Source: Salvelinus alpinus
Taxonomy: Eukaryota; Chordata; Actinopteri; Salmoniformes; Salmonidae
NCBI RefSeq assembly: GCF_045679555.1
Contig: NC_092096.1
Span: 17,636,771 to 17,700,770, forward strand
DNA length: 64,000 nt
Direction of reading: 5' to 3'
Shown: positions 1 through 64,000 of the stretch, in pieces
Layout: each line of letters begins with the position of its first letter
How positions within the stretch are numbered: position 1 is the stretch's first letter
Translations under genes and position numbers: made by a program
Notes under the pieces: model-generated
Seen by the model: the letters and a program-made list of their open reading frames with translations, nothing else
Told to the model about the DNA's origin: nothing
Databases searched by the model: none

Positions 1-3000
1 CTCTAAACAGATATGACCTGTCTCTGTTTGACATCCCTCTGTAACAACAACCTCTCCTAGTATTAATGTCTCTAAACAGATATGACCTGTCTCTGTTTGA
101 CATCCCTCTGTAAACAACAACCTCTCCTAGTATTAATGTCTCTAAACAGATATGACCTGTCTCTGTTTGACATCCCTCTGTAACAACAACCTCTCCTAGT
201 ATTAATGTCTCTAAACAGATATGACCTGTCTCTGTTTGACATCCCTCTGTAAACAACAACCTCTCCTAGTATTAATGTCTCTAAACAGATATGACCTGTC
301 TCTGTTTGACATCCCTCTGTAACAACAACCTCTCCTAGTATTAATGTCTCTAAACAGATATGACCTGTCTCTGTTTGACATCCCTCTGTAAACAACAACC
401 TCTCCTAGTATTAATGTCTCTAAACAGATATGACCTGTCTCTGTTTGACATCCCTCTGTAACAACAACCTCTCCTAGTATTAATGTCTCTAAACAGATAT
501 GACCTGTCTCTGTTTGACATCCCTCTGTAAACAACAACAACCTCTCCTAGTATTAATGTCTCTAAACAGATATGACCTGTCTCTGTTTGACATCCCTCTG
601 TAAACAACAACCTCTCCTAGTATTAATGTCTCTAAACAGATATGACCTGTCTCTGTTTGACATCCCTCTGTAACAACAACCTCTCCTAGTATTAATGTCT
701 CTAAACAGATATGACCTGTCTCTGTTTGACATCCCTCTGTAACAACAACCTCTCCTAGTATTAATGTCTCTAAACAGATATGACCTGTCTCTGTTTGACA
801 TCCCTCTGTAACAACAACCTCTCCTAGTATTAATGTCTCTAAACAGATATGACCTGTCTCTGTTTGACATCCCTCTGTAACATCAACCTCTCCTAGTATT
901 AATGTCTCTAAACAGATATGACCTGTCTCTGTTTGACATCCCTCTGTAAACAACAACCTCTCCTAGTATTAATGTCTCTAAACAGATATGACCTGTCTCT
1001 GTTTGACATCCCTCTGTAAACAACAACCTCTCCTAGTATTAATGTCTCTAAACAGATATGACCTGTCTCTGTTTGACATCCCTCTGTAACAACAACCTCT
1101 CCTAGTATTAATGTCTCTAAACAGATATGACCTGTCTCTGTTTGACATCCCTCTGTAAACAACAACAACCTCTCCTAGTATTAATGTCTCTAAACAGATA
1201 TGACCTGTCTCTGTTTGACATCCCTCTGTAAACAACAACAACCTCTCCTAGTATTAATGTCTCTAAACAGATATGACCTGTCTCTGTTTGACATCCCTCT
1301 GTAAACAACAACAACCTCTCCTAGTATTAATGTCTCTAAACAGATATGACCTGTCTCTGTTTGACATCCCTCTGTAACAACAACCTCTCCTAGTATTAAT
1401 GTCTCTAAACAGATATGACCTGTCTCTGTTTGACATCCCTCTGTAACATCAACCTCTCCTAGTATTAATGTCTCTAAACAGATATGACCTGTCTCTGTTT
1501 GACATCCCTCTGTAACAACCTCTCCTAGTATTAATGTCTCTAAACAGATATGACCTGTCTCTGTTTAACATCCCTCTGTAACAACAACCTCTCCTAGTAT
1601 TAATGTCTCTAAACAGATATGACCTGTCTCTGTTTGACATCCCTCTGTAACAACAACCTCTCCTAGTATTAATGTCTCTAAACAGATATGACCTGTCTCT
1701 GTTTGACATCCCTCTGTAACAACAACCTCTCCTAGTATTAATGTCTCTAAACAGATATGACCTGTCTCTGTTTAACATCCCTCTGTAAACAACAACAACC
1801 TCTCCTAGTATTAATGTCTCTAAACAGATATGACCTGTCTCTGTTTGACATCCCTCTGTAACAACAACCTCTCCTAGTATTAATGTCTCTAAACAGATAT
1901 GACCTGTCTCTGTTTGACATCCCTCTGTAACAACCTCTCCTAGTATTAATGTCTCTAAACAGATATGACCTGTCTCTGTTTGACATCCCTCTGTAACAAC
2001 AACCTCTCCTAGTATTAATGTCTCTAAACAGATATGACCTGTCTCTGTTTGACATCCCTCTGTAAACAACAACAACCTCTCCTAGTATTAATGTCTCTAA
2101 ACAGATATGACCTGTCTCTGTTTGACATCCCTCTGTAACAACAACCTCTCCTAGTATTAATGTCTCTAAACAGATATGACCTGTCTCTGTTTGACATCCC
2201 TCTGTAACATCAACCTCTCCTAGTATTAATGTCTCTAAACAGATATGACCTGTCTCTGTTTGACATCCCTCTGTAAACAACAACAACCTCTCCTAGTATT
2301 AATGTCTCTAAACAGATATGACCTGTCTCTGTTTGACATCCCTCTGTAACAACAACCTCTCCTAGTATTAATGTCTCTAAACAGATATGACCTGTCTCTG
2401 TTTGACATCCCTCTGTAACATCAACCTCTCCTAGTATTAATGTCTCTAAACAGATATGACCTGTCTCTGTTTGACATCCCTCTGTAACATCAACCTCTCC
2501 TAGTATTAATGTCTCTAACCAGATATGACCTGTCTCTGTTTGACATCCCTCTGTAACATCAACCTCTCCTAGTATTAATGTCTCTAAACAGATATGACCT
2601 GTCTCTGTTTGACATCCCTCTGTAACAACAACCTCTCCTAGTATTAATGTCTCTAAACAGATATGACCTGTCTCTGTTTGACATCCCTCTGTAACATCAA
2701 CCTCTCCTAGTATTAATGTCTCTAAACAGATATGACCTGTCTCTGTTTGACATCCCTCTGTAACAACCTCTCCTAGTATTAATGTCTCTAAACAGATATG
2801 ACCTGTCTCTGTTTGACATCCCTCTGTAACAACAACCTCTCCTAGTATTAATGTCTCTAAACAGATATGACCTGTCTCTGTTTGACATCCCTCTGTAACA
2901 TCAACCTCTCCTAGTATTAATGTCTCTAAACAGATATGACCTGTCTCTGTTTGACATCCCTCTGTAACAACAACCTCTCCTAGTATTAATGTCTCTAAAC

Positions 3001-6000
3001 AGATATGACCTGTCTCTGTTTGGCATCCCTCTGTAAACAACAACCTCTCCTTGTATTAATGTCTCTAAACAGATATGACCTGTCTCTGTTTGACATCCCT
3101 CTGTAACAACAACCTCTCCTAGTATTAATGTCTCTAAACAGATATGACCTGTCTCTGTTTGACATCCCTCTGTAAACAACAACAACCTCTCCTAGTATTA
3201 ATGTCTCTAAACAGATATGACCTGTCTCTGTTTGACATCCCTCTGTAACATCAACCTCTCCTAGTATTAATGTCTCTAAACAGATATGACCTGTCTCTGT
3301 TTGACATCCCTCTGTAACATCAACCTCTCCTAGTATTAATGTCTCTAAACAGATATGACCTGTCTCTGTTTGACATCCCTCTGTAAATAACAACCTCTCC
3401 TAGTATTAATGTCTCTAAACAGATATGACCTGTCTCTGTTTGACATCCCTCTGTAAACAACAACCTCTCCTAGTATTAATGTCTCTAAACAGATATGACC
3501 TGTCTCTGTTTGACATCCCTCTGTAACATCAACCTCTCCTAGTATTAATGTCTCTAAACAGATATGACCTGTCTCTGTTTGACATCCCTCTGTAACAACA
3601 ACCTCTCCTAGTATTAATGTCTCTAAACAGATATGACCTGTCTCTGTTTGACATCCCTCTGTAAACAACAACCTCTCCTAGTATTAATGTCTCTAAACAG
3701 ATATGACCTGTCTCTGTTTGACATCCCTCTGTAACAACCTCTCCTAGTATTAATGTCTCTAAACAGATATGACCTGTCTCTGTTTGACATCCCTCTGTAA
3801 ACAACAACCTCTCCTAGTATTAATGTCTCTAAACAGATATGACCTGTCTCTGTTTGACATCCCTCTGTAACATCAACCTCTCCTAGTATTAATGTCTCTA
3901 AACAGATATGACCTGTCTCTGTTTGACATCCCTCTGTAACAACCTCTCCTAGTATTAATGTCTCTTAACAGATATGACCTGTCTCTGTTTGACATCCCTC
4001 TGTAACATCAACCTCTCCTAGTATTAATGTCTCTAAACAGATATGACCTGTCTCTGTTTGACATCCCTCTGTAACAACAACCTCTCCTAGTATTAATGTC
4101 TCTAAACAGATATGACCTGTCTCTGTTTGACATCCCTCTGTAAACAACAACCTCTCCTAGTATTAATGTCTCTAAACAGATATGACCTGTCTCTGTTTGA
4201 CATCCCTCTGTAAACAACAACCTCTCCTAGTATTAATGTCTCTAAACAGATATGACCTGTCTCTGTTTGACATCCCTCTGTAACAACAACCTCTCCTAGT
4301 ATTAATGTCTCTAAACAGATATGACCTGTCTCTGTTTGACATCCCTCTGTAACAACAACCTCTCCTAGTATTAATGTCTCTAAACAGATATGACCTGTCT
4401 CTGTTTGACATCCCTCTGTAACAACAACCTCTCCTAGTATTAATGTCTCTAAACAGATATGACCTGTCTCTGTTTGACATCCCTCTGTAAACAACAACCT
4501 CTCCTAGTATTAATGTCTCTAAACAGATATGACCTGTCTCTGTTTGACATCCCTCTGTAACAACCTCTCCTAGTATTAATGTCTCTAAACAGATATGACC
4601 TGTCTCTGTTTGACATCCCTCTGTAACAACAACCTCTCCTAGTATTAATGTCTCTAAACAGATATGACCTGTCTCTGTTTAACATCCCTCTGTAAACAAC
4701 AACAACCTCTCCTAGTATTAATGTCTCTAAACAGATATGACCTGTCTCTGTTTGACATCCCTCTGTAACAACAACCTCTCCTAGTATTAATGTCTCTAAA
4801 CAGATATGACCTGTCTCTGTTTGACATCCCTCTGTAACAACCTCTCCTAGTATTAATGTCTCTAAACAGATATGACCTGTCTCTGTTTGACATCCCTCTG
4901 TAACAACAACCTCTCCTAGTATTAATGTCTCTAAACAGATATGACCTGTCTCTGTTTGACATCCCTCTGTAAACAACAACAACCTCTCCTAGTATTAATG
5001 TCTCTAAACAGATATGACCTGTCTCTGTTTGACATCCCTCTGTAACAACAACCTCTCCTAGTATTAATGTCTCTAAACAGATATGACCTGTCTCTGTTTG
5101 ACATCCCTCTGTAACATCAACCTCTCCTAGTATTAATGTCTCTAAACAGATATGACCTGTCTCTGTTTGACATCCCTCTGTAAACAACAACAACCTCTCC
5201 TAGTATTAATGTCTCTAAACAGATATGACCTGTCTCTGTTTGACATCCCTCTGTAACAACAACCTCTCCTAGTATTAATGTCTCTAAACAGATATGACCT
5301 GTCTCTGTTTGACATCCCTCTGTAACATCAACCTCTCCTAGTATTAATGTCTCTAAACAGATATGACCTGTCTCTGTTTGACATCCCTCTGTAACATCAA
5401 CCTCTCCTAGTATTAATGTCTCTAACCAGATATGACCTGTCTCTGTTTGACATCCCTCTGTAACATCAACCTCTCCTAGTATTAATGTCTCTAAACAGAT
5501 ATGACCTGTCTCTGTTTGACATCCCTCTGTAACAACAACCTCTCCTAGTATTAATGTCTCTAAACAGATATGACCTGTCTCTGTTTGACATCCCTCTGTA
5601 ACATCAACCTCTCCTAGTATTAATGTCTCTAAACAGATATGACCTGTCTCTGTTTGACATCCCTCTGTAACAACCTCTCCTAGTATTAATGTCTCTAAAC
5701 AGATATGACCTGTCTCTGTTTGACATCCCTCTGTAACAACAACCTCTCCTAGTATTAATGTCTCTAAACAGATATGACCTGTCTCTGTTTGACATCCCTC
5801 TGTAACATCAACCTCTCCTAGTATTAATGTCTCTAAACAGATATGACCTGTCTCTGTTTGACATCCCTCTGTAACAACAACCTCTCCTAGTATTAATGTC
5901 TCTAAACAGATATGACCTGTCTCTGTTTGGCATCCCTCTGTAAACAACAACCTCTCCTTGTATTAATGTCTCTAAACAGATATGACCTGTCTCTGTTTGA

Positions 6001-9000
6001 CATCCCTCTGTAACAACAACCTCTCCTAGTATTAATGTCTCTAAACAGATATGACCTGTCTCTGTTTGACATCCCTCTGTAAACAACAACAACCTCTCCT
6101 AGTATTAATGTCTCTAAACAGATATGACCTGTCTCTGTTTGACATCCCTCTGTAACATCAACCTCTCCTAGTATTAATGTCTCTAAACAGATATGACCTG
6201 TCTCTGTTTGACATCCCTCTGTAACATCAACCTCTCCTAGTATTAATGTCTCTAAACAGATATGACCTGTCTCTGTTTGACATCCCTCTGTAAATAACAA
6301 CCTCTCCTAGTATTAATGTCTCTAAACAGATATGACCTGTCTCTGTTTGACATCCCTCTGTAAACAACAACCTCTCCTAGTATTAATGTCTCTAAACAGA
6401 TATGACCTGTCTCTGTTTGACATCCCTCTGTAACATCAACCTCTCCTAGTATTAATGTCTCTAAACAGATATGACCTGTCTCTGTTTGACATCCCTCTGT
6501 AACAACAACCTCTCCTAGTATTAATGTCTCTAAACAGATATGACCTGTCTCTGTTTGACATCCCTCTGTAAACAACAACCTCTCCTAGTATTAATGTCTC
6601 TAAACAGATATGACCTGTCTCTGTTTGACATCCCTCTGTAACATCAACCTCTCCTAGTATTAATGTCTCTAAACAGATATGACCTGTCTCTGTTTGACAT
6701 CCCTCTGTAACAACAACCTCTCCTAGTATTAATGTCTCTAAACAGATATGACCTGTCTCTGTTTGACATCCCTCTGTAAACAACAACCTCTCCTAGTATT
6801 AATGTCTCTAAACAGATATGACCTGTCTCTGTTTGACATCCCTCTGTAACAACCTCTCCTAGTATTAATGTCTCTAAACAGATATGACCTGTCTCTGTTT
6901 GACATCCCTCTGTAAACAACAACCTCTCCTAGTATTAATGTCTCTAAACAGATATGACCTGTCTCTGTTTGACATCCCTCTGTAACATCAACCTCTCCTA
7001 GTATTAATGTCTCTAAACAGATATGACCTGTCTCTGTTTGACATCCCTCTGTAACAACCTCTCCTAGTATTAATGTCTCTTAACAGATATGACCTGTCTC
7101 TGTTTGACATCCCTCTGTAAACAACAACAACCTCTCCTAGTATTAATGTCTCTAAACAGATATGACCTGTCTCTGTTTGACATCCCTCTGTAACAACAAC
7201 CTCTCCTAGTATTAATGTCTCTAAACAGATATGACCTGTCTCTGTTTGACATCCCTCTGTAACATCAACCTCTCCTAGTATTAATGTCTCTAAACAGATA
7301 TGACCTGTCTCTGTTTGACATCCCTCTGTAAACAACAACAACCTCTCCTAGTATTAATGTCTCTAAACAGATATGACCTGTCTCTGTTTGACATCCCTCT
7401 GTAACAACAACCTCTCCTAGTATTAATGTCTCTAAACAGATATGACCTGTCTCTGTTTGACATCCCTCTGTAACATCAACCTCTCCTAGTATTAATGTCT
7501 CTAAACAGATATGACCTGTCTCTGTTTGACATCCCTCTGTAACATCAACCTCTCCTAGTATTAATGTCTCTAACCAGATATGACCTGTCTCTGTTTGACA
7601 TCCCTCTGTAACATCAACCTCTCCTAGTATTAATGTCTCTAAACAGATATGACCTGTCTCTGTTTGACATCCCTCTGTAACAACAACCTCTCCTAGTATT
7701 AATGTCTCTAAACAGATATGACCTGTCTCTGTTTGACATCCCTCTGTAACATCAACCTCTCCTAGTATTAATGTCTCTAAACAGATATGACCTGTCTCTG
7801 TTTGACATCCCTCTGTAACAACCTCTCCTAGTATTAATGTCTCTAAACAGATATGACCTGTCTCTGTTTGACATCCCTCTGTAACAACAACCTCTCCTAG
7901 TATTAATGTCTCTAAACAGATATGACCTGTCTCTGTTTGACATCCCTCTGTAACATCAACCTCTCCTAGTATTAATGTCTCTAAACAGATATGACCTGTC
8001 TCTGTTTGACATCCCTCTGTAACAACAACCTCTCCTAGTATTAATGTCTCTAAACAGATATGACCTGTCTCTGTTTGGCATCCCTCTGTAAACAACAACC
8101 TCTCCTTGTATTAATGTCTCTAAACAGATATGACCTGTCTCTGTTTGACATCCCTCTGTAACAACAACCTCTCCTAGTATTAATGTCTCTAAACAGATAT
8201 GACCTGTCTCTGTTTGACATCCCTCTGTAAACAACAACAACCTCTCCTAGTATTAATGTCTCTAAACAGATATGACCTGTCTCTGTTTGACATCCCTCTG
8301 TAACATCAACCTCTCCTAGTATTAATGTCTCTAAACAGATATGACCTGTCTCTGTTTGACATCCCTCTGTAACATCAACCTCTCCTAGTATTAATGTCTC
8401 TAAACAGATATGACCTGTCTCTGTTTGACATCCCTCTGTAAATAACAACCTCTCCTAGTATTAATGTCTCTAAACAGATATGACCTGTCTCTGTTTGACA
8501 TCCCTCTGTAAACAACAACCTCTCCTAGTATTAATGTCTCTAAACAGATATGACCTGTCTCTGTTTGACATCCCTCTGTAACATCAACCTCTCCTAGTAT
8601 TAATGTCTCTAAACAGATATGACCTGTCTCTGTTTGACATCCCTCTGTAACAACAACCTCTCCTAGTATTAATGTCTCTAAACAGATATGACCTGTCTCT
8701 GTTTGACATCCCTCTGTAAACAACAACCTCTCCTAGTATTAATGTCTCTAAACAGATATGACCTGTCTCTGTTTGACATCCCTCTGTAACATCAACCTCT
8801 CCTAGTATTAATGTCTCTAAACAGATATGACCTGTCTCTGTTTGACATCCCTCTGTAACAACAACCTCTCCTAGTATTAATGTCTCTAAACAGATATGAC
8901 CTGTCTCTGTTTGACATCCCTCTGTAAACAACAACCTCTCCTAGTATTAATGTCTCTAAACAGATATGACCTGTCTCTGTTTGACATCCCTCTGTAACAA

Positions 9001-12000
9001 CCTCTCCTAGTATTAATGTCTCTAAACAGATATGACCTGTCTCTGTTTGACATCCCTCTGTAAACAACAACCTCTCCTAGTATTAATGTCTCTAAACAGA
9101 TATGACCTGTCTCTGTTTGACATCCCTCTGTAACATCAACCTCTCCTAGTATTAATGTCTCTAAACAGATATGACCTGTCTCTGTTTGACATCCCTCTGT
9201 AACAACCTCTCCTAGTATTAATGTCTCTTAACAGATATGACCTGTCTCTGTTTGACATCCCTCTGTAACATCAACCTCTCCTAGTATTAATGTCTCTAAA
9301 CAGATATGACCTGTCTCTGTTTGACATCCCTCTGTAACAACAACCTCTCCTAGTATTAATGTCTCTAAACAGATATGACCTGTCTCTGTTTGACATCCCT
9401 CTGTAAACAACAACCTCTCCTAGTATTAATGTCTCTAAACAGATATGACCTGTCTCTGTTTGACATCCCTCTGTAAACAACAACCTCTCCTAGTATTAAT
9501 GTCTCTAAACAGATATGACCTGTCTCTGTTTGACATCCCTCTGTAACAACAACCTCTCCTAGTATTAATGTCTCTAAACAGATATGACCTGTCTCTGTTT
9601 GACATCCCTCTGTAACAACAACCTCTCCTAGTATTAATGTCTCTAAACAGATATGACCTGTCTCTGTTTGACATCCCTCTGTAACAACAACCTCTCCTAG
9701 TATTAATGTCTCTAAACAGATATGACCTGTCTCTGTTTGACATCCCTCTGTAAACAACAACCTCTCCTAGTATTAATGTCTCTAAACAGATATGACCTGT
9801 CTCTGTTTGACATCCCTCTGTAACAACCTCTCCTAGTATTAATGTCTCTAAACAGATATGACCTGTCTCTGTTTGACATCCCTCTGTAACATCAACCTCT
9901 CCTAGTATTAATGTCTCTAAACAGATATGACCTGTCTCTGTTTGACATCCCTCTGTAACATCAACCTCTCCTAGTATTAATGTCTCTAAACAGATATGAC
10001 CTGTCTCTGTTTGACATCCCTCTGTAACATCAACCTCTCCTAGTATTAATGTCTCTAAACAGATATGACCTGTCTCTGTTTGACATCCCTCTGTAAACAA
10101 CAACAACCTCTCCTAGTATTAATGTCTCTAAACAGATATGACCTGTCTCTGTTTGACATCCCTCTGTAACAACAACCTCTCCTAGTATTAATGTCTCTAA
10201 ACAGATATGACCTGTCTCTGTTTGACATCCCTCTGTAACATCAACCTCTCCTAGTATTAATGTCTCTAAACAGATATGACCTGTCTCTGTTTGACATCCC
10301 TCTGTAACAACCTCTCCTAGTATTAATGTCTCTAAACAGATATGACCTGTCTCTGTTTAACATCCCTCTGTAACAACAACCTCTCCTAGTATTAATGTCT
10401 CTAAACAGATATGACCTGTCTCTGTTTGACATCCCTCTGTAACAACAACCTCTCCTAGTATTAATGTCTCTAAACAGATATGACCTGTCTCTGTTTGACA
10501 TCCCTCTGTAACAACAACCTCTCCTAGTATTAATGTCTCTAAACAGATATGACCTGTCTCTGTTTAACATCCCTCTGTAAACAACAACAACCTCTCCTAG
10601 TATTAATGTCTCTAAACAGATATGACCTGTCTCTGTTTGACATCCCTCTGTAACAACAACCTCTCCTAGTATTAATGTCTCTAAACAGATATGACCTGTC
10701 TCTGTTTGACATCCCTCTGTAACAACCTCTCCTAGTATTAATGTCTCTAAACAGATATGACCTGTCTCTGTTTGACATCCCTCTGTAACAACAACCTCTC
10801 CTAGTATTAATGTCTCTAAACAGATATGACCTGTCTCTGTTTGACATCCCTCTGTAAACAACAACAACCTCTCCTAGTATTAATGTCTCTAAACAGATAT
10901 GACCTGTCTCTGTTTGACATCCCTCTGTAACAACAACCTCTCCTAGTATTAATGTCTCTAAACAGATATGACCTGTCTCTGTTTGACATCCCTCTGTAAC
11001 ATCAACCTCTCCTAGTATTAATGTCTCTAAACAGATATGACCTGTCTCTGTTTGACATCCCTCTGTAAACAACAACAACCTCTCCTAGTATTAATGTCTC
11101 TAAACAGATATGACCTGTCTCTGTTTGACATCCCTCTGTAACAACAACCTCTCCTAGTATTAATGTCTCTAAACAGATATGACCTGTCTCTGTTTGACAT
11201 CCCTCTGTAACATCAACCTCTCCTAGTATTAATGTCTCTAAACAGATATGACCTGTCTCTGTTTGACATCCCTCTGTAACATCAACCTCTCCTAGTATTA
11301 ATGTCTCTAACCAGATATGACCTGTCTCTGTTTGACATCCCTCTGTAACATCAACCTCTCCTAGTATTAATGTCTCTAAACAGATATGACCTGTCTCTGT
11401 TTGACATCCCTCTGTAACAACAACCTCTCCTAGTATTAATGTCTCTAAACAGATATGACCTGTCTCTGTTTGACATCCCTCTGTAACATCAACCTCTCCT
11501 AGTATTAATGTCTCTAAACAGATATGACCTGTCTCTGTTTGACATCCCTCTGTAACAACCTCTCCTAGTATTAATGTCTCTAAACAGATATGACCTGTCT
11601 CTGTTTGACATCCCTCTGTAACAACAACCTCTCCTAGTATTAATGTCTCTAAACAGATATGACCTGTCTCTGTTTGACATCCCTCTGTAACATCAACCTC
11701 TCCTAGTATTAATGTCTCTAAACAGATATGACCTGTCTCTGTTTGACATCCCTCTGTAACAACAACCTCTCCTAGTATTAATGTCTCTAAACAGATATGA
11801 CCTGTCTCTGTTTGGCATCCCTCTGTAAACAACAACCTCTCCTTGTATTAATGTCTCTAAACAGATATGACCTGTCTCTGTTTGACATCCCTCTGTAACA
11901 ACAACCTCTCCTAGTATTAATGTCTCTAAACAGATATGACCTGTCTCTGTTTGACATCCCTCTGTAAACAACAACAACCTCTCCTAGTATTAATGTCTCT

Positions 12001-15000
12001 AAACAGATATGACCTGTCTCTGTTTGACATCCCTCTGTAACATCAACCTATCCTAGTATTAATGTCTCTAAACAGATATGACCTGTCTCTGTTTGACATC
12101 CCTCTGTAACATCAACCTATCCTAGTATTAATGTCTCTAAACAGATATGACCTGTCTCTGTTTGACATCCCTCTGTAAATAACAACCTCTCCTAGTATTA
12201 ATGTCTCTAAACAGATATGACCTGTCTCTGTTTGACATCCCTCTGTAAACAACAACCTCTCCTAGTATTAATGTCTCTAAACAGATATGACCTGTCTCTG
12301 TTTGACATCCCTCTGTAACATCAACCTCTCCTAGTATTAATGTCTCTAAACAGATATGACCTGTCTCTGTTTGACATCCCTCTGTAACAACAACCTCTCC
12401 TAGTATTAATGTCTCTAAACAGATATGACCTGTCTCTGTTTGACATCCCTCTGTAAACAACAACCTCTCCTAGTATTAATGTCTCTAAACAGATATGACC
12501 TGTCTCTGTTTGACATCCCTCTGTAACAACCTCTCCTAGTATTAATGTCTCTAAACAGATATGACCTGTCTCTGTTTGACATCCCTCTGTAAACAACAAC
12601 CTCTCCTAGTATTAATGTCTCTAAACAGATATGACCTGTCTCTGTTTGACATCCCTCTGTAACATCAACCTCTCCTAGTATTAATGTCTCTAAACAGATA
12701 TGACCTGTCTCTGTTTGACATCCCTCTGTAACAACCTCTCCTAGTATTAATGTCTCTTAACAGATATGACCTGTCTCTGTTTGACATCCCTCTGTAACAT
12801 CAACCTCTCCTAGTATTAATGTCTCTAAACAGATATGACCTGTCTCTGTTTGACATCCCTCTGTAACAACAACCTCTCCTAGTATTAATGTCTCTAAACA
12901 GATATGACCTGTCTCTGTTTGACATCCCTCTGTAAACAACAACCTCTCCTAGTATTAATGTCTCTAAACAGATATGACCTGTCTCTGTTTGACATCCCTC
13001 TGTAAACAACAACCTCTCCTAGTATTAATGTCTCTAAACAGATATGACCTGTCTCTGTTTGACATCCCTCTGTAACATCAACCTCTCCTAGTATTAATGT
13101 CTCTAAACAGATATGACCTGTCTCTGTTTGACATCCCTCTGTAACAACCTCTCCTAGTATTAATGTCTCTTAACAGATATGACCTGTCTCTGTTTGACAT
13201 CCCTCTGTAACATCAACCTCTCCTAGTATTAATGTCTCTAAACAGATATGACCTGTCTCTGTTTGACATCCCTCTGTAACAACAACCTCTCCTAGTATTA
13301 ATGTCTCTAAACAGATATGACCTGTCTCTGTTTGACATCCCTCTGTAACAACCTCTCCTAGTATTAATGTCTCTAAACAGATATGACCTGTCTCTGTTTG
13401 ACATCCCTCTGTAACATCAACCTCTCCTAGTATTAATGTCTCTAAACAGATATGACCTGTCTCTGTTTGACATCCCTCTGTAACATCAACCTCTCCTAGT
13501 ATTAATGTCTCTAAACAGATATGACCTGTCTCTGTTTGACATCCCTCTGTAACATCAACCTCTCCTAGTATTAATGTCTCTAAACAGATATGACCTGTCT
13601 CTGTTTGACATCCCTCTGTAACAACAACCTCTCCTAGTATTAATGTCTCTAAACAGATATGACCTGTCTCTGTTTGACATCCCTCTGTAACATCAACCTC
13701 TCCTAGTATTAATGTCTCTAAACAGATATGACCTGTCTCTGTTTGACATCCCTCTGTAACAACCTCTCCTAGTATTAATGTCTCTAAACAGATATGACCT
13801 GTCTCTGTTTGACATCCCTCTGTAACAACAACCTCTCCTAGTATTAATGTCTCTAAACAGATATGACCTGTCTCTGTTTGACATCCCTCTGTAACATCAA
13901 CCTCTCCTAGTATTAATGTCTCTAAACAGATATGACCTGTCTCTGTTTGACATCCCTCTGTAACAACAACCTCTCCTAGTATTAATGTCTCTAAACAGAT
14001 ATGACCTGTCTCTGTTTGGCATCCCTCTGTAAACAACAACCTCTCCTTGTATTAATGTCTCTAAACAGATATGACCTGTCTCTGTTTGACATCCCTCTGT
14101 AACAACAACCTCTCCTAGTATTAATGTCTCTAAACAGATATGACCTGTCTCTGTTTGACATCCCTCTGTAAACAACAACAACCTCTCCTAGTATTAATGT
14201 CTCTAAACAGATATGACCTGTCTCTGTTTGACATCCCTCTGTAACATCAACCTCTCCTAGTATTAATGTCTCTAAACAGATATGACCTGTCTCTGTTTGA
14301 CATCCCTCTGTAACATCAACCTCTCCTAGTATTAATGTCTCTAAACAGATATGACCTGTCTCTGTTTGACATCCCTCTGTAAATAACAACCTCTCCTAGT
14401 ATTAATGTCTCTAAACAGATATGACCTGTCTCTGTTTGACATCCCTCTGTAAACAACAACCTCTCCTAGTATTAATGTCTCTAAACAGATATGACCTGTC
14501 TCTGTTTGACATCCCTCTGTAACATCAACCTCTCCTAGTATTAATGTCTCTAAACAGATATGACCTGTCTCTGTTTGACATCCCTCTGTAACAACAACCT
14601 CTCCTAGTATTAATGTCTCTAAACAGATATGACCTGTCTCTGTTTGACATCCCTCTGTAAACAACAACCTCTCCTAGTATTAATGTCTCTAAACAGATAT
14701 GACCTGTCTCTGTTTGACATCCCTCTGTAACAACCTCTCCTAGTATTAATGTCTCTAAACAGATATGACCTGTCTCTGTTTGACATCCCTCTGTAAACAA
14801 CAACCTCTCCTAGTATTAATGTCTCTAAACAGATATGACCTGTCTCTGTTTGACATCCCTCTGTAAACAACAACCTCTCCTAGTATTAATGTCTCTAAAC
14901 AGATATGACCTGTCTCTGTTTGACATCCCTCTGTAACATCAACCTCTCCTAGTATTAATGTCTCTAAACAGATATGACCTGTCTCTGTTTGACATCCCTC

Positions 15001-18000
15001 TGTAACAACCTCTCCTAGTATTAATGTCTCTTAACAGATATGACCTGTCTCTGTTTGACATCCCTCTGTAACATCAACCTCTCCTAGTATTAATGTCTCT
15101 AAACAGATATGACCTGTCTCTGTTTGACATCCCTCTGTAACAACAACCTCTCCTAGTATTAATGTCTCTAAACAGATATGACCTGTCTCTGTTTGACATC
15201 CCTCTGTAAACAACAACCTCTCCTAGTATTAATGTCTCTAAACAGATATGACCTGTCTCTGTTTGACATCCCTCTGTAAACAACAACCTCTCCTAGTATT
15301 AATGTCTCTAAACAGATATGACCTGTCTCTGTTTGACATCCCTCTGTAACAACAACCTCTCCTAGTATTAATGTCTCTAAACAGATATGACCTGTCTCTG
15401 TTTGACATCCCTCTGTAACAACAACCTCTCCTAGTATTAATGTCTCTAAACAGATATGACCTGTCTCTGTTTGACATCCCTCTGTAACAACAACCTCTCC
15501 TAGTATTAATGTCTCTAAACAGATATGACCTGTCTCTGTTTGACATCCCTCTGTAAACAACAACCTCTCCTAGTATTAATGTCTCTAAACAGATATGACC
15601 TGTCTCTGTTTGACATCCCTCTGTAACAACCTCTCCTAGTATTAATGTCTCTAAACAGATATGACCTGTCTCTGTTTGACATCCCTCTGTAACATCAACC
15701 TCTCCTAGTATTAATGTCTCTAAACAGATATGACCTGTCTCTGTTTGACATCCCTCTGTAACATCAACCTCTCCTAGTATTAATGTCTCTAAACAGATAT
15801 GACCTGTCTCTGTTTGACATCCATCTGTAACAACCTCTCCTAGTATTAATGTCTCTTAACAGATATGACCTGTCTCTGTTTGACATCCCTCTGTAACAAC
15901 AACCTCTCCTAGTATTAATGTCTCTAAACAGATATGACCTGTCTCTGTTTGACATCCCTCTGTAAACAACAACCTCTCCTAGTATTAATGTCTCTAAACA
16001 GATATGACCTGTCTCTGTTTGACATCCCTCTGTAACAACAACCTCTCCTAGTATTAATGTCTCTAAACAGATATGACCTGTCTCTGTTTGACATCCCTCT
16101 GTAACAACAACCTCTCCTAGTATTAATGTCTCTAAACAGATATGACCTGTCTCTGTTTGACATCCCTCTGTAACAACAACCTCTCCTAGTATTAATGTCT
16201 CTAAACAGATATGACCTGTCTCTGTTTGACATCCCTCTGTAAACAACAACCTCTCCTAGTATTAATGTCTCTAAACAGATATGACCTGTCTCTGTTTGAC
16301 ATCCCTCTGTAACAACCTCTCCTAGTATTAATGTCTCTAAACAGATATGACCTGTCTCTGTTTGACATCCCTCTGTAACATCAACCTCTCCTAGTATTAA
16401 TGTCTCTAAACAGATATGACCTGTCTCTGTTTGACATCCCTCTGTAACATCAACCTCTCCTAGTATTAATGTCTCTAAACAGATATGACCTGTCTCTGTT
16501 TGACATCCCTCTGTAACATCAACCTCTCCTAGTATTAATGTCTCTAAACAGATATGACCTGTCTCTGTTTGACATCCCTCTGTAACAACAACCTCTCCTA
16601 GTATTAATGTCTCTAAACAGATATGACCTGTCTCTGTTTGACATCCCTCTGTAACATCAACCTCTCCTAGTATTAATGTCTCTAAACAGATATGACCTGT
16701 CTCTGTTTGACATCCCTCTGTAACAACCTCTCCTAGTATTAATGTCTCTAAACAGATATGACCTGTCTCTGTTTGACATCCCTCTGTAACAACAACCTCT
16801 CCTAGTATTAATGTCTCTAAACAGATATGACCTGTCTCTGTTTGACATCCCTCTGTAACATCAACCTCTCCTAGTATTAATGTCTCTAAACAGATATGAC
16901 CTGTCTCTGTTTGACATCCCTCTGTAACAACAACCTCTCCTAGTATTAATGTCTCTAAACAGATATGACCTGTCTCTGTTTGGCATCCCTCTGTAAACAA
17001 CAACCTCTCCTTGTATTAATGTCTCTAAACAGATATGACCTGTCTCTGTTTGACATCCCTCTGTAACAACAACCTCTCCTAGTATTAATGTCTCTAAACA
17101 GATATGACCTGTCTCTGTTTGACATCCCTCTGTAAACAACAACAACCTCTCCTAGTATTAATGTCTCTAAACAGATATGACCTGTCTCTGTTTGACATCC
17201 CTCTGTAACATCAACCTCTCCTAGTATTAATGTCTCTAAACAGATATGACCTGTCTCTGTTTGACATCCCTCTGTAACATCAACCTCTCCTAGTATTAAT
17301 GTCTCTAAACAGATATGACCTGTCTCTGTTTGACATCCCTCTGTAAATAACAACCTCTCCTAGTATTAATGTCTCTAAACAGATATGACCTGTCTCTGTT
17401 TGACATCCCTCTGTAAACAACAACCTCTCCTAGTATTAATGTCTCTAAACAGATATGACCTGTCTCTGTTTGACATCCCTCTGTAACATCAACCTCTCCT
17501 AGTATTAATGTCTCTAAACAGATATGACCTGTCTCTGTTTGACATCCCTCTGTAACAACAACCTCTCCTAGTATTAATGTCTCTAAACAGATATGACCTG
17601 TCTCTGTTTGACATCCCTCTGTAAACAACAACCTCTCCTAGTATTAATGTCTCTAAACAGATATGACCTGTCTCTGTTTGACATCCCTCTGTAACAACCT
17701 CTCCTAGTATTAATGTCTCTAAACAGATATGACCTGTCTCTGTTTGACATCCCTCTGTAAACAACAACCTCTCCTAGTATTAATGTCTCTAAACAGATAT
17801 GACCTGTCTCTGTTTGACATCCCTCTGTAACATCAACCTCTCCTAGTATTAATGTCTCTAAACAGATATGACCTGTCTCTGTTTGACATCCCTCTGTAAC
17901 AACCTCTCCTAGTATTAATGTCTCTTAACAGATATGACCTGTCTCTGTTTGACATCCCTCTGTAACATCAACCTCTCCTAGTATTAATGTCTCTAAACAG

Positions 18001-21000
18001 ATATGACCTGTCTCTGTTTGACATCCCTCTGTAACAACAACCTCTCCTAGTATTAATGTCTCTAAACAGATATGACCTGTCTCTGTTTGACATCCCTCTG
18101 TAAACAACAACCTCTCCTAGTATTAATGTCTCTAAACAGATATGACCTGTCTCTGTTTGACATCCCTCTGTAAACAACAACCTCTCCTAGTATTAATGTC
18201 TCTAAACAGATATGACCTGTCTCTGTTTGACATCCCTCTGTAACAACAACCTCTCCTAGTATTAATGTCTCTAAACAGATATGACCTGTCTCTGTTTGAC
18301 ATCCCTCTGTAACAACAACCTCTCCTAGTATTAATGTCTCTAAACAGATATGACCTGTCTCTGTTTGACATCCCTCTGTAAACAACAACAACCTCTCCTA
18401 GTATTAATGTCTCTAAACAGATATGACCTGTCTCTGTTTGACATCCCTCTGTAACAACAACCTCTCCTAGTATTAATGTCTCTAAACAGATATGACCTGT
18501 CTCTGTTTGACATCCCTCTGTAACAACAACCTCTCCTAGTATTAATGTCTCTAAACAGATATGACCTGTCTCTGTTTGACATCCCTCTGTAAACAACAAC
18601 AACCTCTCCTAGTATTAATGTCTCTAAACAGATATGACCTGTCTCTGTTTGACAACCCTCTGTAAACAACAACCTCTCCTAGTATTAATGTCTCTAAACA
18701 GATATGACCTGTCTCTGTTTGACATCCCTCTGTAACAACAACCTCTCCTAGTATTAATGTCTCTAAACAGATATGACCTGTCTCTGTTTGACATCCCTCT
18801 GTAAACAACAACAACCTCTCCTAGTATTAATGTCTCTAAACAGATATGACCTGTCTCTGTTTGACATCCCTCTGTAAACAACAACAACCTATCCTAGTAT
18901 TAATGTCTCTAAACAGATATGACCTGTCTCTGTTTGACATCCCTCTGTAAACAACAACCTCTCCTAGTATTAATGTCTCTAAACAGATATGACCTGTCTC
19001 TGTTTGACATCCCTCTGTAACAACAACCTCTCCTAGTATTAATGTCTCTAAACAGATATGACCTGTCTCTGTTTGACATCCCTCTGTAAACAACAACAAC
19101 CTCTCCTAGTATTAATGTCTCTAAACAGATATGACCTGTCTCTGTTTGACATCCCTCTGTAACAACAACCTCTCCTAGTATTAATGTCTCTAAACAGATA
19201 TGACCTGTCTCTGTTTGACATCCCTCTGTAAACAACAACCTCTCCTAGTATTAATGTCTCTAAACAGATATGACCTGTCTCTGTTTGACATCCCTCTGTA
19301 ACAACCTCTCCTAGTATTAATGTCTCTAAACAGATATGACCTGTCTCTGTTTGACATCCCTCTGTAACATCAACCTCTCCTAGTATTAATGTCTCTAAAC
19401 AGATATGACCTGTCTCTGTTTGACATCCCTCTGTAACATCAACCTCTCCTAGTATTAATGTCTCTAAACAGATATGACCTGTCTCTGTTTGACATCCCTC
19501 TGTAACATCAACCTCTCCTAGTATTAATGTCTCTAAACAGATATGACCTGTCTCTGTTTGACATCCCTCTGTAACAACAACCTCTCCTAGTATTAATGTC
19601 TCTAAACAGATATGACCTGTCTCTGTTTGACATCCCTCTGTAACATCAACCTCTCCTAGTATTAATGTCTCTAAACAGATATGACCTGTCTCTGTTTGAC
19701 ATCCCTCTGTAACAACCTCTCCTAGTATTAATGTCTCTAAACAGATATGACCTGTCTCTGTTTGACATCCCTCTGTAACAACAACCTCTCCTAGTATTAA
19801 TGTCTCTAAACAGATATGACCTGTCTCTGTTTGACATCCCTCTGTAACATCAACCTCTCCTAGTATTAATGTCTCTAAACAGATATGACCTGTCTCTGTT
19901 TGACATCCCTCTGTAACAACAACCTCTCCTAGTATTAATGTCTCTAAACAGATATGACCTGTCTCTGTTTGGCATCCCTCTGTAAACAACAACCTCTCCT
20001 TGTATTAATGTCTCTAAACAGATATGACCTGTCTCTGTTTGACATCCCTCTGTAACAACAACCTCTCCTAGTATTAATGTCTCTAAACAGATATGACCTG
20101 TCTCTGTTTGACATCCCTCTGTAAACAACAACAACCTCTCCTAGTATTAATGTCTCTAAACAGATATGACCTGTCTCTGTTTGACATCCCTCTGTAACAT
20201 CAACCTCTCCTAGTATTAATGTCTCTAAACAGATATGACCTGTCTCTGTTTGACATCCCTCTGTAACATCAACCTCTCCTAGTATTAATGTCTCTAAACA
20301 GATATGACCTGTCTCTGTTTGACATCCCTCTGTAAATAACAACCTCTCCTAGTATTAATGTCTCTAAACAGATATGACCTGTCTCTGTTTGACATCCCTC
20401 TGTAAACAACAACCTCTCCTAGTATTAATGTCTCTAAACAGATATGACCTGTCTCTGTTTGACATCCCTCTGTAACATCAACCTCTCCTAGTATTAATGT
20501 CTCTAAACAGATATGACCTGTCTCTGTTTGACATCCCTCTGTAACAACAACCTCTCCTAGTATTAATGTCTCTAAACAGATATGACCTGTCTCTGTTTGA
20601 CATCCCTCTGTAAACAACAACCTCTCCTAGTATTAATGTCTCTAAACAGATATGACCTGTCTCTGTTTGACATCCCTCTGTAACAACCTCTCCTAGTATT
20701 AATGTCTCTAAACAGATATGACCTGTCTCTGTTTGACATCCCTCTGTAAACAACAACCTCTCCTAGTATTAATGTCTCTTAACAGATATGACCTGTCTCT
20801 GTTTGACATCCCTCTGTAACATCAACCTCTCCTAGTATTAATGTCTCTAAACAGATATGACCTGTCTCTGTTTGACATCCCTCTGTAACAACAACCTCTC
20901 CTAGTATTAATGTCTCTAAACAGATATGACCTGTCTCTGGTTGACATCCCTCTGTAAACAACAACCTCTCCTAGTATTAATGTCTCTAAACAGATATGAC

Positions 21001-24000
21001 CTGTCTCTGTTTGACATCCCTCTGTAAACAACAACCTCTCCTAGTATTAATGTCTCTAAACAGATATGACCTGTCTCTGTTTGACATCCCTCTGTAACAA
21101 CAACCTCTCCTAGTATTAATGTCTCTAAACAGATATGACCTGTCTCTGTTTGACATCCCTCTGTAACAACAACCTCTCCTAGTATTAATGTCTCTAAACA
21201 GATATGACCTGTCTCTGTTTGACATCCCTCTGTAAACAACAACAACCTCTCCTAGTATTAATGTCTCTAAACAGATATGACCTGTCTCTGTTTGACATCC
21301 CTCTGTAACAACAACCTCTCCTAGTATTAATGTCTCTAAACAGATATGACCTGTCTCTGTTTGACATCCCTCTGTAACAACAACCTCTCCTAGTATTAAT
21401 GTCTCTAAACAGATATGACCTGTCTCTGTTTGACATCCCTCTGTAAACAACAACAACCTCTCCTAGTATTAATGTCTCTAAACAGATATGACCTGTCTCT
21501 GTTTGACAACCCTCTGTAAACAACAACCTCTCCTAGTATTAATGTCTCTAAACAGATATGACCTGTCTCTGTTTGACATCCCTCTGTAACAACAACCTCT
21601 CCTAGTATTAATGTCTCTACACAGATATGACCTGTCTCTGTTTGACATCCGTCTGTAACAACAACCTCTCCTTGTATTAATGTCTCTAAACAGATATGAC
21701 CTGTCTCTGTTTGACATCCCTCTGTAACAACAACCTCTCCTAGTATTAATGTCTCTAAACAGATATGACCTGTCTCTGTTTGACATCCCTCTGTAAACAA
21801 CAACAACCTCTCCTAGTATTAATGTCTCTAAACAGATATGACCTGTCTCTGTTTGACATCCCTCTGTAACAACAACCTCTCCTAGTATTAATGTCTCTAA
21901 ACAGATATGACCTGTCTCTGTTTGACATCCCTCTGTAAACAACAACAACCTCTCCTAGTATTAATGTCTCTAAACAGATATGACCTGTCTCTGTTTGACA
22001 TCCCTCTGTAACATCAACCTCTCCTAGTATTAATGTCTCTAAACAGATATGACCTGTCTCTGTTTGACATCCCTCTGTAACATCAACCTCTCCTAGTATT
22101 AATGTCTCTAAACAGATATGACCTGTCTCTGTTTGACATCCCTCTGTAAATAACAACCTCTCCTAGTATTAATGTCTCTAAACAGATATGACCTGTCTCT
22201 GTTTGACATCCCTCTGTAAACAACAACCTCTCCTAGTATTAATGTCTCTAAACAGATATGACCTGTCTCTGTTTAACATCCCTCTGTAACATCAACCTCT
22301 CCTAGTATTAATGTCTCTAAACAGATATGACCTGTCTCTGTTTGACATCCCTCTGTAACAACAACCTCTCCTAGTATTAATGTCTCTAAACAGATATGAC
22401 CTGTCTCTGTTTGACATCCCTCTGTAAACAACAACCTCTCCTAGTATTAATGTCTCTAAACAGATATGACCTGTCTCTGTTTGACATCCCTCTGTAACAA
22501 CCTCTCCTAGTATTAATGTCTCTAAACAGATATGACCTGTCTCTGTTTGACATCCCTCTGTAAACAACAACCTCTCCTAGTATTAATGTCTCTAAACAGA
22601 TATGACCTGTCTCTGTTTGACATCCCTCTGTAAACAACAACCTCTCCTAGTATTAATGTCTCTAAACAGATATGACCTGTCTCTGTTTGACATCCCTCTG
22701 TAACATCAACCTCTCCTAGTATTAATGTCTCTAAACAGATATGACCTGTCTCTGTTTGACATCCCTCTGTAACAACCTCTCCTAGTATTAATGTCTCTTA
22801 ACAGATATGACCTGTCTCTGTTTGACATCCCTCTGTAACATCAACCTCTCCTAGTATTAATGTCTCTAAACAGATATGACCTGTCTCTGTTTGACATCCC
22901 TCTGTAACAACAACCTCTCCTAGTATTAATGTCTCTAAACAGATATGACCTGTCTCTGTTTGACATCCCTCTGTAAACAACAACCTCTCCTAGTATTAAT
23001 GTCTCTAAACAGATATGACCTGTCTCTGTTTGACATCCCTCTGTAAACAACAACCTCTCCTAGTATTAATGTCTCTAAACAGATATGACCTGTCTCTGTT
23101 TGACATCCCTCTGTAACAACAACCTCTCCTAGTATTAATGTCTCTAAACAGATATGACCTGTCTCTGTTTGACATCCCTCTGTAACAACAACCTCTCCTA
23201 GTATTAATGTCTCTAAACAGATATGACCTGTCTCTGTTTGACATCCCTCTGTAACAACAACCTCTCCTAGTATTAATGTCTCTAAACAGATATGACCTGT
23301 CTCTGTTTGACATCCCTCTGTAAACAACAACCTCTCCTAGTATTAATGTCTCTAAACAGATATGACCTGTCTCTGTTTGACATCCCTATGTAACAACCTC
23401 TCCTAGTATTAATGTCTCTAAACAGATATGACCTGTCTCTGTTTGACATCCCTCTGTAACATCAACCTCTCCTAGTATTAATGTCTCTAAACAGATATGA
23501 CCTGTCTCTGTTTGACATCCCTCTGTAACATCAACCTCTCCTAGTATTAATGTCTCTAAACAGATATGACCTGTCTCTGTTTGACATCCCTCTGTAACAA
23601 CCTCTCCTAGTATTAATGTCTCTTAACAGATATGACCTGTCTCTGTTTGACATCCCTCTGTAACATCAACCTCTCCTAGTATTAATGTCTCTAAACAGAT
23701 ATGACCTGTCTCTGTTTGACATCCCTCTGTAACAACAACCTCTCCTAGTATTAATGTATCTAAACAGATATGACCTGTCTCTGTTTGACATCCCTCTGTA
23801 AACAACAACCTCTCCTAGTATTAATGTCTCTAAACAGATATGACCTGTCTCTGTTTGACATCCCTCTGTAAACAACAACCTCTCCTAGTATTAATGTCTC
23901 TAAACAGATATGACCTGTCTCTGTTTGACATCCCTCTGTAACAACAACCTCTCCTAGTATTAATGTCTCTAAACAGATATGACCTGTCTCTGTTTGACAT

Positions 24001-27000
24001 CCCTCTGTAACAACAACCTCTCCTAGTATTAATGTCTCTAAACAGATATGACCTGTCTCTGTTTGACATCCCTCTGTAAACAACAACCTCTCCTAGTATT
24101 AATGTCTCTAAACAGATATGACCTGTCTCTGTTTGACATCCCTCTGTAACACAACCTCTCCTAGTATTAATGTCTCTAAACAGATATGACCTGTCTCTGT
24201 TTGACATCCCTCTGTAACATCAACCTCTCCTAGTATTAATGTCTCTAAACAGATATGACCTGTCTCTGTTTGACATCCCTCTGTAACATCAACCTCTCCT
24301 AGTATTAATGTCTCTAAACAGATATGACCTGTCTCTGTTTGACATCCCTCTGTAACAACAACCTCTCCTAGTATTAATGTCTCTAAACAGATATGACCTG
24401 TCTCTGTTTGACATCCCTCTGTAACATCAACCTCTCCTAGTATTAATGTCTCTAAACAGATATGACCTGTCTCTGTTTGACATCCCTCTGTAACAACCTC
24501 TCCTAGTATTAATGTCTCTAAACAGATATGACCTGTCTCTGTTTGACATCCCTCTGTAACAACAACCTCTCCTAGTATTAATGTCTCTAAACAGATATGA
24601 CCTGTCTCTGTTTGACATCCCTCTGTAACATCAACCTCTCCTAGTATTAATGTCTCTAAACAGATATGACCTGTCTCTGTTTGACATCCCTCTGTAACAA
24701 CAACCTCTCCTAGTATTAATGTCTCTAAACAGATATGACCTGTCTCTGTTTGGCATCCCTCTGTAAACAACAACCTCTCCTTGTATTAATGTCTCTAAAC
24801 AGATATGACCTGTCTCTGTTTGACATCCCTCTGTAACAACAACCTCTCCTAGTATTAATGTCTCTAAACAGATATGACCTGTCTCTGTTTGACATCCCTC
24901 TGTAAACAACAACAACCTCTCCTAGTATTAATGTCTCTAAACAGATATGACCTGTCTCTGTTTGACATCCCTCTGTAACATCAACCTCTCCTAGTATTAA
25001 TGTCTCTAAACAGATATGACCTGTCTCTGTTTGACATCCCTCTGTAACATCAACCTCTCCTAGTATTAATGTCTCTAAACAGATATGACCTGTCTCTGTT
25101 TGACATCCCTCTGTAAATAACAACCTCTCCTAGTATTAATGTCTCTAAACAGATATGACCTGTCTCTGTTTGACATCCCTCTGTAAACAACAACCTCTCC
25201 TAGTATTAATGTCTCTAAACAGATATGACCTGTCTCTGTTTGACATCCCTCTGTAACATCAACCTCTCCTAGTATTAATGTCTCTAAACAGATATGACCT
25301 GTCTCTGTTTGACATCCCTCTGTAACAACAACCTCTCCTAGTATTAATGTCTCTAAACAGATATGACCTGTCTCTGTTTGACATCCCTCTGTAAACAACA
25401 ACCTCTCCTAGTATTAATGTCTCTAAACAGATATGACCTGTCTCTGTTTGACATCCCTCTGTAAACAACAACCTCTCCTAGTATTAATGTCTCTAAACAG
25501 ATATGACCTGTCTCTGTTTGACATCCCTCTGTAACATCAACCTCTCCTAGTATTAATGTCTCTAAACAGATATGACCTGTCTCTGTTTGACATCCCTCTG
25601 TAACAACCTCTCCTAGTATTAATGTCTCTTAACAGATATGACCTGTCTCTGTTTGACATCCCTCTGTAACATCAACCTCTCCTAGTATTAATGTCTCTAA
25701 ACAGATATGACCTGTCTCTGTTTGACATCCCTCTGTAACAACAACCTCTCCTAGTATTAATGTCTCTAAACAGATATGACCTGTCTCTGTTTGACATCCC
25801 TCTGTAAACAACAACCTCTCCTAGTATTAATGTCTCTAAACAGATATGACCTGTCTCTGTTTGACATCCCTCTGTAAACAACAACCTCTCCTAGTATTAA
25901 TGTCTCTAAACAGATATGACCTGTCTCTGTTTGACATCCCTCTGTAACAACAACCTCTCCTAGTATTAATGTCTCTAAACAGATATGACCTGTCTCTGTT
26001 TGACATCCCTCTGTAACAACAACCTCTCCTAGTATTAATGTCTCTAAACAGATATGACCTGTCTCTGTTTGACATCCCTCTGTAAACAACAACAACCTCT
26101 CCTAGTATTAATGTCTCTAAACAGATATGACCTGTCTCTGTTTGACATCCCTCTGTAACAACAACCTCTCCTAGTATTAATGTCTCTAAACAGATATGAC
26201 CTGTCTCTGTTTGACATCCCTCTGTAACAACAACCTCTCCTAGTATTAATGTCTCTAAACAGATATGACCTGTCTCTGTTTGACATCCCTCTGTAAACAA
26301 CAACAACCTCTCCTAGTATTAATGTCTCTAAACAGATATGACCTGTCTCTGTTTGACATCCCTCTGTAAACAACAACCTCTCCTAGTATTAATGTCTCTA
26401 AACAGATATGACCTGTCTCTGTTTGACATCCCTCTGTAACAACAACCTCTCCTAGTATTAATGTCTCTACACAGATATGACCTGTCTCTGTTTGACATCC
26501 GTCTGTAACAACAACCTCTCCTTGTATTAATGTCTCTAAACAGATATGACCTGTCTCTGTTTGACATCCCTCTGTAACAACAACCTCTCCTAGTATTAAT
26601 GTCTCTAAACAGATATGACCTGTCTCTGTTTGACATCCCTCTGTAAACAACAACAACCTCTCCTAGTATTAATGTCTCTAAACAGATATGACCTGTCTCT
26701 GTTTGACATCCCTCTGTAACAACAACCTCTCCTAGTATTAATGTCTCTAAACAGATATGACCTGTCTCTGTTTGACATCCCTCTGTAAACAACAACAACC
26801 TCTCCTAGTATTAATGTCTCTAAACAGATATGACCTGTCTCTGTTTGACATCCCTCTGTAACATCAACCTCTCCTAGTATTAATGTCTCTAAACAGATAT
26901 GACCTGTCTCTGTTTGACATCCCTCTGTAACAACAACCTCTCCTAGTATTAATGTCTCTAAACAGATATGACCTGTCTCTGTTTGACATCCCTCTGTAAA

Positions 27001-27741
27001 TAACAACCTCTCCTAGTATTAATGTCTCTAAACAGATATGACCTGTCTCTGTTTGACATCCCTCTGTAAACAACAACCTCTCCTAGTATTAATGTCTCTA
27101 AACAGATATGACCTGTCTCTGTTTGACATCCCTCTGTAACATCAACCTCTCCTAGTATTAATGTCTCTAAACAGATATGACCTGTCTCTGTTTGACATCC
27201 CTCTGTAACAACAACCTCTCCTAGTATTAATGTCTCTAAACAGATATGACCTGTCTCTGTTTGACATCCCTCTGTAAACAACAACCTCTCCTAGTATTAA
27301 TGTCTCTAAACAGATATGACCTGTCTCTGTTTGACATCCCTCTGTAACAACCTCTCCTAGTATTAATGTCTCTAAACAGATATGACCTGTCTCTGTTTGA
27401 CATCCCTCTGTAAACAACAATCTCTCCTAGTATTAATGTCTCTAAACAGATATGACCTGTCTCTGTTTGACATCCCTCTGTAAACAACAACCTCTCCTAG
27501 TATTAATGTCTCTAAACAGATATGGCCTGTCTCTGTTTGACATCCCTCTGTAACATCAACCTCTCCTAGTATTAATGTCTCTAAACAGATATGACCTGTC
27601 TCTGTTTGACATCCCTCTGTAAACAACAACCTCTCCTAGTATTAATGTCTCTAAACAGATATGACCTGTCTCTGTTTGACATCCCTCTGTAACATCAACC
27701 TCTCCTAGTATTAATGTCTCTAAACAGATATGACCTGTCTC
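1..27741. repeat. 69-bp satellite array with higher-order structure
   Basis: About 400 head-to-tail copies of a unit of roughly 69 bp fill the first 27.7 kb. Each unit has a nearly invariant core (CTCTCCTAGTATTAATGTCT, then AAACAGATATGACCTGTCTC, then TGTTTGACATCCCTCTGTAA). It also has a short variable linker built from AAC/ATC triplets, which gives unit lengths of 66, 69, 70 or 73 bp. The array runs off the left edge and stops at the assembly gap. Rare markers show duplication of multi-kilobase blocks. A GGCATCC variant followed by CTCCTTGTATT recurs near 3022, 5929, 8077, 11814, 14018, 16982, 19971 and 24752. No CENP-B-like box, telomere motif or embedded gene was seen. The minus strand is open over long stretches only because the consensus lacks stops in those frames. 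Confidence 0.97.
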
Positions 27742-27841
27742 NNNNNNNNNNNNNNNNNNNNNNNNNNNNNNNNNNNNNNNNNNNNNNNNNNNNNNNNNNN
27801 NNNNNNNNNNNNNNNNNNNNNNNNNNNNNNNNNNNNNNNNN
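27742..27841. other. Assembly gap (100 N)
   Basis: Exactly 100 N separate the 69-bp satellite from the 60-bp minisatellite. A round 100 is the usual placeholder for a gap of unknown size, so the distance between the arrays and their true lengths are not known from this window. Confidence 0.95.
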
Positions 27842-29000
27842 CAGCTCTATGGAACGCAGACCATGGGTTATACGGCTCCCTACTGGTGGGGATTCCATCA
27901 CCAGCTCTATGGAACGCAGACCATGGGTTATACGGCTCCTACTGGTGGGGATTCCATCACCAGCTCTATGGAACGCAGACCATGGGTTATACGGCTCGTT
28001 ACTGGTGGAGATTCCATCACCAGCTCTATGGAACGCAGACCATGGGTTATACGGCTCCTACTGGTGGGGATTCCATCACCAGCTCTATGGAACGCAGACC
28101 ATGGGTTATACGGCTCCTTGCTGCCTCTGGTGGGGATTCCATCACCAGCTCTATGGAACGCAGACCATGGGTTATACGGCTCCTACTGGTGGGGATTCCA
28201 TCACCAGCTCTATGGAACGCAGACCATGGGTTATACGGCCCCCTACTGGTGGGGATTCCATCACCAGCTCTATGGAACGCAGACCATGGGTTATACGGCT
28301 CCTACTGGTGGGGATTCCATCACCAGCTCTATGGAACGCAGACCATGGGTTATACGGCTCCTACTGGTGGGGGATTCGCGAGCACCAGGCTTCTATGGAA
28401 CGCAGACCATGGGTTATACGGCTCGCTACTGGTGGGGATTCCATCACCAGCTCTATGGAACGCAGAACATGGGTTATACGGCTCGCTACTGGTGGGGATT
28501 CCATCACCAGCTCTATGGAACGCAGACCATGGGTTATACGGCTCGCTACTGGTGGGGATTCCATCACCAGCTCTATGGAACGCAGACCATGGGTTATACG
28601 GCTCGCTACTGGTGGGGATTCCATCACCAGCTCTATGGAACGCAGACCATGGGTTATACGGCTCGCTACTGGTGGGGATTCCATCACCAGCTCTATGGAA
28701 CGCAGACCATGGGTTATACGGCTCCCTACTGGTGGGGATTCCATCACCAGCTCTATGGAACGCAGACCATGGGTTATACGGCTCGCTACTGGTGGGGATT
28801 CCATCACCAGCTCTACTGGAACGCAGACCATGGGTTATACGGCTCCCTACTGGTGGGGATTCCATCACCAGCTCTATGGAACGCAGACCATGGGTTATAC
28901 GGCGCGCTACTGGTGGGGATTCCATCACCAGCTCTATGGAACGCAGACCATGGGTTATGCGGCTCCCTACTGGTGGGGGATTCCATCACCAGCTCTATGG
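27842..29000. repeat. 60-bp minisatellite
   Basis: About 19-20 copies of a 59/60-bp unit containing CAGCTCTATGGAACGCAGAC, CATGGGTTATACGGCTC and GGTGGGGATTCCATCAC. Most variation is at the CTCC/CTCG position and a single-base indel beside it. One copy carries an 11-bp expansion (CTTGCTGCCTCTGG, about 28117), and one, near 28375-28395, is rearranged. The first copy abuts the assembly gap, so the array may be longer. All forward frames stay open because the unit has few stops; the single-base length changes between units argue against coding. Confidence 0.95.
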
Positions 29001-30212
29001 CAGACTGGCAATCATGACCTATGAATAGTACAGCTGTCTCATTATTTCGCTCTCCATTCCAATACACTTCCTCATTACTCATTTCTGTGTTTGTGACCTA
29101 TATGAGCTGGGTGTATATGACCCTTGTATGGAGAGTATATAGTGGCTGTGAGACATTGGGCGCGTTTGAGCAGATCAGTTTTGTCAAGTCAGTCACCGCC
29201 TTTCAAAGTGTGTTTCATTTTGGGAATAAAAATTGTCCGACTTGCGCATACATGTCGACTGCATGAACTTTACGAAAACGATGTGATCAAAGGTTTCAAC
29301 ATGGAATCTAGACTGCAGGAACCAACTTTGCAGCGATTCATGTATACAAACAAATGTGATATTTGAGGCTCTCTCTCACTAATGAATTTGTTCAATGTAC
29401 ACATATAATATTCTATATTATGATTTCAGTTTGTAAAGTGAGACACGGGGGTCAGAGACTTGTTGATTTGGACATTATGAAGAAAACGTGTTATAAACTA
29501 AGGCCACCCTGCCGTGTTGATCTGAGCCTTACTGTTAGGAAACCACATTAATACCCGACTGTCAGCTGTTGCAGTTGCAGCTCCCCGGCCTCACTCCATG
29601 ACTTTCCTCTACGGTCGGTTGCTTCAGCCACTCGAACGTTCCCACTGTCTCCTCTGAAGTGGGGGCCCTCCGTTAGAGGAACCCAGCAGGCCCGGCACGA
29701 ACACTGATGGGGTAGAACAGGGGATCATTCAGTTTGGTAGTACTGATACAGTGTGCAGGTAGTTCTCTAGCCCGGAGACAAGGCTGGAGAACCCAATGCC
29801 CCCCCGCCCACCCCCCTATATGTAGGTATCTACAGCCATGTCTCATGACAAGTTTCTTCCCCTAGTTTCCACACAATAAAAAGCCTTCATTCCAATGTCC
29901 CTCTATAACAGTGTTACTTGTGGCCTATGGGAATGTGATTATGTAACTCCATTGTGATAAGCATTGAAGCAGCAGACACAGTGCAGCAGAAAGACAGGAA
30001 CAGGACCAGGTGAGCTGTTACATGCTCACTGTCACCACGGCTGTAGAATCTGTCTAATATGTGTTTACTGTCTTCTGTCCAACATGTTTTTCATTAAGGA
30101 AGCTGTCGGAGGATGTTTGGGATTCAACCTTGTCGTGTTGATTGAAGTTGATTGCTGATTTGCTGTACAAAGACACTGCTTAGAAAGACTGACATTGATG
30201 TGAGCTTCCAGG
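29001..30212. other. Non-repetitive stretch, no gene recognised
   Basis: About 1.2 kb of mixed-composition sequence between two arrays. The short open frames here (longest about 80 codons) have no family resemblance I can name, no convincing splice-site arrangement and no repeat. I see no supported function. Confidence 0.6.
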
Positions 30213-30388
30213 CTCTGTACATAGACTCCAGTCACTGCAGGGTAGACTGTAAAGGTGCCATACATAGACTCCAGTCACTGCAGGATAGACTATAAAGGTG
30301 CCATACATAGACTCCAGTCACTGCAGGGTAGACTGTAAAGGTGCCATACATAGACTCCAGTCCCTGCAGGATAGACTGTAAAGGCTCC
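30213..30388. repeat. 43-bp tandem repeat, four copies
   Basis: Four copies of a unit containing CATAGACTCCAGTCACTGCA and TAGACTGTAAAGGTGC. The copies differ by single bases (GGGTAG/GGATAG, CACTGC/CCCTGC). The last copy decays into unique sequence. Confidence 0.9.
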
Positions 30389-30578
30389 ATATGTATAATA
30401 TTGCTTCAGGTTTGATTCTGTGTTAGAGAAAGCCAGCTGATGCAAAGTGCCTGGATGTCAATGATACCTGTGTAGAGATGACAGGGGTTGACAGGGTGAT
30501 GGAGGCATTACAAGCCCTGGGCAGTGGATGTAGTCTTTGTCTGTCTGTCTCTCTGTCGGTCTGTATATATGTGTCTGT

Positions 30579-30798
30579 GTGTCAGTGAGTCTGTCTGTGT
30601 GGTGAGAGCTGTTGTTGGATGTGTCAGTGAGTCTGTCTGTGTGGTGGGAGCTGTTGTTGGATGTGTCAGTGAGTCTGTCTGTGTGGTGGGAGCTGTTGTT
30701 GGATGTGTCAGTGAGTCTGTCTGTGTGGTGGGAGCTGTTGTTGGATGTGTCAGTGAGTCTGTCTGTGTGGTGAGAGCTGTTGTTGGATGTGTCACTAC
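30579..30798. repeat. 42-bp tandem repeat, about five copies
   Basis: GTGTCAGTGAGTCTGTCTGT followed by GTGGTGGGAGCTGTTGTTGG repeats at 42-bp spacing (starts near 30621, 30663, 30705, 30747 and a decayed copy at 30789). Because 42 is a multiple of three, both strands show repetitive open frames, but nothing indicates a protein. Confidence 0.9.
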
Positions 30799-30917
30799 GT
30801 GGAGGGGAAAGGCTGACTGAAGCTCTGGTTCTTCCCATTTCACAGTTGACTGGAAACAGGTCACGCAGGCAGTCAGAGAGAAGCAGACCAATGTTTTATA
30901 CTTCAGACGTCTACTGT

Positions 30918-30997
30918 GGGTGTGCACGTATGGGTGTGCACGTATGGGTGTGCACGTATGTGTGTGCACGTATGGGTGTGCACGTATGTGTGTGTGT
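30918..30997. repeat. 14-bp GTGTGCACGTATGG repeat
   Basis: About five tandem copies of GTGTGCACGTATGG, with G/T variation, grading into a short TG run. The alternating purine-pyrimidine composition is typical of an expanded TG-derived minisatellite. Confidence 0.85.
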
Positions 30998-31195
30998 TAC
31001 CTTCTCCTTATACAACACAGATGATGCAGTTCAACAGTTCAGTACGAGGAAACCAACCAGACTAACAGGCTTATGATTGATTCATATACATTTCACAGGA
31101 ATTCCTTGGAAAATAGTTTCTCACAGGTTTTTTTAATTAAACATTTCAGATGTTCTTCATAATGCAATCAATGAAAACCAATCGTCTAGTTGTGT

Positions 31196-31770
31196 GAGAA
31201 TGTATCAGTGAGCCTGAGAGGAGGATCTGTATTTCTCTCAGAGAGAGGAGGAGAGAGGAGGAGAGAGAAGGGGAGAGAGAGGAGAGGAGAGGAGGAGGAG
31301 AGAGGAGGAGAGAGAGAGAGAGAGAGAGAGAAGTTGTGTGAGAATGTATCAGTGAGCCTGAGAGGAGAATCTGTATCTCTCTCAGAGAGGAGGAGAGAGG
31401 AGGAGAGAGAGGAGAGAGAGGAGAGGAGGAGGAGAGAGAAGGATCTGTATCTCTCTCAGAGAGGAGGAGAGAGGAGGAGAGAGTAGGGGAGAGAGGAGAG
31501 GAGGAGGAGAGAGGAGGAGGAGAGAGGAGGAGGAGAGAGGAGAGAGGAGGAGAGAGAGAGGAGGAGAGAGGAGGAGAGAGGAGGATCTGTATCTCTCTCA
31601 GAGAGGAGGAGAGAGGAGGAGAGAGTAGGGGAGAGAGGAGAGGAGGAGGAGAGAGGAGGAGAGAGGAGGAGGAGAGAGGAGGAGAGAGAGGAGAGAGGAG
31701 GAGAGAGAGAGGAGAGAGGAGGAGAGAGAGGAGGAGAGAGGAGGAGAGAGAGGAGAGAGGAGGAGAGAGA
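31196..31770. repeat. GA-rich (GAGAGGAG) complex repeat
   Basis: About 575 bp that are nearly all purine on the + strand, made of GAGAGGAGGAGAGAGG permutations. These are interrupted by longer recurring modules: ATCTGTATCTCTCTCAGAGA appears four times, and TGTGTGAGAATGTATCAGTG at about 31192 and 31335. The minus-strand Ser/Leu-rich open frames are compositional artefacts. Confidence 0.92.
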
Positions 31771-32300
<530 letters not shown>

Positions 32301-32603
32301 CCCTGTCATCCAGGACCACCGGCTTTCCCCTGACGCCTTACATGTCTACTTTTAACCTACAGTACATTTGTGGGTGCCAGCTTGCACATGTGTGGTCAAT
32401 GCTATACTTTTTTGCCAGATTTCACAACACAGAACACACCCTTTCATAGCAGCTCCAGCTCCCAGCCAACCAGAGAGAGGTGCTCCCAGCCAGGCAGACA
32501 GTGAGAGGTGAACATGAAACTGCCTGCTGTAGATATGTAAAATATCTGCCCCCAGGCTATAAAACATGATACAGAGGTGTGTTTCACAATGCAGGTCTTT
32601 TCA

Positions 32604-34886
32604 TGGCAAACAGCTCTCCTCCTCTCCTCCTCTTCTCCTCTCCTATCTCTACAGCATGTCCTCATATTCCTCCTCCTCTCCTATCTCTACAGTATGTCCT
32701 CATAGTGCTCCTCCTCTCCTCCTCTCCTATCTCTACAGCATGTCCTCATATTCCTCCTCCTCTCCTCCTCCTCTCCTCCTCTCCTATCTCTACAGTATGT
32801 CCTCATAGTGCTCCTCCTCTCCTCCTCTCCTCCTCTCCTATCTCTACAGCATGTCCTCATATTCCTCCTCCTCTCCTCCTCCTCTCCTCCTCTCCTATCT
32901 CTACAGTATGTCCTCATAGTGCTCCTCTCCTCCTCTCCTCCTCCTCCTCTCCTCCTCTCCTATCTCTACAGCATGTCCTCCTCTCCTCCTCTCCTCCTCC
33001 TCCTCTCCTCCTCTCCTCCTCTCCTATCTCTACAGTATGTCCTCATAGTGCTCCTCTCCTCCTCGCCTCCTCTCCTCCTCTCCTATCTCTACAGCATGTC
33101 CTCATATTCCTCCTCCTCTCCTCCTCTCCGTTCTCTACAGTATGTCCTCATAGTGCTCCTCTCCTCCTCTCCTCCTCTCCTCCTCTCCTATCTCTACAGC
33201 ATGTCCTCATATTCCTCCTCCTCTCCTATCTCTACAGCATGTCCTCATAGTGCTCCTCCTCTCCTCCTCTCCTATCTCTACAGTATGTCCTCATATTCCT
33301 CCTCCTCTCCTATCTCTACAAGATGTCCTCATATTCCTCCTCCTCTCCTATCTCTACAGTATGTCCTCATAGTGCTCCTCCTCCTCCTCCTCTCCTCCTC
33401 TCCTATCTCTACAGCATGTCCTCATAGTGCTCCTCCTCTCCTCCTCTCCTATCTCTACAGCATGTCCTCATAGTGCTCCTCCTCTCCTTCTCTCCTCCTC
33501 TCCTCTCTCTACAGCATGTCCTCATAGTGCTCCTCCTCTCCTTCTCTCCTCCTCTCCTCTCTCTACAGCATGTCCTCATAGTGCTCCTCATCTCCTCCTC
33601 TCCTATCTCTATAGTTTGTCCTCATAGTGCTCCTCCTCTCCTCCTCTCCTCCTCTCCTATCTCTACAGTTTGTCCTCATAGTGCTCCTCCTCTCCTCCTC
33701 TCCTATCTCTACAGCATGTCCTCATAGTGCTCCTCCTCTCCTCCTCTCCTCCTCTCCTATCTCTACAGCATGTCCTCATAGTGCTCCTCCTCTCCTATCT
33801 CTCCTATCTCTACAGCATGTCCTCATATTCCTCCTCCTCTCCTCCTCTCCTATCTCTACAAGATGTCCTTATATTCCTCCTCCTCTCCTATCTCTACAGT
33901 ATGTCCTCATAGTGCTCCTCCTCTCCTCCTCTCCTCCTCTCCTATCTCTACAGCATGTCCTCATAGTGCTCCTCCTCTCCTATCTCTCCTATCTCTACAG
34001 CATGTCCTCATATTCCTCCTCCTCTCCTCCTCTCCTATCTCTACAGCATGTCCTCATAGTGCTCCTCCTCTCCTATCTCTCCTATCTCTACAGCATGTCC
34101 TCATATTCCTCCTCCTCTCCTCCTCTCCTATCTCTACAGCATGTCCTCATATTCCTCCTCCTCTCCTCCTCTCCTATCTCTACAGCATGTCCTCATAGTG
34201 CTCCTCCTCTCCTATCTCTCCTATCTCTACAGCATGTCCTCATATTCCTCCTCCTCTCCTCCTCTCCTATCTCTACAAGATGTCCTTATATTCCTCCTCC
34301 TCTCCTATCTCTACAGTATGTCCTCATAGTGCTCCTCCTCTCCTCCTCTCCTCCTCTCCTATCTCTACAGCATGTCCTCATAGTGCTCCTCCTCTCCTAT
34401 CTCTCCTATCTCTACAGCATGTCCTCATATTCCTCCTCCTCTCCTCCTCTCCTATCTCTACAGCATGTCCTCATAGTGCTCCTCCTCTCCTATCTCTCCT
34501 ATCTCTACAGCATGTCCTCATATTCCTCCTCCTCTCCTCCTCTCCTATCTCTACAGCATGTCCTCATATTCCTCCTCCTCTCCTCCTCTCCTATCTCTAC
34601 AGCATGTCCTCATAGTGCTCCTCCTCTCCTCCTCTCCTATCTCTACAGCATGTCCTCATATTCCTCCTCCTCTCCTCCTCTCCTATCTCTACAGCATGTC
34701 CTCATAGTGCTCCTCCTCTCCTCCTCTCCTCCTCTCCTATCTCTACAGCATGTCCTCATATTCCTCCTCCTCTCCTCCTCTCCTATCTCTACAGCATGTC
34801 CTCCTCTCCTCCTCTCCTCCTCTCCTCCTCCTCCTCCTCCTCTCCTCCTCTCCTATCTCTACAGCATGTCCTCATAGTGCTCCTCA
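32604..34886. repeat. CT-rich minisatellite with acceptor-like units
   Basis: About 2.3 kb with roughly 45 modules. Each consists of a CTCCTCCTCTCCTC pyrimidine run of variable length, then CTATCTCTACAG, then (C/T)ATGTCCTCATA followed by GTG or TTC. Almost the whole + strand is pyrimidine outside the ACAGCATG and CATAGTG segments. A longer block is duplicated at 417-bp spacing: the AAGATGTCCTTATATTCC variant occurs near 33858 and 34275. Each module resembles a 3' splice site (pyrimidine tract, CTACAG), yet I recognise no exon nearby. Repetitive Leu/Ser-rich frames are not taken as genes. Confidence 0.93.
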
Positions 34887-35052
34887 GATAAACATGTCTC
34901 CACTGTTCAAACTCTTTACCTTAATTTATATACTTCAAGGAAACAAGCTATGAACTAAATTGAGAGTTAGAGGCATGAACATGACATAAAAGACATCACC
35001 ATTTCTAGTGTAAAAGCAACATCAATGTTGATATTTTCTACCACTACCTACC

Positions 35053-36034
35053 TCTGATCCTTCAGTAACATGGTTATTGTGTGTTGACAGACAGTAGTCT
35101 AGACTGATCCTCCAGTAACATGGTTATTGTGTGTTGACAGACAGTGTCTAGTCTGATCCTTCAGTAACATGGTTATGGTCTGTTGACAGACAGTGTCTAG
35201 ACTGATCCTTCAGTAACATGGTTATGGTCTGTTGACAGACAGTGGTCTAGACTGATCCTTCAGTAACATGGTTATTGTGTGTTGACAGACAGTGTCTAGT
35301 CTGATCCTTCAGTAACATGGTTATGGTCTGTTGACAGACAGTGTCTAGACTGATCCTTCAGTAACATGGTTATTGTGTGTTGACAGACAGTGTCTAGACT
35401 GATCCTTCAGTAACATGGTTATTGTGTGTTGACAGACAGTGGTCTAGACTGATCCTTCAGTAACATGGTTATTGTGTGTTGACAGACAGTAGTCTAGACT
35501 GATCCTTCAGTAACATGGTTATTGTGTGTTGACAGACAGTGTCTAGACTGATCCTTCAGTAACATGGTTATTGTGTGTTGACAGACAGTGGTCTAGACTG
35601 ATCCTTCAGTAACATGGTTATTGTGTGTTGACAGACAGTAGTCTAGACTGATCCTTCAGTAACATGGTTATTGTGTGTTGACAGACAGTGTCTAGTCTGA
35701 TCCTTCAGTAACATGGTTATGGTGTGTTGACAGACAGTGGTCTAGACTGATCCTTCAGTAACATGGTTATGGTGTGTTGACAGACAGTGGTCTAGACTGA
35801 TCCTCCAGTAACATGGTTATGGTGTGTTGACAGACAGTGGTCTAGACTGATCCTCCAGTAACATGGTTATTGTGTGTTGACAGACAGTGGTCTAGACTGA
35901 TCCTTCAGTAACATGGTTATTGTGTGTTGACAGACAGTGTCTAGACTGATCCTTCAGTAACATGGTTATTGTGTGTTGACAGACAGTGTCTAGACTGATC
36001 CCTCAGTAACATGGTTATTGTGTGTTGACAGACA
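35053..36034. repeat. 49-bp minisatellite
   Basis: About 20 copies of a 48-50-bp unit: CTGATCCTTCAGTAACATGG, then TTATTGTGTGTTGACAGACA, then GT(A/G)GTCTAGA. Variants include GGTCTG/GTGTG and CTTCAG/CTCCAG. The array ends near 36034. About 80 bp of unrelated sequence follows, then one decayed copy at about 36114-36156 that is fused directly to a truncated Tc1-like element. Confidence 0.95.
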
Positions 36035-36156
36035 GTGGTCTAGTTGAGCGAAACACATGACACAAGGCAACAACACATGTGCTTCTGCCCTACAGGCATT
36101 CAGGGACAGATGAACATGGTTATTGCGTGTTGACAGACAGTGGTCTAGTCTGATTC

Positions 36157-37442
36157 TACAACTTGATTGGAGTCCACCTGTGGTAAATTCAATTGATTGG
36201 ACATGATTTGGAAAGGCACACACCTGTCTATATAAGGTCTCACAGGTGACAGTGCATGTCAGAGCAAAAACCAAGTCATGAGGTGGAAGGAATTGTCCGT
36301 AGAGCTCCTAAACAGGATTGTGTCGAGGCACAGATCTGGGGAATATGTCTGCAGCGTTGAAGGTCCCCAAGAATACAGTGGCCTCCATCATTCTTAAATG
36401 GAGGAAGTTTAGAACCACCAAGACTCTTTCAAGAGCTGGCCGCCTGGCCAAACTAACCAATCGGGGAAGAAGGGCCTTGGTCAGGGAGGTGACCAAGTCC
36501 CGATGGTCACTCTAGAGTTCCTCTGCGGGGATGTGAGAACCTTCCAGAAAGAAAACCATCTCTGCAGCACTCCAACAATCAGGCCTCCATAGTAGAGTGG
36601 CCAGACGGAAGCCACTCCTCAGTAAAAGGCACTTGGAGTTTGCCAAAAGACACCTAAAGACTCTCAGACCATGAGAAACAAGATTCTCTGGTCTGATGAA
36701 ACCAAGATTGAACTCTTTGGCCTGAATGTCAAGCGTCACGTCTGGAGGAAGCCTGGCACCATCCCTACGGTGAAGCATGGTGGTGGCAGCATCATGCTGT
36801 GGGGATATTTTTCCGCGGCATGGACTGGGAGACTTGTCAGGATCGAGGGAAAGATGAACAGAGCAAAGTACAGAGAGATCCTTGATGAAAACCTGCTCCA
36901 GAGCGCTCAGGACCTCAGACTGGTACGAAGGTTCACCTTCCAACAGGACAACGATGCTAAGCACACAGCTAAGACAACGCAGGAGCGGCTTCGGGACAAG
37001 TCTCAGAATGTCCTTGAGTGGCTCAGCCAGAGCCCGGACTTGAACCCGATCGAACATCTCTGGAGAGACCTGAAAATAGCTGTGCCGCAATGATCCCCAT
37101 CCAACCTGGCAGAGCCTGAGAGGATCTGCAGAGAACTCCCCAAATACAGGTGTGCTAGCTTGTAGCATCATACCCAAGAAGACTTGAGGCTGTAATCACT
37201 GCCAAAGGTGCTTCAATAAAGTACTGAGTAAAGGGTCTGAATACTTCTGTAAATCTGATATTACATTATTTATACATTTTTTCTCAAAAATTTCTAAAAA
37301 CCTGTTTTTGCTTTGTCATTATGGGGTATCGTGTGTAGATTGATGAGGGGAAAAAACGATTTAATATTTTTTTTTAATAAGGCTGTAACGTAATTTATTT
37401 TTCTAAAAAGTCAAGGGGTCTGAATACTTTCCGAATGTACAG
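36157..37442 (+). mobile_element. Degenerate Tc1/mariner transposon, 5'-truncated
   Basis: About 1.29 kb matching, by recall, the very common salmonid Tc1-like element whose ends read GGGGTCTGAATACTTTCCGA. The 3' terminal inverted repeat is present (about 37415-37442) and followed by TA. The 5' inverted repeat and roughly the first 200-250 bp are missing: homology starts abruptly at CTACAACTTGATTGGAGTCC, directly after a decayed unit of the 49-bp array. It cannot be mobile as it stands. The truncation at the array boundary suggests that array turnover removed the left end. Confidence 0.9.
36278..37227 (+). pseudogene. Broken Tc1-like transposase (DD34E)
   Basis: The reading starts at ATG 36278 (MRWKELSVEL...) and shifts frame near 36340. 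A paired-like helix-turn-helix portion with KVPKNTVASIILKW and NRGRRALVREVTK follows, ending at a stop at 36513. The catalytic part is open again from 36671 to 37093, with the first Asp in WSDETK, the second in FQQDND and the Glu in SPDLNPIEHLW. A frameshift then ends it early at CCGCAATGA, and the normal terminus lies near 37227. The family protein is about 340 residues in one frame, so this copy is dead. The HTH part would bind the inverted repeats and the DDE part would cut and join DNA in an active copy. Confidence 0.9.
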
Positions 37443-37469
37443 TATCAATATAAAAATGAATGACACTAT

Positions 37470-37856
37470 TCATATCTAAATATACATCAATTACAATATA
37501 CCTAAATACACATCAATTACAATATACGTATCTATATACACATCAATTACACTATACCTATATACACATCAATTACACTATACGTATCTAAATACACATC
37601 AATTACACTATACCTATATACACATCAATTACAATATACCTATATACACATCAATTACACTATACCTATATACACATCAATTACACTATACGTATCTAAA
37701 TACACATCAATTACACTATATCTATATACACATCAATTACAATATACCTATATACACATCAATTACACTATACCTATATACACATCAATTACACTATACG
37801 TATCTATATACACATCAATTACACTATACCTAAATACACATCAATTACAATATACT
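37470..37856. repeat. AT-rich 26-31-bp tandem repeat
   Basis: About 14 copies of a unit with the core ACACATCAATTACA(A/C)TATA, joined by CCTATAT, CCTAAAT or CGTATCTATAT/CGTATCTAAAT, so unit length varies from 26 to 31 bp. It begins about 30 bp past the end of the Tc1-like element. Confidence 0.92.
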
Positions 37857-38114
37857 TGCAGTACAAACATAGAGACATTCAATGTGTCAACGCAGAGACA
37901 CATAGGGTTCAGAATGGGCTCTCTGTAAATTATATCGCTACCAGATACAGAAGACTGTAGGAATATCAATGGTCCTGGAACTATCAAAAGATAGAAGAAC
38001 GGTCAGCAAAGAGATGGAATCGGCTGCAACACTCCTAACCTTCACTGAGTCCAGGTGCCTTGAGTTGACAGAGGCCTCTGGAACAGAATCCTTTCTTGGT
38101 CATATTTTGGAAAC
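37857..38114. other. Unique spacer
   Basis: About 260 bp of non-repetitive sequence between two arrays. No reading frame, RNA gene or element is recognised. Confidence 0.5.
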
Positions 38115-39442
38115 CTAAACAGCATGGGAGTTCATATTCACCCACACAAAGAATAGAAACAACATGGGAGTCCATATTCACCCACACAAAGAATAGAAAC
38201 AACATGGGAGTCCATATTCACCCACACAAATAATAGAAACAGCATGGGAGTCCATATTCACCCACACAAAGAATAGAAACAACATGGGAGTCCATATTCA
38301 CCCACACAAATAATAGAAACAACATGGGAGTCCATATTCACCCACACAAAGAATAGAAACAGCATGGGAGTCCATATTCACCCACACAAAGAATAGAAAC
38401 AGCATGGGAGTCCATATTCACCCACACAAAGAATAGAAACAACATGGGAGTCCATATTCACCCACACAAATAATAGAAACAGCATGGGAGTCCATATTCA
38501 CCCACACAAATAATAGAAACAACATGGGAGTCCATATTCACCCACACAAAGAATAGAAACAACATGGGAGTCCATATTCACCCACACAAAGAATAGAAAC
38601 AACATGGGAGTCCATATTCACCCACACAAAGAACAGAAAGAGAATGGGAGTCCATATTCACCCACACAAAGAATAGAAACAGCATGGGAGTCCATATTCA
38701 CCCACACAAATAATAGAAACAACATGGGAGTCTATATTCACCCACACAAAGAATAGAAACAACATGGGAGTCCATATTCACCCACACAAAGAATAGAAAC
38801 AATATGGGAGTCCATATTCACCCACACAAAGAATAGAAACAACATGGGAGTCCATATTCACCCACACAAAGAATAGAAACAACATGGGAGTCCATATTCA
38901 CCCACACAAAGACTAGAAACAGCATGGGAGTCCATATTCACCCACACAAAGAATAGAAACAACATGGGAGTCCATATTCACCCACACAAAGAATAGAAAC
39001 AACATGGGAGTCCATATTCACCCACACAAAGAATAGAAACAGAATGGGATTCCATATTCACCTACACAAAGACTAGAAACAACATGGGAGTCCATATTCA
39101 CCCACACAAAGACTAGAAACAACATGGGAGTCCATATTCACCCACACAAAGAAAGGAAACAACATGGGAGTCCATATTCACCCACACAAAGAATATAAAC
39201 AGCATGGGAGTCCATATTCACCCACACAAAGAATAGAAACAGAATGGGAGTCCATATTCACCCACACAAAGAATAGAAACAGCATGGGAGTCCATATTCA
39301 CCCACACAAAGAATAGAAACAGCATGGGAGTCCATATTCACCCACACAAAGAATAGAAACAGAATGGGAGTTCATATTCACCCACACAAATAATAGAAAC
39401 AGCATGGGAGTCCATATTCACCCACACAAAGAATATAAACAG
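38115..39442. repeat. 40-bp minisatellite
   Basis: About 33 copies of a strictly 40-bp unit (CATGGGAGTCCATATTCACC, then CACACAAAGAATAGAAACAA). Variable positions are AACATG/AGCATG/AGAATG and AAAGAATAG/AAATAATAG/AAAGACTAG. Length is almost perfectly conserved, unlike the neighbouring arrays. Confidence 0.96.
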
Positions 39443-39511
39443 AGGGGTAGTGGGAGCGTGGGTGTGGATAGGGCTTAGGGAGGGGTGCTGTGGCTTATGT
39501 GGCAGTGGGTG

Positions 39512-39687
<176 letters not shown>

Positions 39688-39790
39688 CACCCTCTATGTG
39701 ACCCTCATCAACCCCTCAGACTCCAGGCTGCCTGTCTCTGTCTCTGTCCCAAATCATATGTCTGTTTCATTCTTTACTCTTTGATTTTCA

Positions 39791-40029
39791 CCACACACAC
39801 ACACACACACACACACACAACAGGGGCCTGTCCACCACGACTGTCTCTCCCATTCTGCTGAGCGCCAGATGGAGGCGGTCGGACTCTCTGTCAGATTTAG
39901 AACCTCCACATAATTGCTGTCCCGGCCTGTATGTGTGAGAGCTGTGTGTGTGTGTGTGTGTGTGTGTATCTGTGTGTGTGTGTGTGTTTGTGACCTGTGT
40001 GTGCGTGTATCTGTGTGTGTGTTTGTGAG

Positions 40030-40064
<35 letters not shown>

Positions 40065-40078
40065 TGTGTGTGAGTGTA
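39791..40078. repeat. Compound CA and GT microsatellites
   Basis: A (CA)n run (39791-39819) and an interrupted GT-rich tract (about 39942-40078, with TGTATC and GTTTGTGA interruptions) flank about 120 bp of unique sequence. The two runs are complementary in sense. Confidence 0.9.
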
Positions 40079-40135
40079 GGGGGTAAGCATTGAGAGTTGT
40101 TATTAGTTCCACAATTCATCTTAAAAATGAAAAGC

Positions 40136-40222
40136 ACTCCTCTCTCTCTATCTCTCTATCTCTCTCTCTCTCTCTTCTCTCTCTCTCTATCTCTCTATCT
40201 CTCTCCCTCTCTCTCTCTCTAC
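40136..40222. repeat. (TC)n/TCTATC microsatellite
   Basis: An impure TC run with CTATCTC interruptions and CCTC near its end. Confidence 0.9.
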
Positions 40223-40271
40223 TCCCTCTTTCAAAGGGACTATACACAGCATCCAGTCAGTGATTGGGCAG

Positions 40272-40340
40272 AGGGCACATAGGGCCTTAATCAAAAAGTA
40301 GTGCACTATATAGGGAATAGTGTGCCATTGTAGATGCTGC
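40272..40340. mobile_element. Half of a palindromic salmonid MITE-like element
   Basis: The stretch containing AGTAGTGCACTATATAGGGA followed by ATAGTGTGCCATTGTAGATGC matches the right arm of the palindromic element at 46914-47060. Only the right arm is present. The left arm's consensus (AATGGCACCCTATTCCCTA) is what the 19-bp array 300 bp downstream is made of. Confidence 0.7.
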
Positions 40341-40642
40341 CACAGACTATCCTGTCTTCGGGAAGCGCTGTCTGGTCGGCTGCAGCAGTGTTGTCCCTGG
40401 GTTAGCTGCTGTTAAGCTGTGACTCACCAACCTCATCTGGGGTGTGTTGGTCTCTGGGTCAGAGAAGACTTTGGTCTCTCTAGTCTTCTATGTCCAGTGA
40501 ACACACATCTGCTTGAAATGCAGTGACGGGAGATTTTGGTTTTCATTAAACTGAGCAATATTTTCATAACATTCAACAGAGGTTGAATGAAAGGTCAAGT
40601 ACATGTTATGAATGACAACTATAAAGATCTATATTTACATCT
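40341..40642. other. Unique spacer
   Basis: About 300 bp between the half-element and the 19-bp array. No gene or repeat is recognised. Confidence 0.5.
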
Positions 40643-42426
40643 TAAATGGCATCCTATTCCCTAAATAGCATCCTATTCCCTAAATGGCATCCTATTCCCT
40701 AAATGGCATCCTATTCCCTAAATGGCATCCTATTCCCTAAATAGCATCCTATTCCCTAAATGGCATCCTATTCCCTAAATGGCATCCTATTCCCTGAATG
40801 GCACCCTATTACCTAAATAGCATCCTATTCCCTAAATAGCATCCTATTCCCTAAATCGCATCCTATTCCCTAAATGGCATCCTATTCCCTGAATGGCATC
40901 CTATTCCCTAAATGGCATCCTATTCCCTAAATAGCATCCTATTCCCTAAATGGCATCCTATTCCCTAAATGGCATCCTATTCCCTAAATGGCATCCTATT
41001 CCCTAAATAGCATCCTATTCCCTAAATGGCATCCTATTCCCTAAATGGCATCCTATTCCCTGAATGGCATCCTATTCCCTACATAGCATCATATCCCCTA
41101 AATGGCAACCTATCCCTAAATGGCACCCTATTCCCTAAATGGCATCCTATTCCCTAAATGGCATCCTATTACCTAAATGGCATCCTATTCCCTAAATGGC
41201 ATCCTATTCCCTAAATGGCATCCTATTCCCTAAATGGCATCCTATTCCCTAAATGGCATCCTATTCGCTAAATGGCATCCTATTCCCTAAATGGCATCCT
41301 ATTCCCTAAATGGCATCCTATTACCTAAATGGCATCCTATTCCCTAAATGGCATCCTATTCCCTAAATGGCATCCTATTCCCTAAATGGCATCCTATTCC
41401 CTAAATGGCATCCTATTCGCTAAATGGCATCCTATTCCCTAAATGGCATCCTATTCGCTAAATGGCATCCTATTCCCTAAATGGCATCCTATTCCCTAAA
41501 TGGCATCCTATTCCCTAAATGGCATCCTATTCCCTAAATGGCATCCTATTCCCTAAATGGCATCCTATTCCCTAAATGGGACCCTATTCCCTAAATGGCA
41601 TCCTATTCCCTAAATGGCATCCTATTCCCTAAATGGCATCCTATTCCCTAAATAGCATCCTATTCCCTAAATGGCATCCTATTCCCTAAATGGCATCCTA
41701 TTCCCTAAATGGCATCCTATTCCCTAAATAGCATCCTATTCCCTAAATGGCATCCTATTCCCTAAATGGCATCCTATTCCCTGAATGGCATCCTATTCCC
41801 TACATAGCATCATATCCCCTAAATGGCAACCTATCCCTAAATGGCACCCTATTCCCTAAATGGCATCCTATTCCCTAAATGGCATCCTATTACCTAAATG
41901 GCATCCTATTCCCTAAATGGCATCCTATTCCCTAAATGGCATCCTATTCCCTAAATGGCATCCTATTCCCTAAATGGCATCCTATTCGCTAAATGGCATC
42001 CTATTCCCTAAATGGCATCCTATTCCCTAAATGGCATCCTATTACCTAAATGGCATCCTATTCCCTAAATGGCATCCTATTCCCTAAATGGCATCCTATT
42101 CCCTAAATGGCATCCTATTCCCTAAATGGCATCCTATTCGCTAAATGGCATCCTATTCCCTAAATGGCATCCTATTCGCTAAATGGCATCCTATTCCCTA
42201 AATGGCATCCTATTCCCTAAATGGCATCCTATTCCCTAAATGGCATCCTATTCCCTAAATGGCATCCTATTCCCTAAATGGCATCCTATTCCCTAAATGG
42301 GACCCTATTCCCTAAATGGCATCCTATTCCCTAAATGGCATCCTATTCCCTAAATGGCATCCTATTCCCTAAATGGCATCCTATTCCCTAAATGGCATCC
42401 TATTCCCTAAATAGCATCCTATTCCT
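40643..42426. repeat. 19-bp minisatellite (AAATGGCATCCTATTCCCT)
   Basis: About 94 copies of AAATGGCATCCTATTCCCT, with variants at AAATAGC, GAATGGC, CACCC, TTACCT and TTCGCT. A marker string (ACATAGCATCATATCCCC) occurs near 41080 and 41801, and GGGACCCTATTCC near 41578 and 42299. Both pairs lie 721 bp apart, so one block of at least 500 bp was duplicated inside the array. The unit is nearly identical to the left arm of the palindromic element seen at 46.9 kb. Confidence 0.96.
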
Positions 42427-42866
42427 TATACAGACAGGGATGTATCAAAGCCTGAAACACACTGGTCTGGTATGAAGGCTTGGCGGAAGGAAACTCACAC
42501 TGACAGTATGTCCAGTCATAGTTACATTCAAATAAATTCCCTCCTAATGAGGACATTGACTCACAAAACCTACATGTAGGGGGCACTCAACATTCCCCAC
42601 GTGCACAGTGAGTACCTGTCATAACTGAGTCACAGCAGCTCAACAATAGAATGGAGCCATGTCAAATGCAGGTACAGTACATTGTAGATCCACTCACCAT
42701 CACTAGTATACACTGTAGATACACTTCCACACAAGCTGATCCTAGACCTGTGCCTACAGGAAACTACAACAATGTACACTCCCAGGGCCATCTCTAGGAC
42801 CTCCCAGGAAGCCAACTATACACCAGGAAGAGGATGCTAATTACCGTAAGATAATTGGACATTGTA
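42427..42866. other. Unique spacer, no gene recognised
   Basis: About 440 bp of unique sequence. An open frame of about 60 codons on the minus strand has no recognised relative. No element or RNA gene is seen. Confidence 0.5.
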
Positions 42867-45348
42867 CGAGTCATGTTGATGGTAACTCAGTTATAATGTG
42901 TCCAGAGTCATGTTGATGGTAACTCAGTTATAATGTGTCTAGAGTCATGTTGATGGTAACTCAGTTATAATGTGTCTAGAGTCATGTTGATGGTAACTCA
43001 GTTATAATGTGTCTAGAGTCATGTTGATGGTAACTCAGTTATAATGTGTCTAGAGTCATGTTGATGGTAACTCAGTTATAATGTGTCTAGAGTCATGTTG
43101 ATGGTAACTCAGTTAGAGTCATGTTGATGGTAACTCAGTTATAATGTGTCTAGAGTCATGTTGATGGTAACTCAGTTATAATGTGTCTAGAGTCATGTTG
43201 ATGGTAACTCAGTTATAATGTGTCTAGACTCATGTTGATGGTAACTCAGTTATAATGTGTCTAGAGTCATGTTGATGGTAACTCAGTTAGAGTCATGTTG
43301 ATGGTAACTCAGTTATAATGTGTCTAGAGTCATGTTGATGGTAACTCAGTTATAATGTGTCTAGAGTCATGTTGATGGTAACTCAGTTATAATCTGTCTA
43401 GAGTCATGTTGATGGTAACTCAGTTATAATGTGTCTAGAGTCATGTTGATGGTAACTCAGTTATAATGTGTCTAGAGTCATGTTGATGGTAACTCAGTTA
43501 TAATGTGTCTAGAGTCATGTTGATGGTAACTCAGTTATAATGTGTCTAGAGTCATGTTGATGGTAACTCAGTTATAATGTGTCTAGAGTCATGTTGATGG
43601 TAACTCAGTTATAATGTGTCTAGAGTCATGTTGATGGTAACTCAGTTATAATGTGTCTAGAGTCATGTTGATGGTAACTCAGTTATAATGTGTCTAGAGT
43701 CATGTTGATGGTAACTCAGTTATAATGTGTCTAGAGTCATGTTGATGGTAACTCAGTTATAATGTGTCTAGAGTCATGTTGATGGTAACTCAGTTATAAT
43801 GTGTCTAGAGTCATGTTGATGGTAACTCAGTTATAATGTGTCTAGAGTCATGTTGATGGTAACTCAGTTATAATGTGTCTAGAGTCATGTTGATGGTAAC
43901 TCAGTTATAATGTGTCTAGAGTCATGTTGATGGTAACTCAGTTATAATGTGTCTAGAGTCATGTTGATGGTAACTCAGTTATAATGTGTCTAGAGTCATG
44001 TTGATGGTAACTCAGTTATAATGTGTCTAGAGTCATGTTGATGGTAACTCAGTTATAATGTGTCTAGAGTCATGTTGATGGTAACTCAGTTATAATGTGT
44101 CTAGAGTCATGTTGATGGTAACTCAGTTATAATGTGTCTAGAGTCATGTTGATGGTAACTCAGTTATAATGTGTCTAGAGTCATGTTGATGGTAACTCAG
44201 TTATAATGTGTCTAGAGTCATGTTGATGGTAACTCAGTTATAATCTGTCTAGAGTCATGTTGATGGTAACTGAGTTATAATGTGTCTAGAGTCATGTTGA
44301 TGGTAACTCAGTTATAATGTGTCTAGAGTCATGTTGATGGTAACTCAGTTATAATGTGTCCAGAGTCATGTTGATGGTAACTCAGTTATAATGTGTCTAG
44401 AGTCATGTTGATGGTAACTCAGTTATAATGTGTCTAGAGTCATGTTGATGGTAACTCAGTTATAATGTGTCTAGACTCATGTTGATGGTAACTCAGTTAT
44501 AATGTGTCTAGAGTCATGTTGATGGTAACTCAGTTATAATGTGTCTAGAGTCATGTTGATGGTAACTCAGTTATAATGTGTCTAGAGTCATGTTGATGGT
44601 AACTCAGTTATAATGTGTCTAGAGTCATGTTGATGGTAACTCAGTTATAATGTGTCTAGAGTCATGTTGATGGTAACTCAGTTATAATGTGTCTAGAGTC
44701 ATGTTGATGGTAACTCAGTTATAATGTGTCTAGAGTCATGTTGATGGTAACTCAGTTATAATGTGTCTAGAGTCATGTTGATGGTAACTCAGTTATAATG
44801 TGTCTAGAGTCATGTTGATGGTAACTCAGTTATAATGTGTCTAGAGTCATGTTGATGGTAACTCAGTTATAATGTGTCTAGAGTCATGTTGATGGTAACT
44901 CAGTTATAATGTGTCTAGAGTCATGTTGATGGTAACTCAGTTATAATGTGTCTAGACTCATGTTGATGGTAACTCAGTTATAATGTGTCTAGACTCATGT
45001 TGATGGTAACTCAGTTATAATGTGTCTAGAGTCATGTTGATGGTAACTCAGTTATAATGTGTCTAGAGTCATGTTGATGGTAACTCAGTTATAATGTGTC
45101 TAGAGTCATGTTGATGGTAACTCAGTTATAATGTGTCTAGAGTCATGTTGATGGTAACTCAGTTATAATGTGTCTAGAGTCATGTTGATGGTAACTCAGT
45201 TATAATGTGTCTAGAGTCATGTTGATGGTAACTCAGTTATAATGTGTCTAGAGTCATGTTGATGGTAACTCAGTTATAATGTGTCTAGAGTCATGTTGAT
45301 GGTAACTCAGTTATAATGTGTCTAGAGTCATGTTGATGGTAACTCAGT
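42867..45348. repeat. 37-bp minisatellite, very homogeneous
   Basis: About 66 copies of a 37-bp unit (GAGTCATGTTGATGGTAACT, then CAGTTATAATGTGTCTA). Most copies are identical. Rare variants are CTAGACTC, AATCTGTC, GTGTCCAG and two shortened copies reading CTCAGTTAGAGTCATG (about 43108 and 43286). The low divergence points to recent expansion or homogenisation. Confidence 0.96.
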
Positions 45349-45445
45349 AGCTGTAGCTGATGCAATATCTAATCGTTTCCATTGTAAATGTCTACATAAT
45401 ATAGGATGCATGGTGCAGTAATAAACTGCTTTGATATGTCCCTAC

Positions 45446-45645
45446 TAAGTGCTAGAGGATTCACTACAGACACCCTGGTTAGATTCCAGGCTGTATCACA
45501 ACAGGCCGTGATTGAGAGTCCCACAGGGTGGCGCACAATTGGCCCAGCGTCGTCCGTGTTCGGCCGGTGTAGGCCGTCATTGTAAATAAGAATTTGTTCT
45601 TAACTGACTTGCCTACTTAAGGAAAGGTTAAATAATTAATTTTAT
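45446..45645 (+). mobile_element. Salmonid tRNA-derived SINE
   Basis: About 200 bp containing a degenerate polymerase III B box (GGTTAGATTCC, 45477-45487), then GGTGGCGCACAATTGGCCCA, and the tail module TAGGCCGTCATTGTAAATAA followed by GAATTTGTTCTTAACTGACT. By recall this arrangement is a common salmonid SINE. The A box is poorly preserved, and CTACTTAAGGAAAGG diverges from the usual CTAGTTAAATAAAGG. It lies about 0.9 kb upstream of the gsap start codon. Confidence 0.8.
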
Positions 45646-46059
45646 TATAAAATAAGCTACTGTAGGTTCATTCAGAACAGTGTCCGACTCGCATTAGGTT
45701 TTCTGTACACTACCGCCACCGTGTGGGTACAAAGCTAGATTGCAGATTTATGAAAATTGAACTTGAGACAGTGCTGATATAACTAGCCTAATTTATTGTG
45801 AGGTAGTATTATATAGCGCTATGACTAGTAGACTCAATGGTCAATTAGGTAGCCATATCAATAATAGGATACAATGCATGACGGACACAAAGACACCAAC
45901 ATAGCAAAACGAATATAAAGTGGGCTATTGTGAAAGGTAAATAAATAGCCTTCTGTGTTTGTTTATGTTTTACCCTCTAGTGGTCGCACAGCACCTCCAT
46001 TCTTTTATGTTTTATGTTGTCCATAATCAGGTGACACACAGCCCAGGCAGGCAGCAAAG

Positions 46060-46400
46060 GCGGTGAGATATTCTGATCCACCGGAGTGATCGCTTGTCCG
46101 GCCTATCAGAGCGGGCGTCTCCGCTGTCTGACCCGATAAGGGCGGGCTCTATGAACAGGGCGCAGTGAGCTGTGAAAATTGTTCCGTGTAAAGTTGAGTA
46201 AATTGCTGTATGGCTGCAGATCTCAAGGGAAGTGATTCCCTTTCAAATCACGCCTTCTGCTTTGTTTTCGGTGCGTTAAACACTGCTTAAACGGCTTCTG
46301 GACTATCGTCAAAACGTTATTTACAACTATCACATGATGCTGCATTATATGACAAGTTGTAACTTCAGGCTATCTGGCATCTTCCGGATAGTGTGAAATC
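46060..46400 (+). promoter_or_regulatory. Putative gsap promoter region
   Basis: A GC- and CpG-richer stretch in otherwise AT-rich surroundings, immediately upstream of exon 1. It contains GAGCGGGCG (about 46110) and GGGCGGG (46140-46146), which fit Sp1/KLF GC boxes. No clear TATA box lies at a suitable spacing. Composition and position suggest a broad housekeeping-type promoter, but the transcription start cannot be placed from sequence alone. Confidence 0.45.
46210..46290 (+). other. Possible upstream ORF in gsap 5' leader
   Basis: ATG at 46210 opens 26 codons (MAADLKGSDSLSNHAF...) ending at TAA 46288-46290, about 200 bp before the gsap start codon. It would act as a short upstream ORF only if transcription starts 5' of it, which is unknown. 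No homology is claimed. Confidence 0.2.
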
Positions 46401-46492
46401 GCGGAGGCTCTAATTGAAGGGGTTTCATCATAAGTGTTTGATGTTTAACAGACGTGGAAATCAGTAAGTTGTGGAGGAGGTCATCCGCACAC

Positions 46493-46580
46493 ATGTTGCA
46501 ACTAAGCGCAACATTCGATTTGCAGCAGGATGTGGTGTCAAGTATATTTAAGAAAGAGGCGACTGTAGGAAGAATCAAAG
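46493..46580 (+). CDS. gsap: gsap exon 1 (coding part)
   Basis: Encodes residues 1-29 (MLQLSATFDLQQDVVSSIF...KEATVGRIK) plus one base. The AxFDLxxDV motif matches the N terminus of vertebrate GSAP. The donor is AAAG|GTAAGA. The open frame begins just after a TGA at 46439-46441. Confidence 0.88.
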
Positions 46581-49500
46581 GTAAGAGCTATCTGGTTGTG
46601 TCGCTCGACCGATATCCAAAACCTATACGTTGTGCCTTTACGCACAAGGTGACAATGTGTGACAAATACCATGATAGTAGTGACACATTTAATGGCAAAA
46701 TGTATGTTTTCCTCTACAGAATACTCAGGGATCGTTGACACTCGGATCCTCAACATTGAAAGGGATGGAGGAGTCCTCTACTCCTGGAAAGTAAGTGGAC
46801 ACTGGGCAAGGGGCATTCACATAGCATTATAATGGGTAGGTCAAGCTGACGTTCCACACATAACCAATAGTGCGCTCTTCGGGACGTGGTGGGAACGTTC
46901 TCTCTGTCTAGGGTGCATCCCAATGGCACCCTATTCCCTATAGTGCAGCATCCCAATGGCACCCTATTCCCTATAGTGCACTACTTTTGACCTGGACCCA
47001 TAGGGATCTGGTCAAAAGAAGTGCACTATGTAGGGGATATGGTGCCATTGGGACGTAGGCTCCAAATAGAAGCCCAAAGACTCATGACAGACCACTGCAG
47101 CTGAATAAGATACTGGTTAAAAGCTACTGGTTAAAAGCTACTGGTTAAGAGCTACTGGTTAAGAGCTACTGGTTAAGAGGCATTCCGTTTCTTTATAACA
47201 TAGAGTTGTTCATAAAGTATCCTCAGACTGTGAGGGAGTGTTAAGCCCTGCATAGACAGCTGAGATGTCATGGGCATAAGTATAGGTCATTACACACACA
47301 CACACACACACACACAACACACCACACACACCACACACCACACACACCACACACCACACACCACACAGTCATTATGAGCCGTAATGGCTTTCCTCCTCCT
47401 CTCATCTCTCAGGGGGCAACAGGGACCACCAGGATCGGGAAATACGACCCCAATACCAGACAGAATAAGGTAGAGCTTTCCTCTGTGTGTGTGTGTGTGT
47501 GACTGAGTGAGTGGGTGGGTGAGTATGTGTGTATATGCCAGCACATAGTCTTAATGGAATGTGAGGTTACTCCTGGTACACTGCCTGATCACCACCAGCT
47601 GTTTGTAGTGTTCATCATGGGCCCTAACCCCTCTCCCCTGTCCCCTTACCCCTCTCACCTCTCCCCTAACCCCTGTCCCCTGTCCCCTTACCCCTCTCAC
47701 CTCTCCCCTGTCCCCTTTCCCCTCTCACTCTCCCCTAACCCCTCTCCCCTAACCCCTCTCCCCTCTCTTCACAGCTCCTCTACACATTTGACAAGCAGGT
47801 GTGTGTCAGCAGCTGTTCTCTGAATAAGGAGGAGACTCTGCTGGGTAAGGACCTGTTCATGGACTTAGAAATAGAATGCGTAGAACATAGAGATACATTA
47901 ATTGTTCTATTGAATTCTATGGTGTAGAACAGATAAAGCTCTAGAATCCATGGTATTCTAATTCTATGTGACACATATGCGTAGTACAAAGACACACAGA
48001 CAGTGAAACAAGGATCCTCACTAAGTGTTGAGCCAGTGTCTCCTCCGCTAGTGTGTCAGTGTTAGACTAGATACAGGTTTTCCTACATATAGCGTACTGA
48101 CATTTCCAGTCCAAGATTGGGATCACCCCGTGGGAGTATCTTGTCATCACGAGAGAGGAACAATGTCTTGTGACTGAGCCGACAGCCAAGAGCCGTTGTA
48201 TTGAAGTCCCTGAACCCACATCAACTCACATACTTGTCTTTTAATCTCATTTTTAGCGGTCAGTTTGGCACAGAGGACAAGAACAGAGGAGCGCCTCAGA
48301 TCAGGTACCTGTCTCCCCTTGGCCCCCCCCCCCCCCCGCCCCCCACACACACCTCCCAACGCTGATACAGACAAACACAGAAGCTGAAGATTAGAGAAAC
48401 GCAACTAGACAGATAACCATGTAAATCTACAGTGTGTTATGAAGAGGGAAGTGGTAAGCTGCTGATAACTAGCTCTCTGTTTCCCTCTGTTTCTCTCTGG
48501 TTCTCTCTGTTTCCCTCTGGTTCTCTCTGGTTCTCTCTGAGCCAATAGGGAGACAGACCTGTGGCTGTATTCACTACAACTCTAATAGTCAGATGGGTAA
48601 CATTCAGGATGTTATTAAGTATCTATCCACACATGCACCACACGTTTTTAAGTGTTTCAAGTGTACTCTACACGACAGGTTCAAACTGTACACAACTATT
48701 GGCTGTATGCCGCACTATATCGTTCACCTGTATGTGTTGGAATGAGTAGCAGTTATCACACGGGCAGCACAGGTGGTGAAGCAGTTTTCTGCTGTTTCAG
48801 GTCAGTGAAGTTAATCATTACCATATATAACACCTTTCCCCTTGTTCTACTCCTAGTTTCAAAATGTCTGACCCTCCTCATTGAGATCCATCCCATTAAC
48901 AACACTAAGGTCCTGAAGGCTGTCGACTGCCGGGTCAGAGTTCAGGTATAGAGCTGTATTGTTTTGTACTGGACCCTACTGTACTCTTATCAGGAACACC
49001 TATTACAATAAGCTTCCCCTCGGTTGTTATTACATTGATGTAACAATGTGCTATAACATGGTTATACTACAAAGAATGTTAACCAGTCATCTTTGGTTTC
49101 ATGCAGTTCATCCATCCAGACACAGAGAGGGACTCAGTGCTGGAGAGTCACCTGCTGCTGGTAGCAGAAGATGGCTGTGAGTATCTGGGATGTGAAGTGG
49201 TGTTAAATCTCTGAGGGTCACAGCTTTTAACTATGATAGTACAAAGACATTAGATGACACTGTTTTCTGGAGAGTTTGTCTACTGGGCCTTCAGGGTTTA
49301 GGCTTTGAACTTTGACCTTTGACCTTTCAGATGTGGAGCAGCTCCATGTGATGCTGGTCAGACAAGAGGGTTACAGAGTGGTAAGAAACACTGTCACAGA
49401 CTATAGAGAGCTGGAATGGAATGCAACTGTTCCATAGTGACATCACTTCCTGTTGACTGGTGTTCTAACAGGTGATGTTGAACCCAGAGTGTCTGGCCAA

Positions 49501-52500
49501 AGACAGGGTGGCAGAGGAGTTCAGCTGGGTCCAGTGGGACAGCCAGACACAGAGACTCTTCTACTTCACACACAGGGTAACATACCATATATACAGTACC
49601 AGTCAAAAGTTTGGACACACCTACTCATTCAAGGGTTTTTCTTTATTTTTACTATTTTCTACATTGTAGAATAATAGTGAAGACATCAACACTATGAAAT
49701 AACACATATGGAATCATGTAGTAACCAAAAAAGTGTTAAACAAATCTAAATATATTTGAGATTTGAGATTCTTCAAAGTAGCCAGCCTTTGCCTTGATGA
49801 CAGCTTTGCACTGTTGGCATTCTCTCAACCAGCTTCACCTGGAATGCTTTTCCAACAGTCTTGAAGGAGTTCCCACATATGTTGAGCACTTGTTGGCTGC
49901 TTTTCCTTCACTCTGTGGTCCAACTCATCCCAAACCATCTCAATTGGGTTGAGGTCAGGTGATTGTGGAGGCCAGGTCATCTGATGCAGCACTTCATCAC
50001 TCTCCTTGATCAAATAGCCCTTACACAGCCTTGGGGTGTGTTGGGTCATTGTCCTGTTGAAAAACAAATGATAGTCCCCATTAAGCACAAACCAAAGTAG
50101 GGTGGCTACTTTAAAGAATCTCAAATATAAAATATATTTGGATTTGTTTAACACTTATTTGGTTACTACATGATTCCATATGTGTTATTTCATAGTTTTG
50201 ATGTCTTCACTATTCTACAATGTAGAAAATACTAAAATAAAGAAAAACCCTTGAATGAGAAGGTGTGTCCAAACTTTTGACTGGTACTGTAGGTAACACA
50301 CTGTAGGCTCTGATCTGGGCAACAACACCTTAACCTAATATGTTCTATTTCTTTTGAATTGTGAAGACGAATGCAGAAATTCCTCCTGATAATGCAATAA
50401 TGACCTCCCTTCTTTCTCTGTCAGGAAAAAGCGGTGCTGAAATGTGTGCAATTCTGCCATGACCACAACTGTGAGACCTTGGTGAGACTAGCAGCAGAAA
50501 TCATTTAATCATCAACACTTTATGGGTAGAGTTTCAGGTCAGGCTACTTAATGCTTCCCCCTCTTTCCGACAGTTTGAGCTTGAACTGGAGTTGCCCTCT
50601 AACCCTTTCACCTGTATGAGGTAAGAATGAAAAGTAAAATTAAATTAAATAAGATAACTTTTCAGCTAAACTGTGTATTTCCTGAAAACAGTTCATCAAT
50701 ATTCAGTCATTTCTAGTGATGCTGTATGGATATCTCCTTGTGTGTTTGACCCTCAGGTTTGTTAACCTGGGCTTTGACCATCACCAAGAGACACAGCATG
50801 AACGGGAGGAGATGAGGATGGTGGTGATCACCAATAAAACAGGCACGTTTTGGTTAAACATTAACTGATTCACCTCCATACTGTATTGATAATGAACTAT
50901 GCTCAGAGAACATTCCTCTCTCATTGAGTTTGTCATGGCTTTGTGTTTGACATGGGACGTGAATGGAAACAGAGGGTAAGTGCTGTAGCTGCTCTGATCT
51001 CGATGAACTGGGTCACTCCTTGATCAATGGACAGTTCAGTTCACCACCAGCACAATCACACTCACTTCACAGAGCCCAGATTTATAGAACTTCTCAATTC
51101 TCCAGATTGCATTAGTCAAGCTGCACAATTGGAAATGCTGCAGGCTTCCCAATCGTAAAAATAATGAGTGTTTCTTTGAAAGGCCTATCAAATCTAAAGA
51201 TGGTTGACGACGGCCCAGGGCCAGGATCACAATCACTTCACTGTGCTACTTATTCCAAATGACATTCAAGATTCAACCAATAAAACACTGTTGCTTTTAA
51301 TAAGACCCCAATCAATACCACATTGTTAAAATGCTATCCTTCTGCTTCTTCTTCTGGTTCTGCTTCTTCTGGTTCTGCTTCTTCTTCTTCTTCTGGTTCT
51401 GCTTTTTCTGGTTCTGCTTTTGCTTCTTCTTCTGGTTCTGCTTCTTCTTCTTCTTCTGGTTCTGCTTCTTCTGGTTCTGCTTCTTCTTCTGGTTCTGCTT
51501 TTTCTGGTTCTGCTTCTTCTTCTTCTTCTGGTTCTGCTTCTTCTTCTTCTGGTTCTTCTTCTTCTGGTTCTTCTTCTTCTTCTTCTGGTTCTTCTTTGTA
51601 TTCATCTGTTGTTAGAGTGTAATTGGTTGTTTTAATACCTGATCCTTACTGTTGATTGCAGGGAGTATGTGTGTGTGTTACAGCCAGCCTGCTTGTGCCG
51701 ACCAGGAGATCACATACACCATAGTCCTGGTGCACAGAGGTTCAGTATTATACGTCTTACCATGTTGCATTAGTTCCATACATTATTCACAAATGACTAA
51801 TTAAGTTCCGTCAGGGAAAATCCAAATTTCTTCTAAGTTTCAAGTTGTACATTGTAACCAACAGAGCCTCTCTGCCCTCTACAGGCTGCAGTAAAACATT
51901 CTCAGTGGCTCTGGATGGCACCCCTAGTCCATGTAGTACAGATCTCCTCCCTCTCTTCATCCCTATAGGTCAGTCAACACATCTGTCTCACAGACATCCT
52001 GTCAATCCTATCACAACCCCTTCAGTGCCTACTGGAACACTCCCACACAGCCCATCCCCCTTCAGTACCTGCTGGAACACTCCCACACAGCCTGTCCATC
52101 CTATCACAGCCCCTTAGAACCTGCTGGAACACTCTCACACAGCCCATCCATCCTATCACAACCCCTTAGAACCTGCTGGAACACTCCCACACAGCCCATC
52201 CATCCTATCACAGCCCCTTAGAACCTGCTGGAACACTCCCACACAGCCCATCCATCCTATCACAGCCCCTTCAGAACCTGCTGGAACACTCTCACACAGC
52301 CCATCCCCCTTCAGTACCTGCTGGAACACTCTCACACAGCCCATCCCCCTTCAGTACCTGCTGGAACACTCCCACACAGCCCATCCATCCTATCACAACC
52401 CCTTCAGTACCTGCTGGAACACTCCCACACAACCCATCCATCCCATCACAGCCCCTTCAGTACCTGCTGGAACACTCCCAGACAGCCCATCCCCCTTCAG

Positions 52501-55500
52501 TACCTGCTGGAACACTCCCAGACAGCCCATCCCCCTTCAGTACCTGCTGGAACACTCCCAGACAGCCCATCCCCCTTCAGTACCTGCTGGAACACTCCCA
52601 TACAGCCCATCCATCCTATCACAGCCCCTTCAGTACCCACTGGAACACTCCCATACAGCCCATCCATCCTATCACTACCCCTTCAGTACCCACTGGAACA
52701 CTCCCATACAGCCCATCCATCCTATCACAGCCCCTTCAGTACCCACTGGAACACTCCCACACAGCCGATCCATCCTATCACAGCCCCTGATAGTGGTACT
52801 TCTACTTGGCACTGAGGAAGTGGTTTTAGGAGTTATTTGTGATCAGATGTTTATTATTATTGTACAGTAGACATTTACATAAGAGAACAAACAAATAAAC
52901 CAACCAAAAACATTTGAGGTCATTCCAAGATAGCTGATGAATATACGTAGACTAGCCTGCTGTTCTCTGCCCAGGTTACTACGTGGTAGTCTACCTGTCT
53001 GGTCACTTCCTGCACTGCATCAACACCAGACAACAGGAGCTGCTCTGCCACAGTCTCTTCCTCTCAGGTAAGGCTGGACCTGGGGCATGTTCATCAGGAC
53101 ACACCGTAGCCAATTGTTTTGCAATGGAAAAGCAAATGTAGTTTTTTTTTTACGGTTGAGATACCTCTGTGTTTCACTCCATTACGTGGCTATGAACACG
53201 ACCCTGGTTACCAACACAAGTGGACTATATGAGGAATAGGGAGTCATCTGAGATGCAGCCCAAGTGTGTGTTTGTTAAACTGGCCTCAGTATAACTGTGT
53301 TACAGGTGTTGATGATGGCCTCAGTATAACTGTGTTGCAGGTGTTGATGATGGCCTCAGTATAACTGTGTTACAGGTGTTGATGCAGAGCCTCAGTGTAA
53401 CTGTGTTGCAGGTGTTGATGCAGAGCCTCAGTATAACTGTGTTACAGGTGTTGATGAGGGCCTCAGTGTAACTGTGTTACAGGTGTTGATGCAGAGCCTC
53501 AGTGTAACTGTGTTACAGGTGTTGATGAGGGCCTCAGTGTAACTGTGTTACAGGTGTTGATGATGGCCTCAGTATAACTGTGTTACAGGTGTTGATGCAG
53601 AGCCTCAGTATAACTGTGTTACAGGTGATGATGATGGCCTCAGTATAACTGTGTTACAGGTGATGATGATGGCCTCAGTATAACTGTGTTACAGGTGTTG
53701 ATGATGGCCTCAGTATAACTGTGTTACAGGTGTTGATGAGGGCCTCAGTGTAACTGTGTTACAGGTGTTGATGCAGAGCCTCAGTATAACTGTGTTACAG
53801 GTGTTGATGATGGCCTCAGTATAACTGGTACAGGTGTTGATGATGGCCTCAGTATAACTGTGTTACAGGTGTTGATGAGGGCCTCAGTATAACTGTGTTA
53901 CAGGTGTTGATGCAGAGCCTCAGTGTAACTGTGTTACAGGTGTTGATGAGGGCCTCAGTATAACTGTGTTACAGGTGTTGATGAGGGCCTCAGTGTAACT
54001 GTGTTACAGGTGTTGATGCAGAGCCTCAGTGTAACTGTGTTACAGGTGTTGATGAGGGCCTCAGTATAACTGTGTTACAGGTGTTGATGATGGCCTCAGT
54101 ATAACTGGTACAGGTGTTGATGATGGCCTCAGTATAACTGTGTTACAGGTGTTGATGAGGGCCTCAGTATAACTGTGTTACAGGTGTTGATGCAGAGCCT
54201 CAGTATAACTGTGTTACAGGTGTTGATGATGGCCTCAGTATAACTGTGTTACAGGTGTTGATGCAGAGCCTCAGTATAACTGTGTTACAGGTGATGATGA
54301 TGGCCTCAGTATAACTGTGTTACAGGTGATGATGATGGCCTCAGTATAACTGTGTTACAGGTGTTGATGATGGCCTCAGTATAACTGTGTTACAGGTGTT
54401 GATGAGGGCCTCAGTATAACTGTGTTACAGGTGTTGATGATGGCCTCAGTATAACTGGTACAGGTGTTGATGATGGCCTCAGTATAACTGTGTTACAGGT
54501 GTTGATGAGGGCCTCAGTATAACTGTGTTACAGGTGTTGATGCAGAGCCTCAGTGTAACTGTGTTACAGGTGTTGATGAGGGCCTCAGTATAACTGTGTT
54601 ACAGGTGTTGATGATGGCCTCAGTATAACTGGTACAGGTGTTGATGATGGCCTCAGTATAACTGTGTTACAGGTGTTGATGAGGGCCTCAGTATAACTGT
54701 GTTACAGGTGTTGATGCAGAGCCTCAGTGTAACTGTGTTACAGGTGTTGATGCAGAGCCTCAGTGTAACTGTGTTACAGGTGTTGATGAGGGCCTCAGTA
54801 TAACTGTGTTACAGGTGTTGATGATGGCCTCAGTGTAACTGTGTTACAGGTGTTGATGCAGAGCCTCACTATAACTGTGTTACAGGTGTTGATGATGGCC
54901 TCAGTATAACTGGTACAGGTGTTGATGATGGCCTCAGTATAACTGGTACAGGTGTTGATGATGGCCTCAGTATAACTGGTACAGGTGTTGATGATGGCCT
55001 CAGTGTAACTGTGTTACAGGTGTTGATGCAGAGCCTCAGTGTAACTGTGTTACAGGTGTTGATGAGGGCCTCAGTATAACTGTGTTACAGGTGTTGATGA
55101 TGGCCTCAGTGTAACTGTGTTACAGGTGTTGATGCAGAGCCTCACTATAACTGTGTTACAGGTGTTGATGATGGCCTCAGTATAACTGGTACAGGTGGGG
55201 ATGATGGCCTCAGTATAACTGGTACAGGTGTTGATGATGGCCTCAGTATAACTGTGTTACAGGTGTTGATGATGGCCTCAGTATAACTGTGTTACAGGTG
55301 TTGATGATGGCCTCAGTATAACTGTGTTACAGGTGTTGATGATGGCCTCAGTATAACTGTGTTACAGGTGTTGATGATGGCCTCAGTGTAACTGTGTTGC
55401 AGGTGTTGATGCAGAGCCTCAGTGTAACTGTGTTACAGGTGTTGATGAGGGCCTCAGTATAACTGTGTTACAGGTGTTGATGATGGCCTCAGTATAACTG

Positions 55501-58500
55501 TGTTACAGGTGTTGATGATGGCCTCAGTATAACTGTGTTACAGGTGTTGATGATGGCCTCAGTGTAACTGTGTTACAGGTGTTGATGCAGAGCCTCAGTA
55601 TAACTGTGTTACAGGTGTTGATGAGGGCCTCAGTGTAACTGTGTTACAGGTGTTGATGATGGCCTCAGTGTAACTGTGTTACAGGTGTTGATGAGGGCCT
55701 CAGTATAACTGTGTTACAGGTGTTGATGATGGCCTCAGTATAACTGTGTTACAGGTGTTGATGAGGGCCTCAGTATAACTGTGTTACAGGTGTTGATGCA
55801 GAGCCTCAGTATAACTGTGTTACAGGTGTTGATGATGGCCTCAGTATAACTGGTACAGGTGTTGATGAGGGCCTCAGTATAACTGTGTTACAGGTGTTGA
55901 TGAGGGCCTCAGTATAACTGTGTTACAGGTGTTGATGATGGCCTCAGTATAACTGGTACAGGTGTTGATGAGGGCCTCAGTGTAACTGTGTTACAGGTGT
56001 TGATGAGGGCCTCAGTATAACTGTGTTACAGGTGTTGATGAGGGCCTCAGTGTAACTGTGTTACAGGTGTTGATGAGGGCCTCAGTATAACTGTGTTACA
56101 GGTGTTGATGAGGGCCTCAGTGTAACTGTGTTACAGGTGTTGATGAGGGCCTCAGTATAACTGTGTTGCAGGTGTTGATGAGGGCCTCAGTGTAACTGTG
56201 TTACAGGTGTTGATGCAGAGCCTCAGTATAACTGTGTTACAGGTGTTGATGAGGGCCTCAGTATAACTGGTACAGGTGTTGATGATGGCCTCAGTATAAC
56301 TGTGTTACAGGTGTTGATGAGGGCCTCAGTGTAACTGTGTTACAGGTGTTGATGAGGGCCTCAGTGTAACTGTGTTGCAGGTGTTGTTGATGGCCTCAGT
56401 GTAACTGTGTTACAGGTGTTGATGAGGGCCTCAGTATAACTGTGTTACAGGTGTTGATGCAGAGCCTCAGTGTAACTGTGTTGCAGGTGTTGATGAGGGC
56501 CTCAGTGTAACTGTGTTACAGGTGTTGATGATGGCCTCAGTGTAACTGTGTTACAGGTGTTGATGATGGCCTCAGTATAACTGTGTTGCAGGTGTTGATG
56601 GCCTCAGTGTAACTGTGTTGCAGGTGTTGATGAGGGCCTCAGTATAACTGTGTTGCAGGTGTTGATGCAGAGCCTCAGTATAACTGTGTTACAGGTGTTG
56701 ATGAGGGCCTCAGTATAACTGTGTTACAGGTGTTGATGATGGCCTCAGTATAACTGTGTTACAGGTGTTGATGATGGCCTCAGTATAACTGTGTTACAGG
56801 TGTTGATGGCCTCAGTATAACTGTGTTACAGGTGTTGATGGCCTCAGTATAACTGTGTTACAGGTGTTGATGGCCTCAGTATAACTGTGTTGCAGGTGTT
56901 GATGCAGAGCCTCAGTATAACTGTGTTACAGGTGTTGATGAGGGCCTCAGTATAACTGTGTTACAGGTGTTGATGATGGCCTCAGTATAACTGTGTTACA
57001 GGTGTTGATGGCCTCAGTATAACTGTGTTACAGGTGTTGATGGCCTCAGTATAACTGTGTTACAGGTGTTGATGGCCTCAGTATAACTGTGTTGCAGGTG
57101 TTGATGCAGAGCCTCAGTATAACTGTGTTACAGGTGTTGATGAGGGCCTCAGTATAACTGTGTTACAGGTGTTGATGAGGGCCTCAGTATAACTGTGTTA
57201 CAGGTGTTGATGATGGCCTCAGTGTAACTGTGTTACAGGTGTTGATGCAGAGCTGGGTGTGTTGGGATCAGACAGTGTGGTGTTGTCTCTACCTGAGTCC
57301 TCTCTGCTGGACCTGAACACAGGCAGGATGTTCACTGTAGACCTCAACCCCTCCTTCCTAATGGACCTACTGCACTGCAGGTAGAATGGACTAGAATGGA
57401 CTAGAATGGAGTAGAATGGAATGGAATGGAATGGAATGGAATAGAATGGAATAGAATGGAATAGAATGGACTAGAATGGAGTATAATAGAATGGAATAGA
57501 ATGGAGTAGAATGGAATAGAATAGAATGGAGTAGAATAGAATAGAATGGAATGGAATGGAATAGAATAGAATGGAATAGAATAGAATGGAATAGAATAGA
57601 ATAGAATAGAATAGAATAGAATAGAATAGAATAGAATAGAATGGAATGGAGTAGAATGGAATAGAATGGAGTAGAATAGAATGGAATGGAATAGAATGGA
57701 GTAGAATAGAATGGAATGGAATAGAATAGAATGGAATAGAATAGAGTAGAATGGAATAGAATGGAGTAGAATAGAATAGAATGGAATAGAATGGAGTAGA
57801 ATAGAATGGAATAGAATAGAATGGAATAGAATAGAATGGAATAGAATGGAATAGAATGGAGTAGAATGGAATAGAATGGAGTAGAATAGAATAGAATGGA
57901 ATAGAATGGAATAGAATAGAATAACATAGATACAATATAGCTCAATCCATTGTTGAATGGAAAATGGTCTTGAGTGTTGGAGTGTGTATTTCATGCTTAC
58001 TGCATGTAGAAAGTACTGGAGCATTAGGTATTATAGTGATGCTACACTTCACACTCTGTGTATGTAGTATTCATGACGTCTGTGTGCTCTGTGCTGTAAC
58101 CACAGTAGACCTGACGCTCAACGCCTGGCTGCCCTGCACTGTCTGCTGCTCTACATGGGACCCAACGCTGCACTACAACTGAAGGTAGGAGATGCAAGCA
58201 AAACCCCTGAGGACACTTTGCTCAGAGAGAGAGAGAGCAAGAGAGACACAGAGGGTGTTTAAAAATATATTATTTAACCAGGTAGGCTAGTTGAGAACAA
58301 GTTCTCATTTACAACTGTGACCTGGCCAAGATAAAGCAAAGCAGTGCGACACAAACAACAACACAGAGTTACACATGGAATAAACATGGAATGACCTCAG
58401 TCATCCAAACTTCCGAATACTGCCCCCTATCCCTAAAAAGTTTTAACTTGGCTTTCGAAGACCTTAGAAAGGCAGGGTAGGATAGATATAGGTCCGTAGC

Positions 58501-59792
58501 AGTTTGGGTCTAGAGTGTCTCCCCCTTTTGAAGAGTGTGAGAGATAGAGAGAGAGATGTTTTGGAGGGAGAAGTTCAGGACTGGGTTCTGACCATGAGTC
58601 AAGTTGTTTATAACAGAGAAAGTGCTGCACTTGAAATTTCCATCTGCAGTACTTGTTCTAAATGGTGTCTCTGTGGCCATGACAACTCACTAACACAGTT
58701 AGAGAGGTAACCCGTCTTAGAGGTCCACGAGGACGAGGCTGCTGTGGTTTTATCAATTCTGTGGAAGCCCCTTACATAACATGGCTTTATATATGTGTGG
58801 TAACACTGGAATTACTATAGTAACAATACCAAGATGTTGTTACATAGCATAGCACGGATATTACTTCATGCGTTTTCTCTGCAGATCATAGATTGGATCT
58901 GTGACAATGTCATGCCGTTCGACACCTTCGATCAAATTCAGGAATTTATTCTGGGTAAGTGGAACAAGACAATATCATCATTTTAAAATCTATTTTTGTG
59001 GTGTTTTATGTAAGAATCATCGTCTCCCTTCAACGACAGCGTCACTGTACAGGCTCGTCTATAAGAAGTGTCTCAGTCTGGATGAAGTCCTACCCTACTC
59101 CTCTGTGTTTGAGAAGAAGAAGGTACCGCAGGGTCTCGACCAGGTCCCTGGTGTCACCTGCACCACGGAGCTCCATGCTGAACCAGTGTTCAAAGGAAAG
59201 GTAAGATATCTGTCACACACTCTAGCTATTCAACTACCCGATCAGTCATGTGTCATATTTAGTGATTTATTTCCAGGTTAGACACTAGGGGGCAGACATG
59301 AGTGGGAAGCAGATCCAGTGCTCAGTAACAGATAAAGAATGCATATCTAATGAATTCAATGAAGAAGAGTTGTGTTGAAAGAAGGGACGTGATAATATTA
59401 TATAAACTGGGCTATTTCCAATGAAATACCCAGTGATTATTCTGTAGATGGAGGCCTTCTTTAATTAAAGGCAAAACATGAACCATTTGTTACAATCAAG
59501 TGCATTGTATTTAATGTAATGCAGTAGGAACCCCATGTCATAAATCATTTTGTTTCCAAGGAGGTCTCAAGATGACCATAACAGATGGACTTGTTTTGCA
59601 CAAACAGTAAAAGTAGTAAACATCTGGTGTTTACTAGATGGTAATGTTTCGCTGCAGGTCAGGAGTCAACAGGGCTTTTGGGAAGAGCTGCAGTGGAGCA
59701 CAGAAAAGATGAAGTACTTTGAGGCGGTTCCAAACCCACGATACAGAGCATCTCAGAACCTGCCAGACTGGACCAAGCTGCTCACTACCCTG
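46493..59792 (+). CDS. gsap: gamma-secretase activating protein (partial gene, exons 1-20)
   Basis: The gene is recognised by near co-linear similarity, recalled rather than searched, with vertebrate GSAP (pigeon-homologue family). Diagnostic stretches are SKCLTLLIEIHPINN, YDPNTRQNK, GSMCVCYS, YYVVVYLSGHF, LAALHCLLLY and FDTFDQIQEFIL. Twenty exons can be joined with consistent phases: 46493-46580, 46720-46790, 47413-47469, 47775-47844, 48257-48304, 48857-48945, 49107-49176, 49331-49380, 49472-49576, 50425-50481, 50574-50620, 50757-50842, 51662-51739, 51885-51968, 52975-53067, 57239-57380, 58106-58184, 58885-58954, 59040-59200 and 59658-59792. They sum to 1680 nt (560 codons) with no stop. Mammalian GSAP is about 850 residues, so the C-terminal third, including the region processed to the 16-kDa active fragment, is outside the window. 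GSAP is reported to bind gamma-secretase and the APP C-terminal fragment and to favour amyloid-beta production. The ATG at 46493 is the only in-frame ATG after the upstream TGA at 46439-46441; its Kozak context is weak (C at -3). Introns carry large repeat arrays. Confidence 0.93.
46720..46790 (+). CDS. gsap: gsap exon 2
   Basis: The acceptor is CCTCTACAG and the donor AAA|GTAAGT. Encodes EYSGIVDTRILNIERDGGVL then YSWK, matching the GSAP stretch with the VLNVERNG motif. Enters in phase 1 and ends in phase 0. Intron 1 is only 139 bp. Confidence 0.9.
46914..47060. mobile_element. Palindromic salmonid MITE-like element with duplicated arm
   Basis: The left arm (about 46948-46995: GCATCCCAATGGCACCCTAT, TCCCTATAGTGCACTACTTT, TGACC) and right arm (about 47010-47058: GGTCAAAAGAAGTGCACTAT, GTAGGGGATATGGTGCCATT, GGGACG) are near-perfect inverted complements around a short loop. 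An extra copy of the first 33 bases of the left arm sits immediately upstream (46914-46947). By recall this palindrome is a dispersed repeat in salmonid genomes; its class is uncertain. It lies in gsap intron 2. Confidence 0.8.
47111..47178. repeat. 14-bp TACTGGTTAAAAGC repeat
   Basis: Five tandem copies of TACTGGTTAA(A/G)AGC in intron 2, the last decaying to GAGGCATT. Confidence 0.9.
47294..47367. repeat. CA/CACAC-ACCAC compound microsatellite
   Basis: A (CA)n run passing into imperfect CACACCACACA modules, in intron 2 about 45 bp upstream of the exon 3 acceptor. Confidence 0.9.
47413..47469 (+). CDS. gsap: gsap exon 3
   Basis: The acceptor is CATCTCTCAG and the donor AAG|GTAGAG. Encodes 19 codons including GKYDPNTRQNK, matching GSAP YDxxTRQN. 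Phase 0 on both sides, so skipping would preserve frame. Confidence 0.92.
47622..47766. repeat. C-rich CCCCTCTCCCCTAA repeat before exon 4
   Basis: About 145 bp of CCCCT(C/G)TCCCCT(A/T)ACCC modules ending about 8 bp before the exon 4 acceptor. The tract doubles as the pyrimidine tract of that splice site. The opposite strand has many GGGG runs with 3-7-base loops, compatible with G-quadruplex formation. Confidence 0.9.
47775..47844 (+). CDS. gsap: gsap exon 4
   Basis: The acceptor CTCTTCACAG directly follows the C-rich tandem tract of intron 3. Encodes LLYTFDKQVCVSSCSLNKEE then TLL. The donor is CTGG|GTAAGG, and the exon ends in phase 1. Confidence 0.93.
48257..48304 (+). CDS. gsap: gsap exon 5
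   Basis: A short exon with acceptor CATTTTTAG and donor TCAG|GTACCT. Encodes A-VSLAQRTRTEERLRS, aligned with the ASLVQST region of GSAP. Phase 1 on both sides. A long C run sits about 20 bp beyond the donor. Confidence 0.88.
48323..48345. repeat. Poly-C run with one G
   Basis: Fifteen C, then G, then six or seven C, about 20 bp inside intron 5. Runs of this length are also prone to sequencing and assembly length error. Confidence 0.85.
48857..48945 (+). CDS. gsap: gsap exon 6
   Basis: The acceptor is CTACTCCTAG and the donor CAG|GTATAG. Encodes V-SKCLTLLIEIHPINN followed by TKVLKAVDCRVRVQ. This is the most strongly conserved segment of the gene and the best single evidence for the family. 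Confidence 0.95.
49107..49176 (+). CDS. gsap: gsap exon 7
   Basis: The acceptor is TTTCATGCAG and the donor GGCT|GTGAGT. Encodes FIHPDTERDSVLESHLLLVA then EDG. The SHLLLV motif corresponds to the NHLLLIS stretch of GSAP. Ends in phase 1. Confidence 0.92.
49331..49380 (+). CDS. gsap: gsap exon 8
   Basis: The acceptor is GACCTTTCAG and the donor GTG|GTAAGA. Encodes Y-VEQLHVMLVRQEGYRV, matching the YIEQF...Q.G segment of GSAP. Confidence 0.92.
49472..49576 (+). CDS. gsap: gsap exon 9
   Basis: The acceptor is TTCTAACAG and the donor AGG|GTAACA. Encodes 35 codons with AKDRVAEEFSWVQWDSQTQR and LFYF, matching DRIAEDFxWAQWD of GSAP. A Tc1-like deletion derivative begins 17 bp after the donor. Confidence 0.94.
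49594..50289 (-). mobile_element. Non-autonomous Tc1-like element with intact ends
   Basis: A 696-bp element in intron 9 bounded by TA dinucleotides (49592-49593 and 50290-50291). The terminal inverted repeats begin CAGTACCAGTCAAAAGTTTG and end in the complement CAAACTTTTGACTGGTACTG, with homology extending about 130 bp inward on each side. By recall this is a common salmonid Tc1-like family. Internal deletion leaves only the C-terminal transposase part, so it is non-autonomous but could in principle be cross-mobilised. It makes up most of the 848-bp intron. Confidence 0.92.
49825..50075 (-). pseudogene. Tc1-like transposase C-terminal remnant
   Basis: On the minus strand the frame contains QMTWPPQSPDLNPIEMVWDE, including the last catalytic Glu of the DD34E triad. 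HMWELLQDCWKSIPGEAG follows at its end. The helix-turn-helix region and the first catalytic Asp are absent, and the second Asp region is altered (FNRTMTQHT in place of the QxDNDPKHT-type motif). No functional protein can result. Confidence 0.88.
50425..50481 (+). CDS. gsap: gsap exon 10
   Basis: The acceptor is TTCTCTGTCAG and the donor TTG|GTGAGA. Encodes EKAVLKCVQFCHDHNCETL, matching the ILKCIQF motif of GSAP. Phase 0 on both sides. Confidence 0.92.
50574..50620 (+). CDS. gsap: gsap exon 11
   Basis: The acceptor is TTTCCGACAG and the donor ATGAG|GTAAGA. Encodes FELELELPSNPFTCM plus two bases. Similarity to the FEVPLDI region is modest, but phase and splice signals agree with both neighbours. 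Confidence 0.88.
50757..50842 (+). CDS. gsap: gsap exon 12 (GC donor)
   Basis: The acceptor is ACCCTCAG. Encodes R-FVNLGFDHH followed by REEMRMVVITNKT, matching the KLVNFGCDYH region of GSAP. Frame and homology require the exon to end at ACAG (50842), where the next bases are GCACGT. The donor is therefore GC, not GT. The nearest GT, six bases on, would give a product inconsistent with exon 13 phase. Confidence 0.88.
50843..51661. other. gsap intron 12, GC-AG type
   Basis: An 819-bp intron from GCACGT to TTGATTGCAG. Apart from the CTT/CTGGTT microsatellite in its second half I see no element in it. Confidence 0.75.
51343..51600. repeat. (CTT)n/CTTCTGGTT microsatellite
   Basis: About 258 bp of CTT triplets punctuated by TCTGGTTCTGC modules, in intron 12 about 60 bp upstream of the exon 13 acceptor. 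The complementary strand is a GAA-rich purine tract. Ser-, Phe- or Lys/Gln-rich frames here are compositional. Confidence 0.93.
51662..51739 (+). CDS. gsap: gsap exon 13
   Basis: The acceptor is TTGATTGCAG and the donor AGAG|GTTCAG. Encodes G-SMCVCYSQPACADQEITYT then IVLVHR, matching GSLCVCYS...QITY.VFYIHKG of GSAP. Confidence 0.94.
51885..51968 (+). CDS. gsap: gsap exon 14
   Basis: The acceptor is CCTCTACAG and the donor ATAG|GTCAGT. Encodes G-CSKTFSVALDGTPSPCST and DLLPLFIPI, aligned with HSKTFTTSLE of GSAP. Phase 1 on both sides. A 40/53-bp minisatellite starts about 20-30 bp past the donor. Confidence 0.9.
   Translation, partial: AAVKHSQWLWMAPLVHVVQISSLSSSL
51990..52790. repeat. 40/53-bp minisatellite in intron 14
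   Basis: About 16 copies of a unit with CAGTACCTGCTGGAACACTC followed by CCACACAGCCCATCC. Alternate longer copies add ATCCTATCACAGCCCCTT, giving lengths of 40 or 53 bp. Variants include CCCACTGG, TTAGAACC and CCAGACAG. Confidence 0.93.
52975..53067 (+). CDS. gsap: gsap exon 15
   Basis: The acceptor is CTCTGCCCAG and the donor TCAG|GTAAGG. Encodes G-YYVVVYLSGHFLHCINTRQ then QELLCHSLFLS, matching DYYVAVYLPGHFFHLLN...CHSLFLTG of GSAP. Confidence 0.95.
53078..53207. mobile_element. MITE-like element, GTTCAT-ended
   Basis: About 130 bp bounded by inverted ends CCTGGGGCATGTTCAT and ATGAACACGACCCTGG. It contains CACACCGTAGCCAA and CATTACGTGGC toward its ends. By recall, elements of this form are dispersed in salmonid and other teleost genomes. 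It sits about 10 bp inside intron 15. Confidence 0.65.
53215..53262. mobile_element. Diverged half of the palindromic element
   Basis: GTGGACTATATGAGGAATAG then GGAGTCATCTGAGATGCAGC resembles the right arm of the palindromic element at 46.9 kb (GTGCACTATATAGGGAATAG, then GGTGCCATTTGGGACGCAG), with many substitutions. Confidence 0.5.
53282..57238 (+). repeat. 35-bp minisatellite made of splice acceptors (intron 15)
   Basis: About 113 tandem copies over 3.96 kb. The typical unit is 35 bp: GTGTTGATGATGGCCTCAGT followed by ATAACTGTGTTACAG. Recurring variants are GATGAGGGC, GATGCAGAGC, AGTGTAAC and GTTGCAG, plus 33-bp (ACTGGTACAG) and 32-bp (GTTGATGGCC) forms. Each unit ends in TACAG and the next begins GTGTTGATG. 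These are exactly the intron 15 acceptor and the first bases of exon 16, and the final copy is the genuine splice site. Variant order recurs over several hundred base pairs, which shows block duplication within the array. Confidence 0.95.
57239..57380 (+). CDS. gsap: gsap exon 16, flanked by splice-site arrays
   Basis: The acceptor GTGTTACAG is the last of about 113 tandem copies of the same acceptor in intron 15, and the first ten bases of the exon (GTGTTGATGC) continue the repeat. Encodes G-VDAELGVLGSDSVVLSLPE then SSLLDLNTGRMFTVDL and NPSFLMDLLHC. The donor is TGCAG|GTAGAA, and GTAGAATGG is itself the start of the intron 16 pentanucleotide array. Similarity to the SGSLVLDCCSGKL region of GSAP is moderate. 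Phase in (1) and out (2) fit both neighbours. Confidence 0.9.
57383..57922. repeat. TAGAATGGAA pentanucleotide array (intron 16)
   Basis: About 540 bp of GAATG/GAATA pentamers (mostly TAGAATGGAATAGAATGGAG), starting within two bases of the exon 16 donor. GGAAT-type runs near 57417-57440 resemble the vertebrate GGAAT simple satellite. Ser/Phe/Tyr-rich minus-strand frames are an artefact of the five-base period. Confidence 0.95.
58106..58184 (+). CDS. gsap: gsap exon 17
   Basis: The acceptor is GTAACCACAG and the donor AAG|GTAGGA. Encodes S-RPDAQRLAALHCLLLYMGP then NAALQLK, matching the MAALHCALYCG segment of GSAP. Confidence 0.93.
58258..58390. mobile_element. Dispersed salmonid repeat fragment
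   Basis: A stretch containing TTTAACCAGGTAGGCTAGTT, GAGAACAAGTTCTCATTTAC and GACCTGGCCAAGATAAAGCA. By recall this is a high-copy salmonid sequence. Its class is uncertain; it may belong to the same retroelement as the adjacent reverse-transcriptase fragment. It lies in gsap intron 17. Confidence 0.6.
58433..58545 (-). pseudogene. LINE reverse-transcriptase fragment
   Basis: The minus-strand translation contains KGGDTLDPNCYGPISILPCL then SKVFESQV. This matches the conserved opening of non-LTR retrotransposon reverse transcriptases (KxGD..xxNYRPISIxxxxxKxxE), with Tyr-Arg-Pro changed to Tyr-Gly-Pro. Only about 35 residues remain, so it is a dead fragment inside gsap intron 17, antisense to the gene. 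Confidence 0.75.
58885..58954 (+). CDS. gsap: gsap exon 18
   Basis: The acceptor is TTTCTCTGCAG and the donor CTGG|GTAAGT. Encodes IIDWICDNVMPFDTFDQIQE then FIL, matching IIQWISENV...FDLIQEFI of GSAP. Confidence 0.95.
59040..59200 (+). CDS. gsap: gsap exon 19
   Basis: The acceptor is CAACGACAG and the donor AAG|GTAAGA. Encodes 53 codons beginning A-SLYRLVYKKCLSLDEVLPYS, matching the SSYWSVY...LLPHSSV region of GSAP, and ending FKGK. Intron 18 is only 85 bp. Confidence 0.94.
59201..59657. other. gsap intron 19, no internal feature
   Basis: A 457-bp intron with ordinary AT-rich sequence. No repeat, element or extra exon is recognised. Confidence 0.6.
59658..59792 (+). CDS. gsap: gsap exon 20 (last exon in window)
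   Basis: The acceptor is TTTCGCTGCAG and the donor CTG|GTGAGT. Encodes 45 codons with GFWEELQWSTEKMKYFEAVP and LPDWTKLLTTL, matching GYWEKL...YVKYAKP and the following WHNLI of GSAP. Ends in phase 0. A diverged copy of its last 40 bases and donor lies at 59879-59925. Confidence 0.92.
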
Positions 59793-59878
59793 GTGAGTTC
59801 TGTTCAGACCTAGAAATATGTAGCAGCATTGGTGAGTTCACACATATTAGAGGATCAAACTGAAGATCCAGAAACTCT

Positions 59879-59925
59879 AACAGTCTGCTAGACTGGACCA
59901 CGCTGCTAACTACCCTGGTGAGTTC
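59879..59925 (+). repeat. Duplicated 3' end of gsap exon 20 with donor
   Basis: CTGCTAGACTGGACCACGCT then GCTAACTACCCTGGTGAGTT repeats the last 40 bases of exon 20 and its donor with five substitutions or so. One of them changes CCAGAC to CTAGAC and so creates a TAG in the exon frame. A CTCTAACAG just before it could act as an acceptor. A third GGTGAGTTCACACA lies at 59831, so this is a partial local duplication of exon-intron boundary sequence. Confidence 0.85.
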
Positions 59926-59974
59926 ACACAGAGAGACTGGACTATAGAGGATCTCTGGGAGCTCAGTGCACCAC

Positions 59975-60522
59975 AGGAACCATGGTCTCTCTCTCTGATC
60001 CCAAGCTTTATACTGCAGCTAGCAGTAGGACAGTATGGAACCATGGTCTCTCTCTCTGATCCCAAGCTTTATACTGCAGCTAGCAGTAGGACAGTATAGA
60101 ACCATGGTCTCTCTCTGATCCCAAGCTTTATACTGCAGCTAGCAGTAGGACAGTATGGAACCACGGTCTCTCTGTCTGATCCCAAGCTTTATACTGCAGC
60201 TAGCAGTAGGACAGTATGGAACCACGGTCTCTCTGTCTGATCCCAAGCTTTATACTGCAGCTAGCAGTAGGACAGTATGGAACCATGGTCTCTCTGTCTG
60301 ATCCCAAGCTTTATACTGCAGCTAGCAGTAGGACAGTATAGAACCATGGTCTCTCTCTCTGATCCCAAGCTTTATACTGCAGCTAGCAGTAGGACAGTAT
60401 GGAACCATGGTCTCTGTCTGATCCCAAGCTTTATACTGCAGCTAGCAGTAGGACAGTATAGAACCATGGTCTCTCTCTCTGATCCCAAGCTTTATACTGC
60501 AGCTAGCAGTAGGACAGTATGA
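59975..60522. repeat. 59-61-bp minisatellite (intron 20)
   Basis: Nine copies of a unit containing GATCCCAAGCTTTATACTGC, AGCTAGCAGTAGGACAGTAT and GAACCATGGTCTCTCT. Length variation comes from the TC run. Confidence 0.94.
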
Positions 60523-60580
60523 AAACATTCATCATTTCCAATTCCTGACATATTCTCTTATAGAACCACTTCAACAGGTT

Positions 60581-60925
60581 CCTAGCGTTTAAGAGCGTTG
60601 GGTCAGTAACCGAAAGGTCGCTGGCTCGAATCCCTGAGACAAATCTGTTGATGTTTCCTTGAGCAAGGCAATGAACCCTAATTGCTCTTGTAAGTTGCTC
60701 TGGATAAGAGCATCTGCTAAATCAGTGATTCCCAACCAGGGCTACTAGGACCCTGGGGGCACTTGGACTATCCACAGGGGTACTTGAGAAGACTCATGAC
60801 ACCATAGGTCTACTGGTAACATCCACATGAGGGGGTACTGCGGGCAGAGCAACATTTAGCTGTTGGTACAGTAACAGGTTGGGAACCACTGTGCTAAATG
60901 ACTAACATGGACATGTAAAATGTAG
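60581..60925 (+). mobile_element. tRNA-derived SINE interrupted by a MITE
   Basis: TTAAGAGCGTTGGGTCAGTA (A-box region) then CCGAAAGGTCGCTGGCTCGA ATCC (B box GGCTCGAATCC, 60623-60633), GAGCAAGGCAATGAACCCTA and GGATAAGAGCATCTGCTAAA. By recall this is the common salmonid tRNA-derived SINE. Its 3' tail (TGACTAACATGGACATGTAA) resumes after a 169-bp insertion at 60723-60891. Confidence 0.88.
60723..60891. mobile_element. hAT-type MITE nested in a SINE
   Basis: A 169-bp insertion with terminal inverted repeats CAGTGATTCCCAACC and GGTTGGGAACCACTG (one mismatch). It is flanked by a perfect 8-bp target-site duplication, TGCTAAAT (60715-60722 and 60892-60899). CAGTG ends plus an 8-bp duplication are the hallmark of hAT transposons. 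It has no coding capacity. Confidence 0.92.
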
Positions 60926-60945
60926 TACAGTATACCTTCATAAGA

Positions 60946-63900
60946 GGAAGTCAGAGAACACATTCTACCCTCTGTCTGTTCCAGAAGTTAGAGAACACAT
61001 TCCTCCCTCTGTCTGTTCCAGAAGTTAGAGAACACATTCCTCCCTCTGTCTGTTCCAGAAGTTAGAGAACACGTTCCTCCCTCTGTCTGTTCCAGAAGTT
61101 AGAGAACACGTTCTACCCTCTGTCTGTTCCAGAAGTTAGAGAACACGTTCCTCCCTCTGTCTGTTCCAGAAGTCAGAGAACACGTTCCTCCCTCTGTCTG
61201 TTCCAGAAGTCAGAGAACATGTTCCTCCCTCTGTCTGTTCCAGAAGTTAGAGAACACGTTCCTCCCTCTGTCTGTTCCAGAAGTTAGAGAACACGTTCCT
61301 CCCTCTGTCTGTTCCAGAAGTTAGAGAACACATTCCTCCCTCTGTCTGTTCCAGAAGTTAGAGAACACGTTCCTCCCTCTGTCTGTTTCAGAAGTTAGAG
61401 AACACATTCTTCCCTCTGTCTGTTCCAGAAGTCAGAGAACATGTTCCTCCCTCTGTATGTTCCAGAAGTTAGAGAACACGTTCTTCCCTCTGTCTGTTCC
61501 AGAAGTCAGAGAACATGTTCCTCCCTCTGTCTGTTCCAGAAGTCAGAGAACATGTTCCTCCCTCTGTCTGTTCCAGAAGTCAGAGAACATGTTCCTCCCT
61601 CTGTCTGTTCCAGAAGTTAGAGAACACGTTCCTCCCTCTGTCTGTTTCAGAAGTTAGAGAACACATTCTTCCCTCTGTCTGTTCCAGAAGTCAGAGAACA
61701 TGTTCCTCCCTCTGTCTGTTCCAGAAGTCAGAGAACATGTTCCTCCCTCTGTCTGTTCCAGAAGTTAGAGAACACGTTCTACCCTCTGTCTGTTCCAGAA
61801 GTTAGAGAACACATTCTTCCCTCTGTCTGTTCCAGAAGTCAGAGAACATGTTCCTCCCTCTGTCTGTTCCAGAAGTTAGAGAACACATTCCTCCCTCTGT
61901 CTGTTCCAGAAGTTAGAGAACACGTTCCTCCCTCTGTCTGTTCCAGAAGTTAGAGAACACGTTCCTCCCTCTGTCTGTTCCAGAAGTTAGAGAACACGTT
62001 CCTCCCTCTGTCTGTTCCAGAAGTTAGAGAACACGTTCCTCCCTCTGTCTGTTCCAGAAGTTAGAGAACACATTCCTCCCTCTGTCTGTTCCAGAAGTTA
62101 GAGAACACGTTCCTCCCTCTGTCTGTTCCAGAAGTTAGAGAACACGTTCCTCCCTCTGTCTGTTCCAGAAGTTAGAGAACACGTTCTACCCTCTGTCTGT
62201 TCCAGAAGTTAGAGAACACGTTCCTCCCTCTGTCTGTTCCAGAAGTCAGAGAACACGTTCCTCCCTCTGTCTGTTCCAGAAGTCAGAGAACATGTTCCTC
62301 CCTCTGTCTGTTCCAGAAGTTAGAGAACACGTTCCTCCCTCTGTCTGTTCCAGAAGTTAGAGAACACATTCCTCCCTCTGTCTGTTCCAGAAGTTAGAGA
62401 ACACATTCCTCCCTCTGTCTGTTCCAGAAGTTAGAGAACACATTCCTCCCTCTGTCTGTTCCAGAAGTTAGAGAACACGTTCTACCCTCTGTCTGTTCCA
62501 GAAGTTAGAGAACACGTTCCTCCCTCTGTCTGTTCCAGAAGTCAGAGAACACGTTCCTCCCTCTGTCTGTTCCAGAAGTTAGAGAACACGTTCCTCCCTC
62601 TGTCTGTTCCAGAAGTCAGAGAACACGTTCCTCCCTCTGTCTGTTCCAGAAGTCAGAGAACATGTTCCTCCCTCTGTCTGTTCCAGAAGTTAGAGAACAC
62701 GTTCCTCCCTCTGTCTGTTCCAGAAGTTAGAGAACACATTCCTCCCTCTGTCTGTTCCAGAAGTCAGAGAACATGTTCCTCCCTCTGTCTGTTCCAGAAG
62801 TTAGAGAACACGTTCCTCCCTCTGTCTGTTTCAGAAGTTAGAGAACACATTCTTCCCTCTGTCTGTTCCAGAAGTCAGAGAACATGTTCCTCCCTCTGTC
62901 TGTTCCAGAAGTTAGAGAACACATTCTTCCCTCTGTCTGTTCCAGAAGTCAGAGAACACGTTCCTCCCTCTGTCTGTTCCAGAAGTTAGAGAACACATTC
63001 CTCCCTCTGTCTGTTCCAGAAGTTAGAGAACACATTCCTCCCTCTGTCTGTTCCAGAAGTTAGAGAACACATTCCTCCCTCTGTCTGTTCCAGAAGTTAG
63101 AGAACATGTTCCTCCCTCTGTCTGTTCCAGAAGTTAGAGAACACGTTCCTCCCTCTGTCTGTTCCAGAAGTTAGAGAACACGTTCCTCCCTCTGTCTGTT
63201 CCAGAAGTTAGAGAACACGTTCCTCCCTCTGTCTGTTCCAGAAGTTAGAGAACACATTCCTCCCTCTGTCTGTTCCAGAAGTTAGAGAACACATTCCTCC
63301 CTCTGTCTGTTCCAGAAGTTAGAGAACACGTTCCTCCCTCTGTCTGTTCCAGAAGTTAGAGAACACGTTCCTCCCTCTGTCTGTTTCAGAAGTTAGAGAA
63401 CACGTTCTTCCCTCTGTCTGTTCCAGAAGTCAGAGAACATGTTCCTCCCTCTGTCTGTTCCAGAAGTTAGAGAACACGTTCTTCCCTCTGTCTGTTCCAG
63501 AAGTCAGAGAACATGTTCCTCCCTCTGTCTGTTCCAGAAGTCAGAGAACATGTTCCTCCCTCTGTCTGTTCCAGAAGTCAGAGAACATGTTCCTCCCTCT
63601 GTCTGTTCCAGAAGTTAGAGAACACGTTCCTCCCTCTGTCTGTTTCAGAAGTTAGAGAACACATTCTTCCCTCTGTCTGTTCCAGAAGTCAGAGAATATG
63701 TTCCTCCCTCTGTCTGTTCCAGAAGTTAGAGAACACATTCTTCCCTCTGTCTGTTCCAGAAGTCAGAGAACATGTTCCTCCCTCTGTCTGTTCCAGAAGT
63801 TAGAGAACACATTCCTCCCTCTGTCTGTTCCAGAAGTTAGAGAACACGTTCCTCCCTCTGTCTGTTCCAGAAGTTAGAGAACACGTTCCTCCCTCTGTCT

Positions 63901-64000
63901 GTTCCAGAAGTTAGAGAACACGTTCCTCCCTCTGTCTGTTCCAGAAGTTAGAGAACACGTTCCTCCCTCTGTCTGTTCCAGAAGTTAGAGAACACGTTCC
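60946..64000 (+). repeat. 37-bp minisatellite of acceptor-like units (intron 20)
   Basis: At least 82 copies of a 37-bp unit (CCTCCCTCTGTCTGTTCCAG followed by AAGTTAGAGAACACGTT), continuing off the right edge. Variants are GTTAGAG/GTCAGAG, ACACG/ACACA/ACATG, TTCTACC/TTCTTCC and GTTTCAG. Each copy is a long pyrimidine tract ending TTCCAG followed by an open start (AAG TTA GAG AAC), which is a textbook 3' splice site. By analogy with intron 15, the last copy outside the window may be the real exon 21 acceptor. Longer blocks recur: for example the order of variants near 61130-61260 is repeated near 62190-62320. Confidence 0.95.

Follow-up and report, generated by a model that had tools for sequence, protein, structure and literature searches.

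Minisatellite copies of the intron 15–exon 16 junction number more than one hundred in gsap of Salvelinus alpinus

It has long been asked how the spliceosome settles on one 3′ splice site when many identical ones are on offer, mostly in systems with two or three copies. The VNTR of the human CBS gene affects splicing or enzyme activity, a subject to which the title of a 2001 study by Lievers refers. With regard to its structure, PMC2630376 gives a 31-bp unit, c.1444_1467+7, in 16–21 copies of polymorphic number; by its name, this unit spans 24 exon nt and 7 intron nt, and each copy therefore repeats the splice junction. Two further cases are found in PMC4974935, namely a tandem duplication across an intron–exon boundary in a potato RdRp gene, which was a single event yielding a new intron, and, as cited there, 24-bp AGGT duplications in fission yeast, in which short tandem copies each hold AG|GT and the intron extends across several copies. 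Likewise, the ratchet points of recursive splicing juxtapose acceptor and donor as AG|GT and, according to PMC8605326, need a good recreated donor with a cryptic exon behind it.

Here, we describe a 35-bp tandem array in intron 15 of gsap from Salvelinus alpinus, located within a stretch of 64,000 nt (the window; Table 1). By analogy, the array is best read as an acceptor-side mirror of the CBS VNTR, since its unit holds both intron and exon letters, the array lies at the junction and its last copy is the junction itself. While the CBS repeat multiplies a donor, the gsap array multiplies an acceptor, 114 and 122 times in two probable haplotypes. Whereas the potato RdRp event created an intron, more than 100 short copies appear to have been added in gsap to one already present. 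The fission-yeast duplications also differ in that they concern an exonic segment in two to four copies and were read as intron gain; in gsap the segment is not wholly exonic, since the intron supplies 21 of its 36 nt, and the array begins only after 214 nt of unrelated intron. A gsap unit could, like a ratchet point, be a zero-length exon, but its recreated donor is weak and its tandem copies are about 35 nt apart. A full-text literature search, with subscription journals mostly outside it and hence not proof of absence, returned no title reporting an acceptor-repeating array, and the accessible parts of two papers on tandem repeats in fish (PMC2688266, PMC5241972) contain nothing on arrays at splice junctions.

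Table 1. Positions of gsap features around the two acceptor-straddling arrays.
Feature	Position in the window	Strand	Characteristics
gsap exon 15 (numbering of the preliminary description; label e18)	52975..53067	+	Donor TCAG|gtaagg, top matrix score of 29 gsap donors; frame open with neighbours; protein match
Intron 15 (same numbering)	53068..57238	+	4171 nt; initial 214 nt non-repeated and unrelated to the array
Minisatellite with 114 acceptors	53282..57253	+	Extends into exon 16 by its first 15 nt (57239-57253); from TRF, the unit list and the shared 15 nt GTGTTGATGCAGAGC
Last intronic unit	57204..57238	+	Ends in the true acceptor AG, 57238
gsap exon 16 (e19)	57239..57380	+	142 nt; starts GVDAELGVLGSDSVVLSL; same sequence in the second assembled copy of the locus
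Weak exon 16 donor CAG|GTAGAA and adjoining 10-bp array (TAGAATGGAA)	57381..57923	+	Array directly 3′ of the donor
Second acceptor-straddling array	60947..64000, onward past the window to C11:17704388	+	Unit CTGTTCCAG|AAGTTAGAGAACACGTT; includes the first 13 nt of the following gsap exon (e24, C11:17704376-17704434)

TRF placed 113.9 copies of the 35-bp unit at 53282-57247. Cutting the array at NCAG|GTG gave 113 units and 114 acceptors, which lie between 53305 and 57238; this bears out in substance the preliminary description of about 113 near-identical acceptors. Unit lengths were 35 nt (n=71), 36 nt (n=23), 33 nt (n=12) and 32 nt (n=7); no double-length unit was present and, therefore, CAG|GTG has been retained in every unit. 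The fullest unit comprises 36 bp, that is, 21 nt of intron end followed by 15 nt of exon 16; these 15 nt are complete at 24 of the 114 sites, including the true acceptor, and beyond them unit and exon diverge. The proposal that each unit ends in TGTTACAG held for 91 of 114, with TGTTGCAG (n=11) or GGTACAG (n=12) in the rest, and the exon-like letters expected after each acceptor were found as GTGTTGATG at 108 sites, the other six being different. As had been noted, a TATAAC or TGTAAC motif lies upstream of every acceptor (114/114). With a spacing of about 12 nt to the AG, the motif is close for a branch point; in the 60 nt around the true acceptor, yTnAy is matched just once, by TTGAT, 28 nt upstream, in the exon-derived part of the preceding unit.

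Unit matches in the DNA search (at least 123; 2 candidates scored) fell without exception, 123 of 123, inside the two assembled copies of the array, and a dispersed satellite was discarded on the basis of this lower bound. Rfam gave no match within the window at gathering score. A folded RNA was also discarded, given that the last five units were barely better than their shuffles (z −1.76; 13 of 200 shuffles equally good).

The last repeat had been taken as the real exon 16 junction, and the gene model agrees: when 30 modelled gsap exons are joined there, they read open with a single stop at the very end, and the frame stays intact only with this last acceptor. The locus looks like an intact gene. 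The 12 best-scoring proteins are all salmonid, and 11 of them read LFLS|GVDAELG at the junction; the exon 16 start GVDAELGVLGSD is likewise unchanged in 11 of these 12, and the exon side therefore looks ancestral. Use of the last acceptor is thus predicted from the reading frame and the annotated proteins. A salmonid ohnolog was sought as an outgroup and dropped, since each of the 26 matches from the whole-genome protein search, in which 34 of 34 first-look candidates were scored, belongs to one or other copy of the gsap locus.

Splice-site strength was compared among 30 gsap acceptors and 29 gsap donors with a scoring matrix, from which all splice-site scores given here derive. On this scale, the exon 16 acceptor ranked fifth weakest and its donor seventh weakest (4.62), and 28 of the 113 decoy acceptors scored as high as the true one or higher, so that the strength of the true acceptor was rejected as a selector. 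With both of its sites weak by this matrix, reliable exon definition of exon 16 becomes less obvious. The 10-bp array that follows the exon contributes 12 more GTs, 11 of them GTAGAA, all of which scored below 0 versus 4.62 for the true donor.

The decoys had also been described as identical to the true junction. This holds for 26 of 113 from −20 to +9, which a short local sequence model therefore cannot separate from the true site, but for only 4 from −35 to +15 and for none from −105 to +15. The earlier translations of upstream choices proved correct: from the penultimate acceptor, translation stops at a TGA of exon 16, and from each of the remaining 112 at a TAA within the array itself. A premature stop accordingly follows every possible mis-choice (113/113), as claimed; it is, however, nearly automatic, because the 35-nt period is not a multiple of 3 and every frame is soon read, and it is thus no evidence of design. 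By our own estimate, a random circular 35-mer lacks any stop at all 35 positions in about 19% of cases. Among 462 scored candidates, no protein with peptides of the intron 15 array was found at E <= 10; truncated products would seldom be included in protein databases, which limits this search.

A second copy of the gsap locus lies on the same contig as the first, with a 100-N gap between them, and its array holds 122 acceptors. As the limits of the overlap match the contig ends at the gap, this copy most likely represents the other haplotype, in which case the array varies in copy number; the assembly was very probably mis-joined at the stretch that contains both copies. For the same reason, tandem gene duplication is a less likely source of the second array copy. 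Twenty-one unit types follow each other in largely common order in both, with discrete gains and losses of blocks, and both lead into the same exon 16, the last unit being the junction in each case. This second locus copy, the array at a further exon, the Oncorhynchus keta isoform considered below and the salmonid protein support for the junction are new here with respect to the preliminary description.

We consider it likely that the intron 15 array is a splice-junction minisatellite, a tolerated by-product whose exon-adjacent copy is productively used. Judging from the sequence alone, a founding 36-bp stretch, in which the terminal 21 nt of intron 15 adjoin the initial 15 nt of exon 16, would have been tandemly duplicated at the junction, and unequal exchange or slippage may then have enlarged and reshuffled the array to more than 110 copies, with the AG|GT core kept in each. 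Productive mRNA would take the copy that is contiguous with the rest of exon 16, and exon definition, by pairing the nearest acceptor with the exon 16 donor, seems the most plausible selector. An upstream choice would bring a premature stop, and the mRNA would presumably be removed by nonsense-mediated decay; some wasteful mis-splicing is likely, and the array would be tolerated, probably without a regulatory role, in a locus unusually rich in minisatellites. The array has the look of a repeat by-product, if an extreme one, and not of a proven switch; a minisatellite, it seems, can engulf a splice site together with an exon edge without evident loss of the reading frame. With 114 and 122 acceptor copies and a second array of other sequence at another exon, all in one gene, gsap would allow scanning, proximity and exon definition to be tested directly, given that every splicing mistake at the intron 15 array is visible as a premature stop.

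The same stops could be read, as in the preliminary description, as a means of regulation, in which the number of decoys or the fidelity of splicing would set the share of prematurely terminated transcripts and hence the gsap level, as a length-dependent attenuator. The stop after each upstream choice and the unequal copy number of the two assembled arrays are in line with this, and one annotated O. keta isoform (X1) begins the e24-equivalent exon two units upstream, at a site of the second array, which suggests that splicing to acceptors within an array may occur in the first place. Such tuning nevertheless appears unlikely to us: stops come almost for free with a 35-nt period, array peptides were not found in the protein search described above and, if proximity to exon 16 decides, extra copies beyond the nearest few units would hardly matter. 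The concern that the length of the array, or its contact with exon 16, arises from mis-assembly draws on the facts that long arrays are difficult to assemble and that the locus is found twice around a 100-N gap, with overlap limits at contig ends. The shared order of unit types with discrete block differences and the arrival of both copies at the same exon 16 argue against it, and the main point would stand even if the unit count were slightly off; we regard an artefact as highly improbable.

Since the joining of exon 15 to any unit recreates AG|GT, the intron might instead be removed stepwise, with units acting as zero-length exons and a later step correcting an earlier strike. In its fullest form, 113 zero-length exons would constitute a self-healing acceptor ladder, on which a strike almost anywhere still reaches the right mRNA and strikes within about one unit of the exon leak to RNA with a premature stop; recursive re-splicing from one unit (35 nt) upstream would not be possible, the remaining intron being too short. 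All 114 sites indeed read CAG|GTG, and the recreated donor, CAG|GTGTTG, scores 4.39, near the 4.62 of the exon 16 donor; when two donors compete in Drosophila, the stronger is usually the one used (PMC8605326). GTGTTG is, however, a weak donor when set against the best one in gsap (11.41), and AG|GT would be a mere copy of the exon 16 junction, CAG followed by an exon-initial GT being also present at four other gsap exons (e12, e15, e18 and e23). Vertebrate ratchet points are few, as stated in PMC8605326. Both the stepwise removal and its self-healing form are improbable in our judgement; if true, acceptor arrays would be a recurring route for minisatellite-rich fish genomes to longer introns with the exon kept.

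The second acceptor-straddling array consists of a 37-bp unit (180 versus 51 copies) whose sequence is unrelated to that of the intron 15 unit. Across the gsap span, 21 arrays occupy 30,794 of 48,256 bp. Two of these 21 lie inside exon starts versus 0.53 expected (P 0.095), by which targeting of arrays to acceptors is not supported; this number is not far above expectation, and special targeting is therefore unneeded. When the array just before e07 was added to the exon-start count, a P of 0.049 was obtained.

The window corresponds to G000:C11:17636771-17700770 of the 2.37-Gb genome. The gsap gene was modelled with 30 exons, labelled e05-e34 in our analysis with the first exons left out. Once joined, these exons keep an open frame with one stop, at the very end, and the gene therefore looks intact. 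Its top protein match was a gamma-secretase-activating protein of Salvelinus namaycush (98% identity across 464 residues), which suggests a char as the source fish.

The preliminary description had proposed that intron 15 is made up of about 113 tandem copies of its own 3' splice site, and this was borne out; a tuned switch was not. Split at NCAG/GTG (the slash marks the junction), the array yielded 114 acceptors, and only from the last of these (57238) does the frame remain open. Its 113 units measure 32-36 nt and fall into 20 sequence types. The 36-nt unit type reads CTCAGTRTAACTGTGTTACAG/GTGTTGATGCAGAGC; exon 16 (e19) opens with GTGTTGATGCAGAGC and diverges from the array unit only after that, all 15 exon bases being present at 24 of the 114 acceptors, the true one included. 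The simplest origin suggested by these sequences would be tandem duplication of 21 intron and 15 exon nt at the junction. CAG/GTG is kept in every unit, which is not taken as a test of selection because few independent mutations are involved. On its other side exon 16 is also flanked by an array, of 10-bp units (TAGAATGGAA), whose first letters form the exon-16 donor; 11 more GTAGAA copies follow, all far weaker donors by a rough matrix.

Positions of repeat arrays and other features at the gsap locus (C11, contig coordinates; otherwise window coordinates)
Feature	Position	Unit (bp)	Copies	Remark
Intron-15 array	53282-57247	35	113.9	TRF
Second array	60947 to C11:17704388	37	180.4	ends 13 nt into e24
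Array after exon 16	57381-57923	10
Clipped tandem repeat	1-27741	69	400	27.7 kb; clipped by window start and by gap
Gap	27742-27841			100 N
Overlap of locus copies	G000:C11:17530157-17664511 and 17664612 onward			~134 kb
28-bp array, one copy	G000:C11:17594161-17621574	28	994
28-bp array, other copy	G000:C11:17745412-17747357	28	70
26-bp array, one copy	G000:C11:17566383-17566820	26	17
26-bp array, other copy	G000:C11:17704937-17716460	26	448
Left of intron-15 array	G000:C11:17546886-17554775			7.9 kb compared
Past exon 16	G000:C11:17559653-17561709			2.06 kb compared
e15 donor	50842-50848
e23 end and donor	59758-59800			recurs at 59885-59930

The 12 proteins with the highest scores (P0001-P0012) are all salmonid. 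The exon 15-16 junction (e18-e19) reads LFLSGVDAELGVLGSD in 11 of them, and in the remaining record, from Coregonus, GVDAELG follows on from an earlier exon-15 point. A simple junction pattern was matched by 85 of the 113 listed proteins; another salmonid protein, P0101, starts past this junction. The further claim that any mistaken choice leads to an early stop held for all 113 upstream acceptors (TAA within the array for 112, TGA in exon 16 for one), and for 121/121 in the other assembled copy of the locus. These stops require no design, since the 35-nt period puts every frame in use within three units. Peptides of the intron-15 array were absent from the 113 listed proteins in a pattern scan, and a protein search found none at E <= 10 among 462 candidates.

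With regard to local signals, the true site shares its sequence from -20 to +9 with 26 of the 113 decoys, from -35 to +15 with four and from -105 to +15 with none. By a rough matrix, the true acceptor scored 4.91, fifth weakest of the 30 gsap acceptors and equalled or exceeded by 28 of the 113 decoys, while the exon-16 donor (4.62) was seventh weakest of 29 and the exon-15 donor (11.41) the strongest. The sole yTnAy match at most 60 nt from the true site was TTGAT; it lies 28 nt upstream, where the preceding unit consists of exon-derived sequence. Folding of the five final units (z -1.76) is given no weight. Under exon definition, acceptor choice is determined from the exon side. Considering these local signals, the last site would most likely be chosen in this manner, from the exon-16 side, together with removal of mis-spliced RNA; the weakness of both exon-16 sites argues somewhat against easy exon definition.

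We class the array as a splice-junction minisatellite that lies on the acceptor side and has a very large number of copies. Its nearest relative in kind is the 31-bp VNTR of human CBS (c.1444_1467+7, 16-21 copies; PMC2630376), which repeats a donor junction, whereas the gsap array repeats the acceptor. In potato RdRp, a single tandem duplication comprising an intron end and an exon start has been described (PMC4974935). Recursive splicing could offer a stepwise removal route for AG/GT copies (PMC8605326).

A second array, unrelated in sequence, straddles the acceptor of e24, where the junction is CTGTTTCAG/AAGTCAGAGAACAAGAAGG and the array unit CTGTTCCAG/AAGTTAGAGAACACGTT; the other locus copy holds 51.4 units of it. 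Reading from its 180 acceptors meets a stop within the array in 177 cases and beyond it in one, and stays open to the end in two, namely from the true site and from one 72 nt upstream, so that e24 has one wrong choice that would preserve the frame. P0004 (Oncorhynchus keta isoform X1), alone among the 113 listed proteins, contains KSENTFFTLSVPEVREHVLYSVCFRSQRT...; in it, e24 starts two units before the true acceptor and the reading continues across that site, and an exon further on is left out. This annotation was the only sign found of array-acceptor use; O. keta isoforms X2 and X3 have the true e24 acceptor, with one residue different (KSKNKK).

The intron-15 array occurs a second time on this contig, ~135 kb upstream and there with 122 acceptors, and a protein search of the genome placed gsap exons solely in the two locus copies (26/26 matches). 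In a repeat-masked comparison, collinear matches ran from the post-gap start (window 27842) to the 69-bp array region; the sequence before the gap ends inside that array, which recurs downstream at C11:17778-17783 kb. The overlap has contig ends as both its limits, as expected of two unmerged haplotypes; for a true tandem duplication, such limits would be a coincidence. Very likely, gsap appears twice because the assembly places two haplotypes end to end.

Between these probable haplotypes, the unit-type strings of the two intron-15 arrays share a common order, with block differences of 10, 8, 2, 2, 1 and 1 units plus substitutions. The two copies have the same exon 16, and e08-e22 recur without change in the other copy, unlike e23. 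Left of the array the copies show 5 mismatches and 71 gap positions, in contrast to 32 mismatches and 7 gap positions past exon 16; either a phase switch in the assembly or an exchange located at the array would produce this pattern. Arrays of 28-bp and 26-bp units also differ greatly in copy number between the locus copies.

Arrays of at least 400 bp occupy 155,010 of 261,500 bp around the locus, a total that takes in both locus copies and some unread bases, and 30,794 of the 48,256 bp spanned by gsap lie in 21 arrays. Two arrays start no more than 15 nt into an exon, compared to 0.53 expected under random array positions (P 0.095), and three lie between -8 and +15 relative to an acceptor (P 0.049, same model); a special attraction of arrays to acceptors is therefore not established. 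Elsewhere in the gene, the e15 donor, ACAG/GCACGT, points to an apparent GC-AG intron, in agreement with NKTGSMCVCYS in the listed protein P0001, and some salmonid proteins carry one extra residue (TEGSM) at the e15 end. The e23 end with its donor (GACTGGACCA.GCTGCT.ACTACCCTGGTGAGTTC) recurs ~125 bp further on within the intron.
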